Below, piece after piece: positions 1 through 64,000 of a DNA stretch of 64,000 nt. The position numbers and the translations under genes are program-made. Position 1 is the stretch's first letter. The number at the start of each line of letters is the position of its first letter. The notes under the pieces were generated by a model that did no database searches, was not told where the DNA came from, and was given only the letters and a program-made list of their open reading frames with translations. The DNA is from Ignavibacteriales bacterium (lineage in GTDB: Bacteria > Bacteroidota > Ignavibacteria > UBA10030 > SZUA-254), in assembly GCA_016214905.1 (NCBI GenBank), contig JACRMQ010000004.1, positions 1-64,000 on the forward strand. The letters run 5' to 3'.

Positions 1-1
1 T

Positions 2-802
2 ACATTCACACAGGGTGATATAGATGCGTTAGCGGCATCATTCAGCGCCGCGTTCAATGATGGAACATTGGATAACGTAATAAATCAATCATGTGCAATC
101 ACATTAACGGTGAACACAAACGGAGCCCGATCGGTAAATGGAACTCTATTCCCGGTTGTAAACACAGTTCATGTAGCCGGAAGTGCGTTGCCGTTGCAAT
201 GGCCAGGTGGCAGCTGGCCCGATGCAGACAGCAACCGTGTGATAAAGTTATATGACGATGGAACAAATGGCGATGCGACCTCTGGGGATAAGATATTCTC
301 AGGAGTAATAACATTCGCACCATATACTCCATTGAATGTATTATATAAATACGGTATCAACTGGGGCGATCTTGCAAACAACGATGGTATAAATGATAAC
401 GAAGCAGGATTTGCCGTTAACCATACTCTACAGATGACTAAATATCTATCATCTGCCACTGTTGTAGATACATTCGGTACTATGAAAGTATCAACAATAA
501 CGGATCCGGTTGGTGTGAAAGAAATCGCTATTATGCCAACAAAGTATGAACTTCAACAAAATTATCCGAATCCATTTAACCCGATAACAACGATCACTTA
601 TGCAATTCTAAAAGAATCGTTCGTTACGTTGAAGGTTTATAATGTACTCGGTGTTGAAGTTGCGACTCTTGTAAGTGAGAAGCAAAATGCCGGTACATTC
701 ACAGCTACATTTGATGCAAACGGTTTCTCAAGCGGTATGTATTTCTACAAAATTACCGCCGGTGATTTCGTAAGCACAAAAAAGATGATATTAGTTAAGT
801 AA
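2..802 (+). CDS. C-terminal part of a T9SS-sorted secreted protein (5' truncated)
   Basis: The reading frame is open from base 2, so the gene starts before the window; the TTG at 68 is an internal codon. A middle domain (about 220-460) is beta-rich and has an acidic stretch with DDGTNGD, which could bind calcium or carbohydrate, but I do not recognise its family. The last 80 residues form a type A T9SS sorting domain: QNYPNPFNP, then VYNVLGVEVATL, then SGMYFYKI and a final KKMILVK. The product should therefore cross the outer membrane by T9SS and be anchored or released. It is followed by a strong terminator and then by starch enzymes, so a polysaccharide-related role is possible but is only inference. 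Confidence 0.75.
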   Translation, partial: TFTQGDIDALAASFSAAFNDGTLDNVINQSCAITLTVNTNGARSVNGTLFPVVNTVHVAGSALPLQWPGGSWPDADSNRVIKLYDDGTNGDATSGDKIFSGVITFAPYTPLNVLYKYGINWGDLANNDGINDNEAGFAVNHTLQMTKYLSSATVVDTFGTMKVSTITDPVGVKEIAIMPTKYELQQNYPNPFNPITTITYAILKESFVTLKVYNVLGVEVATLVSEKQNAGTFTATFDANGFSSGMYFYKITAGDFVSTKKMILVK

Positions 803-819
803 TAAAAAGATATGTTATG

Positions 820-867
820 AAGGCGTCCGCCGGCATCGAATTGCATGGCGGCGCCTTTTTTATTTTT
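820..867 (+). terminator. Rho-independent terminator
   Basis: AAGGCG (820-825), a bulged T, and CCGCC (827-831) pair with GGCGG (847-851) and CGCCTT (852-857), giving an 11-bp GC-rich stem with a 15-base loop. A T-rich run follows (856-867). It ends the transcript of the truncated T9SS gene. The ATG at 845 lies inside the hairpin, which argues against it as the start of the next gene. Confidence 0.85.
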
Positions 868-877
868 CAAATTAATT

Positions 878-2347
878 ATGAAAATAATATCCCTTTGTCT
901 TTTTATTTTGCTTCTATTCACTTCGTGTTCTGCTCAACGAGAGACCAGGAGTGATTTCGTCCCCGATTGGGCAAAAGAAGCAATCTATTATCAAATCTTT
1001 CCCGAACGGTTTGCCAACGGTGATTCGACAAACGATCCACCAAACATTGAGAAATGGGATGGGATACCCAAAGGGAATAATTATTTCGGCGGAGATATTC
1101 AGGGAATTATCGATCACCTTGATTATTTAAAAGATTTAGGTATTAATGCACTTTACCTGAATCCAATATTTGAATCGAATACCAATCATAAATATCATAC
1201 AATAGATTATTTCAAAATAGATCCGCACTTCGGAGACGAGAAAACATTTAAAACGCTAATCGATGAATCGCATAAGCGGGGGATCCGAGTGATTATCGAT
1301 GGGGTGTTCAATCATACCGGCACAGAATTTTTTGCATTTAAAGATATTATAAAGAATGAAAAGAATTCTGAATATCTAAAATGGTACAATGTCCACGACT
1401 TTCCTATCAAACTTCCACCTGAAAAACCGAATTACGAAGCATGGTGGGGAATGGGGGAATTGCCGAAATTAATGGCAGATAATCCCGATGTTAGAAAATA
1501 TCTTTTTGAAGCAACGCGTTATTGGATGAAATTGGGACTTGATGGATGGAGGTTGGATGTACCAAATGAAATGTCGCACGACTTTTGGATTGAATGGAGA
1601 AAAATTGTTAAAGAAGAAAATCCCGACGCGCTCATAATCGGCGAGATTTGGGATGATGCATCTCCATGGTTAAAAGGAGATCAATTTGACGCGGTCATGA
1701 ATTATAGGTTTCGCGGTGCTTGTGTAGGTTTTATCGCTCTTGAAAATCGAAACGCGTTTCAATTTGATTCGATACTTACAACTGTCAATCAAGAATATCC
1801 CAGAGAAGTCAGTTACGCCCTTCAGAATCTTATCGGCAGCCATGATACCGAACGTTTTCTTATGTTATGCGAGAATGATACGGCGAAATTAAAACTCGCG
1901 ATAGTCGCGCAATTGATGTATTTAGGTGCGCCGATGATATATTACGGTGATGAGATCGGAACATCCGGTGGCAAAGATCCCGATTGCAGAAAGACGATGA
2001 GATGGGACAATTCTACCTGGAATTTCAATCTGCTTAATTGGTATCAAACCCATATAAAAATAAGAACGGAACATAAAATCTTCAGTCGCGGAACAGTCCG
2101 TTTTATTATGGCAGATACTTTAAAAAATATCGCGGCATTCGTGCGTGAATATGAAAATTCTGTCGCGGTCGTTATATTGAATATGAGTAAGGATAAAAAT
2201 GAGATTAACTATTCAATATTACCCGAAGGGATTAACGAGTGGTTGAATCTATATGATGATACTACCTTAAGGATTGATAACGGAAATGATAAACTTTTTG
2301 ATATCCAGGCTAAATCGAGTCTTATATTATTGGGAAAAAAGGATTAA
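878..2347 (+). CDS. GH13 alpha-amylase-family lipoprotein
   Basis: 489 residues. It probably cleaves alpha-1,4 (or alpha-1,6) glucans at the cell envelope. The start at 878 is chosen because the in-frame ATG at 845 lies in the upstream terminator and because 878 gives a clean lipoprotein signal ending LFTSC (Cys17). All four GH13 motifs are intact: DGVFNH (141-146), GWRLD with nucleophile Asp227, GEIW with acid Glu256, and SHDTER with His322-Asp323. The opening WAKEAIYYQIFPERFANGD resembles the neopullulanase/cyclomaltodextrinase branch. It is first in a unit with the large GH13 gene 9 bases downstream and the MalEFG-like importer. Exact specificity cannot be read from motifs. Confidence 0.85.
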   Translation: MKIISLCLFILLLFTSCSAQRETRSDFVPDWAKEAIYYQIFPERFANGDSTNDPPNIEKWDGIPKGNNYFGGDIQGIIDHLDYLKDLGINALYLNPIFESNTNHKYHTIDYFKIDPHFGDEKTFKTLIDESHKRGIRVIIDGVFNHTGTEFFAFKDIIKNEKNSEYLKWYNVHDFPIKLPPEKPNYEAWWGMGELPKLMADNPDVRKYLFEATRYWMKLGLDGWRLDVPNEMSHDFWIEWRKIVKEENPDALIIGEIWDDASPWLKGDQFDAVMNYRFRGACVGFIALENRNAFQFDSILTTVNQEYPREVSYALQNLIGSHDTERFLMLCENDTAKLKLAIVAQLMYLGAPMIYYGDEIGTSGGKDPDCRKTMRWDNSTWNFNLLNWYQTHIKIRTEHKIFSRGTVRFIMADTLKNIAAFVREYENSVAVVILNMSKDKNEINYSILPEGINEWLNLYDDTTLRIDNGNDKLFDIQAKSSLILLGKKD

Positions 2348-2356
2348 ATAAAAACA

Positions 2357-5300
2357 ATGAAGATGAAGATTTTGATACTTGTCCTCTTTTGCACCATATA
2401 CTCTCAAGCGGCTGATAGTGTTGATGTAGTATTTCGATATAATTTTGCAAAAGATACTATCCCCACTGTTCCTGGAACTTTTAATAGCTGGAATAATAGC
2501 GCGTGGCCCATGACAAAATCAGGAGGCGATCTCTGGATTCGTACAGCCCGGCTCGCAATTGGAACATATCAATATAAATTCTATACCAAGACCACTATTT
2601 GGCCCAACGATCCTTTGAATCATCATATTTATCCCACTGCAGATCAAAATTCGATTTTATATGTTAAAGATCCAACAATTTATCATTTTCTTCCTAACCA
2701 ACGGAATCCAATAGTAAATACATCCCTTCCAACAATTTCAGCTTACATATTACCAAAGGTTGGAACTGTTCTTGATACTTCAACTATAAGTTTACAAATC
2801 GACGGCACTCTTTTTTCCGGAATCGGAAGCAGTTATAATTTTATCACAAACCAGTTCGTATTCACCCCGCCGGAACCTCTTTTGAATGGTAATCATACGG
2901 TGATATTAAATGCAGGTATGAATGCCGATACTGTTCAATTCTCTTCACGCGGTGGATTTGTCCAGTTGTTAAATCAATTTCCATTCGAAACGTGGAAATC
3001 AAACTGGCAGTTAAACGGTGTTATTGATGATAGTTCCGTATCATCTCTGTGGATTGTCCGGAACCACACAGATTCGTTCATCGTATCGGCATCGAATAAA
3101 TCATTCAGTTATTCCGCACCCCTCATTGAGGGTCTGAATTCTTTCATAGCTTATGCTGATTCGTCAGGTTATATAAAAACTTCATCTCCGGTTTCGTTTA
3201 CACGAAAAATGAACCATGCACCCAATGCGGTAATTACTCTTTATCTTTCCGGAAGTAATATTAATTTATCTGCTTCAGCGAGCACAGACCCGGATACCGG
3301 CCAGACTGATCTTTTAAATTTTCATTGGATAGAAGATATTACAAATCCACAATCGATATCGGGAGTAAACAATTCAAACCAAGAATTAATCATCGGTCCA
3401 AAACCAATAATTCCGGGCGAGTATCATTTTCAACTCGTGTCATCAGACCCTCAGGGGAATAAAGACACGACAAGAAATTATTTTATTCTGGAGAAAAACG
3501 GAACATTCACTTTCCCCGGATACACGAGTAATCCGCGATGGGCGCAAGAAGCAAGAGTCTATTTTCTTTTTCCAAAATCATTCACATCAACGGGGACTTT
3601 GAACGCCGCGAGATTGCGGCTTCAATATATAAAAGACTTGGGATTCAATGTCATCTGGCTGATGCCCGTAATGAAAAATGCTTATCCGATAGATAACGGT
3701 GTCGGTCCGGGATACAATATCATAGACTTTTATAATGTCGCTCCTGAATATGGTACAAACCAGGACATGAAAGATTTTGTAAACAATGCCCATGATCTTG
3801 GCATCAAAGTCATACTTGACGTTACTCCGAATCATACAAGCCGGTTTCATCCATGGTCGCTCGATGCTCATACATACAAACAAAATTCTATTTACTGGAA
3901 TTGGTACGAGCACAATAAAATTACCGCCAATCCAAATGGTTTGGGTGATTGTTTAGATGCGGACAATTTCAATTATTATTGCGGCTTCAGCGATCAGCTT
4001 CTTAATTATAACTGGTTGGATGATGACGCACGAGCCGAGATGATTAACGTTTATAAATATTGGATCAAGGAATTCGGTCTCGATGGTTACCGCTTCGATG
4101 TTTATTGGGGACCGCATCGAAGGTACACCGAACGCTACATGGGACAACCTGTGCGCAAGGCGTTGAAGCATATCAAACCTGATATCTTATTACTCGCGGA
4201 AGATGATGGAACAGGATCCGGTACCGAAACCATTTATGCCGATTATGCATTTATTGATGTGCGAGGTGGGGTTGATGCTTCTTATGATTTTAAATTATAC
4301 AGGAATGCAATTGTGAATTTTGGGTTTAGTCCAACTGCAATAACAAATCTGCACAACGAAATTTATAACTCTGGATTTTACCCCGGCGAAAATGCGTTAT
4401 ATATGCGATTCATGGAATCTCAAGACGAAGATAGAATATTTTACACCGATCCAAACCCGTCGACTTATTATAACGCTCATCCATCAACTGCATTTAAGAG
4501 AACCATGCCGGTGGCGAGTGTAATTTTCACCTCACCCGGTTTTCCGATGTTGTGGAATGGGCAGGAGGTCGGATGGGGATATGGAATAACAGGATCCAAA
4601 CTCGCCCGAAATAGATCGGTTATAAATTGGGATTTTCAAGGGAAAACATTATTAACACCACATTACCAAAAGTTAGCAAATATAAGAGGGCAGTTCCCTG
4701 CGTTTACACAGCATAAACGGGATACCAACCATGATTTTTCAGTGAATGCATCCGATTCGTCCGATTTTATACGGGTTTCTTCAACGAACGACAGCGTCTA
4801 TGCTTTTTCACGCCCGTATCAAAACCAAAATGGTTTAACTGTTGTAAATATTAAATCATCAACTCAAACAACGATTATAGATCTTACAACTCAATATACT
4901 TTGAAATTCTCCGCAGGTATCCAGCCGGGAGAAGCGTATTATTTAAACGATCTTTACTCTAATACACGTGAAGCAATTCTCGGATCAGCACTTGATTCGG
5001 TTGCTGTTACATTGCCGCCTTACGGGACAGCGATATACACTGTTTCCTTAACGCCGGATTCGGTAATAATCGAAAATCCGATTGTGAGTGTAAATGAACC
5101 GCTTGTTATACCTGAAGAATCCGCTTTATATCAAAATTATCCGAATCCATTTAATCCCGTTACTAATTTTCGATTCTCAATCGCTAACTCTCAATTGGTA
5201 ATTCTAAAAGTATACGACGTCCTTGGGCGCGAAGTGGAAACGCTCGTCAGCGATGTAATGCAACAGGGAACTTATACGGTACAATGGAATGCATCAAATC

Positions 5301-5377
5301 AGCCAAGCGGAGTCTATTTCTATAGACTGAAAACCGGGAATTTTACAGACACTAAGAAACTTCTGCTTGTCAGGTAA
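2357..5377 (+). CDS. Large secreted GH13 glucanase with starch-binding-like N-terminus and T9SS tail
   Basis: 1006 residues with a signal peptide (to about 19). Residues 22-105 look like a CBM48/CBM20-type glycogen-binding fold (VPGTFNSWNN, then YQYKFY). Residues 125-380 are beta-sandwich-like linkers. The GH13 barrel spans about 395-830: DVTPNH (488-493), GYRFD with Asp581, and AEDDG with Glu615. Region IV reads ESQDEDR (687-693), so the usual His before the stabilising Asp690 is Gln. The tail (about 920-1006) is a type A T9SS domain with QNYPNPFNP and a final KKLLLVR. It should act extracellularly on starch or glycogen and feed the importer encoded next. Activity is likely but the His to Gln change makes specificity unsure. 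Confidence 0.85.
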   Translation: MKMKILILVLFCTIYSQAADSVDVVFRYNFAKDTIPTVPGTFNSWNNSAWPMTKSGGDLWIRTARLAIGTYQYKFYTKTTIWPNDPLNHHIYPTADQNSILYVKDPTIYHFLPNQRNPIVNTSLPTISAYILPKVGTVLDTSTISLQIDGTLFSGIGSSYNFITNQFVFTPPEPLLNGNHTVILNAGMNADTVQFSSRGGFVQLLNQFPFETWKSNWQLNGVIDDSSVSSLWIVRNHTDSFIVSASNKSFSYSAPLIEGLNSFIAYADSSGYIKTSSPVSFTRKMNHAPNAVITLYLSGSNINLSASASTDPDTGQTDLLNFHWIEDITNPQSISGVNNSNQELIIGPKPIIPGEYHFQLVSSDPQGNKDTTRNYFILEKNGTFTFPGYTSNPRWAQEARVYFLFPKSFTSTGTLNAARLRLQYIKDLGFNVIWLMPVMKNAYPIDNGVGPGYNIIDFYNVAPEYGTNQDMKDFVNNAHDLGIKVILDVTPNHTSRFHPWSLDAHTYKQNSIYWNWYEHNKITANPNGLGDCLDADNFNYYCGFSDQLLNYNWLDDDARAEMINVYKYWIKEFGLDGYRFDVYWGPHRRYTERYMGQPVRKALKHIKPDILLLAEDDGTGSGTETIYADYAFIDVRGGVDASYDFKLYRNAIVNFGFSPTAITNLHNEIYNSGFYPGENALYMRFMESQDEDRIFYTDPNPSTYYNAHPSTAFKRTMPVASVIFTSPGFPMLWNGQEVGWGYGITGSKLARNRSVINWDFQGKTLLTPHYQKLANIRGQFPAFTQHKRDTNHDFSVNASDSSDFIRVSSTNDSVYAFSRPYQNQNGLTVVNIKSSTQTTIIDLTTQYTLKFSAGIQPGEAYYLNDLYSNTREAILGSALDSVAVTLPPYGTAIYTVSLTPDSVIIENPIVSVNEPLVIPEESALYQNYPNPFNPVTNFRFSIANSQLVILKVYDVLGREVETLVSDVMQQGTYTVQWNASNQPSGVYFYRLKTGNFTDTKKLLLVR

Positions 5378-5387
5378 TCTGAATATT

Positions 5388-6629
5388 ATGAAAAAATATT
5401 TACTGCAGATATTCCATTACTCCATTTTGATTATTGTTTTGTTTTTCAATTCATGCACAATGAAAAATGAACCGAACCGGATAGTCATATGGCATCAGAT
5501 GCGCGTTGATGAAAGAGTTATACTCGAAGAGCAGATGAAGAAATATATGCAGTCTCATCCCGGTGTGAAGATCGAAGCAATATATAAAGAAACGGAAGAA
5601 TTGCGTTCGGGATTTATTATTGCTGCAATTGCCGGACAAGGTCCCGATTTAATTCACGGACCTTCAGATCAAGTGGGACCATTTCAGGTTATGGACATCA
5701 TAAAACCGATGGATGATATTTTTTCGAAATCATATCTCGATTCGTTCAATCCAAAAGCACTTACATATTATAAGGGAAACTTGTATCAAATAGCCGATAA
5801 GCTTGGCAACCATCTGACATTAGTGTATAATAAAAAACTGCTTACCAATCCTCCCCAAACAGATCAGGAAATGATCGAGATCGGCAGGAAGTTAACAGTT
5901 GATAAAGATGACGACGGCAAGACAGATCAGTATGGATTAGTTTGGAATTATACTGAACCGTTTTTCTTCATTCCGTTTATGACAGGATTCGGAGGATGGA
6001 TAATGGATGAGGATGGAATGCCAACACTCGATAATCGCGGAGTGATTGGCGGATTAATTTTCATAAAAGAATTGCGCGATAAATACAAAATTATTCCAAA
6101 AGAAGCCGACTACAATATTGCGGATGCTTTGTTCAAGGATGGGAAAGCCGCAATGATAATCAACGGCGATTGGTCGTGGGCAGGTTACAAGAAGGCGGGT
6201 ATTGATATCGGGATTGCACCGTTACCCCGGATTGTGAAAACTGGTTTATGGTGTGCGCCAATGGTATCGCCGAAAGGATTTTCGATAAATAAAAATGTAC
6301 CTAAAGAAAAAATCGACCTTATTTTAGATATTCTGAAATATTTGTTAAATTCTGAAAACCAATTGCAAACAGCGAAACTTTTAAATACAATGCCGGCCTT
6401 ATCAGCGTTGTACGAAGATCCGTTTATAAAAAATAATGAGATATTGAAAAATTCCCAGATTCAGATCGACCGCGGCAGACCAATGCCGGTGGTACCGGAA
6501 CTCCGAGCTATATGGGATGCAATGCGTCCGAGTTATCAAGCTGTACTCGGTGGTGTTAAGACACCGGAACAAGCGGCAAAAGATATGCAAAGTTTAGCAC
6601 TCAGAAAGATTGCTGAGATGAATGAATAG
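5388..6629 (+). CDS. Sugar ABC transporter substrate-binding lipoprotein (MalE-like)
   Basis: 413 residues, solute-binding family 1. The signal ends FFNSC, so Cys23 should be lipidated. The ATG at 5388 is preferred to 5367, since 5367 overlaps the preceding gene and puts seven extra residues before the signal. Family features include the N-terminal IVIWHQM strand, GPDLIHGPSD, and NGDWSWAGYKKAGIDIGIAPLP near the second lobe. It lies 10 bases after the GH13 gene and before two permease genes, so malto-oligosaccharide is the expected ligand. A lipid-anchored binding protein is unusual for a diderm but occurs in this superphylum. Confidence 0.85.
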   Translation: MKKYLLQIFHYSILIIVLFFNSCTMKNEPNRIVIWHQMRVDERVILEEQMKKYMQSHPGVKIEAIYKETEELRSGFIIAAIAGQGPDLIHGPSDQVGPFQVMDIIKPMDDIFSKSYLDSFNPKALTYYKGNLYQIADKLGNHLTLVYNKKLLTNPPQTDQEMIEIGRKLTVDKDDDGKTDQYGLVWNYTEPFFFIPFMTGFGGWIMDEDGMPTLDNRGVIGGLIFIKELRDKYKIIPKEADYNIADALFKDGKAAMIINGDWSWAGYKKAGIDIGIAPLPRIVKTGLWCAPMVSPKGFSINKNVPKEKIDLILDILKYLLNSENQLQTAKLLNTMPALSALYEDPFIKNNEILKNSQIQIDRGRPMPVVPELRAIWDAMRPSYQAVLGGVKTPEQAAKDMQSLALRKIAEMNE

Positions 6630-6655
6630 CTCACTGAGAACTCTTCTTAAGAACT

Positions 6656-7549
6656 ATGAATCGCTTTTATAAAAATATTTTTATCTTTGTTTTTGTTGCT
6701 CCTGCCTTTTTAGTTTTGATTGGAGTTGTATTCTATCCGTTCATTTATAATTTGGTGATTTCATTCTCTAACATGAACCTCCGGCATATTCAAGACTGGC
6801 AGATTATCGGTATGAAGCAATATGCCAAAGTTTTTACTGAACCAACAGAACCGAATTTCTATGCGGTATTTCTGAAGACAATCATCTGGACATCTGTAAA
6901 TGTTATCTTCCATGTGGTGCTTGGTGTATTTCTTGCCTTACTCTTGAATCAAAAAATAAAAGGTAAAGGAATATATCGCACACTCCTTATTCTTCCATGG
7001 GCAATACCGCAATACATTGTCGCCCTGACTTGGAGAGGGATGTTTAATTACGAGTATGGTTCAATCAATATCGTTCTGACGAAGTATCTTCATCTTCCGG
7101 CAGTAGAGTGGTTGAAAAATCCGACCGAGGCATTTCTGGCTTGCATTCTCACAAATATCTGGCTTGGGTTTCCGTTTATGATGGTGGTTGCTCTTGGTGC
7201 GCTACAAAGTATTCCGCATGAATTATACGAAGCGGCAGATATTGACGGTGCAACATGGTATCATAAATTAAAGAATATCACTTTGCCATTAATTAAACCG
7301 GTCATGATTCCCGCAATTACGCTTGGAATAGTTTGGACGTTCAACAGTCTTAATATTGTTTGGCTTGTAAGTAACGGCGGCGAACCATCGGATAGCACCC
7401 ATATACTTGTTTCATTCGTTTATAAAGCGGCTTTTAATTTATATCGGTATGGATATGCAGCGGCGTTGTCGATTATTATTTTCTTTATTTTACTGATATT
7501 CAGTCTATCTTTCATGAAGAAAACAAAAGCTACGGAAGCAGCGTATTAA
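6656..7549 (+). CDS. Sugar ABC transporter permease, MalF-type
   Basis: 297 residues, six predicted transmembrane segments. The cytoplasmic EAA loop is clear (EAADIDGATWYHKLKNITLP), which docks the ATPase. Start at 6656, 26 bases after the binding-protein gene. It is shorter than E. coli MalF because it lacks the large periplasmic P2 domain, like most carbohydrate uptake-1 family permeases. It pairs with the permease at 7648. No ATPase gene follows or precedes it in the window, so the energising subunit must be encoded elsewhere. Confidence 0.88.
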   Translation: MNRFYKNIFIFVFVAPAFLVLIGVVFYPFIYNLVISFSNMNLRHIQDWQIIGMKQYAKVFTEPTEPNFYAVFLKTIIWTSVNVIFHVVLGVFLALLLNQKIKGKGIYRTLLILPWAIPQYIVALTWRGMFNYEYGSINIVLTKYLHLPAVEWLKNPTEAFLACILTNIWLGFPFMMVVALGALQSIPHELYEAADIDGATWYHKLKNITLPLIKPVMIPAITLGIVWTFNSLNIVWLVSNGGEPSDSTHILVSFVYKAAFNLYRYGYAAALSIIIFFILLIFSLSFMKKTKATEAAY

Positions 7550-7567
7550 TTCGATCTTAGATATGAA

Positions 7568-7595
7568 TTATAAGTTATAAGTTATGAGTTATGAG
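7568..7595 (+). repeat. Four tandem heptamers between malF- and malG-like genes
   Basis: Two TTATAAG units (7568-7581) are followed by two TTATGAG units (7582-7595), head to tail and without gaps. The run sits in the 98-base spacer between two permease genes. It is too short to be CRISPR. It may be a slippage-prone simple repeat. Confidence 0.8.
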
Positions 7596-7647
7596 ATGTT
7601 GGCAGAGAGCATAAAATTAGATAACAGGAACAAATGACCACTGATAT

Positions 7648-8490
7648 ATGAAGTCATCAAAATATAAGAGCAAGATTATTCGGATTCTAACACACTTAGT
7701 GTTAGTTATTTTTACTTTGATCGCTATCTATCCGGTTCTTCAGGTGGTTACGATCTCGCTTCGACCTGCAGACAAGCTGCTATCGACTTCGCTTGAGATA
7801 ATTCCGCAAAATGCGACATTGAAATCTTACGTTGCATTATTCACAGATCAACCTTTTTTGTTGTGGGTTCGAAACAGTGCGCTTATTTCTTTAACGGTTA
7901 CACTGACGGGTGTCGCATTGGCATCGATGTCGGGTTATGTATTCTCCCGTTTCAACTTCATCGGAAAGAAAATCGGATTGTTGAGTTTACTTGTAACTCA
8001 AATGTTTCCGGCTACTATGTTGTTATTGCCATTGTATTTAATGCTGATATATTTAGGATTGATAAATTCTTATTTAGGAATTATTATCACTTACTCGGCA
8101 ACGGCATTACCTTTTTGCATCTGGACTATGAAAGGATACTACGACACGATACCCATCAGCTTGGAAGAAGCGGCGCGAATCGATGGGTGTAATCAATTTC
8201 AGGCATTTTATAAAGTAATATTACCGTTGGCTTCACCAGCTCTGGTCATCACCGGATTATTTTCATTTATGTCCGCTTGGTCTGAATACATAGTAGCAGC
8301 TCAGATACTTCAGGATACTCAATTGTGGACGTTACCGTTGGGTTTGAAATCGTTCGAGGCGAACATGTCTACCGAGTGGGGAATGTATGGCGCAGCATCT
8401 TTAATTGTTATGGTGCCTGTAGTTCTCCTTTTTATAATTCTGAGCAAATGGTTGGTATCGGGATTAACTTTAGGGAGTGTTAAAGGATAA
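7648..8490 (+). CDS. Sugar ABC transporter permease, MalG-type
   Basis: 280 residues, six predicted transmembrane segments, with the EAA loop EEAARIDGCNQFQAFYKVILP. It forms the heterodimeric channel with the product of 6656-7549. The N-terminal segment, IYPVLQVVTISLRP, is typical of MalG/LacG/GtsC-type permeases. The gene is separated from its partner by a 98-base spacer with a heptamer repeat, which is longer than other gaps in this unit and could alter expression or hold a weak promoter. The next gene begins 4 bases after the stop. Confidence 0.88.
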   Translation: MKSSKYKSKIIRILTHLVLVIFTLIAIYPVLQVVTISLRPADKLLSTSLEIIPQNATLKSYVALFTDQPFLLWVRNSALISLTVTLTGVALASMSGYVFSRFNFIGKKIGLLSLLVTQMFPATMLLLPLYLMLIYLGLINSYLGIIITYSATALPFCIWTMKGYYDTIPISLEEAARIDGCNQFQAFYKVILPLASPALVITGLFSFMSAWSEYIVAAQILQDTQLWTLPLGLKSFEANMSTEWGMYGAASLIVMVPVVLLFIILSKWLVSGLTLGSVKG

Positions 8491-8494
8491 ACGT

Positions 8495-10435
8495 ATGGAA
8501 CAAACGAAGTATTTAAAAAATATCAGGGAGAAATTATATCAAAATTTTTTAAAGCATAAGGGTAAGGGAAGCCGATATGCCGTGCCTAATTTGTGGATCC
8601 CGGATAAACAGAATCTCACAAAACCTCAACCGATAAAGATGAATCCGCCGACATTTTATCTTAACACATTGGATTATATTCTTTCACAAAAGTATATTCC
8701 AACGGTAAAAAATCATGGCGGTAAATGGAGTATCGATTCTGTTATTTACAATATATTCGTGAGAACCACCTGCGCATTCGATCACAACCAAAATGGTAAA
8801 TTAGATCTTCCCATAAATCAAGACGGCTGGCGGGAAACAGGCACTTTACTTAAAGCCACTATGATGATTCCGTATATAAAATCGTTGGGAGCCAATACAA
8901 TTCATCTGCTACCTATCACTTCAATCGGGTCTGACGGGAATAAGGGAAATCTCGGATCGCCTTACGCTATCAAGAATCCTTATAAATTGGACGAACTGTT
9001 GCACGAACCGAATGCCGGACTTAATGTTGAAGAAGAATTCAAGCTGTTCGTCAACGCCGCCCATCATTTTGGAATAAGAGTGGTGGTGGAATTTGTTTTC
9101 CGTACGTCATCGAAAGACAGTGATTGGATCAGAGATCATCCGGAATGGTATTATTGGATAAAAGATAAGGTTAAAGACAGAAAACCGCATCATCACGATG
9201 AAACAAAATTCGGGAATCCTATCTTTACGGAAGAAGAGTTAAAAAAAATAATTTCCGCGGTTGAAAGCGGAAAGTACAGTGAATCAATTCCCCCGCATCA
9301 GATTTACCGGGATATGTTTACAAATCCGCCGAGGCAGGAAAAAATTGCGATGGAAGAGGGACGATTAATTGGCAAGCTTAATGATGGCACACGCGTTAGA
9401 GTTCCGGGCGCTTTCGCAGATTGGCCCCCCCACGATACACAGCCGCCCTGGGGAGATGTTACCTATTTGAAAATGTACGATCATCCTGATTTTAACTACA
9501 TCGCTTATAACACGATTCGAATGTACGATACCAAATTGGCGTCGGCAGAAAATATTAATAAAGAATTGTGGGAAAAGATAGCGGCGGTTATTCCTTACTA
9601 TCAACATACATTCGGCATCGATGGAGTTATGATCGATATGGGGCATGCCTTACCGATGGATTTGAAGCATGATATGATCAGACGCGCGCGGGAGATCGAT
9701 CCCGATTTTGCGTTCTGGGATGAGAATTTTTCCGTCGAAGAACAAAGTGTGAAGGAAGGATACAATGCCGTAATAGGATATCAATGGAGCGATCAACATC
9801 ACCGCGATAAATTTAAAAATATGCTTCGAAGATTTTCATCTGAAGGATTTGCATTGCCTTTTTTTGCCACACCTGAAAGTCATAACACTCCCCGAGCCGC
9901 CTCGCGTGAAGGAGAAGTTGCATATTCCAGATACGCGTGGGCGATCAGTAATTTTATACCTGCAATTCCGTTCATTCATTCCGGTTTTGAACTCGGTGAG
10001 ACTGTTCCCATCAATACGGGTCTCGACTTCAAGAAAGAAGAATTAAAAAAGTATCCATCCGAGCAACTACCTTTATTCAGCGAGTATTGCTATAACTGGG
10101 CTAATGAAAATCAAATGGTCGATTGGATTCAAAAAATATCTCTGGTCAGGAAAAAATATCACGCAATGATTGCAGACCACTCACCCCGGTCATTTATCTG
10201 GATGGAAACTAAATCGAAATATCTGATCGCTTTTATCAGGAAATCGATAGAGATAAAGCATCAACTCTTGATCATAGCGAATTCGAATATGAAGGATAAA
10301 ATTGATATAGACTTGAGTGTTGATACAACAAAAAAGGCACTCGACGATTTACTGTCTGGTAAAACATTTACTATCGAAAAAAGTGTGCTGATCGGCAAGA
10401 TGAACCCGGGACAGGTTAGCGTTCTGCTAATATGA
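8495..10435 (+). CDS. Cytoplasmic GH13 maltosyltransferase-like protein with altered active site
   Basis: 646 residues with no signal peptide. The ATG at 8495 is chosen because AAAGGA (8482-8487) stands 7 bases upstream; 8477 would overlap the permease gene. From memory, the sequence tracks the Thermotoga maritima maltosyltransferase along its length (YAVPNLWIP, GWRETGTLLK, SDWIRDHPEWYYWIK, IDMGHALP). The nucleophile Asp381 and the acid Glu410 are present. Three usual landmarks differ: the first-motif Asp is Glu199, the Arg two residues before the nucleophile is Met379, and the stabilising Asp after His463 is Asn464. Position behind the importer suggests action on imported malto-oligosaccharides. 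Real activity is uncertain. Confidence 0.7.
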   Translation: MEQTKYLKNIREKLYQNFLKHKGKGSRYAVPNLWIPDKQNLTKPQPIKMNPPTFYLNTLDYILSQKYIPTVKNHGGKWSIDSVIYNIFVRTTCAFDHNQNGKLDLPINQDGWRETGTLLKATMMIPYIKSLGANTIHLLPITSIGSDGNKGNLGSPYAIKNPYKLDELLHEPNAGLNVEEEFKLFVNAAHHFGIRVVVEFVFRTSSKDSDWIRDHPEWYYWIKDKVKDRKPHHHDETKFGNPIFTEEELKKIISAVESGKYSESIPPHQIYRDMFTNPPRQEKIAMEEGRLIGKLNDGTRVRVPGAFADWPPHDTQPPWGDVTYLKMYDHPDFNYIAYNTIRMYDTKLASAENINKELWEKIAAVIPYYQHTFGIDGVMIDMGHALPMDLKHDMIRRAREIDPDFAFWDENFSVEEQSVKEGYNAVIGYQWSDQHHRDKFKNMLRRFSSEGFALPFFATPESHNTPRAASREGEVAYSRYAWAISNFIPAIPFIHSGFELGETVPINTGLDFKKEELKKYPSEQLPLFSEYCYNWANENQMVDWIQKISLVRKKYHAMIADHSPRSFIWMETKSKYLIAFIRKSIEIKHQLLIIANSNMKDKIDIDLSVDTTKKALDDLLSGKTFTIEKSVLIGKMNPGQVSVLLI

Positions 10436-10450
10436 ATAAACGCAATAACC

Positions 10451-10465
10451 TCCGCCGAAGGCGGA
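10451..10465 (+). other. Short GC hairpin at the end of the malto-oligosaccharide locus
   Basis: TCCGCC and GGCGGA are separated by GAA, giving a 6-bp stem with a triloop 15 bases after the stop of the maltosyltransferase-like gene. There is no T-run, so it may be a 3' stability hairpin rather than an intrinsic terminator. Confidence 0.4.
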
Positions 10466-10497
10466 TAATACTCCATTAATCCATTCCTCCATAAAGA

Positions 10498-11217
10498 ATG
10501 TGCGGCAGATTCACAATAACAACGGATCGGGTTGAGATCATACTCGACAAATTCAAAGCCGAATTGGCGCCCGGTTTTGGCGGATACAAACCACGTTACA
10601 ATGCGGCTCCGGGACAATCTGTTCCTGTTATCGTCACGAAAGATGGAAAAAGATTTTTAACAAATATGTTCTGGGGATTTGTACCGCCGTGGGGAGAAAA
10701 GAGCGATGGCTCTACAGTGTCTCAAGCGAATATTCGGGACGACACAATAGAGCGGAATAAATTTTTCAAAGAAAGAATACTTACCAACCGCTGTGTATTT
10801 GTGGCTGATGGATTTTATGAATGGAAAAAACCTGAAGGATACGAGAATTTGGTTAGAGGTAAAAAATTACCGAAGGGTGTACGAAAAATTCCTTACAGAA
10901 TAATTTTGAAAAATAAAGAGATATTCGCTCTTGCCGGTTTGTGGCGTTCCATCGATATTGATGAAAAGAAAATTGTAACCGCTGGGATCATAACTACGAA
11001 TCCGAACGAGTTAATGAAGCCGATTCATGACAGGATGCCTGTGATTTTGGAAGAGGAAAAATTAATATCATGGCTCAATCCTGAAGTAAGATCATTCAAT
11101 GAACTTTCCAAACAGCTCGAACCTTATCCGAAAGATGAGATGGATGCGTATGTTGTTTCAAATGTAGTGAATAATAGCCGGGATGATTCGCCTGAGTGCA
11201 TTGAGCGGTTAAAATAA
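10498..11217 (+). CDS. SOS response-associated peptidase (SRAP/YedK/HMCES family)
   Basis: 239 residues. The family forms a stable thiazolidine crosslink with abasic sites in single-stranded DNA, protecting them at forks. The gene starts exactly at MCGRF, so after Met removal Cys2 is the N-terminal nucleophile. Other active-site residues are visible: Asn78 and Arg80 (NIRDDT), Glu108 (GFYEWK) and His177 (IHDRMPV). The common NARxET motif is altered to NIRDDT. It stands alone between the starch locus and thiI, with no visible SOS box. Family assignment is firm. Confidence 0.92.
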   Translation: MCGRFTITTDRVEIILDKFKAELAPGFGGYKPRYNAAPGQSVPVIVTKDGKRFLTNMFWGFVPPWGEKSDGSTVSQANIRDDTIERNKFFKERILTNRCVFVADGFYEWKKPEGYENLVRGKKLPKGVRKIPYRIILKNKEIFALAGLWRSIDIDEKKIVTAGIITTNPNELMKPIHDRMPVILEEEKLISWLNPEVRSFNELSKQLEPYPKDEMDAYVVSNVVNNSRDDSPECIERLK

Positions 11218-11341
11218 TAGCATTCGGTCTCTTACAGATTCGGAGTGCTCAAACCTCCGGCACCTCAAAGCAACTCACCAAACAATTTAATAAAACAACT
11301 CTTGTCTTTTTTCATTCCAAAAAATTAGCTATCTTTATTTC

Positions 11342-12511
11342 ATGCAACCAGTAATAATAATTCATCATCATGAGATCACTCTCAAAGGCAACAACCGCAA
11401 GTGGTTTGAACAGCAATTACTGAAGAATGTCCGTACCGTTCTTGGTGAGTTGGTACCGCACAGCGCTATAACGGGTGGTTACGGCAGATTCGTGATTAAA
11501 CTTCAAGAAGTATCGAACAACCAACTGATTATTGAACGGTTGAAATATGTTTTCGGTCTTTCTAATATTTGCATCGGTGTAAAAGTGGAACAGGATAGTG
11601 ATGCTATCATGAATGCCTCGATTGGATTACTGGCGGATGAGAAATTTAAAACCATCAGAGTTACCACGCGGCGGGCAGATAAGAATTTCCCAATCGGTTC
11701 TATGGAAATGAATGCGAGGGTGGGGGCGGCGATTTGTGAAAAATTCAATGTCCGTGCTAACCTAACCGAGCCGGATGAGACTATATTCATTGAAATTGCA
11801 AACAAGGTCGCGTACGTTTATCGTGCAAAAGTCCAGGGTGCAGGCGGGTTGCCCTCAAGCATAAGCGGAAAAGTTGTCTCACTCATCTCGGCAGGTTTCG
11901 ATTCACCCGTGGCATCTTGGATGATGATGAAGCGCGGTGCGACAATAGTCTTCGTCCACTTTCACAGTATGCCTTATACAAGTCAGAACTCAATCGATCA
12001 GGTAAAACAGATTGTTGAAACTCTGACGAAATATCAGTTCAAATCGAAACTCTATCTGGTACCATTCGCCGAAGTTCAAAACGAGATCGTTCTTAAAACC
12101 CCAATGCCGTTGCGTGTTATACTGTATCGTAGATTGATGATACGAATTGCAGAAGCAATCGCGACGAAAGAGAAAGCAGAAGCATTAGTTACGGGTGAAG
12201 CGGTTGGTCAGGTTGCATCACAGACATTAAGGAATATCCGAAATATTGATAATGCCGCTGCATTACCTATTCTTCGTCCGATCTCCGGGAATGACAAAGA
12301 GGAGACGATGGTTATCGCAAGAAAAATCGGCACCTATGATATTTCGAAGGAGCCGTATGATGATTGTTGTTCGTTCTTGGCACCGAGGAAACCTGAGATC
12401 TGGTCCAATATCCATGAAATAGAAGCGGCAGAAGCGAACTTAGATATGCAAGCACTTATGAATTTAGCGCTTGAGAAACAGACAATCGAGCAGTTCTTTT
12501 ATCCTAATTAA
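11342..12511 (+). CDS. thiI: tRNA 4-thiouridine synthetase ThiI, rhodanese-less form
   Basis: 389 residues. It adenylates U8 of tRNA and inserts sulfur; in many bacteria it also serves thiazole synthesis. A ferredoxin-like/THUMP region spans about 1-165, with EITLKGNNRKWFE near the start. The PP-loop pyrophosphatase motif SAGFDSP is at 183-189, followed by the AANH-type domain. Length matches the short form without the C-terminal rhodanese domain of the E. coli enzyme, so sulfur must come through another route. A cysteine desulfurase is encoded at 43953 but is not adjacent. Monocistronic in appearance. Confidence 0.9.
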   Translation: MQPVIIIHHHEITLKGNNRKWFEQQLLKNVRTVLGELVPHSAITGGYGRFVIKLQEVSNNQLIIERLKYVFGLSNICIGVKVEQDSDAIMNASIGLLADEKFKTIRVTTRRADKNFPIGSMEMNARVGAAICEKFNVRANLTEPDETIFIEIANKVAYVYRAKVQGAGGLPSSISGKVVSLISAGFDSPVASWMMMKRGATIVFVHFHSMPYTSQNSIDQVKQIVETLTKYQFKSKLYLVPFAEVQNEIVLKTPMPLRVILYRRLMIRIAEAIATKEKAEALVTGEAVGQVASQTLRNIRNIDNAAALPILRPISGNDKEETMVIARKIGTYDISKEPYDDCCSFLAPRKPEIWSNIHEIEAAEANLDMQALMNLALEKQTIEQFFYPN

Positions 12512-12568
12512 GATTAGGTTGATTTTCCAGTAAGAGTTTTGTATAATCGAATATTCAGTAAACAACAG

Positions 12569-12593
12569 TCACGCTGAGCTTGTCGAAGCGTGA
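12569..12593 (+). repeat. REP-like palindrome (TCACGCT...AGCGTGA)
   Basis: TCACGCT (12569-12575) and AGCGTGA (12587-12593) form a perfect 7-bp inverted repeat around GAGCTTGTCGA. The core GAGCTTGTCGAAG is, from memory, a widespread intergenic palindrome in environmental bacterial genomes. An alternative inner hairpin GCTT/AAGC is possible. It lies in the 192-base gap between thiI and the CDGSH gene and has no T-run. Confidence 0.6.
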
Positions 12594-12703
12594 TAATTTA
12601 TGAAAGTGCATGGTTCGATCCCTCACTAAACTCGGGATAATCTAACTCACCATGACTTTTCAGTTATTATTTCAGATATCTATTATTATTTACGGAGTAA
12701 ATT

Positions 12704-12907
12704 ATGTCAACAAAAATAACAGTGAAAGATCACGGAAGCATTCAGGTAGAAGGGGAATTCGAAGTGTACGACTTGAAGGGGAAGAAATTCGATTTGACGG
12801 GGAAAAAAGCGATTTATCTTTGTCGGTGCGGACATAGTAAGAATAATCCTTTTTGCGACGGCAGTCATAAAGCTGCGAATTTTAATTCAGAAATTAATGC
12901 AAAATAA
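12704..12907 (+). CDS. CDGSH iron-sulfur domain protein
   Basis: 67 residues. The C-terminal half carries the CDGSH signature CRCGHSKNNPFCDGSHK: three Cys and one His that bind a redox-active [2Fe-2S] cluster, as in mitoNEET-type proteins. No signal peptide or membrane segment, so it should be cytoplasmic. The single compact domain is the usual bacterial form. The ATG at 12704 follows a GGAG-type site closely; a longer out-of-frame ORF over the same DNA is a shadow. Its partner and exact role are unknown. Confidence 0.88.
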   Translation: MSTKITVKDHGSIQVEGEFEVYDLKGKKFDLTGKKAIYLCRCGHSKNNPFCDGSHKAANFNSEINAK

Positions 12908-12920
12908 CCGGGGTGATATT

Positions 12921-13739
12921 ATGTATCAACGAATTATTAAATCTATTATTATCACATCTTGTTTGATGATCGGGATAACTAAAATATCTTTTGCTCAATT
13001 TGAAGGAGCGATAGATATGAAGGTAACGGTGATGGAAGATGGGAAACCGCAGGTGATGGAATATTCAATGATGATGAAAAAAGATCTCGTCGCTTCACAG
13101 ATTAAATCTGTTGGTGGCGGTGAAGGAGGAGGGAAATTCATATTTAGGGGTGATAAAAAACTGCTCTGGATTGTGAACGATGCCGAGAAAAACTATTTAG
13201 AAATATCGTTGAACGACGCGGATAATAAGAAAACGAACGATCTCGAGAGTAAAAATAAACCGAAGGTAACCAAAACCGGGAAGACTGAAAAACTGCTCGG
13301 TTACGTCTGCGATGAAGTGATAATCGAGGATGGAAAAGAAGTAACACACATTTGGGGTACATCAAAGCTCGGTAATATTTATCAAGATCTGATGAAATCG
13401 TTCGGCAGTATAGCCGGCAATACCGATCCAAAACAAAACGGGGGTTGGGAATCGGAATTAGAAGCGTTGAAGTTGTTTCCATTGAAAATAATATCGAAAG
13501 AAAATGGTAAAGTAACACAAACCCAAGAAGTGATTAAAATTGAATCGAAAATGGTTCCGGTAAAAATATTCGATATACCTGCCGGGTTTAAAAAAATACC
13601 GATGGGATTGAATATGCAGGAGATGATGCGCGAACCCGATAAAGACGATCCGGGAGTTAATCCTGACTTGGAAAAGATGATGAAACAATTGCAAGAGATG
13701 CAGGAAGAGAAAGAAGATACATCCGACGGCGGCAAATAA
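12921..13739 (+). CDS. Exported DUF4412-type protein
   Basis: 272 residues. The ATG at 12921 has GGGGTG a few bases upstream and yields a Sec signal ending SFAQ, with predicted mature N-terminus QFEG. The body (FEGAIDMKVTV, then MMMKKDLVASQIKS, GYVCDEVIIEDGKEVTHIWGT) resembles DUF4412 periplasmic proteins of this superphylum. The C-terminal 50 residues are rich in Met, Glu, Lys and Asp (LEKMMKQLQEMQEEKED) and probably helical. Function unknown; it starts 13 bases after the CDGSH gene and may be cotranscribed. Confidence 0.7.
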   Translation: MYQRIIKSIIITSCLMIGITKISFAQFEGAIDMKVTVMEDGKPQVMEYSMMMKKDLVASQIKSVGGGEGGGKFIFRGDKKLLWIVNDAEKNYLEISLNDADNKKTNDLESKNKPKVTKTGKTEKLLGYVCDEVIIEDGKEVTHIWGTSKLGNIYQDLMKSFGSIAGNTDPKQNGGWESELEALKLFPLKIISKENGKVTQTQEVIKIESKMVPVKIFDIPAGFKKIPMGLNMQEMMREPDKDDPGVNPDLEKMMKQLQEMQEEKEDTSDGGK

Positions 13740-13826
13740 TTGATTGATAGAAAAAATTTATTGCTTAAAACAAATTGAGCAATTTGAATCCAGAAACATT
13801 GAATAGATTATAGAATAAGGTAAGAA

Positions 13827-16091
13827 ATGAAAAACACACGACGTGAATTTCTCACAAAATTAGGTGTCACTGTTGGCGCCGTTACATTTGGTAAAAATAT
13901 CATGGAAGCGCTCCCGTTACCATCCGATGAATATCAGAAAGAAGGAATAATCCGTCCTCAAGCTGTACCAAAATTAGATGAGACAGTAGATTTTCGTTAT
14001 GCACCAAAAGACTGGCAATCTACATTTTGTTTCCCCGATGATCCTTCAAAAAATCTAGTTGGAAAGTTAGGTGATCTCAGATGCGGGCATCCCGGAACCG
14101 GAAGTGATGAGAAAATATTTCCGCATCGAATATCTTTCGGATTGAAAGGTAAAGAACCCCTTCAATATCTCGATCAAAAACTTGAATCACCGGCTATTCC
14201 GATAATAACAACCAAATTAGATGGTGGCGAGGTAATTGTTGAAACGATAACATTCGCGTCAAAAAATGAATCTGAGGGGAGGGTGGATAATGTAATTGTA
14301 CATATCTATCCCAAATCAGAGAATGGTGTAGATGTAGAACCAGAGATCGTTATTGCTTCCGAATCTAAATTCTTATTTAATAAAGAAGAAGAACACTCAG
14401 TCGTTAAACATTCTGATTCAGGGAAAATATTTTTAATTACGGATCATGAAGGAGTATTGAAAGAAGAGCAGGGGATTTATCGTATCCAATACGGCAAAGC
14501 TAAAGCGACAATAGAAAAACCATATAAGATAATTGTCCGTTTACCACAGGAAGATCAGGATTTTGATAAACTCGAAGATGGATTTGATGAACTAGACGAT
14601 CTGATGAAAAACACCCGGGAGTTTTGGAAATCGTGGAAACCCACTGAAGGAAAAGTTGTATGGAATCTTGGTGAACCGTATGAGGATTTCCGAATTGCCT
14701 GCACCAGAAACATACTTGAATCTCGCGAAATTAAAGATGGGAAAAGAATATTTCAAGTTGGTCCTACATGTTACCGCGGACTTTGGATAGTCGATGGCCA
14801 CTTTCTTCTGGAAGCGGCACGTTATCTTGGATACGATAAAGAGGCGCAAGAAGGATTGGTAACAATCTGGAATCGTCAGGATGCGAAAGGTTTATTCACG
14901 GCAGGTGCGGGGGAAGCACACTGGAAAGATACGGCGGTCGCTGTCTATGCTTTGATACGGCAAGCAGAGTTATCTCAGAATTGGGACTACTTCAACGAAA
15001 TGTATCCGGATGCATATAAAGCAATCGATGCATTACACGAATTGATGATAAAAGCAAAAGGAGACGGTACGACAAACGGTAAGTATGGAATTCTACCGCG
15101 CGGTTTCGGTGATAGTGGTATTGGCGGGATCAGAGACGAGTATACCAATACGCTTTGGGCGATTATAGCAACGAAAGCCCTTGCCGAAACAGCTGAGCGT
15201 TTAAGATTGATCAAGACTGTTGAGCTTAAATCTTACTATGGAGAGTTGTGGTTCCCATTCATGGAATCGACAAAAATAGAGATGAAGCAACATCCAAAAG
15301 GTTTTAAATATCTACCCATGCTGATGGCGAGTGATCCGAAATGGCAGGAAGTTGATGAGAGAAAGCAACCGCGCCCTCAAGCCGCCCAAATTTATTTATC
15401 TCACGCGATTTTCCCAGGATTATTATTTAATAAAAGTATCCATATTACTGATGGTCATGTAAAGTTGATGGAATCTGTAATGAAAGAAGATATCCCGATT
15501 GAAACCGGTTGGTTGACAAACAATGCACTCTGGCCATATAATGCCGCTATATTTGCACAAACATGTCTGCAACTCGGTAGAACGGATCTCGCGCGGAAAG
15601 TGTTTTTCGGATTCCTCAATCACGCATCACCTTTGTATACCTGGCGCGAAGAACAATCGTTGCAATCTGAGCCGATCTTTAATTTCATCGGAGATATGCC
15701 GCATAATTGGGCAAGTGCAGAGTGCATAAGATTTTTGCGACATAGATTGATCTTAGAAGATGAGAGAAATTTGGTATTACTCAATGGCATTGGACTCGCT
15801 GATATGGAATCAGATAAACCGTTGGGTCTATCGTACTCACCAACGAGGTGGGGAAGAGTCACGGTTGAGTTTAAAAGAATCGATGGTTTAAGTTGGAATA
15901 TGAAATTCAGAAGAGAAGATTTTAATCAACAATTCTGCCCACCCTTGGAATATATTACTATGCCTGCTGTTTTGGGAGGGAGTTATCATTTATTCAAAAC
16001 AAATGGTGCGAAATCAGTCAGGAATGGTGAAATAATTTATATCAAAGGAAATGAACTGGAATGGGATTGTGTTTGGAAAAAATGGAAATAG
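13827..16091 (+). CDS. Tat-exported putative six-hairpin glycosidase
   Basis: 754 residues. The N-terminus NTRREFLTKLGVTVGAV is a textbook twin-arginine signal, so the protein is probably exported folded, perhaps with a cofactor or after complex assembly. The first third is beta-rich. Residues about 300-620 show helical, aromatic-rich segments (CYRGLWIVDGHFLLEAARYLG, GEAHWKDTAVAVYALIRQAE, ETGWLTNNALWPYNAAIFAQTCL) typical of (alpha/alpha)6 toroid glycosidases. I cannot name a CAZy family or the catalytic acids. It stands alone, with 87 bases before it and a histidine kinase 110 bases after. Confidence 0.55.
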   Translation: MKNTRREFLTKLGVTVGAVTFGKNIMEALPLPSDEYQKEGIIRPQAVPKLDETVDFRYAPKDWQSTFCFPDDPSKNLVGKLGDLRCGHPGTGSDEKIFPHRISFGLKGKEPLQYLDQKLESPAIPIITTKLDGGEVIVETITFASKNESEGRVDNVIVHIYPKSENGVDVEPEIVIASESKFLFNKEEEHSVVKHSDSGKIFLITDHEGVLKEEQGIYRIQYGKAKATIEKPYKIIVRLPQEDQDFDKLEDGFDELDDLMKNTREFWKSWKPTEGKVVWNLGEPYEDFRIACTRNILESREIKDGKRIFQVGPTCYRGLWIVDGHFLLEAARYLGYDKEAQEGLVTIWNRQDAKGLFTAGAGEAHWKDTAVAVYALIRQAELSQNWDYFNEMYPDAYKAIDALHELMIKAKGDGTTNGKYGILPRGFGDSGIGGIRDEYTNTLWAIIATKALAETAERLRLIKTVELKSYYGELWFPFMESTKIEMKQHPKGFKYLPMLMASDPKWQEVDERKQPRPQAAQIYLSHAIFPGLLFNKSIHITDGHVKLMESVMKEDIPIETGWLTNNALWPYNAAIFAQTCLQLGRTDLARKVFFGFLNHASPLYTWREEQSLQSEPIFNFIGDMPHNWASAECIRFLRHRLILEDERNLVLLNGIGLADMESDKPLGLSYSPTRWGRVTVEFKRIDGLSWNMKFRREDFNQQFCPPLEYITMPAVLGGSYHLFKTNGAKSVRNGEIIYIKGNELEWDCVWKKWK

Positions 16092-16201
16092 CCCGTGATA
16101 AATAAATCGAATTGGCATTAAAATATTCAAGATGCAGAATTATGTGAAGAAATTATTTCTATGTCGATATCTGGAAAACCGATTAGAATAGAATCAATCA
16201 G

Positions 16202-17077
16202 ATGAGCTTTTTCAATATATCATTAGAGATAATTACCATACTTCTTGCTCTGATTTTTTTTCATTTTTACAGGCGTCGGGTGAGAAAGAATCTTGTAAAT
16301 AAATTTTCAGAACAAACCAGGGCGCTCGTGGAGGCAAAGGAAAAGGCAGAGGCATCACACACCGATGGGCTTTTGGAACATAAAAACCTTATCAGTGTCA
16401 ATCAATCAAAAACAGATTTATTGAATATTCTTACGCATGACTTAAAAAGTCCGTTGATTTCTATCAAAATGTTGTCGAAGATGATAATAGAAGAAGCCGA
16501 TAAAAAATCACCGGTTGCAGATTACGCGGCAGATATTTTCAGTACAGTCCAGCGCGTCCATAATTTGGTTGATGAAATATTGGATTCCTCCATAATTGAA
16601 TCTGGTGTGTTACTGCTCGATAAAAAAGAGGTAGATATAGGCAAACTTACGGAATTAGTGGTTCTCGATAACACGATAGCGGCTATGCAAAAGAACCAAA
16701 AAATTATTTTTAATAAAGAAGATGGTTGCATTGTCGAGGGCGACGAATCAAGATTACGTATGGTGATAGATAATTTAATAACGAATGCCATCAAGTATTC
16801 ACATCTGGGTGGCGGAATCTGGGTAACAGTAAGCAAGCGGGATAATAATATTGAAATTAGCGTGAAGGATGAAGGGCCAGGTTTATCTGATGACGACCTG
16901 AAAAAATTATTTCAGAAATATCAACGCTTGAGCACCCAACCTACAGCAGGTGAACCATCTACAGGACTTGGACTTTCGATTGTGAGGCAATTAGTGGAAA
17001 TGCATAACGGCACAGTTAACGTAAAAAGTGAGTTGGGAAAAGGAAGTACATTCACGGTTATAATACCCAAAATGTAA
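16202..17077 (+). CDS. Orphan membrane-anchored sensor histidine kinase
   Basis: 291 residues. One transmembrane helix (about 5-22) is followed by a short coiled coil (30-70), then the phosphoacceptor motif THDLKSP with His79, an N box (VIDNLITNAIKYS), G1 (DEGPGLSDDDL) and G2 (GLGLSIV). There is no recognisable periplasmic or PAS sensor domain, so the signal is probably membrane-derived or comes from a partner. No response regulator gene is found in the window. Histidine kinase assignment is firm; its stimulus is unknown. Confidence 0.9.
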   Translation: MSFFNISLEIITILLALIFFHFYRRRVRKNLVNKFSEQTRALVEAKEKAEASHTDGLLEHKNLISVNQSKTDLLNILTHDLKSPLISIKMLSKMIIEEADKKSPVADYAADIFSTVQRVHNLVDEILDSSIIESGVLLLDKKEVDIGKLTELVVLDNTIAAMQKNQKIIFNKEDGCIVEGDESRLRMVIDNLITNAIKYSHLGGGIWVTVSKRDNNIEISVKDEGPGLSDDDLKKLFQKYQRLSTQPTAGEPSTGLGLSIVRQLVEMHNGTVNVKSELGKGSTFTVIIPKM

Positions 17078-17127
17078 ATTTGAACAACATCAATTGCTAA
17101 CGATTATTCATGATCGAAGGAAAATCT

Positions 17128-19182
17128 ATGAAAACGTACATATTGTGTTATTTGCTGTTGTATTCGGTTGTGGTGTGCCAATATAAAAACATCAGAGTAA
17201 ACAATCCTACCTCGGTTACTCCTGAAGAAGTAACAATTGCAATCAACCCAACAAATCCACTAAACTTAGCTGCAGGTGCTAATATCAGATACTATTATTA
17301 TTCGATGGACGGAGGATACACCTGGACAGAAGGGCAGTTAAACTCTCCACTTGGTGTTTGGGGTGATCCATGTGTTACGTACGATGCCGATGGTAATCTA
17401 TTTTTTGGTCACCTTTCAAATCCGCCCACGCCGGGATACTGGATAGATAGAATAGTCCTTCAGAAATCAACTAATGGCGGACAATCATGGAACAGCGGCA
17501 CAGGTATTTGGTTCGTACCTCCAAAGAACCAAGATAAGGAATGGCTTGTGGTTGATATGACACAATCTCCTTATCGTAATCGTCTATATGCGGCATGGAC
17601 TGAATTCGATACTTACGGAACAAGTGCACCTACCGACAGTACACGAATTCTTTTTTCATTCAGCACAGATGCGGGATCGACATGGTTTCCCGCAGTGAGA
17701 ATCAGTGACGATGGAGGGAATTGTATTGACAGCGATAGCACTGTTGAAGGAGCGGTACCGGCAGTCGGTCCGAATGGAGAAGTATATTTAAGTTGGTCAG
17801 GACCTAAAGGGATTATGTTTGATAAATCGACCAATGGCGGTGTAAGTTGGGGAAACGATATCTTTGTTACAACTCAACCTGGTGGCTGGGATTTTAATGT
17901 TGAAGGAATTTATCGGTGTAACGGTATGCCTGTTACCACCTGTGATATCAGTAATTCACCGCACCGCGGAACAATATATATTCAATGGTCCGATCAGCGG
18001 AACGGAATTGGCAATACCGATATCTTTATTATTAAATCAACAGATCAAGGAGCCACGTGGAGTGCAGTCAAACGCGTCAATGATGACTCTACGATCAGGG
18101 AACAATTTTTCTCATGGATGACCATTGACCAAACAACAGGATATCTGTATGTTGTATTCTATGACAGAAGAGCGCGAATCGGAAATTATACAGACGTCTA
18201 TGTCGCAAAGTCAACAGATGGAGGGGAAACGTTTACAAATTTTAAAGTAAGCGAGATATCTTTCAATCCAACATCAAATATATTTTTCGGAGATTATATA
18301 AATATTGCCGCTTCGAATGGAAAAATATATCCGATCTGGATGCGGTTGGACGGTTCGGCATTAAGCGTTTGGACGACGATCATTGAAGAACCGAAAAATA
18401 TTAACCTCACTCTCAAAACGGGTTGGAATATGATATCACTACCGTTTAAACCTGTTGACCCGAGGAAACGAATTATATTCCCCGACGCCGAATCTGAAGC
18501 GTTCATGTTCGATAATGGATATTTGATTGATGACTCGTTGCAGCATGGCAAGGGGTATTGGTTGAAATATTCAACTGATGCCGAGGTATCATGCAGTGGT
18601 TTTGAGCGTCATACCGATACGATTGCAGTTAAGATCGGATGGAACATGATAGGATCAGTTATTAATCCTGTAACTGTGCAATCGATAGGGAGTGATCCGC
18701 CAGGAATCGTTACGGGAAATTTTTATATGTTCAACGGCACAGGTTACGATGTTGTCGATACAATCAAACCGGGAATTGGATATTGGGTTAAAGTTCAACA
18801 AGGAGGTAATATAATTTTAAGCGATTCAACGGTTGCAACAGCAGGGTATGCAATATCTATCCAACCCACAAGCGAACTTCCGCCCCCACCACCGGTTTTT
18901 GCAGAAAAGAGTATTCCTACCGAGATATCTTTATCTCAGAATTATCCCAATCCGTTCAATCCGACAACGATGATCAAATACTGGATGCCTGAACGAGCAA
19001 AAGTATCGCTTGCTATTTATGATATGCTTGGTGAACGGGTATCAACATTAATCGATCGAGTTGAGGAACCTGGAATGAAGGAAGTAATATTCAACGGCGA
19101 TAAGTTTTCAAATGGGATCTATTATTACCGGTTAACGATCGGCGATCATAGAGAGACAAAAAAAATGGTATTGATGAAATGA
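17128..19182 (+). CDS. T9SS-sorted Asp-box (BNR/sialidase-like) repeat protein
   Basis: 684 residues. The start at 17128 is chosen because GAAGGA lies just upstream and a Sec signal follows directly (mature end likely QYKN). Six Asp-box motifs are visible (SMDGGYTW, STNGGQSW, STDAGSTW, STNGGVSW, STDQGATW, STDGGETF), indicating a sialidase-like beta-propeller. Sialidase catalytic residues are not identified. Two related modules follow (TGWNMISLPF and IGWNMIGSV, each ending GYWxK). The tail is a type A T9SS domain with QNYPNPFNP. Probably an extracellular binding or glycan-acting protein. Confidence 0.75.
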   Translation: MKTYILCYLLLYSVVVCQYKNIRVNNPTSVTPEEVTIAINPTNPLNLAAGANIRYYYYSMDGGYTWTEGQLNSPLGVWGDPCVTYDADGNLFFGHLSNPPTPGYWIDRIVLQKSTNGGQSWNSGTGIWFVPPKNQDKEWLVVDMTQSPYRNRLYAAWTEFDTYGTSAPTDSTRILFSFSTDAGSTWFPAVRISDDGGNCIDSDSTVEGAVPAVGPNGEVYLSWSGPKGIMFDKSTNGGVSWGNDIFVTTQPGGWDFNVEGIYRCNGMPVTTCDISNSPHRGTIYIQWSDQRNGIGNTDIFIIKSTDQGATWSAVKRVNDDSTIREQFFSWMTIDQTTGYLYVVFYDRRARIGNYTDVYVAKSTDGGETFTNFKVSEISFNPTSNIFFGDYINIAASNGKIYPIWMRLDGSALSVWTTIIEEPKNINLTLKTGWNMISLPFKPVDPRKRIIFPDAESEAFMFDNGYLIDDSLQHGKGYWLKYSTDAEVSCSGFERHTDTIAVKIGWNMIGSVINPVTVQSIGSDPPGIVTGNFYMFNGTGYDVVDTIKPGIGYWVKVQQGGNIILSDSTVATAGYAISIQPTSELPPPPPVFAEKSIPTEISLSQNYPNPFNPTTMIKYWMPERAKVSLAIYDMLGERVSTLIDRVEEPGMKEVIFNGDKFSNGIYYYRLTIGDHRETKKMVLMK

Positions 19183-19215
19183 TCTTCATACTTTATAATT
19201 GAATTACACATCGGG

Positions 19216-20883
19216 ATGAGTCAAATATTTAAAAAATCTAATTCCGTGTTGCCTAAACAATTTGATTACTGGATAACATCGTGGAGACCGTATGTCATTA
19301 TTGCAGTTGTTGGATTATTGGTATTTGGGAGAACAGTCTTTTTTGGGTATACATATTTTGACGATGATAATTTTATACTTAAAAGCTTCGATTCGATATC
19401 CAAACCTTCAACGATCATATCTGCATTTCATAATTTGTATTACAGTTCGTATTACCGTCCTTTACTCACAGTCTCATTTGTTATAGATTCTTTGATAAGC
19501 GGGAAGGCACCGTGGATGTACCATGCCTCAAATGTTCTGTTTCATCTCGTTATGAGTTGCTTTGTTTATCGTTTGCTTTTAAAACTTAAATTCACTGAAC
19601 TCATAGCATTATCTATGAGCCTAATTTTTACAATTCATCCTCTCGTAACACAATCTGTTGCGTGGATTCCCGGGCGAAATGAATCAATACATGGTCTATT
19701 TGTTCTTGTATCCATAATATCTTATTTAAATTACAGGTCATCGGGGCAAAACAAATATATATATTTACACCTTCTTTTTATATTGCTGGCACTTCTGATA
19801 AAAGAAACAGCGCTAATCGTTCCTCTGCTGATAATTTCATACACTCTCATTGTTGAGCGAAAGTGGTTTATTCCAAAAAAGCCGCTCAAGATTGTGGGCG
19901 GATGGATATTTGTTATAGTCGCATGGTATGTCATGAGAGAAATTGCCTTCAGTGGCTCCAGTACCAGATCAGAAATATTTACAATGTCTGCTTTCTTCTT
20001 AAATCTTCGAGTGATCCTGGAAGCATTTGGTAAGTTATTCATTCCGGTTAATCTATCATCGTATGCGACATTCAGTGCTGTTCCAACGATGATTGGATCT
20101 GTGATCGTCTTATTTTTATTCATCTACATTTTAGTGAAGTTTAAAAGTATCAACAGATTAATCCCATTCGCGATATCATCGATTATTTTATTCATACTCC
20201 CATCTCTTTTTGTACAAATATTTGACGCCGAGAATCGGTTCAATTATTTAGAGTACAGGTTTTATCTCCCTATAGTAGGTTTTGCCATCTTCTTAGGAAG
20301 CATTTTTCAGGATAATTTGCATAGATTTGGGCGGATGTGGAAAATTCTACTGCTGATTGTTTTATGTTCGTATGGTTTCTTAACATTTAAATACTCAGGA
20401 AATTATCGCGATCCGATTTCACATTGGGAACATGCCATTAAGATGTCTCCGATGTCTGCCGAGGTATATTTCAATATGGGTATCGTCAACACGGAAATTG
20501 CAAATAATTCAGACCAAGCGAAGGAGAATTATGTTCGAGCAGTAGAATTAAATGATAAGAATCCCAAATATCATTACAACCTCGGACTTATCTATCTAAA
20601 GCAGAATCAAAAAGATATCGCTCTAAAAGAATTCGAACGAACAATAGAAATTAATCCAACGAATATAATCGCCCAATATAATTTAGGCAATCTGTATTTC
20701 ATGAATAATGATTTACGAAAAGCTGAACGATGCTGGAAAAACGCACTTAATATAAACTCAAATTTTATTTATGCTGAAATGAGGTTGATCGAGTTATATT
20801 TAAAAGAAGGAAACCTTGATCGAGCAAAATATTATCAAGACCGTTTGAACAAAGCCGGTTACCAATTACAACCAACAAAATAG
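19216..20883 (+). CDS. Multipass GT-C-like membrane protein with C-terminal TPRs
   Basis: 555 residues. About ten transmembrane helices (35-395) are followed by at least three tetratricopeptide repeats (about 410-545: AEVYFNMGIV, PKYHYNLGLIYL, IIAQYNLGNLYF). An acidic DDDN motif in the first external loop (YTYFDDDNFIL) matches the place where GT-C glycosyltransferases bind metal and lipid-linked sugar. This architecture resembles TMTC/PMT-type protein O-glycosyltransferases. The gene lies 33 bases after a T9SS cargo gene, so glycosylation of exported protein is a plausible but unproven role. Its stop abuts the stop of the convergent gene. Confidence 0.6.
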   Translation: MSQIFKKSNSVLPKQFDYWITSWRPYVIIAVVGLLVFGRTVFFGYTYFDDDNFILKSFDSISKPSTIISAFHNLYYSSYYRPLLTVSFVIDSLISGKAPWMYHASNVLFHLVMSCFVYRLLLKLKFTELIALSMSLIFTIHPLVTQSVAWIPGRNESIHGLFVLVSIISYLNYRSSGQNKYIYLHLLFILLALLIKETALIVPLLIISYTLIVERKWFIPKKPLKIVGGWIFVIVAWYVMREIAFSGSSTRSEIFTMSAFFLNLRVILEAFGKLFIPVNLSSYATFSAVPTMIGSVIVLFLFIYILVKFKSINRLIPFAISSIILFILPSLFVQIFDAENRFNYLEYRFYLPIVGFAIFLGSIFQDNLHRFGRMWKILLLIVLCSYGFLTFKYSGNYRDPISHWEHAIKMSPMSAEVYFNMGIVNTEIANNSDQAKENYVRAVELNDKNPKYHYNLGLIYLKQNQKDIALKEFERTIEINPTNIIAQYNLGNLYFMNNDLRKAERCWKNALNINSNFIYAEMRLIELYLKEGNLDRAKYYQDRLNKAGYQLQPTK

Positions 20884-21978
20884 TTAATATTCAAATCCTT
20901 CCGGATTGTAAGCAACGATTCCCATATTTGTTCCGATCCAGAGATTTCCTTTATTGTCATACGCTAATGCCTGAATCTGATTACTTGGTAATTCGGGAAT
21001 GGTACTCTGATCAAAAAAAGTCCAAGTGGTATCCTGAAATCTGGTTAATCCAATATCAGTTCCGAACCATCTGATTGGTCGAAAAAAATCAACAGCGATG
21101 GCATTAATTTTTTGGTTTGGTAGTTGATAATTTGTATTACTCGCATAATAATGAGTTGATTGAGTTGTGTTGGTATTCCATTTTGTAACACCAAAAGTTT
21201 TTCCCATCCATAAAGTATTTGAATAATCGACGGCGATGGAATGAATCGGAGAATTATCAGGTCCAGATAAATTATATTTGCCCCATTGAAAACCGTTCTC
21301 ATCAAACACATATGGCACACCATCGTGTGTTCCAAAAAAAGTCCAACCATTAGCAGGATTGATTATGCAAGCGCGAACAAGTGAAGAGGTGAAGTATGTT
21401 GAATAATCTGAATAAGGATACCACCTGCCATCTATCGAACTACTGGGTAAATAATGTGCAACTCCTGAGAGAGTTGAAACCCAAACGTCACCATTTCGAT
21501 ATCTATCAGCAACAATTCCTGTAATATAATCACTTGGAATTCTATTGATCGGATCGGGTTCGTTTGGCGAATACCTTTGCCAAGCTCGTTGAGGATTGTA
21601 GCGATTATATCTTCTCAGGCCACCACCGTCCAAACCGAACCATACTGTGCTTTGTCTTCCTTCGCAAATAGCTAAAACCTTCTGGGCTTTAGTAATCGAG
21701 CCTTGGCCGTAGGTATAATAAGTCAATGAATCTCTAATTGAACTCCATATGCCGCCGTAATAAGAGATTGCCCCGCTATCTGTACCGAACCATACGAAGC
21801 CGCCTGCACCTGCGTGAATGGTGTGTATATTATCGTCGATAATATCTTTATTTGTTATTTTTGAAAATGTAAGCCAAACAGGACCTCGAACCTTCGGGGT
21901 TGTTGTATTCTTTTTGCATCCTATAAATATGGTACAAAGAATTAGTATTATTCCTGTAAAAACTGATATTTGGCGCAT
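20884..21978 (-). CDS. Seven-bladed Reg_prop-like propeller lipoprotein
   Basis: 364 residues. The lipoprotein signal ends IFIGC. Seven repeats of the W(F/I/M)GT-x-x-G type are visible (WFGTDSGAI, WFGLDGGGL, WVSTLSGVA, FFGTHDGVP, WMGKTFGVT, WFGTDIGLT, WIGTNMGIV), enough for one closed propeller like the sensor domains of hybrid two-component systems. No kinase or other domain is fused to it. It may be a free-standing surface or periplasmic sensor or binding protein. It is convergent with the TPR membrane gene with no base between the stops. Confidence 0.65.
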   Translation of the reverse strand: MRQISVFTGIILILCTIFIGCKKNTTTPKVRGPVWLTFSKITNKDIIDDNIHTIHAGAGGFVWFGTDSGAISYYGGIWSSIRDSLTYYTYGQGSITKAQKVLAICEGRQSTVWFGLDGGGLRRYNRYNPQRAWQRYSPNEPDPINRIPSDYITGIVADRYRNGDVWVSTLSGVAHYLPSSSIDGRWYPYSDYSTYFTSSLVRACIINPANGWTFFGTHDGVPYVFDENGFQWGKYNLSGPDNSPIHSIAVDYSNTLWMGKTFGVTKWNTNTTQSTHYYASNTNYQLPNQKINAIAVDFFRPIRWFGTDIGLTRFQDTTWTFFDQSTIPELPSNQIQALAYDNKGNLWIGTNMGIVAYNPEGFEY

Positions 21979-22128
21979 ATACGATATTGATTGAGATGAA
22001 TGATTGATATTCCGTTCATAATATACGAAATCAAATTAAAAAGATACATAAATATAATAATTCTAACGAATATTTTTCAACAAGAGAAAATACTCTCTTT
22101 TTTTGTGAAAAAAATGAAGGTATTAAAC

Positions 22129-22157
22129 TTGACTGTTGATTTTTTTTTTGTTATAAT
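22129..22157 (+). promoter_or_regulatory. Sigma70-like promoter for the six-gene envelope operon
   Basis: TTGACT (22129-22134) and TATAAT (22152-22157) are separated by exactly 17 bases, including a T9 run. The -10 box lies about 57 bases before the first start codon at 22214. This is the E. coli-type consensus rather than the Bacteroidetes TTTG/TAnnTTTG type. Confidence 0.6.
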
Positions 22158-22213
22158 TCAATCATAAATATTTTCGTTAACGATTCCCCCTAAACGACAT
22201 ATCATATACAACT

Positions 22214-22804
22214 ATGAAACATTTTATCTGCTTTTATAAAACGGGCATTATTGGGATTATGGCCATATCTTTAATGCTGCTATCCTCAAGTTGTCAGTAC
22301 GATTACAGTAGCCCTCAACCGGGGAAATTACAAATTCGTTTAAAAACAATATCGAATAATATTCAATTCACCGAATTGAATAATTTTATAATAACATATT
22401 CAGTGATCCAAGCTGTTAAGAACGATGGATCACGTGCTGATATCTTTGAAGATTTGAATGCCATTGACACAAAACCTCTGGGAATTAACGTCCTTGATTT
22501 TCGTGCCAGAGATTCGGTTTTAATTATCGGTGAAACTTTTGTTCCTCCAGGTGATTATAGTGGAGTTCAATTCACCATAACGCCTAAAGAGAATTTAACC
22601 CTCCGAGGTTATCAAACAGTAAATGTTAATCCGGTCGGATTTGAATCTAATGTTAGAATATATCTTTCGAATTCTTATAAAGTAAATGAATATAATCTGA
22701 CAGTAGTTACGATCGAACTTAATTTGGACAAATCTTTAGTTAAGGATGCGTTTGATTATAATTTTATACCCAGTTTTCACATTTCATCAATTAAAAATTA
22801 TTGA
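22214..22804 (+). CDS. DUF4382-like lipoprotein
   Basis: 196 residues. The signal ends LSSSC and should be lipidated. The mature part is beta-rich (KLQIRLKTISNN, then PPGDYSGVQFTITPKENL), resembling the DUF4382 group of small surface lipoproteins. It opens a six-gene unit that runs to 32933; the next gene begins 24 bases after its stop. A good promoter sits just upstream. Function unknown; its position suggests a part of the same envelope complex. Confidence 0.6.
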   Translation: MKHFICFYKTGIIGIMAISLMLLSSSCQYDYSSPQPGKLQIRLKTISNNIQFTELNNFIITYSVIQAVKNDGSRADIFEDLNAIDTKPLGINVLDFRARDSVLIIGETFVPPGDYSGVQFTITPKENLTLRGYQTVNVNPVGFESNVRIYLSNSYKVNEYNLTVVTIELNLDKSLVKDAFDYNFIPSFHISSIKNY

Positions 22805-22828
22805 ATACTTATCGATTGGAACTACGGA

Positions 22829-24625
22829 ATGAAATCGAATTATCATATTTTATTTTTAGTCATTTTCCTTTTTCTAAATTGGGGTTGTCCAAATCCTAGC
22901 GATCCGGGTAGCGTTCATGGGAATCTTCGCCCGAGAACACGATTATCAAACGTGCCACCACCTGAAGATACTACCATCACAAAGAACCCTAGACTAACAT
23001 TGAATTGGATAGGTGATGATGCGGACGGTTACATCGTTGCTTTTATGTATAGGTGGAATTATGTGCTTGATAATCAACAACAATATAGAAAATATAATAT
23101 CATACTGAATATCATCGTAGATAAATTTGCTCTGATGGTTGAGACAGAAAATCCATTGCTAATACCTGCAATATATAAACATTTTGCCAATCTTGTTGGT
23201 AATGAAGGATTGTCTACAGAAGATTTAGCTACTCTTAGACGTGGAGATACAATTGCGGTACAGGGAATAAGAGTGTATGCTTCTAATCCAGATTCAATTT
23301 TATTACAAACCGGAAGTCGGGTTCGTTATAGTTTCCCGGTTCATACAAATCCTAATAGCGGTACATTTATTTTTGAATCACCCGATAGAGAAAATTTGCA
23401 TACGTTCGAGGTATCAGCTATCGATAACTTGGGTATAACATCTGAAACATTTGCAAAAGTATCTTTTATTACTCCGCAAGTTCAAGCCCCGCACGGCAAA
23501 GTCACTGGCTGGTCAGGTGGCTCTGATTTCGAACAAAAAGTTATTGTCAGAAAAGATAAAACACCTACTTTTCAAGGCATCCGCTTTGAGTATAAAGGCG
23601 TTGATCCTAATACAAGGAGTATGGATTACAGGTGGGTTGTTGACAAGGATAAATGGCTTACAGATTCCGGTTATATTCCATGGTCTGCATTTACAACGAA
23701 TGAATATGCTTATGTAACTGCAAAAGATTTTGCTGATCCTTATGATACAGTACATACATTCACCGTTCAAGCACGCAATGAGTTTGGTGCGATTGATACA
23801 ACTGGACTCATATACGACGATAATGGTAATGTTATTGATTCAGCGTGGAGAACTTTTAAGACTATTTATCCGAAGTTCTTACGTGATAGCACAGAGAGAA
23901 TATTAATTCTCAACAATTGTTACGATCGATTAATGGGCACTCCGGCATACCCATACTATTGGGATGTTGATAGTTTTTACCATAGCATACTTCACGGTTT
24001 AGGGAAACACGATTCAATTATTGATAATTTTAGAATGAGTATGGGTGTATTCCCAGATCTCGGAGAGATTGGTAAATATTCTCTGGTGATATACGTGGCT
24101 GATGTCCCTGACGCATTGTTTAGCATTCCGGTCACCTTTTCAAAAAAATATGAGATGATGATAAGGGATTATTGTTATATCGGTGGAGATTTTATAATGG
24201 GGGGTTGGAACTTATCTAGTCAACTGAATATGATTAGGGATGAAGAATTTTTTAGAAGGGTAATACATGTCGATTTTACCTCACCCCAATACTCACCGGA
24301 TCTATTCGTTAGAGCAATAGGGCAAAATAACTATCCTGATTTATATATTGATACCGCTAAAGCCGATCCTTCATGGCGGGACGGGATGAGCCACGTTCCA
24401 ATCAATCTCGCCGACGGATTTGGCGAAATTTTACATAAATATGATGCGAAATACGACAGTATAAAAATGGAAAATGCATCGCTATCAGTGATTTATAGAG
24501 GGGTAACTTTTAACTCATGTTATTTAGGAATTCCATTGTACTACATGGAGCGACCTGCGGCAGATTCTACGATTTCTCGAATATTATATGATTTTAAAAG
24601 ATCAAAAGAGGAGCGTTCGAAATGA
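22829..24625 (+). CDS. Large lipoprotein with FN3-like region, unknown function
   Basis: 598 residues. The signal ends LNWGC. Residues 40-330 look like beta-sandwich domains with fibronectin-like signatures (LTLNWIGDDADGYIVAFMYRW; HTFEVSAIDNLGI; HTFTVQARNEFGAIDTTG). The last 240 residues begin ERILILNNCYDR and contain KYSLVIYVADV and IGGDFIMGGWNLSS, an alternating beta/alpha pattern that could be a degenerate amidotransferase-like or Rossmann-like fold. I do not recognise the family. Its stop overlaps the ATG of the TonB receptor by four bases (ATGA), implying translational coupling. Confidence 0.6.
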   Translation: MKSNYHILFLVIFLFLNWGCPNPSDPGSVHGNLRPRTRLSNVPPPEDTTITKNPRLTLNWIGDDADGYIVAFMYRWNYVLDNQQQYRKYNIILNIIVDKFALMVETENPLLIPAIYKHFANLVGNEGLSTEDLATLRRGDTIAVQGIRVYASNPDSILLQTGSRVRYSFPVHTNPNSGTFIFESPDRENLHTFEVSAIDNLGITSETFAKVSFITPQVQAPHGKVTGWSGGSDFEQKVIVRKDKTPTFQGIRFEYKGVDPNTRSMDYRWVVDKDKWLTDSGYIPWSAFTTNEYAYVTAKDFADPYDTVHTFTVQARNEFGAIDTTGLIYDDNGNVIDSAWRTFKTIYPKFLRDSTERILILNNCYDRLMGTPAYPYYWDVDSFYHSILHGLGKHDSIIDNFRMSMGVFPDLGEIGKYSLVIYVADVPDALFSIPVTFSKKYEMMIRDYCYIGGDFIMGGWNLSSQLNMIRDEEFFRRVIHVDFTSPQYSPDLFVRAIGQNNYPDLYIDTAKADPSWRDGMSHVPINLADGFGEILHKYDAKYDSIKMENASLSVIYRGVTFNSCYLGIPLYYMERPAADSTISRILYDFKRSKEERSK

Positions 24626-27573
24626 AAAAATATAATCCATACATCGCAATTCTTTTTTTAATCATAACAGCTATTTCGGCAAGCTACGCTGGAAATACAG
24701 GCAAGATAACCGGTAAAATAACTGATGCCATGTCGGGAGAGCCGGTTATCGGAGCAAACGTTTCTGTGATGGGCACCCCACGTGGAGCTGTAACAGATTT
24801 TGATGGAAAATATACCATCATTGGCGTGCCGATCGGAAATTATAGCGTAAAAGCAAGTCATGTCAATTATGCCAGCGTTGAAGTCAAAGATGTAAAGGTC
24901 GGCGCTGATGAGACCACACCACTTAATTTTAAGATGACCTCAACCGAGTACCAATTAGGAGGTATAACAATAACTGCAGATCAGCAATTGGTAAATAATC
25001 TCACAACCAGTTCAACTCAAACTGTGGGTGAAAAATCTATCGCCAGTATCCCAAACGTCAAAAGTGTTGAGGACGTACTAAAATTAAAAGCAGGATTTGT
25101 AAAACAAGGAAACAATTTGTTCCTTCGCGGAGGTCGCGCAAACGAAGTTCAATACCTTGTAGATGGTATTCCTACGAATAATATCGTAAGCAACTCAGGT
25201 GAACTAGTGGCAACTAAAGCCAACGTCCAGCTGGCTCAGCTCTATGCGGGCGTAAATTCTGGTGTTATTGGAGGCGGCGCCAGCGGACTAGCAGTATCTG
25301 CCAATGCTATACAATCTGTAAGCGTTCAAACGAGCGGTTTTGATGCCGATTATGGAAATGCTCAGTCTGGTATTATTAATATAACTACAAAGTCAGGGTC
25401 TGAAAAATATACTGGATCGATTCAATTTAGAACTGATAAGATAAAAGAAAATAATCAAAATGAATCATACAGTGCTTTTTCGTTCGGTGGACCGGAACCT
25501 ATAACAAAGTATCTCTTACCCGGATTCGGTTTCCAGATCCCGGGCGCATTAACCTTTTTCATCAGTGCAGATGTTAATCGCAATGATGGTCCTTATCAAT
25601 ATGTGCATAACGAATTTTACAATCCGGTTGAACGCAGAGTGGAGCTCAATGGTTTTCTCGGAGGTGTTCTAAACGGCTTAGGATTTAGATTTCGAGATAA
25701 TCAAAGGAATTCATTCACCTTCAATTCCAAGCTAAAGTATGATATAAGCGGCAATGATCAAGTGAGTTTCGGTTACCGTGCAAGTATCGGATCAAGACAT
25801 GATTATATTCGGGCTTGGAAGTATAGAGCCGATTCTTCATCAATCGGCGCAAGTCTATCGATCCAGAATAATCTTTCATGGCAACATTTCTTCAACGAAA
25901 GATCGTTCATGAAAGTATATTTTGCAAAACTTGAAAATCATGATGGAAATGATATAGCCGGAATTACTCCTGCAATGTACTCATCAGCATGGGAAAATTT
26001 GGATATTAACAACGATTACTTTAACGACTTGGGAACATCGCAACGATGGTACAAATCGTTGACTACTATATGGTCATTCCGATTTGATCTTAATACTCAA
26101 ATCCATCCACTTCATATGTTGAAAACAGGTTTTGAAGTCAATTATGAAGAAATACAATCCACTGAGATCGTTTATCCAACAGTTCCGCACAGCATAGGTG
26201 ATCGCTATATTATTCCGCCTGTTACTCCTCAGGATGATCCGGAAGGAAGGTATCAGCGTGGGCTTTATCCGGGATATGGTTCCTACCGTTGGTATATGAA
26301 TCAGTATCCAAGCAGGGGCGGTTGGTATCTTCAGGATAATATCGAACTTTCCGGACTTAACCTTCACGTCGGAATTCGTTACGATTATCTCGATATCGGT
26401 CGTCAAGTTTATGATCAAAAATTCATAGATATGTGGAGGATGCAATATGATTGGAGAGATTCAATTGAAGGTAGACCCAATCCTGACTGGGTTTATGATT
26501 TAGAGTATGGTAATCAGGTAAATGAGCAAAATGGCAAAACTATTGTCGGACGTATTCATGAGGGTAGAGGTTTGGACGATGGCGCCCGCTTTTGGTATTA
26601 CTTAACACATGGATATTTTAGCCCGCGACTTTCAATCGGATATCCGGTGACTGACAGAATTGTGTTTTACTTTAATTATGGTCATTTTTTACAATTTCCC
26701 GATAGAGATCAATATTATCGCGATCCATTTTTACCGGATAAAGATGCTTGGATAGGAAATCCATCTTTAAAACCACAACGCACTGTTGCTTATGAGGCTG
26801 GATTTGAAGATCAATTTACAGATGATATGGCATTTTCAATACATGCATTTTACAAAGATATTTTCGATTATGCCACACCCGTGAGCAGAGGTGACTATTC
26901 AATCTTTAAAAATCTAGACTATGCAAGTACACGAGGATTTGAATTGACCTTAAATCAAGCGTTTGCAGGTAATTTTTCAACCGCTGTTAGCTATTCATAT
27001 CAAATTGCAAAAGGTCGTTCATCGAATCCTCTTGCCGCGATTTTCCAGAGAGAATTTCAATTACCTCGTGAAACAAGACTTGATTGGGACCAAAATCACA
27101 CTGCAAATATATTCACAACATATCGGGTTGGTCCGCAAGAAGAAGGAACATTCGGTATCCCATATCTAAACAATTACGGTGTTTCCCTCACCTGGAATTT
27201 TGGCACAGGATTTCCGTATAATGGATTCAATGGTGGACGTACTACAGCCCGGAATGTTTATTTAATAAATAGCGAAACTACTCCATATACAACGACCTTA
27301 AACTTGTCGATGTACAAGGGAATACAATTGTTCAATAAAATTAATTTATTGTTAACATTTGATGTTACAAATCTCCTTGATAGAAGAAATCCGGTCAAAC
27401 CGGCAATCTACAGCCTGACGAAGCAAGTTTATCGTTATGGTGATATCGATCCCGATACACCCACTGGTGGTGTTATGCTTCCTTGGTTTAAAGCAGAGAA
27501 TAGATTGCTAGACCGATCGAATTTTGAAGCTCCGCGGCAGGTTATTCTTGGATTAAAGTTAAATTGGGATTAA
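24622..27573 (+). CDS. TonB-dependent receptor with carboxypeptidase-regulatory-like N-terminus
   Basis: 983 residues. Signal peptide to about 23; residues 26-112 are a carboxypeptidase-regulatory-like beta-sandwich (GKITGKITDAMSGEPVIGANV); the plug follows (SVEDVLKLKAGFV, LFLRGGRANEVQYLVDGIP) and then a 22-strand-type barrel. It should span the outer membrane and move or bind a ligand using TonB energy. No SusD-like lipoprotein is adjacent, so it is not a standard SusCD pair. It is cotranslated with the lipoprotein before it and followed 26 bases later by a secreted cargo gene. Ligand unknown. Confidence 0.85.
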   Translation: MKKYNPYIAILFLIITAISASYAGNTGKITGKITDAMSGEPVIGANVSVMGTPRGAVTDFDGKYTIIGVPIGNYSVKASHVNYASVEVKDVKVGADETTPLNFKMTSTEYQLGGITITADQQLVNNLTTSSTQTVGEKSIASIPNVKSVEDVLKLKAGFVKQGNNLFLRGGRANEVQYLVDGIPTNNIVSNSGELVATKANVQLAQLYAGVNSGVIGGGASGLAVSANAIQSVSVQTSGFDADYGNAQSGIINITTKSGSEKYTGSIQFRTDKIKENNQNESYSAFSFGGPEPITKYLLPGFGFQIPGALTFFISADVNRNDGPYQYVHNEFYNPVERRVELNGFLGGVLNGLGFRFRDNQRNSFTFNSKLKYDISGNDQVSFGYRASIGSRHDYIRAWKYRADSSSIGASLSIQNNLSWQHFFNERSFMKVYFAKLENHDGNDIAGITPAMYSSAWENLDINNDYFNDLGTSQRWYKSLTTIWSFRFDLNTQIHPLHMLKTGFEVNYEEIQSTEIVYPTVPHSIGDRYIIPPVTPQDDPEGRYQRGLYPGYGSYRWYMNQYPSRGGWYLQDNIELSGLNLHVGIRYDYLDIGRQVYDQKFIDMWRMQYDWRDSIEGRPNPDWVYDLEYGNQVNEQNGKTIVGRIHEGRGLDDGARFWYYLTHGYFSPRLSIGYPVTDRIVFYFNYGHFLQFPDRDQYYRDPFLPDKDAWIGNPSLKPQRTVAYEAGFEDQFTDDMAFSIHAFYKDIFDYATPVSRGDYSIFKNLDYASTRGFELTLNQAFAGNFSTAVSYSYQIAKGRSSNPLAAIFQREFQLPRETRLDWDQNHTANIFTTYRVGPQEEGTFGIPYLNNYGVSLTWNFGTGFPYNGFNGGRTTARNVYLINSETTPYTTTLNLSMYKGIQLFNKINLLLTFDVTNLLDRRNPVKPAIYSLTKQVYRYGDIDPDTPTGGVMLPWFKAENRLLDRSNFEAPRQVILGLKLNWD

Positions 27574-27599
27574 TTATCTGATAGCATGAGGAATTCATT

Positions 27600-30032
27600 A
27601 TGAAAAAAATATTCACTTTAATATTCATCGTTCTTTTTTCTATTGGAATAACATATTCTGAGAAAAAAGATAAGAGAAGCAACAATCTCCAAAAACCAAC
27701 CGTCAATTTTGCCGTAAAGGTAAAACAAGGTTTCAATATGAAAGTATGGCTCAGCAATCAGATGACGATGGGTACGCAAGCCTGGGATGGCGGTTCTGAA
27801 TCAACACCGGACGGATTTGGCTTAGAATATCCTGCGGGTTCAGGAGTTGAGCATTTATATGGTGCAGGTCCAAGAATAGGCGGTATAATTGACGGCACAA
27901 TTCACGTATCTGAAGGATATGAAGGATCATTACCTAAGAAAGAATTTCTTCCGGAACGAGCACATCTTCCACGTGAAAGATTTTGGCAAACGTCGATTAG
28001 AGATACGAATTGGAAGAATCCATACACTGACCGATATGAAACAATACCCAACAAGCGTGGTTGCGACGATGATAATGATGGTGCGATCGATGAAGATGAT
28101 CTTGATGGTATTGATAATGACGGTGATTGGAATCCCCTAACAGATGACGTTGGTTATGACGGATTAGCAGATCCTTTTGAATTATCTTGCAATGGTAAAC
28201 CATATGATCCAGAGGCAAACCCAGACCCGTTCGGAGATAATTATGACCCCGGAGTTCGAGATCGGTGTCATCCAACCGAATCTGGTGAATTTCCGTGGAA
28301 ACGAAATAAAGATATCTGGACTGAAAAAAACGGGATGCCTGATCATGGCGAACCAAATGTAGATGAAGATTACGCTGCCATTTCAGAAAACGATTACTAT
28401 TGTTCTGCAACAGACACATTTAGAACCCCAACAGTCGCTGGCCATTTCCCAATGTACATAAAGGTTATTCAAAAATCTTATGCTTGGGATAATAAATCTG
28501 CAGAAGGCATTCTACCATTTGATTATTATTTTATCAATCTCGGAAAATACTCTATTAAGAGGGTATACGTTGGTTTTTTTGCAGATTGTGATTTAGGACC
28601 TATAAATATTGACCGTTATTATGAAAATAATTACACGGCATATATGGAATCATTAAGGACGGCATACACACACAATCCAGTAAATCGTGGATCTACACCA
28701 ATTGGATTCACAGTGCTTGCCACACCTAAACCATTGGATGAAATTGATTTTGTGTGGAATTGGGCAGACTGGGCAACCCCCGGACATATCGATCCACGAA
28801 CTAACGATTCATTGATTTACACATGGATGGATGGAAGTGCGTTCCCAAATAAGATTGGTCCAAATCAATCTCCTGATCAGTTATCAGACACCCGATTTTA
28901 TTTTTCATTCGGTCCTTTTGAGACACTTGAACCTGGAGATACGCTTAGGATTTCGATGGCCCTTGTTGCCGGTGATGCAGTTTCTGCCGGTCCGAATAAT
29001 CTAAAAGAAAATGCCGAAGATGCAATGAAATTATATACTCGCGGATATGTAACTCCGATTGTTCCTATTTCTCCGATGCTAAAGTTAGATACTTTACCGG
29101 ATCCGGCAAGGGGCATTCGTTTAACTTGGTTCCCACATCTTGATTATAGGGGAAACCCAACAGGACCATTTACGGTTTGGGATGATTCTAATAAAATTGC
29201 TCAAGGATTTCCACCAGATCATTGGCGAAGGGTAGCACCACCGTGCGGCGAGGGAAGTTCTGCCTGCAGTGGGCACAAATGTGAAGGTGATTCGTTACCG
29301 GGTGGAAGAATATTTTCAGGTTTCAGATTATATCGTAGTGAAGACATCGGTGTAAATCCACAGCAAAGCAGTTTCACTTTAATAAAAGAATATTCAATAC
29401 CTGATTCTGCAAGATTATGGAGTATAGAAGAACTTGTTGCGAAATATCTCGACTCCACATTTGTTGATTCACCGCTGGTAAGAGGGAAAAAATATTGGTA
29501 CTCGGTAACCGCATTCGGGTTGCCAGATATCACCATAATCCCCGTTCAACAGCCCGATAACAGTGTACGCTACGATACTTTGTATTCATCGAATAGTGAG
29601 TCTGATTTTTCGCAAAACCGTGTTTCAATAGATTTACCTTTTGCCCCATCGACCGAAAACGGGAAAGTCTTGGTGGTGCCTAACCCGTATCGTGTTAATG
29701 AAGAGTACACATATGAAAACGGCGGATGGGAGGGTGTTGCAAAATTTTGGGACGAATCTAAGAGAAAAATAAAATTAATCCATCTTCCAACAGGTGAATG
29801 GACAGTTAGAATATTTTCACTCGTCGGTGATTTAATAACAACAATAAAAAATACTCAAGCATCTGGCTACACAAGAGGTGATCAGTATATTGAAGAGTAC
29901 CGTCCCGATCGTGGTGAAATTAACTGGGATTTGCTTAGCGAGAGCTATAGGGCTTTAGCAAGTGGTGTCTATGTGTTCAGTGTTGAATCTTCATTCGGCA
30001 CACAAATCGGTAAATTTGTTTTGATACGTTAA
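27600..30032 (+). CDS. Secreted protein with acidic Asp repeats and variant T9SS-like tail
   Basis: 810 residues with a signal peptide (to about 20). At about 155-195 lies a run of Asp-rich motifs (DDDNDGAIDEDD, DGIDNDGDWN) like calcium-binding thrombospondin-3/dockerin loops. The tail has VVPNPYR in place of YPNPFNP, followed by WTVRIFSLVGDLITTI and a final GVYVFSVESS...GKFVLIR, matching the overall layout of a type A sorting domain. It is probably the surface cargo of the TonB receptor operon. Two cysteines pairs near residue 550 (PPCGEGSSACSGHKC) may form disulfides or a metal site. Function unknown. Confidence 0.6.
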   Translation: MKKIFTLIFIVLFSIGITYSEKKDKRSNNLQKPTVNFAVKVKQGFNMKVWLSNQMTMGTQAWDGGSESTPDGFGLEYPAGSGVEHLYGAGPRIGGIIDGTIHVSEGYEGSLPKKEFLPERAHLPRERFWQTSIRDTNWKNPYTDRYETIPNKRGCDDDNDGAIDEDDLDGIDNDGDWNPLTDDVGYDGLADPFELSCNGKPYDPEANPDPFGDNYDPGVRDRCHPTESGEFPWKRNKDIWTEKNGMPDHGEPNVDEDYAAISENDYYCSATDTFRTPTVAGHFPMYIKVIQKSYAWDNKSAEGILPFDYYFINLGKYSIKRVYVGFFADCDLGPINIDRYYENNYTAYMESLRTAYTHNPVNRGSTPIGFTVLATPKPLDEIDFVWNWADWATPGHIDPRTNDSLIYTWMDGSAFPNKIGPNQSPDQLSDTRFYFSFGPFETLEPGDTLRISMALVAGDAVSAGPNNLKENAEDAMKLYTRGYVTPIVPISPMLKLDTLPDPARGIRLTWFPHLDYRGNPTGPFTVWDDSNKIAQGFPPDHWRRVAPPCGEGSSACSGHKCEGDSLPGGRIFSGFRLYRSEDIGVNPQQSSFTLIKEYSIPDSARLWSIEELVAKYLDSTFVDSPLVRGKKYWYSVTAFGLPDITIIPVQQPDNSVRYDTLYSSNSESDFSQNRVSIDLPFAPSTENGKVLVVPNPYRVNEEYTYENGGWEGVAKFWDESKRKIKLIHLPTGEWTVRIFSLVGDLITTIKNTQASGYTRGDQYIEEYRPDRGEINWDLLSESYRALASGVYVFSVESSFGTQIGKFVLIR

Positions 30033-30057
30033 TGAAGAATTCTAGGAGAATATTACA

Positions 30058-31002
30058 ATGAAAACAAAATTTCGAATTCAAATATTAACCGGCTTAATAT
30101 TATTTTTATCTATTGCCAGTGTTAATTTAAATGCTGGTAACCGTTCGGGAACTGTTTCTGAACAATTCTTAAAAATCTCTACAAGCGCAAGAGCTATTGG
30201 TATAGGAGGAGCTCAAGTTGCCGTAGCTGATGGAGTCTCCTCAATAGCATTTAATCCGGCGGGTATAATGTCGGTAAATGATATGAGTGTTGGAATGACA
30301 TATACGGCATGGTTTGCTGATATCCAGCATAGTTTTATTGGTGTTGTCAAAAACCTTCCTGGTATTGGCGCTGTTGGAGTTAGTGTTATTATGCTTGTTA
30401 CCGACGATATGATAGAAACAACAAACTCTTTTCCAGAAGGAACTGGAAGAAACTTCCGTGCTAGCGATTATGCTTTCAGCATTGCATACGCAAGGCAGGT
30501 AACAGATCAATTCCGCGTTGGTGTAAATGGTAAATATATCCGATCATATCTCTACAACGACGAAATATCGGCTTCTTCGTTCGCATTTGATATTGGAACT
30601 CTTTATCATATACCAATGCTAAAAAGTCATATTGGGGTTTCTCTCACAAATATTGGAAAAGATGTAAAATTTATTCAAGAACAATATTCCTTACCAACAG
30701 CATTACGTTTTGGTGTATTAGTGGATATTCTAAAAGAAGATAACAATCAATTGATTACCACGATGCAGATTGCCCGTCTCAATGACTCTGATGAGCAATA
30801 TAATTTTGGTGCTGAATACGTCTTCAATAATTTACTGGCTCTCAGAACCGGTTGGAAGTTTGCCTACGATCATGAGAGTTTTACCGGCGGATTTGGTGTA
30901 AAAATGGATCCGATTGGTCTTAACGGTACCTTAGATTACGGATATAATTATTTTCAATATTTGCCCGGTACACATTCATTTACATTTGAATTGCAATTTT
31001 AA
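30058..31002 (+). CDS. PorV/PorQ-family outer-membrane barrel
   Basis: 314 residues. Signal peptide to about 26, then SEQFLKISTSARAIGIGGAQVAVADGVSSIAFNPAG, the signature start of the PorV/PorQ (FadL-like) family, and a beta-barrel ending FTFELQF with C-terminal Phe. PorV is the T9SS subunit that carries cargo from the translocon to the attachment complex. Encoded directly behind a T9SS-like cargo gene (25 bases), this copy may be a dedicated shuttle rather than the housekeeping PorV. Family call is firm, dedicated role is inference. Confidence 0.8.
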   Translation: MKTKFRIQILTGLILFLSIASVNLNAGNRSGTVSEQFLKISTSARAIGIGGAQVAVADGVSSIAFNPAGIMSVNDMSVGMTYTAWFADIQHSFIGVVKNLPGIGAVGVSVIMLVTDDMIETTNSFPEGTGRNFRASDYAFSIAYARQVTDQFRVGVNGKYIRSYLYNDEISASSFAFDIGTLYHIPMLKSHIGVSLTNIGKDVKFIQEQYSLPTALRFGVLVDILKEDNNQLITTMQIARLNDSDEQYNFGAEYVFNNLLALRTGWKFAYDHESFTGGFGVKMDPIGLNGTLDYGYNYFQYLPGTHSFTFELQF

Positions 31003-31040
31003 AAATTACAAGTTGGCTGCTTTTATCAATGGAGAAAGTA

Positions 31041-32933
31041 ATGAAATCATTTTTAGCTAATATTTTAATCATCATACTATTAATCTCATCTATAGTTCTC
31101 TTATTTAACGGTTGTGAATTATTTACCAGACCGAATGGATCTACTGACCGTAAACCTGTCTATGGACAAGACCTGATCATATCCGAAGTTTGCACAGTAC
31201 CACCCGATCGTTATTATGCGTATTCTTGGATAGAGATTATGAATCCAACAAGACGCGCAATTAATTGGATAGAAACTAGCCAGCCTGCAACCGCATTTAT
31301 GGTGGGTGATAACGGGACTATCTGGAAAACAACAAACAATGGAAACTCCTGGCTACAACTTCCTACCTCAACAATAAATAATCTAAATTCTATCAGTTTT
31401 CCCGGGATAGATGTTGGTATTGTAGTGGGTGACCAGGGTAAGATTTTGAAATTATTAGTGACTGACACTTCGTCGCAAGTACAGGATATATCTGAAGCCC
31501 ACAGTGTAGTAACTGGAGGAAAAAATCTGAACGATGTGGAAATGTATTGGAATAATACTACTGGTTATATCGTTGGTGATAACGGTTTGATTTTACGGAC
31601 GAATGACAGAGGAAACACCTGGGCAAAGTATCAAACCACTACTGTACCGTATAATTTACGCTCAGTAACAATAAAAGGTTTCAGTTTAACATGGGCAGTT
31701 GGAGATTCCGGGACAATCTTAAAATCAACCGCGCAGAAAGTCTGGGTTCCGAAGACTCCACCCGATTTATTCCTAAAAGCGAATTTTAAATCTTGTACTT
31801 TTATAAGAGATACAGGTTGGGTTGTTGGAGAGAATGGCGCTATAGCATATACTAAAACCGCTGGCAATATCTTTTCTGAACAATTTCCTCCCGCCGGTTT
31901 AGAACATGCTAATTTTAATTATGTATTTTTTGGTGCCGGGCTAGGTGACGCACCAAACAGATATACTTATAACATTCAAGAAGGATTCATAATCGGTGAT
32001 AGTGGCGTTATTTTACGAACCAAAAATTACGGAGAACTCTGGGAAAGAATTGATAGTCGGACAACTGAAAATTTACATTTTATGCATTTTGTCGATAGCT
32101 TGAGGGGATGGATTGTTGGTGCTAAAGGGACTCTTCTTATAACATTCGATGGCGGATTTGAATGGTTCCCACTGAAAATAGGAAATGCAAACTTATATGC
32201 AGGGCATTTCAGTCCCGCTCTTTTCACACTCCAGAGCGTTTATGGTCTTGAAATAAAAGGTAAGCGTAAAGAATATTATTACGACCCTGTGACGAATACT
32301 ACAAATTACAACGTTTTTGTGAAAGTTGATACCGGTTATTTATATTTTAATCCGGCTCAGCTTGCAACAAGGGGAGTGGAAATAAGACCAATTAGTGCCG
32401 GAGGTTTTTGTATAATCAACAACGATTCTGTTCGGTTTGCCAATCACACGAAACTTGGCCCCGGACCCTATACGAAAATTAATGCGAGTGTAAATGTTTT
32501 CTTCGATCCTACATCTCCTGATACGATTAGAAGAGTCCTTTGGGATCTCTTGAGTGAGGGAGAAATAAGGTTAGTGAAATATGATGTTGAATATTACGAT
32601 CCTCCTGGGACGAGTGATGATAGATTCACACGATTCGATAAAAAAGTAATTGATGTAGTTCGTTGGGGTAATTTCCAAATAAAAGATTCCGTTTCGTATG
32701 CCAATGAGCTTTATCAGGTATGGCCTCAAAATAGTATATATGTTTCGGTCCCTTATCCTGGTACGAATACAATGGCATGGAATATATCAGCACCCGCAAT
32801 ACCGGAAGGTTATTCTCTCAGTCGGTATGCTGATGATTACGGCAAAATAGAAACTGAGATTAACTCGTCTAATTCATTTTATCTTGCGGAAAAACCGTTG
32901 CCCGGATGGGTTAGCCAACGCAGTAAAAAATAA
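31041..32933 (+). CDS. Ycf48-like seven-bladed propeller lipoprotein
   Basis: 630 residues. The ATG at 31041 is chosen because GGAG stands 6 bases upstream; an ATG at 31029 is also in frame. The signal ends LFNGC. Seven repeats of the form VGDxGxIxxT are visible (VGDNGTIWKT, VGDQGKILKL, VGDNGLILRT, VGDSGTILKS, VGENGAIAYT, IGDSGVILRT, VGAKGTLLIT), enough for one closed Ycf48/BNR propeller over residues 85-380. A C-terminal beta-rich region follows. It closes the operon and is followed by a strong terminator. Probably a surface-exposed binding scaffold. Confidence 0.7.
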   Translation: MKSFLANILIIILLISSIVLLFNGCELFTRPNGSTDRKPVYGQDLIISEVCTVPPDRYYAYSWIEIMNPTRRAINWIETSQPATAFMVGDNGTIWKTTNNGNSWLQLPTSTINNLNSISFPGIDVGIVVGDQGKILKLLVTDTSSQVQDISEAHSVVTGGKNLNDVEMYWNNTTGYIVGDNGLILRTNDRGNTWAKYQTTTVPYNLRSVTIKGFSLTWAVGDSGTILKSTAQKVWVPKTPPDLFLKANFKSCTFIRDTGWVVGENGAIAYTKTAGNIFSEQFPPAGLEHANFNYVFFGAGLGDAPNRYTYNIQEGFIIGDSGVILRTKNYGELWERIDSRTTENLHFMHFVDSLRGWIVGAKGTLLITFDGGFEWFPLKIGNANLYAGHFSPALFTLQSVYGLEIKGKRKEYYYDPVTNTTNYNVFVKVDTGYLYFNPAQLATRGVEIRPISAGGFCIINNDSVRFANHTKLGPGPYTKINASVNVFFDPTSPDTIRRVLWDLLSEGEIRLVKYDVEYYDPPGTSDDRFTRFDKKVIDVVRWGNFQIKDSVSYANELYQVWPQNSIYVSVPYPGTNTMAWNISAPAIPEGYSLSRYADDYGKIETEINSSNSFYLAEKPLPGWVSQRSKK

Positions 32934-32951
32934 ATTTTAAATGATACACTT

Positions 32952-32983
32952 AAGCCAGGAATAAACTTCCTGGCTTTTTTTTT
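32952..32983 (+). terminator. Rho-independent terminator of the envelope operon
   Basis: AAGCCAGGA (32952-32960) and TCCTGGCTT (32968-32976) form a perfect 9-bp stem with a 7-base loop, followed by a run of T to 32983. It lies 19 bases after the last gene of the six-gene operon. Confidence 0.93.
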
Positions 32984-33050
32984 GTTTAAAGTTTTAACGC
33001 AATTTGAAGAAACGAATTAGATGTGGAAGGTTATCAGTATCTTAAAACCG

Positions 33051-33139
33051 TGGTGCTGAAGGTGGGAGTTGAACCCACACCCGGGGTAAGCCGGACTGGA
33101 TTTTGAGTCCAGCGCGTCTGCCAGTTCCGCCACTTCAGC
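33051..33139 (-). tRNA. tRNA-Leu (anticodon CAA), CCA encoded
   Basis: On the minus strand the acceptor GCTGAAG begins at 33139 and pairs with CTTCAGC; discriminator A and an encoded CCA follow (33051-33053). The anticodon stem CTGGA/TCCAG encloses loop CTCAAAA, so the anticodon is CAA (Leu, codon UUG). The long variable arm is class II and the T arm GTGGG-TTCAACT-CCCAC is intact. It is transcribed toward the terminator of the preceding operon. Confidence 0.95.
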
Positions 33140-33183
33140 AATTCGAAATATTATTTTTAACATATTCCGGAAAAGGTAGGTAA

Positions 33184-33212
33184 AATATACAAAATAACAT
33201 CTAAAAAACCAA
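33184..33212 (-). promoter_or_regulatory. Candidate promoter of tRNA-Leu
   Basis: Reading the minus strand, TTGGTT (33212-33207) and TATATT (33189-33184) are 17 bases apart, and the -10 box lies about 45 bases before the tRNA. The boxes are near but not at consensus in AT-rich DNA. Confidence 0.4.
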
Positions 33213-33353
33213 TATATTCTCTCCCTTTTTTAAAATATTTGTATCTGTAGATTACGTATTTTATACTGGGAAATAGCATAAAGATTTTCAATGTTTGACT
33301 TTCATTCCGGCATTTCGTATAATATCCTTGATTTTCAATGAGTTAGAAGAATT

Positions 33354-34265
33354 ATGTCGACATCAACAAAGTGGTTTTTAATTATTATCAGTGTCCTTTT
33401 TGCATTTGGCATTGGGGTAATGTTGCTAATATATTTTTCGCTGAAGGGAATTTCGAATTACGATGACGAAATTGTTGTAGGAAGGGGAGATAAAATTGCA
33501 GTTATCGAATTAAATGGAATTATTTTAACCTCAGAAGATATTGTCAGGCAGTTTAAAAAATTTAGTGGTGATCGTTCAATAAAAGGAATTTTATTTCGTG
33601 TTGACTCACCCGGTGGAGGTGTGGTAGCGAGTCAGGAAATGTATCAAGAAGTGAAGGCAACACGTGATAAAGGTAAACCTGTTGTTGTCTCGATGGGTTC
33701 ACTTGCGGCAAGCGGTGGATATTATGTTTCTTGCCCGGCAAATAAAATTGTTGCAAATCCAGGAACTTTAACCGGTAGCATCGGTGTAATATCGCAATTC
33801 ATGGAATATGATTCTCTATTGGGTAAAATAGGTGTCGGTGTCAATACGATCAAAAGTGGTAAATTCAAAGACGCGGGAAATCCATTTCGGAAAATGACCG
33901 AGGATGATAAAAAATATTTTCAAAATCTGATGGATGATGTTCACATGCAATTCATCAGCGCGGTTGAAGATGAACGAAAAATATCATACGATTCTCTCAT
34001 CGCATACGCAGATGGCAGAGTGTTTACGGGTCAGCAAGCATTGAGAATGGGTTTAGTGGATACGCTTGGGACGTATGAAGATGCGATAAGGATAGTCGCG
34101 AAATTAGCAGGTATACAGGGTGAACCATCGATTGTGAAAGAACGCAAACGCGGTCTTACGTTAATCGATTATCTAGTCGGGAATAAACTTGAAGAACTGT
34201 TCGGATTAAAAGAAAAATTATTGGATCAACCAATATTGCAATACAGAATGATAGATCGATTTTAA
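33354..34265 (+). CDS. sppA: Signal peptide peptidase SppA (short, 36K type)
   Basis: 303 residues. One N-terminal transmembrane helix (8-29) anchors the protein, which degrades cleaved signal peptides in or at the inner membrane. The catalytic Ser is Ser120 (SLAASGGYY) and the general-base Lys is probably Lys172 (SGKFKDAG). PANKIVANPGTLTGSIGV is typical of the family. Length fits the single-domain form of Bacillus and archaea rather than the double-length E. coli one. It lies 20 bases ahead of an HU-family gene. Confidence 0.9.
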   Translation: MSTSTKWFLIIISVLFAFGIGVMLLIYFSLKGISNYDDEIVVGRGDKIAVIELNGIILTSEDIVRQFKKFSGDRSIKGILFRVDSPGGGVVASQEMYQEVKATRDKGKPVVVSMGSLAASGGYYVSCPANKIVANPGTLTGSIGVISQFMEYDSLLGKIGVGVNTIKSGKFKDAGNPFRKMTEDDKKYFQNLMDDVHMQFISAVEDERKISYDSLIAYADGRVFTGQQALRMGLVDTLGTYEDAIRIVAKLAGIQGEPSIVKERKRGLTLIDYLVGNKLEELFGLKEKLLDQPILQYRMIDRF

Positions 34266-34318
34266 TTTATACTCATCGTTCACCGATGAGAAACAATCAT
34301 AATAAAAGGAGATATACA

Positions 34319-34627
34319 TTGACCAAAGCAGACATAGTAGATCATATCGCTTCCGGAACCGGTTTAACGAAAGTTGAAACAGAGGCTGTGGTTGATGGGT
34401 TCATTCAAACAGTTATCGAAGCGCTTAAGGATGGAAAAAATATTGAGATCCGTGGTTTTGGAAGTTTTAAAACAAAAAAAAGAAAAGGTCGAATTGCGCG
34501 CAACCCGCGTACCGGCGCTCAGGTTCAAGTTGACGAACATTTTGTACCATTCTTTAAGGTATCAAAAGAACTGAAAGGTATTGTAAACGACAATTTAAAG
34601 AAAAAGCAATTTCCAATTTCCGGTTGA
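34319..34627 (+). CDS. HU/IHF-family DNA-binding protein, TTG start
   Basis: 102 residues. The best start is TTG at 34319: AAAGGAG (34305-34311) stands 7 bases before it, and translation then begins (M)TKADIVDHIA, the conserved family N-terminus. The ATG at 34286 would add eleven unconserved residues. The DNA-binding arm is clear (GFGSFKTKKRKGRIARNPRTG). It bends and compacts DNA as a dimer. HU versus IHF cannot be settled; the RNPRTG arm and the VPFFKVSKELK end fit both. It is close to sppA upstream and a small basic protein gene downstream. Confidence 0.9.
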   Translation: MTKADIVDHIASGTGLTKVETEAVVDGFIQTVIEALKDGKNIEIRGFGSFKTKKRKGRIARNPRTGAQVQVDEHFVPFFKVSKELKGIVNDNLKKKQFPISG

Positions 34628-34681
34628 TATACATTTTTTAAAAGAACAACAAACACTTAACTTAAAATAAAAAGGAGCCAT

Positions 34682-34777
34682 ATGCCAAGTGGTAAGAAAC
34701 GCTTGCGAAGGAAGATGTCGACACATAAGCGCAAAAAGCGCTTAAGAAAAATGAGACACAAGAAGAAAAATCGATAG
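34682..34777 (+). CDS. 31-residue basic protein, AURKAIP1/COX24 (mS38)-like
   Basis: A short gene, ATG 34682 to TAG 34777, preceded by AAAAGGAG at ideal spacing. The product has 20 basic residues of 31 and an internal duplication (KKRLRRKM and KKRLRKM) around STHKRKK. From memory, similar tiny proteins occur through Bacteroidota and match the AURKAIP1/COX24 (mS38) motif found on mitochondrial and some bacterial ribosomes, so it is probably a small ribosomal protein. It ends just before a perfect hairpin. Easily missed because of its length. Confidence 0.75.
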   Translation: MPSGKKRLRRKMSTHKRKKRLRKMRHKKKNR

Positions 34778-34785
34778 TTGACCAT

Positions 34786-34814
34786 TCTCCCCGTATCAAT
34801 TTGATACGGGGAGA
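34786..34814 (+). terminator. Hairpin terminator after the small basic protein
   Basis: A perfect 13-bp stem (34786-34798 with 34802-34814) around the triloop ATT; the core is CCCCGTATCA/TGATACGGGG. The T content after it is modest (ATTCC then ATTTTTT). It sits 9 bases after the stop at 34777. Confidence 0.8.
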
Positions 34815-34849
34815 TATTCCTTCCATTTTTTATAGAAAGATTTCCGATA

Positions 34850-36367
34850 ATGTATCAACAGAAACAATCTACCTGTTTGTTAATCGCAATATTAATTTTA
34901 GCAGGTTTTACTTCTCTTTATTGTCAGCCAAAGACTATTACAATCCTTCACACGAACGATATGCATGCTTCTTTTCTATCGCATGAAGCGGGATGGGTAC
35001 GCTCCGATCCTAAACCGATGGTTGGAGGTTTTACGGAATTGAATTATTTAATCGATAGCATACGAAGTATAAAAAATAATACTCTTGTGGTTGATGGGGG
35101 TGATGTAATGACCGGAAATCCCATTGCCGATATGGATTATAATGGTGCTCTGGGTGGTGCATTGTTTGCGATGATGAATATGATCGGATACGAAGCATGG
35201 ACTATAGGCAATCATGATTTAGATATATCCCAGAGTAATCTAAAACGACTTACAGAAATTGCGAAGTTTCCAACATTAAGTGCTAACCTCGTAGATTCAG
35301 CGGGTAAATTTTCGTTCAACAATAAAGAATATATCATTGTCAATAAAAATGGTATTCGAATCGGTATAATTGGCATCATGTCTAAAAGTTTATTTGAATT
35401 GACAAATACGAATAATCTTCGCGGGATCAAAGTTCTTCCTCCAACAGAAACATTGCAAAAAGTAATCGATAAAATTGATCCGGAGACCGACCTGATTGTT
35501 GCTATAACCCATCAAGGAGTTGATGAAGATTCAATTATGGCTGCTCAGATCCATAATCTTGACGTCATCATCGGATCTCATAGTCATACGCGATTAAAAA
35601 CTCTGAAACAGGTTAATGGAATTGTAATCGCACAAACCGGCGCGTACTCTGAAAACCTTGGCGAGATCGAACTTAGTGTTGAAAATGATAAAGTCGTTGC
35701 CTCGAATGGAAAATTACACACTTTGTGGCAAAGGTCGGAATATCCTCAAAATGAATTAACCACCTTCGTTAAAGAGTGGAAAGATAAAGTTGAGAAAGAT
35801 TATAACATGGTTGTTGGAAAAGCGGAGGGTGATATAAAACGATCCAGAAATGGCGAAAGCACAATAGGTCATTTTATTGCTGATGCGATTCGTACTGAAA
35901 CGTTGGCTGATATCGCAATCACAAACAGCAGCGGTATTAGGAAAGATATTCTGGCAGGAGATATTAGGAAAGTCGATTTATTTGAAGTAGCTCCGTTCAG
36001 AAATTATCTTTGCACTTTTCCGATGAAAGGATCAGCGGTTAAGATGCTGGTAGAAAAATACGTAAAAGGAATAAGTAATGGGAGGACATCAATCGACATT
36101 TCTGGTATTGAATGCTCATGGCAGAAGGAAAATGGATCAGTCGTCGTCAAATCGATCAAGATTAACGGAGTAGAATTAGTGGATTCTGCAGAATATCAAT
36201 GCGGCACGATTGATTACGTCGTTAATCAAGCTGAGCGGTATTTAGAGTTCACACCCATTAATGTTAAAAATTCTGAAAAGCTTTTATACAACATATTAGT
36301 AAAAAAGGTTATCCAAGAAAAGACAATAAAAAGTACAACTGAAAATCGATTTAAGGAAATTCAATAG
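34850..36367 (+). CDS. 5'-nucleotidase/metallophosphatase, UshA family
   Basis: 505 residues. Signal peptide with predicted mature end QPKTI. The metallophosphatase domain shows ILHTNDMHA, VDGGDVMTGNP, GNHDLD, THQGVDED and GSHSHTRL, which supply the two-metal site. The C-terminal nucleotidase domain follows (GHFIADAIR, TNSSGIRKDI, EVAPFRN). It probably dephosphorylates nucleotides in the periplasm or at the surface for salvage. Substrate is not fixed by motif. The next gene starts within 11 bases. Confidence 0.87.
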   Translation: MYQQKQSTCLLIAILILAGFTSLYCQPKTITILHTNDMHASFLSHEAGWVRSDPKPMVGGFTELNYLIDSIRSIKNNTLVVDGGDVMTGNPIADMDYNGALGGALFAMMNMIGYEAWTIGNHDLDISQSNLKRLTEIAKFPTLSANLVDSAGKFSFNNKEYIIVNKNGIRIGIIGIMSKSLFELTNTNNLRGIKVLPPTETLQKVIDKIDPETDLIVAITHQGVDEDSIMAAQIHNLDVIIGSHSHTRLKTLKQVNGIVIAQTGAYSENLGEIELSVENDKVVASNGKLHTLWQRSEYPQNELTTFVKEWKDKVEKDYNMVVGKAEGDIKRSRNGESTIGHFIADAIRTETLADIAITNSSGIRKDILAGDIRKVDLFEVAPFRNYLCTFPMKGSAVKMLVEKYVKGISNGRTSIDISGIECSWQKENGSVVVKSIKINGVELVDSAEYQCGTIDYVVNQAERYLEFTPINVKNSEKLLYNILVKKVIQEKTIKSTTENRFKEIQ

Positions 36368-36377
36368 AAAGGTGAAT

Positions 36378-37091
36378 ATGAACAATAATTTTGATGTGAT
36401 AATATTAATTGGTAGACCTGCGGCAGGAAAATCTGAAGTCATTGATTTTCTGAAAAAAACTCCTACAACCGAAAGATTGAATCGTTTTCATATTAATGAT
36501 TTTGAAGAAATAGATGATTTTGTTTATGTCTGGGAAACATTCGAAATCGATGATATACTTTCAAAGAACGGAAAACCGCGAATATGGTCGGATGAAAAAT
36601 ATTGGTTTAAAGATCCGTTTATTTGGAATCTTTATATCGAAAGAGTTTCTTTAACATATCGTAAAAAATTAGCTGCCGATCAAAATTACCATCAAAAGAT
36701 GACATCGATAGTAGAATTTGCCCGTGGTGGTGAAAACGGTTTTGCGGAAGCTTTTTCTTATCTGCATGAAGATTTATTGAAACGGGCGTGTATAATTTAT
36801 ATCAAAGTGCCGTATGAAGAATCGGTCCGAAAAAATCGACGTCGTGCGCGTCCCGGAATGGAGGATTCCATTTTATACCATTCACTCCCTGACGAAAAAA
36901 TGGAATTTTACTATAAAACAAATGATTGGGAAAAATTGACTGCCGCTGATAAAGAATATATTAAGATCAAAGGAATAAATGTTCCTTATGCGGCATTCGA
37001 TAATATGCCTGAGAAAACCGACGATCCTGTAAAATTAGGTAAAGAGTTGGAGCGGGTGACGACCAAATTGTGGAGTGTCTGGAAAAAATAG
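36378..37091 (+). CDS. P-loop NTPase/kinase-like protein, unknown substrate
   Basis: 237 residues. A Walker A motif GRPAAGKS lies at about 12-19. ATG 36378 with AAAGG 5 bases upstream is preferred to the GTG at 36372. Other visible pieces are SIVEFARGGENGFAEAF, CIIYIKVPYEESVRKNRRRARPG (an Arg-rich lid-like segment as in nucleoside or shikimate kinases) and MPEKTDDP. I do not know the substrate. It is cotranscribed with the 5'-nucleotidase and ends at a bidirectional terminator. Confidence 0.6.
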   Translation: MNNNFDVIILIGRPAAGKSEVIDFLKKTPTTERLNRFHINDFEEIDDFVYVWETFEIDDILSKNGKPRIWSDEKYWFKDPFIWNLYIERVSLTYRKKLAADQNYHQKMTSIVEFARGGENGFAEAFSYLHEDLLKRACIIYIKVPYEESVRKNRRRARPGMEDSILYHSLPDEKMEFYYKTNDWEKLTAADKEYIKIKGINVPYAAFDNMPEKTDDPVKLGKELERVTTKLWSVWKK

Positions 37092-37123
37092 TATCATTCG
37101 ATCCCGGCTAGGAAAATAGTCTT

Positions 37124-37162
37124 TAATGAAAAAGGTGAGATCATATCTCACCTTTTTCATTA
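37124..37162. terminator. Bidirectional 18-bp terminator hairpin
   Basis: A perfect inverted repeat (37124-37141 with 37145-37162) around CAT; the core AAAAAGGTGAGAT/ATCTCACCTTTTT carries A and T runs on both sides, so it can stop transcription in both directions between the convergent genes ending at 37091 and 37171. Confidence 0.93.
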
Positions 37163-37170
37163 TGAATTGT

Positions 37171-38256
37171 CTATTGATGATTTTTGTTTTCGGTCGTTGT
37201 AAGTTCGATAGTTCTTTTTCGTTCAGCGAGTGATAGAAATCCGACCGATACAAAAATAAAGATTAAAGAAATCCAATCCTGTTGTTTTGGGTATTTACCT
37301 CCAAACCAAATCGCAAAAAATAAAGTGGCGATAGTTCCCGCCACTAATGAAGTCAGTCTGTTCACCAATCCCGCAAACGTAGCAGTGCGTCCTTTGAACA
37401 TGAAGATAAAAACTGAGAAAAAAGCAACCATACCGTATGCGACACCTGCGAGTGTGGCAGGAAACCATAAAATATGCGGCGAAATAAATGCGCTCCTGAA
37501 AATTGTGATCTGCTCTGTCTCCGTGTGAAACCAGTCAGGTAAATTAAAAACGAATAAGGCAACTAATACAATGAGTATCGTCGCTGTAATCTGCTCGATT
37601 GCAAAAAATCCTTTATTGTCAAGTGCGACACCGGGGGCGCGTGTATTTTTATAGTAGTTCATAATGTAAATTCTAAACGAATATGCAACGATGTAGCTTA
37701 CCAATATAATCACTGCTGGCAATGAGTTGACAAAATCGAAATCACCTTCACCAACCCAGAATAAATTTACCCCTGCCGCTATAAGTGCAAAGACAACAGC
37801 AATATTCTCTTCAGCGTAAACTTTTTTCTTCAAGATATTCTGTTTGATCTGGATTGCGTCTACCACTCGACTGATAACAATTACACTTGAACGCATTATG
37901 ACCATTGCCACCATAACAGAAATTGGCAGTGTATACATCAATGTTGTTGTCGGAATAATGATGGCAGTGCAAACGCCAGACGGTATAATATAGAGTAATT
38001 CGTACGGCAAATTGAATGAACCCAATTTCACCGATCTGTTCGTTTTTATTTTATACCATCTTAATGTCAGTACAACAATCAGACAAATAGCGTTGCCGCC
38101 AATAGTGCTGAAAACTAAAAATTCGGTTTCCTCCATACCACCGAAACCATCACCGGTAAAATATTTAACGGTGATACCTGTGATTACATAAAAAATAAAA
38201 TAAGCAACACATAGCTGTAATAACCGTGCGGTGCTTCCTTCTGATGATTTGAACAT
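37171..38256 (-). CDS. Ten-helix membrane protein, DMT/EamA-like
   Basis: 361 residues, about ten predicted transmembrane segments with few charged residues between them (for example LLQLCVAYFIFYVITGITV, YIIPSGVCTAIIIPTTTLMY, AVIILVSYIVAYSFRIYIM). The arrangement resembles drug/metabolite transporters, but a long cytoplasmic loop (RVVDAIQIKQNILKKKVYAEEN) is atypical. No substrate can be named. It is a single minus-strand gene that ends in the shared terminator. Confidence 0.55.
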   Translation of the reverse strand: MFKSSEGSTARLLQLCVAYFIFYVITGITVKYFTGDGFGGMEETEFLVFSTIGGNAICLIVVLTLRWYKIKTNRSVKLGSFNLPYELLYIIPSGVCTAIIIPTTTLMYTLPISVMVAMVIMRSSVIVISRVVDAIQIKQNILKKKVYAEENIAVVFALIAAGVNLFWVGEGDFDFVNSLPAVIILVSYIVAYSFRIYIMNYYKNTRAPGVALDNKGFFAIEQITATILIVLVALFVFNLPDWFHTETEQITIFRSAFISPHILWFPATLAGVAYGMVAFFSVFIFMFKGRTATFAGLVNRLTSLVAGTIATLFFAIWFGGKYPKQQDWISLIFIFVSVGFLSLAERKRTIELTTTENKNHQ

Positions 38257-38449
38257 TCAGTTTTAGATGATATATTTTTAAAATGAATAACATAATAAAA
38301 CATCTGTATTACAAATGCAAATCGCTTGTAAAATGCGGAAAGTATAGAGATAGTTAACCTCCAAATACTTGATTTTGATGTGCATTATTGGTAATTTAAT
38401 CTTTACGAGACAAAATCGTTGAATCAGAACATTTTTGAAAGGATGAGAG

Positions 38450-38842
38450 ATGACAAATGAAAAAAGCGGTATGGCAAAAGGATTATTGTTAGGATTCTTG
38501 ATTGGTGGCGTTGTAGGAGCTATAACTGCTTTACTATATGCTCCGAAAAGTGGCAAAGAATTACGATCTGAAATCAAAAAGAAAGCTACCGACATCGCGG
38601 AAGATGCGTCGGAATATCTTAAATCCGCAAAATCAAAATCTCAAGACTTTATGAATGTTGGGAAGAGTCGGTCAGAACAAGTAGTTTCCGATGTTCGTGA
38701 AAAAGCGGAACATCTTATGGGAGATGCCGACAAGATGTTATCAGAAATACGTGAGAGAGCGGGTGGCGAAAGCGGCAAGATCAAAGCGGCGTTTAAAGCG
38801 GGTGTTGACGCATATAGAAATGAAAAAGAAAAAGATATTTAA
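38450..38842 (+). CDS. YtxH-domain protein
   Basis: 130 residues. An N-terminal helix GLLLGFLIGGVVGAITALLYAPKSGKELR is the YtxH signature: a glycine-rich membrane segment ended by an APKSGKE turn. The rest is an amphipathic, charged coiled coil (ADIAEDASEYLKSAKSK...). These proteins are often stress-linked in Bacillus and Bacteroidota, but their biochemical role is unknown. RBS-like AAAGGATGAGAG precedes the ATG. It is followed 32 bases later by a DUF948-like gene. Confidence 0.82.
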   Translation: MTNEKSGMAKGLLLGFLIGGVVGAITALLYAPKSGKELRSEIKKKATDIAEDASEYLKSAKSKSQDFMNVGKSRSEQVVSDVREKAEHLMGDADKMLSEIRERAGGESGKIKAAFKAGVDAYRNEKEKDI

Positions 38843-38874
38843 CAGAAATTGAATAATTAGTAGGGAAACCGATA

Positions 38875-39261
38875 ATGGATACATTGCTCGTTTTAATGGA
38901 GATTATTGCACTCGGAGCTCTTACAGTATTGTGCGTTTATCTCATCACGGTATTTATACGCGTAAAAAGTATCCTCCAGATAATAGAGAGTGAAACTAAA
39001 ACGGTAGCTGCAAAAGCAATTCCCGTTTTAAATAACATCGAGATTATCACAGAGAAAATAAAAAATGTTACAGAAAATATTGATGAACAGGTTGTGCTCG
39101 TTAAGAGTTCAATTAATTCAATCAAAGAAATTGCAGATAATATTGTAAATCTCGAAAGAAGAGTGCAAGAGCGTATCGAAGAACCTGTCATGGAGACGGT
39201 TGGAACGCTTGCCGCAGTCGTTACCGGTATTCGCGCATTCATAACCCGCTTACGGGCATAA
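38875..39261 (+). CDS. DUF948-like membrane coiled-coil protein
   Basis: 128 residues. One N-terminal transmembrane helix (3-27) is followed by a long heptad-patterned helix (NIEIITEKIKNVTENIDEQVVLVKSSI) and a short hydrophobic C-terminal end (ETVGTLAAVVTGIRAF). DUF948 proteins commonly stand next to YtxH proteins, as here, so the pair probably works together at the membrane. Function unknown. Confidence 0.7.
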   Translation: MDTLLVLMEIIALGALTVLCVYLITVFIRVKSILQIIESETKTVAAKAIPVLNNIEIITEKIKNVTENIDEQVVLVKSSINSIKEIADNIVNLERRVQERIEEPVMETVGTLAAVVTGIRAFITRLRA

Positions 39262-39398
39262 CTGCGCAGCCGCATTAAAAAGATAATAAGTCATAGTTCA
39301 TATAACATCGAAAGACGGTATCCTCTGCCCATAGCAGCGAGAGATTGTTCCGATGGGCTGGGAGTATTGTCGTTTTCGTCAAGGAGTAATTTTTTATT

Positions 39399-41498
39399 AT
39401 GAAAGAATATACGTCAGAGTCAATTCGCAACATCGCCTTAGTCGGGCACGGTGGTTCCGGAAAAACGTCCTTTGCCGAAGCTTGTTTGTACACTGCAGGT
39501 CATACAAATCGCCTCGGTAAAGTTGAAGAAGGAAACTCTATATCCGATTACCGTGCCGATGAAATAGAACGTCAGATTTCAATCAATTCATCCCTTCTAT
39601 TCTGTGAATGGAAAGGATGTAAAATTAATTTAATTGATACACCGGGGTATACAGATTTTACAGGTGAGGTGAGAAGCGCGCTGCGCGTATCGGATACGGC
39701 AATAGTATTTTTAAAAGCGGTTGAAGGCGGGGAAGTTGGTACCGAAGTAGTATGGAAATATACAAAAGAGTTGAACAACAGTTCGATATTCATCTTAAAC
39801 AAGCTTGATAATGAAAACGCGAATTACGAAAATGTTATTTCAAAGGCAAAAGAACAGTTTTCACATGATTTGATTCCGATTCAATTCCCGGTTACACAGG
39901 GATTGGCGTTCGAAGCGATAGTCGATATTCTACTGATGAAGATGTTGAAATATACTCGCGATGGAAAGGGAAAATATACCGAAACCGAAATACCTGCCGA
40001 TCTCAAACCGAAAGCAGAAAAGATGCGGGAGGAATTAATTGAAAAAGTTGCCGAAGCGGATGAAAAATTGCTCGACACATATTTCAACAATGGAACTTTG
40101 AATGAAGAGGAGATTAAAAAAGGGTTACGCTTGGGAATCAAATCTCGAAAAATATTCCCCTTATTATGCGCTGCTGGAGCGCACACGATTGGTATAGCTT
40201 CAATTCTTGATTTCATTTCAGATTATTGTCCAAATCCTGCCGAGATGACTCAACCGGAAGGCAAATTAGCCGGCGGTGACGATAAGAAGGTTTCACTGAA
40301 ATGCGATGCGAATGGTCAGCCGGTTATGTTCGTATTTAAAACTGTTTCAGAACCGCATGTCGGTGAATTATCTTATTTCAGAGTTTATTCCGGAACAGTA
40401 ACTCCGGGTTTGGATCTTCAAAACCATCATACAAACAAACCCGAAAGGTTGGCTCAATTATTCTTGATGAATGGTAGAGAAAGAAAAGAAATAAGTAAAA
40501 TATTTGCAGGCGATATCGGAGCTGTTGTGAAGTTAAAAGATACTCACACTAACGATACACTAAGTTTGAAATCTTTTTCTGTCGAAATGCCTCCAATTAC
40601 TTTCCCTGATCCTGTAATAACGATGGCAATCGCTCCTAAATCAAAGGGCGACGAAGATAAAATCGCTAATGGTTTGCATAGTTTACACGAAGAAGATTCA
40701 ACATTTATTATGACAGTTGATCCTGAACTTCACCAAACAGTTATCAGCGGACAAGGTGAACTTCATCTCCAAATTATGATAAATCGTTTAAAAGCGAAAT
40801 ATGGTGTTGATGTTGATTTAGCAGAACCTAAAATTCCCTACCGTGAAACCATCCGTGGAAAAGCAAATGAGGTCGAATACAAACACAAAAAGCAAACCGG
40901 CGGCAGGGGACAGTATGGCCATGTCTTGTTAAAGATTGAACCGTTGCCCCGTGGTGGCGGATTTGAATTCGTGGATGCCATTGTTGGTGGTGTCGTTCCC
41001 GGAAGATTTGTACCAGCAGTTGAAAAAGGAATTATTGAAGCAATGGTAAACGGCGTTATTGCGGGATGCAAAGTCGTTGATGTTAAGGCGACATTATTCT
41101 ACGGCTCTTACCACGATGTGGATTCTGATGAGCATTCATTTAAAATCGCAGGAAGAATGGGTTTCAAAAAAGGATTCAAAGAAGCGAAGCCGATTCTCCT
41201 AGAACCGATTTATGAAATTGAGGTAACTGTTCCGGAAGAATATATGGGTGATGTTATGGGCGATATCTCGAGCAGGCGGGGAAAAATATTAGGAATGGAT
41301 TCAGATGGCTCGCACCAAATCATAAAAGCACTTCTCCCACTAAAAGAATTACATAGATATTCGACGACGCTCAGGTCGATGACGCAGGGACGCGGCATGC
41401 ACAAACAAAAATTCGATCATTATGAAGAGATGCCGCGTGAAGTAGCCGAAAAAATAATTGCGGAACATGATAAACATAAGGTTGAAGAAGAAGCATAA
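39399..41498 (+). CDS. EF-G-like translation GTPase, variant (EF-G2 type)
   Basis: 699 residues, all EF-G domains. The P-loop is GHGGSGKT (16-23), not the usual GHIDAGKT. The G3 motif DTPGYTDF and the NKLD G4 motif are present; switch I is shortened and altered (SISDYRADEIERQISINSS). Domain IV is intact (YRETIRGKA, KKQTGGRGQYGHV, and the tip region). These differences mark the EF-G2/EF-G-like branch rather than the main FusA found in str operons; no ribosomal protein genes are nearby. Role may be translocation under stress or ribosome recycling. Confidence 0.88.
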   Translation: MKEYTSESIRNIALVGHGGSGKTSFAEACLYTAGHTNRLGKVEEGNSISDYRADEIERQISINSSLLFCEWKGCKINLIDTPGYTDFTGEVRSALRVSDTAIVFLKAVEGGEVGTEVVWKYTKELNNSSIFILNKLDNENANYENVISKAKEQFSHDLIPIQFPVTQGLAFEAIVDILLMKMLKYTRDGKGKYTETEIPADLKPKAEKMREELIEKVAEADEKLLDTYFNNGTLNEEEIKKGLRLGIKSRKIFPLLCAAGAHTIGIASILDFISDYCPNPAEMTQPEGKLAGGDDKKVSLKCDANGQPVMFVFKTVSEPHVGELSYFRVYSGTVTPGLDLQNHHTNKPERLAQLFLMNGRERKEISKIFAGDIGAVVKLKDTHTNDTLSLKSFSVEMPPITFPDPVITMAIAPKSKGDEDKIANGLHSLHEEDSTFIMTVDPELHQTVISGQGELHLQIMINRLKAKYGVDVDLAEPKIPYRETIRGKANEVEYKHKKQTGGRGQYGHVLLKIEPLPRGGGFEFVDAIVGGVVPGRFVPAVEKGIIEAMVNGVIAGCKVVDVKATLFYGSYHDVDSDEHSFKIAGRMGFKKGFKEAKPILLEPIYEIEVTVPEEYMGDVMGDISSRRGKILGMDSDGSHQIIKALLPLKELHRYSTTLRSMTQGRGMHKQKFDHYEEMPREVAEKIIAEHDKHKVEEEA

Positions 41499-41525
41499 TA
41501 ATTTAAAATAAAATGAATTCATCAA

Positions 41526-41556
41526 GAGAAGCAATCCAACCAACGGATTGCTTCTC
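41526..41556 (+). terminator. Hairpin after the EF-G-like gene
   Basis: GAGAAGCAATCC (41526-41537) and GGATTGCTTCTC (41545-41556) form a perfect 12-bp stem with a 7-base loop, 28 bases after the stop. The T-run is poor (GCATTT), so efficiency is uncertain. Confidence 0.7.
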
Positions 41557-41589
41557 GCATTTAGAAAGATAAATTTAGAAAGCTGATTT

Positions 41590-42087
41590 ATGGAACGACT
41601 ATTTTCTCCTTGGCGCTCGAAGTACATCGAATCATTTTCGTCTAAGTCGGATGAAACTGTTGAATGCGTTTTATGTTCTGCAAGACAAGCGAACAATGAT
41701 GAACAGCGACTGATTGTTTATCGGGGAACTCATAGCTTTGCAATCATGAATTTATATCCATACAATAGCGGTCACCTGATGATTGTCCCTAATCGGCATA
41801 TCCCAAGTATAACCGATCTTTCAGATGAAGAAACTTTGGAAATAATGAATATCACAAAATTATTGATAAAAGCTCTTCAATATATAATGAAACCGGATGG
41901 CTTCAATTACGGATTAAATTCTGGCAGGTCAGCCGGTGCCGGTATAGAAAAGCATATCCATTTTCATCTCGTCCCACGTTGGCATGGCGACACCAATTTC
42001 ATGCCGATACTTTCAGATACGAAAATTGTTTCAGAAGATTTGAGAGATACGTGGTTTAAACTTACCAGCTACCTAAAATCGTTCTAA
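41590..42087 (+). CDS. HIT-family hydrolase/phosphorylase (Ap4A type)
   Basis: 165 residues. The histidine triad HIHFHLVPRW lies near residue 122. The opening MERLFSPWRSKYIES plus CVLC matches the HIT branch that includes diadenosine tetraphosphate phosphorylases; the Trp after the triad also fits. It probably cleaves dinucleoside polyphosphates or AMP-linked metabolites in the cytoplasm. Only one Cys pair is seen, so zinc binding is unsure. Single gene, hairpin before it. Confidence 0.85.
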   Translation: MERLFSPWRSKYIESFSSKSDETVECVLCSARQANNDEQRLIVYRGTHSFAIMNLYPYNSGHLMIVPNRHIPSITDLSDEETLEIMNITKLLIKALQYIMKPDGFNYGLNSGRSAGAGIEKHIHFHLVPRWHGDTNFMPILSDTKIVSEDLRDTWFKLTSYLKSF

Positions 42088-42130
42088 TCTTGCTATTTTA
42101 TTCGAATATTAATTATTATTGGGTACGACT

Positions 42131-42157
42131 AAACCTTAGGCAAAGAGAATCATCTAA
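42131..42157 (+). promoter_or_regulatory. Candidate ECF-type autoregulated promoter
   Basis: AAACCTT (42131-42137) and ATCTAA (42152-42157), separated by 14 bases, lie 25-50 bases before the sigma gene and resemble the AAC / TCTAA boxes of ECF sigma promoters. Weak match; offered because such genes commonly control themselves. Confidence 0.25.
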
Positions 42158-42181
42158 ATAATAGAATTTATAAATTCACGG

Positions 42182-42736
42182 ATGGATCAAAAATCAGATC
42201 AACAGTTGATCGAAGAGATAGTACAAGGAAACAACCAAAGTTTTAATCAGCTGGTGAAGAGATATCAGGAAAGGATTTACTGGACAGCAAGGCGGATCGT
42301 CGTTTCACATGAGGATGCCGATGATGTTGTTCAAAATGTATTTTTGAAAATGTACGAAGGATTAAAAAACTTCAGAGGTGACTCGAATCTGTTTACCTGG
42401 CTTTACAGGATAACTGTTAACGATTCTTTGAATCTCTTGAGGAAAAAAAGATTTTTACAGTTTATACCGTACGAAGAATATTTTGAAGATAAATACCAGG
42501 CATCTGATTCTGCCGACGATAAAGTGATTCGGCAAGAATACCAAACAGCGCTTGAACGAGCGATTGAAAATCTTCCCCCAAAACAACGCGCGGTCTTCAC
42601 TATGCGATATCATGATGAGACCCCGTTTGAAGAGATGGCGAAAATATTGAACAAATCTGTTGGCGGTACCAAAGCAAATTACTTCCAAGCTGTAAAAAAA
42701 ATATCGGGAATGATGAGAAAGGAATTAAACTCATGA
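42182..42736 (+). CDS. ECF sigma factor
   Basis: 184 residues with sigma region 2 (about 22-90: FNQLVKRYQERIYWTARRIV, DADDVVQNVFLKMYEGL, FTWLYRITVNDSLNLLRKK) and region 4 (about 125-180: IENLPPKQRAVFTMRYHDETPFEEMAKILNKSVGGTKANYFQAVKKI). There is no region 1.1 or 3. It should direct RNA polymerase to a small envelope-stress regulon. Its stop overlaps the start of the anti-sigma gene by four bases (ATGA). Confidence 0.93.
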   Translation: MDQKSDQQLIEEIVQGNNQSFNQLVKRYQERIYWTARRIVVSHEDADDVVQNVFLKMYEGLKNFRGDSNLFTWLYRITVNDSLNLLRKKRFLQFIPYEEYFEDKYQASDSADDKVIRQEYQTALERAIENLPPKQRAVFTMRYHDETPFEEMAKILNKSVGGTKANYFQAVKKISGMMRKELNS

Positions 42737-43338
42737 AATGCCAGGAAGTTATGATTTTACTCCCGGAATATTTTCGAGGCAAAACGAGCGAAAAAGAGAC
42801 TGCGGATATCTCAGCACATATTCACACCTGTTCCTCTTGCCAAGTAGAATCGATTCAGGTGCAAGCGATGGTTGATTCGATCAATAAAGAAAAATCGTGG
42901 GAGCCCGATTCGTTTTACTGGATTAACATAATACCAAATATTCATAATCGTTTAGAGCGAAAGCAAAATCGTTCAACTTATGAAAAGATTCTACGCTTTA
43001 TTATGCCGGTTGCCGCTACCATGAGTATATTTATCATCGTTTTGACAGTTATGAATAATCCAGATTCAGAAAACCAATATACTGGGCGCTTTAATCTGAA
43101 TTCGATTCCATTATCCGAACTAAGTGAATATTATGCCATACAAACGGCATTGGAGGGATTTAATCCTTTGAGTATTGATGGCTTCGATAACGAGCAATCG
43201 GCTGATTCGGAAATTTTAGCGGAGATTATTGTCCAGGATAGTAAGAGCATCGCCTCTTCTTATTTCGGTGACAAAGATATCCTTGATTTAATTAGCAAAG
43301 ATAACGACGCAGCAATTGTAGCAGCACTTCAAAAATAG
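42733..43338 (+). CDS. Membrane anti-sigma factor with zinc-finger-like N-terminus
   Basis: 201 residues. The N-terminus has MKCQEV then HIHTCSSC, the HxxxCxxC pattern of zinc-binding anti-sigma domains (ZAS). One transmembrane helix lies at about 90-110 (IMPVAATMSIFIIVLTVM), followed by a short periplasmic domain. It should hold the preceding ECF factor inactive until released. The four-base overlap fixes the stoichiometry by coupling. Confidence 0.85.
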   Translation: MKCQEVMILLPEYFRGKTSEKETADISAHIHTCSSCQVESIQVQAMVDSINKEKSWEPDSFYWINIIPNIHNRLERKQNRSTYEKILRFIMPVAATMSIFIIVLTVMNNPDSENQYTGRFNLNSIPLSELSEYYAIQTALEGFNPLSIDGFDNEQSADSEILAEIIVQDSKSIASSYFGDKDILDLISKDNDAAIVAALQK

Positions 43339-43375
43339 TAAAAAGAAAAATATTCTTAAGTTTATGGAGTTCAAG

Positions 43376-43873
43376 ATGAAAAAATATGCAATTATTCTTA
43401 TTGTTGGTATCGCATTGTTATCTAGTACGGAATCGAATGCGCAGAGACACCGGAAGAGTGAACCGCGCGATGGCGGTCGACCCGAGCAGTTAGAAAAATA
43501 TCGAAAGATGCGCTTGATAGAATTCCTGAATTTAAACGAGGAAGAATCGGTCAGGTTCTTTGCAAAACATAAGATTCACGAAGATAAAATTCGAGAATTT
43601 ATGGAACGCAGAAATAAAACGATTGATGATCTGGCAGATCTGATTCAAAAGAAAGAGGGCAACACTGAAATTGCGAAGGGTACTGAAAAGGTACGCACGA
43701 TCGATCGGGAAATATTTGAAGAGCGTCAGCGATTTCAGGAAGAAGTAAGGCAGTTGATAACACCAATCCAGTTCGCTAAATTTATTATGTTCGAAAGAGA
43801 TTTCGGACGCAAAGTGAGAGATGCTATTAAAGGATTACGTCCGGAACCACAGCACCCGGAACAACAAGAATAG
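43376..43873 (+). CDS. Spy/CpxP-like periplasmic helical protein
   Basis: 165 residues. The start at 43376 has GGAG about 6 bases upstream; ATG 43364 is also in frame. The signal ends SNAQ, with mature end QRHRK. The mature part is highly charged and helical (LNLNEEESVRFFAKHKIHEDKIREFMERRNK) and has TPIQFAKFIMFERDF, akin to the second LTxxQ-like motif of Spy/CpxP and heavy-metal-sensor proteins. As third gene after sigma and anti-sigma it is probably a periplasmic sensor or chaperone for that pair. Confidence 0.65.
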   Translation: MKKYAIILIVGIALLSSTESNAQRHRKSEPRDGGRPEQLEKYRKMRLIEFLNLNEEESVRFFAKHKIHEDKIREFMERRNKTIDDLADLIQKKEGNTEIAKGTEKVRTIDREIFEERQRFQEEVRQLITPIQFAKFIMFERDFGRKVRDAIKGLRPEPQHPEQQE

Positions 43874-43952
43874 AAATAAGAAAAATATTACCTCCCATTT
43901 AATACTGAACAGCATATTTTGCCGATTCAGTTGAATCCGCTATATTCCAATC

Positions 43953-45116
43953 ATGTCGAAGATATATTTAGATTTTGCCGCCACAACTCCTTGTGATCCT
44001 CGTGTCGTTGACGCAATGAACGAGTATTGGAATACGAAATTCGGAAATCCATCGTCAATACATTCTTATGGCAGGGAAGCCCGCGCGGTGCTTGATGAAA
44101 GCAGAGAGGTGATTGCTTCAGCAATCAATGCTCACCCGTCTGAAATAACTTTTGTAAGTGGCGGAACTGAAGCCGACAATTCCACAATTAAAGGTTTGGC
44201 AACCGATATGATGAAACAGGGGAAAAACCATATTATAACCTCGTCTGTTGAACACTCTGCCGTCCTTGAATCATGTTCATATTTAAACAATCAGGGATTT
44301 CATGTAACATACTTACCGGTTGATAAGGATGGTTTTATTGCTCCCGAAAATGTGCGAAATGAAATTACTGATAAAACCGGTTTAATTTCTATTATGCACG
44401 TCAACAACGAAACCGGAATCATAAATCGTATCGAGGAAATCTCCCAAATCGCAAAAGCTAACAAAATATATCTTCACACCGATGCAGTTCAATCGTTTGG
44501 AAAAATACCGGTAGATGTTAATCGGTTGGGTGTCGACTCGCTATCTATTTCTGCACATAAATTATATGGACCAAAAGGAATCGGAGCAATATATTTACGA
44601 CGCGGTATTTCCATCGCAAATTTAATACATGGTGGCGGACAGGAGAGAGGCAGACGCGCAGGAACGGAGAGCGTTCCATTAGCCGTCGGTTTTGCTGAAG
44701 CTGTTAAATTATTCGATGCAGAGCAATTACGCTCTTCACAAGTTATTTCATCGTCACGTAATAAATGTGAAATTTTGCTTCGTGAAAGATTTCCTGAAAT
44801 AATTTTTAACAGCAGAAAGGATAATGCTGTTCCACATATTCTAAATATATCTTTTGATTCTTCAAAAATCGAAATTGATGGCGAGGCATTATTATATAAT
44901 TTTGATCTTGCGGGCATAGCATTAACCAGCGGATCGGCATGCGGATCGGGTGCTTTCAAACCTTCTCATGTTTTACTTGCGATGGGTAGAGATGAATCAA
45001 CCGCCCGCGCATCTCTACGCATTTCCATCGGAAGAAGCACTCAGGAAGAAGATATTGAGGAATTTCTTAATAGGTTGAGTGAAATTGTTGATAGAATTGG
45101 AAGGAAAATTAAATAA
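43953..45116 (+). CDS. Cysteine desulfurase (NifS/IscS family)
   Basis: 387 residues. This PLP enzyme takes sulfur from cysteine for Fe-S clusters and thiolated tRNA. The PLP lysine is Lys203 (SISAHKLYGPKG), and the active Cys is Cys330 in TSGSACGSGAFKPSH. His-101 region SSVEHSAVLE stacks on PLP. No IscU, SufE or IscR gene is adjacent. It could also supply rhodanese-less ThiI or MnmA, but context does not say which. Its 3' end overlaps the convergent ppx gene by 8 bases. Confidence 0.92.
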   Translation: MSKIYLDFAATTPCDPRVVDAMNEYWNTKFGNPSSIHSYGREARAVLDESREVIASAINAHPSEITFVSGGTEADNSTIKGLATDMMKQGKNHIITSSVEHSAVLESCSYLNNQGFHVTYLPVDKDGFIAPENVRNEITDKTGLISIMHVNNETGIINRIEEISQIAKANKIYLHTDAVQSFGKIPVDVNRLGVDSLSISAHKLYGPKGIGAIYLRRGISIANLIHGGGQERGRRAGTESVPLAVGFAEAVKLFDAEQLRSSQVISSSRNKCEILLRERFPEIIFNSRKDNAVPHILNISFDSSKIEIDGEALLYNFDLAGIALTSGSACGSGAFKPSHVLLAMGRDESTARASLRISIGRSTQEEDIEEFLNRLSEIVDRIGRKIK

Positions 45117-46050
45117 TTCTATTTCCTTCAAATCCGGTTTTTATTTTCCACTCATTAAGTACCATCCCGTACCGTAAACCACGTTCACTAACAACGATTT
45201 CTTGAAATCCGAACTTTTTCATTATTTCATCTAAGATCAACGCGCCTGCTCCAATAATATCTTCCCTTCCTATTGTTGCATCCGAGAGTTGAAAAATTTC
45301 ACTCGATTCCATCGAAAGAAGTTTGAGTGCCCATCGTTTGATATCGATTGCTGATAAATGATATCCTTTTACTCGTTCAATCAGAAAATATTTTAGTCCT
45401 TGATCGAGGCAAGCTAAGGTTGTTGCGGTACCAGCTACTCCTATGATTATTTTCATATCCGATGGTGGATATTTTATGGACGAAAGATGTTTATGAATAT
45501 ATTCTTTTGCGTTTTCAATTTCTGAGTTTAATGGCGGAGAATGCAAAAAATAATTTTGGCTTAAACGAACTGCTCCAATCTGAAAACTTTCTCCTTTCAA
45601 TTTTCCTGAAATATATTGAGTAATTTCAGTGCTTCCACCGCCGATATCAAGCACAATACTATTTTCTGGTGGAAAGTCGAATCCGCTCATAGCGCCAAGA
45701 AATGTTAATTCAGCTTCTTCATCACCCGATAATACTTTGATCTCGCATCCGCATTTTAAATTAATGAAATCTAAAAATATTTTTTGATTCTCTGCGTCAC
45801 GAACGGCACTTGTAGCAGATACGATGAACACGTCTACCTGCAAATTGCGAGAAATGGATTTATAATCATTAATTATCGAAGCAACATCATCGAATATCCC
45901 GGGATCAATGATCTGCGATCCTTCGACTTTCCTTCCCAATCTTGGGAATCGCTGTTGATGATTCAGTAGGTGTATATTCCCGGCGTTATCAACATCGGCA
46001 ATAAGAAGAAGTATTGTATTAGTTCCTATATCAACCGCGGCAATTCGCAT
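45109..46050 (-). CDS. Ppx/GppA-family exopolyphosphatase
   Basis: 313 residues, actin-like ATPase fold. The first motif AAVDIGTNTILLLIAD and the second VLDIGGGSTEITQ are intact. The start at 46050 is chosen because it is the first residue of the conserved MRIAAVDIGTNT; the ATG at 46080 would lie inside prmA. The prmA stop and this start share one base (TAATG), so they are coupled. It cleaves polyphosphate or pppGpp. The short length lacks the C-terminal HD domain of E. coli Ppx. Confidence 0.88.
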   Translation of the reverse strand: MRIAAVDIGTNTILLLIADVDNAGNIHLLNHQQRFPRLGRKVEGSQIIDPGIFDDVASIINDYKSISRNLQVDVFIVSATSAVRDAENQKIFLDFINLKCGCEIKVLSGDEEAELTFLGAMSGFDFPPENSIVLDIGGGSTEITQYISGKLKGESFQIGAVRLSQNYFLHSPPLNSEIENAKEYIHKHLSSIKYPPSDMKIIIGVAGTATTLACLDQGLKYFLIERVKGYHLSAIDIKRWALKLLSMESSEIFQLSDATIGREDIIGAGALILDEIMKKFGFQEIVVSERGLRYGMVLNEWKIKTGFEGNRII

Positions 46051-46898
46051 TACTTCTTTTGAGCTGCGATGGCAATCCATTCATTCTCGAAAAGTCGTTC
46101 CTTGATTTCGAACGAATGCTTTGTTAATTGTTCTTCCATCTTCGGTTGGTCTATTACGAGTAATCCTGAGAGTACAATCATCCCTTTGTGTTTCAATAAC
46201 CTATAAAAATCTTTCATCATCTCGATGTTTGTGTTCAACGTGAGATTTGCAGTAATCATATCGAATGCTTCATCATCGAATTCTGGGAGCTCTTTTTTAT
46301 TTATCTGAATCCGAGATGTGACATCATTTAGCTGAATATTTTCTTGTGCGTTCTCAATAGACCAATCATCATTATCGATACCAACCGAAGAGCGCGCGCC
46401 TAATTTAATCGCGGCGATTGCCAAAATACCGGTACCTGTCCCCACGTCAAGAACATCGTCATTCTTCATTAAAAATAATTCAAGCAATTGTAATGATAGT
46501 CTCGTTGTTTCATGATATCCCGTTCCGAACGACATTTTCGGATCGATATGCAGTATAATTCGGTTTTTTGTATTACTGTATTCAGACCATGAGGGTTTAA
46601 CAACGAATCGTTTCCCGATTTCAATCGATTGGATCGTCTTTTCCCATTCCGCGTTCCAATTAACTTCATTGATTGTTTTCATATCGATGACCGCATTTGC
46701 CGATATATGCCTGATCAAATTTTGAAGTTCTTCCTTAAAGCGATCGAGTTCATTATCTATTTGTTCGTGGTTGATATAACAAATTAAAGAGGTCTCAGTT
46801 TGTTCAAATCCTTGACACCCAAGTTCGATCATGGTCGGAAGAAGCATTTCTTGTTGAGCTTCAGTTGCGCTAATTGAAATTCTAAGATATGCCTTCAT
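46050..46898 (-). CDS. prmA: Ribosomal protein L11 methyltransferase
   Basis: 282 residues. SAM-binding motif DVLDVGTGTGILAIAAIKLGA and the catalytic-region motif MITANLTLN are present; PKMSFGTGYHETT is typical of PrmA. The start at 46898 gives the conserved MKAYLRISIS opening, leaves one base from the upstream stop, and has GGA 7 bases before it; 46925 would overlap that gene. It trimethylates L11 in the cytoplasm. It is the middle gene of a three-gene minus-strand operon. Confidence 0.9.
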   Translation of the reverse strand: MKAYLRISISATEAQQEMLLPTMIELGCQGFEQTETSLICYINHEQIDNELDRFKEELQNLIRHISANAVIDMKTINEVNWNAEWEKTIQSIEIGKRFVVKPSWSEYSNTKNRIILHIDPKMSFGTGYHETTRLSLQLLELFLMKNDDVLDVGTGTGILAIAAIKLGARSSVGIDNDDWSIENAQENIQLNDVTSRIQINKKELPEFDDEAFDMITANLTLNTNIEMMKDFYRLLKHKGMIVLSGLLVIDQPKMEEQLTKHSFEIKERLFENEWIAIAAQKK

Positions 46899-46899
46899 T

Positions 46900-47868
46900 T
46901 TATTTCCGATAAGTGTAGATGACATTTAATAAAACCTGACCTACGGCTTCCAAGCTTTCGGCACTGCACTTATCGGGTGTATCTTGGGTGGTATGCCAGT
47001 ATCTGTTTGATTCATCCGGATAGTTAAAATCTATGATATCGATTGTTGGGATGCCTGCGTTATTGAGTGGAAGATGATCATCTGTCACCCAATTCTGAAC
47101 ATCGTCGCGAAACTGTGTTATGCCAAGGTCATGCGCAGTATTCCAAATTAAATCGACAATGTTCGGCGCGTAACCGATAGAATAACGTTCTTTTAAAAGT
47201 TCAAGTTGAGCATCACCAACCATATCGAGAAGAATACCGAAAACAGGTTTATAGTCTGCGGGTAAATTATTAGCAAAATATTGTGCGCCAAGTAAGTAGT
47301 TTTTTGTATCGGCTTCCTTACCGTAATCTTCTCCATCCGTAAATAAAATATCGATACCTATAGCGGGTTGTTTCAATTTTAGCTGTCGCGCAATTTCCAT
47401 CAGCACTGCAACTCCGCTGGCACCATCATTTGCCCCCAAGACCGGTAACGATCGTTTGCGTATATCCGGATCCTGATCAGATCTTGGTCGCGAATCCCAG
47501 TGTGCAAGCAGTAAAATTCTTGTGTTTGCTTTAACATTAAATGAAGAAAAAATATTAGTAAGTTTCAAAATATTTCCGTCATATCCCTTATGCGAAAATT
47601 CCTGCCGATTAACCTTGTCCGCGAATTTTGCCATCTGAATGTTCAAATAGTTTAAACATTTTGAATGGGAAACGCTCCCGGGAACGCGTGGACCAAAGTC
47701 GGTTTGTTCTTTCAGAAAATTAAATGCTTTTTTCCCATCGAACTTTGGTACCGCTATCTGTTCACTTGGAATGGGTTTCGGCTGTGGACTTTTTGACGAA
47801 TTATTGCGGTCTGAGCCGCAACCGCTGATAGCAAATATGATTAAGAATATTGAACTAAATATTTTCAT
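46900..47868 (-). CDS. M28 peptidase-like lipoprotein, probable glutaminyl-peptide cyclotransferase
   Basis: 322 residues. The start at 47868 gives a short lipoprotein signal ending AISGC; the upstream ATG at 47952 adds 28 unfitting residues. Zinc-site motifs of the M28 fold are visible: LLLAHWDSRP, GANDGASGV, FTDGEDYG, TDDHLPLNNAGIPTIDIIDF, and a late WHTTQDTPDKCS. The WHTxxDTxDK end is, from memory, typical of glutaminyl cyclases, which turn N-terminal Gln into pyroglutamate; aminopeptidase is the alternative. Several exported proteins here would start with Gln after signal cleavage. Confidence 0.75.
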   Translation of the reverse strand: MKIFSSIFLIIFAISGCGSDRNNSSKSPQPKPIPSEQIAVPKFDGKKAFNFLKEQTDFGPRVPGSVSHSKCLNYLNIQMAKFADKVNRQEFSHKGYDGNILKLTNIFSSFNVKANTRILLLAHWDSRPRSDQDPDIRKRSLPVLGANDGASGVAVLMEIARQLKLKQPAIGIDILFTDGEDYGKEADTKNYLLGAQYFANNLPADYKPVFGILLDMVGDAQLELLKERYSIGYAPNIVDLIWNTAHDLGITQFRDDVQNWVTDDHLPLNNAGIPTIDIIDFNYPDESNRYWHTTQDTPDKCSAESLEAVGQVLLNVIYTYRK

Positions 47869-48002
47869 GTTGTGGTCTAGTATAAGTTTATTCGTCAATC
47901 TACTAAAAACTGTAACCATTCGCAATGGCGGAGTGAAACTTTTATGCAACATTCTCGTTCAATAATACAACAAATATTTAAATCGTAACGAAGGATAATA
48001 AT

Positions 48003-48962
48003 ATGAAACCTCTTAGCGTCAGTACACGGCTTTCAATCTTGCTACTCCTTGCTGTCATTTTCGGAGCAACAATGATTGCCCTATCGATAAAGAACAAACC
48101 GGGAGGAACGGTTTACAGTTATGATTCTGATGGTGATAAAAAGTACGACCAGTCGTATGATGTCCAAGCGGGCGGTAATCTGATAGTCGATTCAGATATC
48201 GGAAATATTACTATCACCAGTGGCAACGATAACAAAGTATCCATTACAGTTGTAGCACGTGGTTCCGATAGATTTATTAAAAGATTCAGCGTGGAGTCAG
48301 TTCAAGAAGGTGCCGATATCAAAGTCCTGGGACGTGTTGAACAGTCTCATTTTCACCTATTTAATTCCGGATGGACAGATGTGTTGTTCGATATAAAAGT
48401 GCCTAAAGATTTTAATCTAAATCTGAACACAGCAGGCGGAAACATAGAAATTGAAAATGTTAAGGGAAAAATAGATGGTGAAACTTCTGGCGGAAATATT
48501 GAATTGATGGATATCGACAGTGATCTGAAAATGTCGACTTCAGGGGGTAATGTTAAATTAACAAATTGTGTTGGTTCGTATCACGTGGAAACATCGGGTG
48601 GTAACATGTATGCCGATAAAGTAACTGGGCCGATATATTTTGAAACATCAGGCGGCAATATAGTTGTTTCTGAATCCGACGGGAAAATTCATGCATCAAC
48701 ATCCGGTGGAAATATTGATGTATCTTTAGCCGACAATAAAGGCATCGACCTTTCAACATCCGGTGGAAATGTAAAGGTCAAAATTCCAAAAACAATTTCG
48801 GCAGATGTGATTGCCGAAGCTTCAGGTGGCGATGTTAGCTGCGATCTTGAATTCTCGGGAAAAATTAAAGACGGTAGAATGAAAGCGAAAATTAATGGCG
48901 GAGGAAATCAAATAAGTCTGGAAACTTCTGGGGGGGATATAGTAATCACTCCGAATGATTAA
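48003..48962 (+). CDS. DUF4097-type beta-helix protein with 18-residue repeats
   Basis: 319 residues. An N-terminal membrane helix or signal anchor (about 8-26) is followed by a beta-rich part and then a regular ladder of TSGGN-type turns at 18-residue spacing (TAGGN, five to six TSGGN, ASGGD, TSGGD), the pattern of a right-handed beta-helix or DUF4097 fold. The coil-to-coil regularity is high at DNA level too. Such proteins are often near anti-sigma genes, but here it stands alone. Function unknown. A terminator follows. Confidence 0.75.
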   Translation: MKPLSVSTRLSILLLLAVIFGATMIALSIKNKPGGTVYSYDSDGDKKYDQSYDVQAGGNLIVDSDIGNITITSGNDNKVSITVVARGSDRFIKRFSVESVQEGADIKVLGRVEQSHFHLFNSGWTDVLFDIKVPKDFNLNLNTAGGNIEIENVKGKIDGETSGGNIELMDIDSDLKMSTSGGNVKLTNCVGSYHVETSGGNMYADKVTGPIYFETSGGNIVVSESDGKIHASTSGGNIDVSLADNKGIDLSTSGGNVKVKIPKTISADVIAEASGGDVSCDLEFSGKIKDGRMKAKINGGGNQISLETSGGDIVITPND

Positions 48963-48982
48963 ATCATTCTGTGGATTAGGTG

Positions 48983-49019
48983 AAGGTCCGTTCGGTGGTG
49001 CTGAGCGGACTTTTTTATT
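48983..49019 (+). terminator. Rho-independent terminator of the DUF4097 gene
   Basis: GTCCGTTC (48986-48993) pairs with GAGCGGAC (49003-49010) with one G-T wobble; flanking AA/TT pairs extend it, and TTTTTT follows (49011-49016). The T-run overlaps the end of the convergent PBP4 gene. Confidence 0.8.
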
Positions 49020-50469
49020 TTAGACGCATCCCGCAAAGCAATTCAATTATCCTATCTTCAATATTGCGCATCACTTGTTGCTCAACAGGACAGTGATTGA
49101 TCAGTATACTGAATGCCAGCATCTCGTCGTCCTCGGTTCGCAGATAACCCGAGATGCAATTGTTGCCTGTTAGAGTTCCGGTTTTAGCATGAACGTTATT
49201 ATAAGCAAGAGTGCCTTTAAATCGATTCTTCAATGTTCCATCAACACCTGCAATCGCTAAGGATTCAAAAAATCTTTTGAAGCTTGTTTTTTTAAACTCT
49301 GAACTCAATAATTTAACTATCGATTTTGGTGAAATGGCATTATACCAAGAAGCACCTGAACCATCAGCGAGAAATATAAGTGATGTATCGATATCCGATT
49401 TATATAAAATACCTTTCAGAAGATTTATACCCTCTGCCGTTGAACCTGGTTTATGAAGCAATTCCATTGAAATAGTTTTTAAAAGATTCTCGGCGCAAAG
49501 ATTATCACTCTTCTTGTTCGCTTGCTGAAGAACCGAATCGATGTCATGTGATAGAATAAATAATTGGTGTGATTTATTGGGTTGTAATTCGATTGTATTG
49601 CTGAGCACTTCAATCCTTGCTGTTATGAATCTCTCTTTGAGAAGATGAAGGAAATATTTTTGAGGATCAGCAATACTGAGATAAAACTCTTGAGGAGAAT
49701 CATCCGGAGATATCCTTCCGCTAATCAAAATCGTATCCGTTCCACGTATTCGACTAACTGTATGATACGGTAATGATGTATCGTTAGAAGTATAGGCACG
49801 ATTGATAACCGAGAAATAGTTTGAGTGAGGGAAGAAGCCAATCGTCGGTTGTTTGTTCAGGAACATGTTTGTCGTGATTGTTATTTGAACTGCATTTTGA
49901 TCTATACTGATCGGTGATATAACAGGAGCAGTAGGGTCGGGTTCATCGTCCCACATCCAACCGCGTCCCCATTTTATAGAATCAAAATAACTTACATCAA
50001 GTATGATACTGCCATTGATTCTGTGAATACCAAGTTGTTGAATTTTTACAACGATAGAATCAAGGTCTGCATTGCTGAAGAGAGGATCGCCAAATCCTTT
50101 TATTATTAAATTCCCATCAATTAAGCCTGAATTGATAGTACCATCGGTAGAAATAATTGTTTTAAATTGAAATTTGGAAGGAAGAAGCTCAATTGCGGCG
50201 GCAGTTGTAAGCAATTTCTGGTTTGAGGCGGGATGAAACAGCTTATCTCCGTTTAATGAGAAAAGAACTTTTTCTCTGTTGAGATCAACTACCTCAATTC
50301 CTATTGAGCAAACATTCAAAGATTTGTCGTTAATGATATTATCAATTTTGCTTCGCAATGAGTCCTGCATATTTCCCTGACCTGCAAAAATAAATTTTGC
50401 TGATAAGATCACCACGAGAACCACGAACTTTGAAGTTTGTTTTAATAGCGGAAAATGGTTAGATTTCAT
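49015..50469 (-). CDS. dacB: D-Ala-D-Ala carboxypeptidase/endopeptidase (PBP4/DacB, S13 family)
   Basis: 484 residues, signal peptide (to about 29). Active-site motifs: SNQK with Ser82 and Lys85, SDN (about 317) and KTG (VHAKTGTLTG, about 427). The large insertion between the first two motifs is typical of family S13. It trims or cleaves peptidoglycan cross-links in the periplasm. Divergent from secA, with only 28 bases between the two start codons. Confidence 0.9.
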   Translation of the reverse strand: MKSNHFPLLKQTSKFVVLVVILSAKFIFAGQGNMQDSLRSKIDNIINDKSLNVCSIGIEVVDLNREKVLFSLNGDKLFHPASNQKLLTTAAAIELLPSKFQFKTIISTDGTINSGLIDGNLIIKGFGDPLFSNADLDSIVVKIQQLGIHRINGSIILDVSYFDSIKWGRGWMWDDEPDPTAPVISPISIDQNAVQITITTNMFLNKQPTIGFFPHSNYFSVINRAYTSNDTSLPYHTVSRIRGTDTILISGRISPDDSPQEFYLSIADPQKYFLHLLKERFITARIEVLSNTIELQPNKSHQLFILSHDIDSVLQQANKKSDNLCAENLLKTISMELLHKPGSTAEGINLLKGILYKSDIDTSLIFLADGSGASWYNAISPKSIVKLLSSEFKKTSFKRFFESLAIAGVDGTLKNRFKGTLAYNNVHAKTGTLTGNNCISGYLRTEDDEMLAFSILINHCPVEQQVMRNIEDRIIELLCGMRLK

Positions 50470-50497
50470 ACCAATTATTAATATTAGTGGCTAAAGA

Positions 50498-53400
50498 ATG
50501 TTAAAGTTCCTATCAAAAATATTCCCAGGTAAATCAGAAAAAGATGTAAATAGAATTTTACCAATCGTTAAACAAATTAACGAGTATTTTGAAGAATATC
50601 AAAAATTGAGCGATGAAGAATTGTGCGGAAAAACTACTGACTTCCGCTCCAGAATCTCTGAAGCGATAAAAGAATACGAGGAAGAAATTCTTTCAAAGAA
50701 AGAATCTCTGAAATCAAACCAAGAATTATCTCTCGAAAATCGTGAAGCTATCTATACAGAAATAGAAAATCTTCAAAAAGATCGCGATGGTATGATTCAG
50801 CAAGTATTAACAGAAATCTTGCCAGAAGCGTTCGCGGTAGTTAAAGAAACGTGCAGACGGTTGGTAGGGCAATCGTGGGAAATAATGGGGCATAAGATTT
50901 TATGGGAGATGGTTCCGTTCGATGTCCAGTTAATCGGCGGAGTTGTGCTGCACGAAGGTAAAATTTCGGAAATGGCAACGGGCGAAGGTAAAACATTGGT
51001 AGCCACTATGCCACTTTATTTGAATGCGTTACCCGGTCGCGGTGTTCACCTCGTCACTGTTAATGATTATCTCGCGTTGCGCGACAGTTTATGGATGGGA
51101 AGAGTTTTTGAATTTCTCGGTTTGACTGTCGGGTGTATTCAAGCTCAAATGGATCCGTCTCAAAGAAAAAAACAATATGGTTGTGATATAACTTACGGGA
51201 CAAATAACGAATTTGGATTTGATTATCTCCGTGACAACATGGTGATATCACGTGATGAACTTGTTCATCGTGAATTTTATTATGCTATAGTCGACGAAGT
51301 TGACTCGGTTCTTATAGATGAAGCTCGAACACCTCTAATCATCAGCGGACCTGTAGCCACCGAAGATCATAAATTTTCTGAAATGAAACCGAGAGTCGAG
51401 CGACTTGTAAATGCTCAGCGGAATTTTATCACGAAAATTGTTGCAGAGGCAGAGCAGTTTATCACTGATGGAAAAACAGAAGAAGCAGGCGTTCAAATAC
51501 TTCGTGCATTCCGAGGATTACCCAAACATAAACGACTTGCAAAAGTACTATCAGAGCCGGCAAATAAGAAATTGATGCAGCAAACCGAAATGGAATACTT
51601 GCGCGATCAATCACGACGAATGCACGAAATCGATGATGAACTTTATTATGCAATCGATGAACGGAATCATACGATCAATCTCACAGAGAAAGGTCGGGAA
51701 CTGCTTGCCGGTTCAACAAATGATAAAGATTTCTTCATACTACCGGACATCGGTACCGAGATTGCTTTACTCGAAAATAATTTGAACATGCCTACCGAAG
51801 AAAAACAACTTAAGAAAGACGAATTAAACCTTCAGTATGCAGAGCGGAGCGATCGAATTCATACCGTTACACAGTTGTTACGGGCATATTCGCTGTATGA
51901 AAAGGATGATGAATATGTGGTGACGGATGACGGTAAAGTTATGATCGTCGATGAATTCACAGGTCGTATGTTGGCGGGCAGAAGATTTTCGGATGGTTTA
52001 CATCAAGCGATTGAAGCGAAGGAAGGGGTTCGTATCGAACGAGATATGCAGACACTCGCTACAATCACATTACAAAATTATTTTCGTCTCTACAAAAAAC
52101 TTGCCGGCATGACCGGAACTGCAGAAACAGAAGCGCCTGAGTTTTTCGATATTTATAAACTTGATGTAACTGTCGTGCCTACAAATCAGGATATGATACG
52201 GGACGACATGGAAGATGTAATTTATAAAACGAAGCGTGAGAAATTTAATGCGGTAATAACAGAGATAGAAGCGCTTCGTAAAGCTAACCGTCCGGTTTTA
52301 GTGGGTACAACATCCGTTGAAGTTTCTGAAACATTGAGCAGGATGCTCAAGCGTCAAGGTGTTCCGCATAATGTGTTGAATGCAAAACATCATCAGCGCG
52401 AAGCGGAAATTGTTGCGCATGCCGGCTTACCCGGCGGCGTTACAATCGCAACAAATATGGCTGGACGCGGAACCGATATTAAACTTGGTCCCGGTGTTGC
52501 CGATGCAGGCGGTTTGCATATCATCGGAACCGAGAGGCACGAAGCACGCCGTATCGATCGGCAGTTGCGCGGTCGTGCCGGTCGTCAAGGCGATCCAGGT
52601 TCATCAAAATTTTATCTGTCACTCGAAGATGATCTTATGCGTTTATTCGGAAGCGATAGAATTGCCGGTATTATGGAGCGGTTGGGATTGAAAGAGGGAG
52701 ATGTTATACAACATCCGATGATTAGCCGTTCTGTTCAACGAGCGCAGAAAAAGGTTGAAGAAAACAATTACGCTATTCGTAAACGATTACTTGAGTATGA
52801 TAACGTGATGAATCAGCAGCGTGAGGTAATTTATTCGCGTAGACGGCATGCGTTATTCGGCGAACGTCTCAGAGAAGATATTTTCGAAATGCTTGATGAT
52901 TTTCTTGACACTACCATCGAAAAACATTACGAGCAGGGAGATGTTGATGAATTTCGTGAGACAATGAGAACTAATCTCTTGGTAGATTTCGCTGTTACAC
53001 CGGAACAGTGGGATAAACTCGGCAAAGAGGGTTTGAAAGTAGCGGCATACAAAGCATCTCTCGATTTTTATAAACGGAAAGAAGAGCGCATCGGGGCAGA
53101 GAATATGTCGATGCTTGAAAAAATGGTTGCTCTTCAGGTTATCGACGAAAGATGGAAAGATCATTTACGCGAGATGGATGATTTGAAAGAGGGAATTCAC
53201 CTTCGTGCTTACGGACAGAAAGATCCGATCATCGAATACAAAACCGAAGCGTTCAGGATGTTCGTAGAATTGCTCGATTTAGTTCGCAACGAAACGATGA
53301 ACTTAGTTTTTAAATTATTCCCTCAACAGACGCAGGAAGCACCTATATTACGTCAACCTAAAATTAGCAGACCACAAAATATGACGATGACACACGAATC

Positions 53401-53587
53401 GTCTCTGGGTATGGGATTGCAGGCAAGTCAGGCGCCGAGCGGAGATTCTACAACAGGTGAACAAAAAGGGGCTCCCGAATCGCGCGCAGGCAAGCCACAG
53501 CCAATTCACGTTGGCGATAAAGTAGGAAGAAATGATCCTTGTCCTTGCGGCAGTGGCAAAAAGTACAAACAATGTCATGGAAAATAA
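50498..53587 (+). CDS. secA: Protein translocase ATPase SecA
   Basis: 1029 residues, longer than the 901 of E. coli. Walker A ATGEGKT (about 162-168), [15 protein letters not shown] (Walker B region), [20 protein letters not shown] and [13 protein letters not shown] (motif VI) are intact. A lineage insertion lies at about 290-385, typical of the Bacteroidota/Chlorobiota form. The C-terminal zinc tail [18 protein letters not shown] is complete. It drives Sec export of the many signal-bearing proteins here. The RBS is weak (CTAAAGA). Confidence 0.96.
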
Positions 53588-53635
53588 AATAACAATTAAA
53601 AAATATTTCATTCATTATATTTTTGGAGGTTTCAA

Positions 53636-54298
53636 ATGACGCGATTAACAAGCGTAATCACAGCCATTATTATTTTATCTTCTCAAATATTTGCGCAGGA
53701 AGATACAACCGCAAGGAAACATTCGTTATATAAAGGGATGTGGGCGTTGCAGTTTCAAATTGATGGATTGATTAATAATATTCGCCTATCCGATTTCCAA
53801 GGAACGGGAATTTCAATTAAAAAACATCTTACGAATGAATCTGCGATAAGGTTGGGGCTTTCGATTGGAACCAGCATCTCAACATCTGATGAAGATAATT
53901 ATTTGAGTGATACAACTCTCCCAACGAAAACAGCGGATGATCATTGGTATAGTTTGAATATCCGCACACAATATTTACACTATTTAACAGAATATTCTGA
54001 TGTTAAAGTATATCTTGGTGTTGGCCCCCAGATAAATTACCAATGGTCGAAACGCGAATATAGCAGTAATGTTAGCTGGACAAAATATTATTCAGTTGCA
54101 TTTGGCATGAGTGGTGCAGTAGGCGCAGAAATATTTATCACTCGTTGGATAAGTGGTCATGTTGAGACTGGGGCATCGATTGAATATAAATGGGAAGAAA
54201 ATAAATCAACAGTCTATGGTGGTATTCGCGAGACTAAAAGAAAATATTTTATTTTTAGTCCATCTTCTGTAAAACTTGGTATCTCCTTATATTTCTAA
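53636..54298 (+). CDS. Small outer-membrane beta-barrel protein
   Basis: 220 residues. Signal MTRLTSVITAIIILSSQIFA, mature end QEDTT. The body has alternating strands with aromatic girdle residues and ends LGISLYF, with a C-terminal Phe as for barrel insertion. GGAGG stands 7 bases before the ATG. It could be an OmpA-type barrel or porin-like protein; no family is recognised. Follows secA by 48 bases. Confidence 0.65.
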   Translation: MTRLTSVITAIIILSSQIFAQEDTTARKHSLYKGMWALQFQIDGLINNIRLSDFQGTGISIKKHLTNESAIRLGLSIGTSISTSDEDNYLSDTTLPTKTADDHWYSLNIRTQYLHYLTEYSDVKVYLGVGPQINYQWSKREYSSNVSWTKYYSVAFGMSGAVGAEIFITRWISGHVETGASIEYKWEENKSTVYGGIRETKRKYFIFSPSSVKLGISLYF

Positions 54299-54338
54299 TG
54301 AAACCGTATAGAATTAAATATTGGAAGGGGGTTTGAAG

Positions 54339-56003
54339 ATGAAAAGAAAATATTATTTCATTGTAGTTGCCATTGTCGGAGCGATTGCATTCTTTGCCGG
54401 TGCATTCCTTCAATCTCAATCTTCTAATCCAATAGCAAAAGAGATTGTTGCATCGGCAGAAAAGATTATCGGTCTATCATTCTCAGATGCCAAGCGCGAT
54501 TCGATGCTCGATGGCTTAAACGACCAACTCAAAAGTTATGAAAGCTTGCGCCAACTCTCTTTACCGAATGATCTCCCACCAGCTATCGGTTTCAATCCGG
54601 TACCGGTAGGTTTTCAATTTGATATGAAAAAGAAATCGTTCAAGTTGGGGAAGTTAGGACGCGTGGAATTACCGAACGATGAGAATGAATTGGCTTTTTA
54701 CTCGGTTGCTCAATTGGCTAAATTAATCAAATCAAAAAAAATCTCGTCGGAGGATTTAACAAAGTTATATATCAGCCGACTTAAAAAGTACAGTCCAAAA
54801 CTTGAATGTGTCATTACATTAACAGAGAGTTTAGCCCTTGAGCAAGCGCGCCGCGCAGATAGAGAAATTGCAATCGGAAAATACAGAGGTCATTTACACG
54901 GAATTCCTTATGGTGCAAAAGATTTGTTGGCAACAAAAGGAATAAGAACAACTTGGGGATCTGTGCCATATAAAAATCAAATGATTGATGAAGATGCAAC
55001 TGTAATCAGTAAGTTAGAAGAAGCGGGCGCGGTTCTTGTGGCAAAGTTAACCATGGGTGAACTTGCATGGGGTGATGTTTGGTTTGGCGGTAAGACGCGA
55101 AATCCTTGGAACACAATGGTTGGATCCAGCGGATCATCTGCAGGTTCTGCCTCCGCAACATCAGCAGGTTTGGTTGCATTTTCAATTGGAACAGAAACAT
55201 GGGGTTCAATCGTATCACCATCTACGGTATGTGGCGTTAGCGGTTTGCGTCCCACATTCGGGCGGGTAAGCAGACACGGTGCAATGGCATTGAGTTGGTC
55301 GATGGATAAAATTGGTCCCATTTGTCGCACCGCTGAAGATTGCGCAATCGTTTTCAATTCAATTTACGGTGCTGATGGAATTGACCAGAGCGTTTACGAT
55401 TATCCATTCTCATATGACGCCAATGCCAGGTTGAGTGATTTGAAGATAGGATATCTGAAGACTGAATTCGACAGTATCAAGGAGAACAAGAATATTTATA
55501 TTCAGACACTGGAAACTCTTCGTTCATTAGGTGTAAATCTGATTCCGGTAAGTTTGCCTAAATATCCTGTGAATGAGCTTGCATTCATCTTAAACGCGGA
55601 AGCCGGAGCCGCATTTGATGATTTAACACGAAACGGTCAGGATGATCTACTTGTTCGTCAAATTAAGGATGCTTGGCCCAATGTGTTCAGAGTGTCGCGC
55701 TTCATTCCTGCAGTTGAATATATACAGGCAAATCGTCATAGATTTGTTCTGATTCAGGAGATGGAAAAAATATTTGAAGAAGTGGATTGCTACGTTGCTC
55801 CGCCGTTCGAAGGAGATAATCTTTTATTAACGAATCTCACGGGTCATCCGTGTGTTGTAGTTCCAAATGGTTTCTCAAAATCAGGTATGCCAACAAGCAT
55901 AACATTCATCGGAAAGTTATTCGATGAAGGGACAATTTTAACACTGGCAAAACAATATCAAGATGCAACCGATTATCATCATAAACATCCGAAAATAAAA
56001 TAA
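54339..56003 (+). CDS. Amidase-signature enzyme, membrane-anchored
   Basis: 554 residues. An N-terminal hydrophobic segment (IVVAIVGAIAFFAGAFL) anchors or exports it, so it is not the cytoplasmic GatA. The Ser-cisSer-Lys triad is visible: Lys194 (PYGAKD), Ser267 (GSSGSSAGS) and Ser290 (GTETWGSI). ATG 54339 with GGAAGGGGG upstream is chosen over TTG 54321. It hydrolyses amides, perhaps peptides, aryl or fatty amides; no substrate is indicated. Era follows two bases later. Confidence 0.85.
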   Translation: MKRKYYFIVVAIVGAIAFFAGAFLQSQSSNPIAKEIVASAEKIIGLSFSDAKRDSMLDGLNDQLKSYESLRQLSLPNDLPPAIGFNPVPVGFQFDMKKKSFKLGKLGRVELPNDENELAFYSVAQLAKLIKSKKISSEDLTKLYISRLKKYSPKLECVITLTESLALEQARRADREIAIGKYRGHLHGIPYGAKDLLATKGIRTTWGSVPYKNQMIDEDATVISKLEEAGAVLVAKLTMGELAWGDVWFGGKTRNPWNTMVGSSGSSAGSASATSAGLVAFSIGTETWGSIVSPSTVCGVSGLRPTFGRVSRHGAMALSWSMDKIGPICRTAEDCAIVFNSIYGADGIDQSVYDYPFSYDANARLSDLKIGYLKTEFDSIKENKNIYIQTLETLRSLGVNLIPVSLPKYPVNELAFILNAEAGAAFDDLTRNGQDDLLVRQIKDAWPNVFRVSRFIPAVEYIQANRHRFVLIQEMEKIFEEVDCYVAPPFEGDNLLLTNLTGHPCVVVPNGFSKSGMPTSITFIGKLFDEGTILTLAKQYQDATDYHHKHPKIK

Positions 56004-56005
56004 AC

Positions 56006-56917
56006 ATGGAAGAAATTCAGAAAAAAATATTTCACTGCGGTTACGTTGCAATAATCGGTGCACCGAATGTCGGTAAATCAACCCTCATTAATCAGCTCGT
56101 CGGCAGAAAAATTGCCGCGGTAACCCGCAAACCGCAAACCACACGACATAAGATATTGGGAATCATGACGACCGATGAATTCCAGATAATATTTGTCGAT
56201 ACACCGGGCGTGATGAAGCCGGCTTACCTGTTGCATGAGGTAATGATGAAGCAAACGATTTCAGTTATCGGAGATTCCGATGCAATCATATTCATGCTGG
56301 ATGCATCTATGGATGAGAGAAGCGATAAGATGCAACAAACATTAGCGTATAATCTCTTGAAAAAAACCGGAACGCCGATTATACCGGTTCTGAACAAAAT
56401 CGATTTGTTAGACCAAACAATTCTTGACCGGCGGATCAAACACGCGAAGGAAATGTATGGTTTTGAAGAAATATTCTTAATCTCTGCTCTGACTAATACC
56501 GGAATCCCCGACATGCTTAATGCATTATCGTCTAAATTGCCGGAACATCCGGCATTTTATCCCGCAGAAGTTATCAGCGAACAGCCGGAAAAGTTTTTTG
56601 TTGCAGAAATAATTAGGGAAAAAATATTCGAACAGTACGAGGAAGAAATCCCTTACTCAACTTCTGTGGATATAGTAGAATTCAAAGAACAAGATGGACG
56701 CAAGGATGTAATTCATGCCGAAATTTATGTCGAGAAAGAGCAACAGAAAGGAATAATCATTGGGAAAAAGGGACTGGCTCTTAAAAAAATTGGAGAGGAA
56801 GCCCGCAAAGATATTGAATTGTTTTTGGAGCGTCCGGTTTATCTGCAATTATATGTTAAAGTACGGGAGAAATGGCGCGAACAGCATAAATGGCTAAAAC
56901 GTCTGGGTTATGAATGA
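56006..56917 (+). CDS. era: GTPase Era
   Basis: 303 residues. G motifs: GAPNVGKST, DTPGVMKPA and NKID, then the C-terminal KH domain with IIGKKGLALKKIGEEARKDIE, binding the 3' end of 16S rRNA. It matures the small ribosomal subunit and links it to cell-cycle checks. Its start is 2 bases after the amidase stop, suggesting cotranscription. Confidence 0.96.
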   Translation: MEEIQKKIFHCGYVAIIGAPNVGKSTLINQLVGRKIAAVTRKPQTTRHKILGIMTTDEFQIIFVDTPGVMKPAYLLHEVMMKQTISVIGDSDAIIFMLDASMDERSDKMQQTLAYNLLKKTGTPIIPVLNKIDLLDQTILDRRIKHAKEMYGFEEIFLISALTNTGIPDMLNALSSKLPEHPAFYPAEVISEQPEKFFVAEIIREKIFEQYEEEIPYSTSVDIVEFKEQDGRKDVIHAEIYVEKEQQKGIIIGKKGLALKKIGEEARKDIELFLERPVYLQLYVKVREKWREQHKWLKRLGYE

Positions 56918-56954
56918 TCAATTATTCTATCGCCGGAGTAGCGATTAAGCATAT

Positions 56955-57884
56955 ATGTTGAAGACAGAAAAATCTTTGATCATAGCTGGTTTCATCCTGA
57001 TTTCAATTATCTGGGGCTCCACCTGGTTAGTAATAAAAGTGGGGCTAACAAGCATTACACCGCTTTACGGGATTTCATTCCGCTTCATGATTGCCGCCGG
57101 CATCTTGGCGATCATGATGAAGATGAGAGGAGAGAAGTTATATTTTGACAGAAGTTCGGTTATACAATACATAAATCTTGCAGTGCTTTCATTCAGTTTT
57201 CCTTTCGCATTGGTTTATTGGGGAGAACAATATATTGCATCCGGTTTAGCATCTGTATTATTTGGTGCTTATCCATTTGTTGTCGCTTTCGGCTCTCACC
57301 TTTATCTGCCAACGGAGAGATTAAACGTTTTGAAATCGATTGGTATTGTATTAGGATTCTCTGGAATCATAATCATATTTTGGACAGATCTCCACTTGGG
57401 TTCGGCAAATGTATTAGGTATGTCGGCAATACTCCTAAGTACAGTTTTGCAAGGAACCTCATTGGTGATATTGAAAAGGATAAATCATCCAATGAGTCCG
57501 ACAGCTTTAAGTTTAGGCGGGATGCTATTCGGTTTGCTGATAATGATTCCGCTTGCAATTATTTTTGAAGATATCTCGAGTTTAAAGTTCGATGGGTCGG
57601 GCGTTGGTTCGATTCTGTATCTTTCAACATTCGGGACCGTTGTTACCTTTGTAACATATTATTGGTTAATGAAAAGAGTGGAAGTAGTATATCTCTCCCT
57701 CGTATCGTTCGTGACTCCGATACTAGCTGTCGCATTGGGAAGTATCTTGTTAAACGAAAAACTGTCGGGGCAGATATTTTTTGGAACAGGTTTCGTTTTG
57801 ATTGGAATATTAACAGCAAATGGCGGCGATTTAACATTACAAATAAAAAAAATGTTAGGACGGGTAAAAAATAACGGTCAGTAA
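56955..57884 (+). CDS. EamA/DMT-family transporter
   Basis: 309 residues, ten predicted transmembrane helices in two EamA repeats (IWGSTWLVIKVGLTSITPLYGISFRF near the start; GTVVTFVTYYWLMKRVEVVYLSLVSFVTPILAVALGS near the end). It probably exports a small metabolite or amino acid. Substrate unknown. It is flanked closely by era (37 bases) and uvrC (10 bases). Confidence 0.85.
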   Translation: MLKTEKSLIIAGFILISIIWGSTWLVIKVGLTSITPLYGISFRFMIAAGILAIMMKMRGEKLYFDRSSVIQYINLAVLSFSFPFALVYWGEQYIASGLASVLFGAYPFVVAFGSHLYLPTERLNVLKSIGIVLGFSGIIIIFWTDLHLGSANVLGMSAILLSTVLQGTSLVILKRINHPMSPTALSLGGMLFGLLIMIPLAIIFEDISSLKFDGSGVGSILYLSTFGTVVTFVTYYWLMKRVEVVYLSLVSFVTPILAVALGSILLNEKLSGQIFFGTGFVLIGILTANGGDLTLQIKKMLGRVKNNGQ

Positions 57885-57894
57885 ATCAATTATT

Positions 57895-59757
57895 ATGGCT
57901 GAAAAATATTTTAAAAACCCGCACAACTTAAATCTTAGTAACAAACTTGCAAACCTTCCAAAAAACCCTGGTGTTTACCAGTTCAAGAATGCCAATAATG
58001 ATATCCTTTATATAGGTAAAGCATTAAATCTTCGAAATCGTGTTCGTCAATATTTCCATCGGTGCGGTAATATTTCTTCACGAATTAAAGCGATGATTCC
58101 AAAAATTGCCGATATAGAACTCATAATCACAGATTCGGAAATTGAAGCTCTGATTCTTGAGGCAACTCTTATCAAGAAACACAAACCGCATTATAATATC
58201 GATCTTAAGGATGATAAAAGTTATCCATACATCGTAATCACGAAAGAACCCTACCCCCGTATTTTTGTAACAAGAAAAATCGTTAATGATGGTTCAAAAT
58301 ATTTTGGTCCGTACACTGAAGTCGGATATATGAGAGAGTCTCTCAAAATGATAAAGGACATATTTAAAGTCAGAAGCTGTAATTATTTTCTTGACGATGA
58401 ATCGATCTTAAAGAAGAAATATAAATTATGTCTTGATTATCATATCAATCAATGCGATGGTCCGTGCGAGGGATTAGTCTCAGAAGAAAAGTATAATGAG
58501 ATGATAGATAGTGTTGCACTTTTATTGAAAGGGAAAACAGGAAAACTGATTTCTGATTGGGAGGCACGAATGAATTCGGCTGCAGAAGGATTACACTTTG
58601 AAGAAGCGAAACGATATCGTGACGGTATAAATCAATTACGGATTTACAGCGAAAGACAAAAAATTATTGAGCCGAACCTTTCCGATAGAGATATAATCGC
58701 GCTTGTGAAAGATGTTGATGATGCATGCTGTGTGATATTTAATGTTCGTGAGGGTAAAATTACCGGTAAAAAGCATTTATTGATTAAAAGAGTAGAAGGG
58801 AAACCGGAAGAAGAAATTATTGAACAGATGGTTCAAAATTATTATTTAGATGCAACAGAGATCCCTTCTGAAATATATTTATCACACCGGCCGGTAAGTA
58901 TATCGGTTATTCAAGAATGGCTAAAGAATAAGAGAGATGGTAGATTTAAGATCATCATTCCTCGAGCGGGTGAGAAAATACGTTTGATGAATATGTGCAA
59001 ATTAAACGCTAAGATAATACTTGATGAATATTTGTCGAGAAGAAATTTGAGGAACCAAAAGATCCCCGAAGCGCTGCTGGTGCTGAAAAAGCATTTGCAA
59101 CTTAAGACAATCCCGCACCGGATCGAATGTTTTGATATATCGAATATACAAGGGACCGATTCAGTTGCTTCCATGGTAGTATTCATTGACGGTAAACCAA
59201 GAAAATCGGAGTATCGAAAATTTAAAATAAATTCAGTACTCGGAGCAGATGATTATGCCAGTATGAAAGAAGTGATCGGAAGAAGATACAAGCGGTTGCT
59301 TGAAGAAAAGTCACAACCACCTGATCTGATAATGGTTGATGGTGGCAAGGGGCAACTGTCGAGTGCGACAGAAGTCTTAAAATTACTTCAACTGTGGAAA
59401 GAAGAAAAAAAAGGAGTGAGTATAATTGGGCTTGCCAAAAAATTGGAAGAAGTATATCTTCCTGAAACACCCGAACCGCAGAATATTCCAAAAGCGTCAC
59501 CTGCTCTTCATCTGCTTCAGAGAATCAGGAATGAAGCGCATAGATTCGCAATATCATATCATAGGCAGTTACGCGGAAAACGAACTATCAAAACTGAAAT
59601 CGAAGAAATCGGAGGAATAGGGAAGCAATATTCTAATAAATTGCTCAAATATTTCGGATCACTAAAAGGTATCCAAATTGCAAGTTATGAAAAGCTTAAG
59701 GAAATAGTCGGTGCTAAGAATGCGGTGAAAATTATTCAATATTTTAGTGAAAAATAA
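57895..59757 (+). CDS. uvrC: Excinuclease ABC subunit UvrC
   Basis: 620 residues. The N-terminal GIY-YIG nuclease (PGVYQFK, ILYIGKALNLRNRVRQYF), a Cys cluster (CLDYHINQCDGPC), a UVR motif (about 215-250), the RNase H-like nuclease (ECFDISNIQGTDSVASMVVF, DGGKGQL) and the helix-hairpin-helix end (IEEIGGIGKQ) are all present. It makes both incisions in nucleotide excision repair. Full length and intact. Confidence 0.96.
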   Translation: MAEKYFKNPHNLNLSNKLANLPKNPGVYQFKNANNDILYIGKALNLRNRVRQYFHRCGNISSRIKAMIPKIADIELIITDSEIEALILEATLIKKHKPHYNIDLKDDKSYPYIVITKEPYPRIFVTRKIVNDGSKYFGPYTEVGYMRESLKMIKDIFKVRSCNYFLDDESILKKKYKLCLDYHINQCDGPCEGLVSEEKYNEMIDSVALLLKGKTGKLISDWEARMNSAAEGLHFEEAKRYRDGINQLRIYSERQKIIEPNLSDRDIIALVKDVDDACCVIFNVREGKITGKKHLLIKRVEGKPEEEIIEQMVQNYYLDATEIPSEIYLSHRPVSISVIQEWLKNKRDGRFKIIIPRAGEKIRLMNMCKLNAKIILDEYLSRRNLRNQKIPEALLVLKKHLQLKTIPHRIECFDISNIQGTDSVASMVVFIDGKPRKSEYRKFKINSVLGADDYASMKEVIGRRYKRLLEEKSQPPDLIMVDGGKGQLSSATEVLKLLQLWKEEKKGVSIIGLAKKLEEVYLPETPEPQNIPKASPALHLLQRIRNEAHRFAISYHRQLRGKRTIKTEIEEIGGIGKQYSNKLLKYFGSLKGIQIASYEKLKEIVGAKNAVKIIQYFSEK

Positions 59758-59874
59758 AGAAATGTGGAAATAAATGGATTCAAATTGGGTGTAGGAATCT
59801 TGACTACAAATTTTATATATTAATTCTCGTTACATATTTTATTAGAATATATTATATTTACTTAGTTAAATTTT

Positions 59875-59944
59875 ATGTGTGTCTGGTTCCCGCTTCGAAA
59901 TCAAGGCCCTCCCACTTGGTTTCACCGCCAGGCACACATTTTTT
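59875..59944 (+). ncRNA. Large nested palindrome with T-run: structured terminator or small RNA 3' end
   Basis: ATGTGTGTCTGG (59875-59886) pairs with CCAGGCACACAT (59928-59939) with one G-T wobble. Inside it GAAATCAAG (59897-59905) pairs with CTTGGTTTC (59915-59923), again with one wobble, around GCCCTCCCA. TTTTTT follows at 59939-59944. The two wobble-preserved stems suggest an RNA-level structure. It lies 118 bases after uvrC and 147 before tRNA-Val. It may end the uvrC transcript or be a small RNA or a mobile repeat; the choice is open. Confidence 0.55.
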
Positions 59945-60091
59945 ATTCTCCATTCTTTAGAAGCATTTCATTTATTTTTAAACATCAAAAGATTCATTAT
60001 TCCTATCGTCGTAGTTATCAAGATTTTCGATATAAACAGAACTTGTCAAGTTTGTTTATTTCTCAACAAATAATTAGATTACTCAGCGTTT

Positions 60092-60165
60092 GGGCGATTA
60101 GCTCAGTTGGTTGGAGCGCACGGTTCACATCCGTGAGGTCATAGGTTCAAGTCCTATATCGCCCA
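60092..60165 (+). tRNA. tRNA-Val (anticodon CAC), CCA not encoded
   Basis: Acceptor GGGCGAT pairs with ATCGCCC; the D arm is TAGCTCAG-type, the anticodon stem CACGG/CCGTG encloses TTCACAT (anticodon CAC, codon GUG), and the T arm AGG-TTCAAGT-CCT is intact. After the discriminator A the DNA reads CAA, so CCA is added after transcription, unlike tRNA-Leu at 33051. Confidence 0.95.
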
Positions 60166-60185
60166 CAAAAAATTTAATTTATCAA

Positions 60186-60216
60186 CCTTTAACCCGATCC
60201 CGAGAGTTCGGAAAGG
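60186..60216 (+). promoter_or_regulatory. PyrR-binding loop (anti-antiterminator) of the pyr operon
   Basis: CCTTT (60186-60190) pairs with AAAGG (60212-60216); after a purine-side bulge AAC, CCGA (60194-60197) pairs with TCGG (60208-60211) around TCCCGAGAGT. This matches, from memory, the PyrR binding-loop pattern (UCCNGNGAG in the loop, internal bulge, lower stem). AAAGG can instead pair with CCTTT at 60254-60258 inside the terminator stem, giving an alternative fold. Confidence 0.75.
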
Positions 60217-60244
60217 AAACTAAAATGAATATTATTATTTTGAC

Positions 60245-60285
60245 AAACCTCCACCTTTTTAATAAGGGTTGGAGGTTTTTTATTT
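60245..60285 (+). terminator. Attenuator terminator before pyrR
   Basis: AAACCTCCA (60245-60253) and TGGAGGTTT (60270-60278) form a 9-bp stem with inner CCTT/AAGG pairs, followed by a T-run to about 60285. It stands 18 bases before the pyrR start and 28 bases after the PyrR-binding loop, the standard order of a PyrR attenuator. Confidence 0.85.
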
Positions 60286-60291
60286 TCTTAA

Positions 60292-60848
<557 letters not shown>

Positions 60849-60849
<1 letters not shown>

Positions 60850-61769
60850 TGCCACTTCAAAATCGCCATCTTCTTGGTTTGGAAGGAGTGTCTAAAGAGG
60901 ACATCCAATTAATCCTTGATACTGCTGTTACATTCAGGGAAGTTTTAGAAAGACCGATAAAAAAAGTCCCGACACTTCAAGGAAAAACAATCGTAAATTT
61001 GTTTTTTGAAAGCTCCACCCGCACAAGAATATCATTCGAGTTAGCTGAACGACGTTTGTCGGCAGATGTTGTGAATTTTTCTGCTGATATGAGCAGTCTG
61101 AAGAAGGGCGAAACTCTCAAAGACACCGCACGCAATATCGAAGCGATGAAAATAGATATTGTTGTAATGCGCCATGGCGCACCAGGTGCTGCTCTGTTTC
61201 TAAGTCGCGTTATTGATTCCGTGATAATTAACGCAGGGGATGGAGCGCATGAACATCCAACGCAAGCCCTGCTCGATCTTTATTCGATACATGAAAAACA
61301 TAAAACAATCAAAGGATTGAAAGTCTGCATAGTTGGTGATATTTCTCATAGCCGGGTCGCACTATCAAATATTTATGGTCTGAAAACAATGGGTGCTGAG
61401 GTTGCGATTTGTGGTCCTGCTACGTTGATTCCATCCGAGATCGAAAATCTAGGTGTGAACACATTCAACCGCATCGATGATGCCATCGCTTGGTCTGATG
61501 TTTTAAACGTATTGCGAATTCAACTTGAACGTCAAGACAGGAGTAACATCCCATCGTTGAGAGAATACAGAAAATATTTCGCTGTAACAAAAGAGAGAAT
61601 TCAGAAAGCTGGTAAACAAATTACAATCATGCACCCCGGTCCAATAAACCGCGATGTTGAATTATCGGCAGATGTCGCGGATAGCGAACATTCAATAATT
61701 CTTCAACAAGTATTGAACGGTGTCGCTGTTAGAATGGCAGTACTTTATTTATTAGGTACAAGGAGTTGA
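60849..61769 (+). CDS. pyrB: Aspartate carbamoyltransferase catalytic chain
   Basis: 306 residues. It makes carbamoyl aspartate in de novo UMP synthesis. The carbamoyl-phosphate motif FFESSTRTRISFE and the HPTQALLDLYSI motif are intact, as is MHPGPINRDVELS. Its start overlaps the pyrR stop and its stop is 2 bases before the pyrC start, so all three are coupled. No pyrI regulatory gene is seen. Confidence 0.96.
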
Positions 61770-61771
61770 TC

Positions 61772-63052
61772 ATGAAATATATTCTCAAAAATACAATCAT
61801 AGTCGATCCAACAAATCCAATCCAAGAACCGGTTGATATTCTTATTATCGATGGTTTGATTGAAAATATCGGGAAATCTATCCCAACTTCAAAAAACGAT
61901 CAGGTAATTGACTTGGATGGAAATATAATTGCACCCGGTTTCATAGATATGCATGTGCATCTTAGAGAACCCGGTTATGAGTATAAAGAAACGATTGAAA
62001 GTGGCTGTATGGCTGCTGCTGCGGGTGGTTTTACAGCAGTATGTTGTATGCCGAACACCAATCCGGTTATTGACGATGAATCTCTGGTCAGAGGGATTAT
62101 CGAAAAAGCAAAAAGCGTCAATGGAGGAATTGTTGATATTTATCCAATAGCAGCAATAACAAAATCGCGGGAAGGAAAAGAGCTTTCACCTATGATGGAA
62201 CTGGCTGATGCCGGAGCAATTGCATTTTCTGATGATGGTTCTTCCGTTGATAATGCTGAAGTATTAAGACGAGCAATGGAATATTCTACGATGGTTAACA
62301 AACCGATTATTCAACATGCCGAAGACCGCGAATTGGCTAAAGGTGGTGTTATGAATGAGGGTTTTGTTTCAACAACTCTCGGTATGCCACCCATACCGTC
62401 GATTGCTGAAACTGTTGTTCTCGCACGTGATCTCTTGATTGCCGGCTTGACAGGAGCTAAATATCATGCGGCTCATATCAGCACAAGAAAATCGGTTGAG
62501 TTGATTCGCGATGCAAAAAGAGCAGGAATATTCGCAAGCTGTGAAGTTACACCTCATCATTTTACTCTGACGGATGAAGTTGTTCGATCGTTCGATACTA
62601 ATACAAAAATGAGCCCGCCATTACGATCACATGATGATTTGTTGGCTTTGAAAGAAGGATTGCGCGATGGAATAATAGATGTGATTGCAACCGATCACGC
62701 GCCTCATTCTTTTGATGAAAAACAAGTCGAATATTTATTCGCGCCATTTGGAATTGTGGGACTTGAAACCGCAATCGCTTTAGCGATAACAGAGTTAGTG
62801 AAAACAGGATATCTCTCTCTCGTTCAACTTGTTGAAAAATATTCGATCAATCCAAGAAAGATTTTGAATCTCCCGCCGGTTATGATCAAGGTAGGAGAGA
62901 GAGCTAACATGACAATCATCAATCCCGATACAAAATGGATTGTTTATGTTGATAAATTCAAATCCAAATCAAAAAATTCTCCATTTAATGGACGGACCCT
63001 CATAGGTAAAGCAGTTGGGATTTTCAACAATGGTAAGCTTTTGATGCACTAA
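61772..63052 (+). CDS. pyrC: Dihydroorotase (type I, multifunctional-like)
   Basis: 426 residues. Metal ligands are visible in DMHVHLREPG and ATDHAPHS, with other His residues (IQHAEDREL; YHAAHIST). The ATG at 61772 has AGGAG 6 bases upstream; the in-frame TTG at 61766 overlaps pyrB. It cyclises carbamoyl aspartate to dihydroorotate. Probably last gene of the pyrRBC transcript. Confidence 0.95.
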   Translation: MKYILKNTIIVDPTNPIQEPVDILIIDGLIENIGKSIPTSKNDQVIDLDGNIIAPGFIDMHVHLREPGYEYKETIESGCMAAAAGGFTAVCCMPNTNPVIDDESLVRGIIEKAKSVNGGIVDIYPIAAITKSREGKELSPMMELADAGAIAFSDDGSSVDNAEVLRRAMEYSTMVNKPIIQHAEDRELAKGGVMNEGFVSTTLGMPPIPSIAETVVLARDLLIAGLTGAKYHAAHISTRKSVELIRDAKRAGIFASCEVTPHHFTLTDEVVRSFDTNTKMSPPLRSHDDLLALKEGLRDGIIDVIATDHAPHSFDEKQVEYLFAPFGIVGLETAIALAITELVKTGYLSLVQLVEKYSINPRKILNLPPVMIKVGERANMTIINPDTKWIVYVDKFKSKSKNSPFNGRTLIGKAVGIFNNGKLLMH

Positions 63053-63131
63053 ATAGAATAGTGTCTGATATACTGAACTCTAAATTTTATATTTTTAGAC
63101 AGTGAGGATGTAAAATCCCCAATAAAATATC

Positions 63132-63150
63132 AGGATGAATGAATCCTTTT
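63132..63150 (+). terminator. Weak hairpin after pyrC
   Basis: AGGAT (63132-63136) and ATCCT (63143-63147) form a 5-bp stem with loop GAATGA, followed by TTT. Short, but in the right place to end the pyr transcript. Confidence 0.3.
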
Positions 63151-63198
63151 GGCATGTTCTTTGGTTTATATGTAGCTAAAGAAGAAAGGAGATTTATC

Positions 63199-64000
63199 AT
63201 GAAAACTATTATTGCCATTCTTAGTGCGATTGTAGTGTTATCTCAAATTGGTTGCGACGAGCATTTCTTGCAAGTCGATAACACCCCACCTCTATCACCA
63301 AAAGGATTATATGCGTTTGCAGGGGATGATTATGTTGAACTATCTTGGCTCGCGAACGGTGAAGCTGATCTTGAAGGATACAATATTTTTGTCAGCACAA
63401 CTCCAAGCGGTAAATATCAATATATCGGTTCAACAAAAAGTGAAGCGTATTATGATAAAGATGCGAGAAACGGTATAACTTATTATTATAAGCTGACATC
63501 ATATGATTACGACGGAAATGAAAGCATACTCAGCAAAGAGTATGCGTATGCTACTCCGCGTCCGGAAGGATTTGATGTGGATCTGAAAAATTATCGTGAC
63601 AATCCGAATTATGCCGGATACGATTTCTCCACAAACACAATCGGACCTTATGATGATCAATACACCGATTTGTTCTTTGAATATTTTGATGGCATCTATT
63701 ATTTCAATGTTTGGAATGATACAGAAATCCAAGATATGGGCTACACGAGTTCGCTTGATGAAATAGCACAATCTCCCACCCGAGGGTGGTCACCGACCGG
63801 AGATGTTCGCTTAATTGCGGGTCATACATATGTGTTAAAAACCTGGGATGCTCATTATGCAAAAGTTCGTGTGATTTCGTTATCTGCAAATCAGGTGATT
63901 TTTGATTGGGCATATCAATTACAGTCTGGCAATACATTTTTAAAGAAAATTGTTGCGAACGAAAGAGGAAAATTAAATGCAGCGAAAGGATTCAGTGACA
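63199..64000 (+). CDS. Lipoprotein with fibronectin type III-like domain (3' truncated)
   Basis: The frame opens at ATG 63199, preceded by AAAGGAG, and stays open to the window end (267 codons). The signal ends SQIGC. Residues 28-110 look like an FN3 domain (PPLSPKGLYAFAGDDYVELSWLAN, then EGYNIFVSTTPSGKYQYIG, ITYYYKLTSYDYDGNES). A beta-rich, aromatic region of unknown family follows. It is probably an outer-surface lipoprotein. Not in an operon with pyrC, judging by the 146-base gap. Confidence 0.75.
   Translation, partial: MKTIIAILSAIVVLSQIGCDEHFLQVDNTPPLSPKGLYAFAGDDYVELSWLANGEADLEGYNIFVSTTPSGKYQYIGSTKSEAYYDKDARNGITYYYKLTSYDYDGNESILSKEYAYATPRPEGFDVDLKNYRDNPNYAGYDFSTNTIGPYDDQYTDLFFEYFDGIYYFNVWNDTEIQDMGYTSSLDEIAQSPTRGWSPTGDVRLIAGHTYVLKTWDAHYAKVRVISLSANQVIFDWAYQLQSGNTFLKKIVANERGKLNAAKGFSD

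Follow-up and report, generated by a model that had tools for sequence, protein, structure and literature searches.

A candidate TonB-dependent uptake operon of an Ignavibacteriales bacterium with a PorV/PorQ-family barrel and a putative type IX-secreted surface protein but no SusD

The C-terminal domains (CTDs) of the type IX secretion system (T9SS) proteins PorZ and PorU are not removed; PorZ stays on PorQ and PorU on PorV, and a review has proposed that cognate PorV-like barrels protect uncleaved tails (PMC10202324). Type B substrates of F. johnsoniae depend on a cognate PorP/SprF barrel, commonly the product of an adjacent gene, and type A substrates all share one PorV (PMC12618676). Here we describe an operon in a window of 64,000 nt (the whole stretch of DNA analysed, from one contig of an Ignavibacteriales bacterium), whose parts belong to known families. 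The closest ideas are PorZ-PorQ, SprB-SprF and SusCD, and the combination is apparently undescribed. The initial annotation had proposed a candidate undescribed surface system, and in the open-licence literature on PorV with TonB, Ignavibacteria, Marinimicrobia, polysaccharide utilisation and PorV paralogues or ‘PorV-like’ proteins we found no description of the operon, in agreement with this proposal.

Operon structure and conservation of the gene order

Reading the open reading frames of the window, we delineated six genes on the + strand between positions 22214 and 32933 (Table 1). The intergenic gaps are 24, -4 (ATGA), 26, 25 and 26 bases, with an overall range of -4 to +26. The promoter and the terminator, taken as bare patterns, lie little above chance and are weak evidence: the window-wide scan yielded 75 promoter-like sites against 57 expected and 16 terminator patterns against 9.5 expected. 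In a genome of the same genus (L039), the non-coding DNA around the operon has drifted, but the promoter hexamers and their spacing are identical to those in the window and the terminator stem is retained; a further locus (L041) keeps the promoter in part. Within the orthologous clusters, most gaps fall between -10 and +42 bases. Because promoter and terminator are kept amid diverged flanks and the gaps in orthologous clusters are short, the six genes are likely to form a single predicted transcript. The initial annotation had named a promoter, a tight same-strand row of genes, an ATGA overlap and a terminator, and all were found at the places claimed. A tRNA-Leu (CAA) gene lies just 3′ of the terminator on the - strand (33051-33139).

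Table 1 Positions of the operon genes, their domains and flanking elements in the window.
Feature	Position	Strand	Evidence
Divergent propeller lipoprotein gene	20884-21978	-	Pfam Reg_prop 54 bits; NCBIfam PorZ 45 bits (cut-off 260)
Promoter TTGACT-17-TATAAT, extended -10, 11/12	22129-22157	+	Pattern scan; kept in L039
Gene 1, small lipoprotein, DUF4382	22214-22804	+	Pfam PF14321 31.3 bits, cut-off 25
Gene 2, lipoprotein, Ig/FN3-like domains and alpha/beta C-terminal part	22829-24625	+	Structure model
Gene 3, TonB-dependent receptor: CarboxypepD_reg, Plug and barrel	24622-27573	+	PF00593, PF13620, PF13715, PF07715
Gene 4, Sec-exported (predicted) surface protein of the core family	27600-30032	+	Family in 133/296 phylum genomes, E<=1e-20
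Gene 4 predicted beta-supersandwich, residues 44-486	27729-29057	+	AF2 model, structure alignment
Gene 4 Asp-rich insert (DDDNDG...DNDGDW), residues ~147-253	28038-28358	+	
Gene 4 C-terminal domain, PorZ/PorU-like T9SS signal	29667-30029	+	Family CTD matches
Gene 5, dedicated PorV/PorQ-family barrel	30058-31002	+	NF033709 204.5 bits, cut-off 90
Gene 6, lamin-tail-domain (LTD) lipoprotein interrupted by YCF48 propeller	31029-32933	+	Pfam and relatives
Gene 6 inserted propeller, residues ~83-404	31275-32240	+	Pfam, orthologue comparison
Intrinsic terminator, 10-bp stem and T-run	32952-32976	+	Pattern scan; kept in L039

At least three families of this taxonomic order share the arrangement gene 1-gene 2-TonB-gene 4-PorV-gene 6. 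Within family f1, it is kept on every contig of sufficient length, apart from one locus with no recognisable gene 1 (L045) and one with gene 6 split over two frames (L041). The full order is also found in families f3 and f5. A chance string of genes was rejected on account of this conservation, and an orphan operon limited to one species was likewise rejected. The six genes of the initial annotation thus stand, although it had omitted the conserved divergent propeller lipoprotein gene upstream. This gene is kept in nearly all f1 loci, is adjacent in L039, L041, L042, L045, L046, L048, L185, L186 and L187 but not in L047, and matches the PorZ propeller only in part, below the NCBIfam cut-off. 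At L187:3623-6060 it occurs in two tandem copies upstream of genes 1 and 2.

Two alternative arrangements built from these families exist in the order: (cargo)-gene 1-gene 2-TonB-gene 4-PorV-(GH-like), and gene 4-(T9SS cargo)-gene 2-TonB-PorV-(lipoprotein), a version of which is also present in the source genome (L036). At L177:4899-7280, and likewise in L176, L188 and L189, PorV is followed by a gene for a glycoside hydrolase-like protein of the (alpha/alpha)6 type; the L177 protein matches MGH1/trehalase. A supersandwich is normally followed by a barrel of this kind.

Scanning the collection with gene 4 as the sole query, we identified 60 loci outside the f1 set, in Ignavibacteria, Melioribacteraceae, Calditrichota, Neomarinimicrobiota, Zixibacteria, Delongbacteria, Fermentibacteria and Rhodothermales. 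In 45 of them gene 4 is immediately preceded by a TonB receptor gene and immediately followed by a PorV-family gene; of the 15 exceptions, most are truncated by the end of a contig or differ by a single inserted or reordered gene. In a second, independent sample of 296 phylum genomes, gene 4 was found in 133 at a maximum E-value of 1e-20. Taking the best match per family, the TonB-gene 4-PorV order was present in all 18 families, with no intervening gene in 17. Homologues are therefore clustered in relatives rather than scattered. The distance matrices of the three core proteins correlate with coefficients of 0.92, 0.89 and 0.84 (maximum of 1000 permutations, 0.18), to which the shared species phylogeny contributes a part. 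The three proteins of the L036 module also group with the same set of relatives. These comparisons suggest that the conserved heart consists of three of the six genes, the TonB receptor, gene 4 and the PorV-family barrel. Conserved order in relatives, the check proposed in the initial annotation, was thus found in f1, f3 and f5; the wide conservation covers three of its six genes.

The three core proteins

Against the SusC/RagA model TIGR04056 the gene 3 receptor scores 54.6 bits (cut-off 368), and by this curated cut-off it is not a SusC. No match to SusD_RagB (PF07980) was found in the whole genome, and none of the SusD-like Pfam models matches the operon's own proteins, which bears out the earlier description of a TonB receptor without a SusD partner. 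A canonical SusCD system was rejected on the receptor score and the genome-wide lack of PF07980. Core-bearing genomes can also have SusCD, as in Melioribacter roseus (PMC3534657), so the core is not simply a replacement for it. Elsewhere in the source genome, an ECF-sigma-like gene is followed by a chimeric protein (L033:8054-10729; contig C5, ~193.5-196.2 kb) composed of an anti-sigma-like zinc-finger start, a membrane segment, a carboxypeptidase-regulatory/plug segment with 62% identity to gene 3 residues 25-186, and a von Willebrand A-like region. This chimera may have borrowed the receptor N-terminus.

For gene 4 we found no convincing match in Pfam or NCBIfam, and sequence searches of solved structures gave no useful match for genes 2 and 4. 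In an AF2 model of low confidence (mean pLDDT 61), residues 44-486 are predicted to form a beta-supersandwich as in GH116, GH94 and GH65, a shared fold that by itself shows no function. This part aligns to 7dks with a VIA-align Z of 15.7 (257 aligned, rmsd 3.8), and the 50 top-ranked rows of the structure search are almost all of the same fold class. No catalytic barrel follows the supersandwich in the model. The Asp-rich insert is missing from the f3 and f5 orthologues. Other gene 4 proteins have an Asp-rich stretch at a different position, and DNDGDW segments occur at two positions overall; the pattern suggests that gene 4 proteins acquired an Asp-rich metal-binding insert independently. In relatives of the family (L061:10004-16788, L065 and L068), fusions of ~1100 amino acids join the N-terminal half of gene 4 to the C-terminal part of gene 2 and are followed by a propeller protein of 1140 amino acids. 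A second gene 4-like protein of 690 amino acids in the source genome (L031:8880-12028; C7, ~486.4-489.5 kb) adjoins a copy of the divergent propeller lipoprotein, with no TonB or PorV gene there, and the two possibly represent an orphan pair.

Among 65 CTDs of the gene 4 family, 50 match the PorZ model, 44 PorU and 24 type A TIGR04183; CHU_C is matched by three, at E 0.002 or worse, and TIGR04131 (type B) by none. Compared with the PDB, a profile of these CTDs matches only PorU (6za2) and PorZ (5m11). Profile-profile comparison with ordinary CTDs, of which only nine were included, gave a mixed outcome, with a probability of 90% for the window type and 40% for the broad set. The CTD of the window's gene 4, taken alone, matches none of the curated models (including TIGR04183/PF18962), and its link to PorZ and PorU therefore rests on its family. 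All 47 core-bearing genomes examined, which made up the whole of this sample, match SprA (46 over the cut-off) and PorU (44 over the cut-off); the source genome scores 1050 bits for SprA and 962 bits for PorU. The suggested T9SS-like tail is thus backed by the family CTDs and the presence of T9SS genes, but not by the window CTD on its own.

Gene 5 falls below the cut-offs of the PorV equivalog NF033710 (98 bits, cut-off 250), the PorQ equivalog NF033711 (102 bits, cut-off 220) and the PorV2 equivalog; its best PDB match is PorV (6h3i_F, 9.6e-16). Canonical copies are found elsewhere in the genome, PorV beside PorU on contig C9 (273 bits) and PorQ at C4:211725 (247 bits), and together with the scores of gene 5 they led us to reject a canonical PorV or PorQ identity. 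The barrels of the core loci form a branch separate from canonical PorV and PorQ with 96% SH-aLRT in a quick tree. The proposal that the operon has its own T9SS shuttle is supported, in the sense of a PorV-family partner, by the NF033709 match and this separate branch. PorV-family matches number 16 in the source genome and 42 in a Caldithrix genome.

The barrel could also belong permanently to the receptor complex, as a structural subunit, and anchor gene 4 independently of the T9SS, or gene 4 could reach the surface by another route. Gene 5 scoring below both equivalog cut-offs would fit, as would the precedent of BamG, a FadL/PorV-type barrel that holds BamH (PMC12578637); the PorZ/PorU-type CTDs of gene 4 and the occurrence of SprA and PorU in all 47 core-bearing genomes argue against it, and we regard this explanation as very unlikely.

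Accessory lipoproteins, gene neighbourhood and proposed function

Three genes of the operon are lipoprotein-like (1, 2 and 6), which corrects the earlier count of two lipoproteins and a separate propeller. Gene 1 has orthologues in families f1, f3 and f5. Gene 2 lacks a convincing match in Pfam or NCBIfam; its model (pLDDT 72) has a chain of the levan utilisome as top Foldseek match (8aa2_G, E 4.7e-7, Z 8.0), a weak resemblance to a levan-utilisome lipoprotein at the level of predicted structure, and its C-terminal part alone reaches a best fold-search Z of only 7.5, too low for interpretation. Among gene 6 members, nine of nine match PSII_BNR and five of nine LTD. The f3 and f5 orthologues are 284-333 amino acids long and lack the propeller but cover model positions 16-601, including both ends; the propeller is therefore most simply explained as an insertion within the window's family. 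The L170 orthologue matches LTD with 40 bits (Pfam cut-off 34.3), and the window's gene 6, artificially joined across the propeller, matches the lamin-tail domain only at E 0.07. The ‘propeller lipoprotein’ of the initial annotation thus does have a propeller, but as a whole appears to be a lamin-tail-domain protein into which it was inserted. Lipoproteins 1, 2 and 6 are lineage-specific additions to the conserved three-gene heart.

Wider core loci are neighboured by GH3, GH16, GH9, GH13, CBM9 and malectin domains, and by SSF and other transporters. The independent family sample yielded GH3, GH16, GH9, GH130, sugar ABC transporters, MFS_2 and LacI regulators. None of these families is among the 25 commonest families listed for PorU-adjacent control loci of core-bearing genomes, a control smaller than the core-locus sample and unmatched for gene type. 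The neighbourhoods point to glycan or oligosaccharide uptake by the wider core family. Neither CAZymes nor sugar transporters adjoin the window operon or those of its closest relatives, and an oligosaccharide is possibly the substrate of the window operon. Of the earlier statement that the system ‘builds or feeds’ a surface structure, we found no evidence for building; feeding, understood as uptake, is favoured by the glycan genes around the wider family.

The reading we prefer, with a probability of roughly 0.58, is a SusD-less TonB uptake complex in which the T9SS delivers the surface subunit and a dedicated PorV-like barrel holds it in place. We infer how gene 4 is secreted and retained, and how the complex forms and captures its substrate, as follows. 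The gene 3 receptor would serve as the energised outer-membrane channel. Gene 4 would be exported by Sec and then by the T9SS to the surface, where its supersandwich and FN3-like part would bind the substrate, the role that SusD has for SusC. The PorZ/PorU-like CTD of gene 4 would be captured at the SprA exit by the gene 5 barrel, which would keep gene 4 uncleaved and park it beside the receptor. Lipoproteins 1, 2 and 6 would be lineage-specific accessory surface subunits, the window operon being a version with three extra lipoproteins.

The same genes might instead encode a T9SS surface-display unit. Gene 4 would then make up, together with the PorV-like barrel, a stable adhesin or a structure like an S-layer, and the TonB receptor would provide energy or a signal rather than import. 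PorP/SprF and SprB, where cognate shuttles direct adhesins (PMC12618676), set a precedent, and the FN3/Ig-like domains, the Asp-rich, probably Ca-binding inserts and the lack of enzymes near the window operon are consistent with display. Import better fits the repeated presence of GHs, sugar transporters and LacI regulators at core loci elsewhere, which makes display rather unlikely.

Possible, if doubtful, is a sub-case of the uptake complex, compatible with our preferred reading, in which the window-type operon takes up a non-glycan substrate (a peptide, metal complex or cofactor) and the glycan link is limited to other branches. Window-type operons contain and adjoin neither CAZymes nor sugar transporters, as expected in this case; the supersandwich predicted in the window's own gene 4 and the likeness of gene 2, weak as it is, to a levan-utilisome lipoprotein speak for a glycan.

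Read as an uptake complex, the core may, with about even odds, represent a third way of building an energised outer-membrane uptake system in the FCB superphylum, namely a TonB channel with a T9SS-delivered, non-lipoprotein surface-binding subunit that is kept uncleaved by a barrel of a third PorV/PorQ subfamily. If true, this would also account for many of the PorV-family paralogues in these phyla, and the large expansions of the PorV family outside Bacteroidia would gain a function. It would join TonB import and type IX secretion, which have been studied separately, in one surface complex, and would offer many uncultured FCB phyla a possible route of polymer uptake that does not need SusCD. 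The gene order, the retained CTD and the cognate barrel yield directly testable predictions.

Comparison with described systems

With SusCD and the levan utilisome the operon shares a TonB channel, a putative surface-binding partner and accessory lipoproteins and, in the wider core family only, glycan-degrading neighbours. It differs in lacking SusD, in a receptor far below the SusC/RagA cut-off, and in a partner, gene 4, that has a predicted T9SS-type CTD and no lipobox.

The type B cargo and PorP/SprF pairs of F. johnsoniae likewise have a cargo gene followed by the gene for its own shuttle barrel, and there the pair is stoichiometric (PMC12618676). In contrast, the operon has no TIGR04131 domain, its barrel belongs to the PorV/PorQ family, a TonB receptor is present and the arrangement is FCB-wide.

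In the BamG-BamH part of the Bacteroidota BAM, a FadL/PorV-type barrel holds an extracellular partner (PMC12578637), as gene 5 would hold gene 4, but this is an assembly machinery with BamA rather than a TonB receptor.

In the PorZ-PorQ and PorU-PorV attachment complexes, a CTD protein keeps its tail and stays on a PorV/PorQ-family barrel (PMC10202324). PorZ and PorU are also the best matches of the CTDs of the gene 4 family, and gene 4 would be retained on gene 5 in the same way. Unlike these complexes, the operon has an adjacent TonB receptor, gene 5 falls in a branch of its own, and the ectodomain of gene 4 is neither the propeller of PorZ nor the peptidase of PorU.
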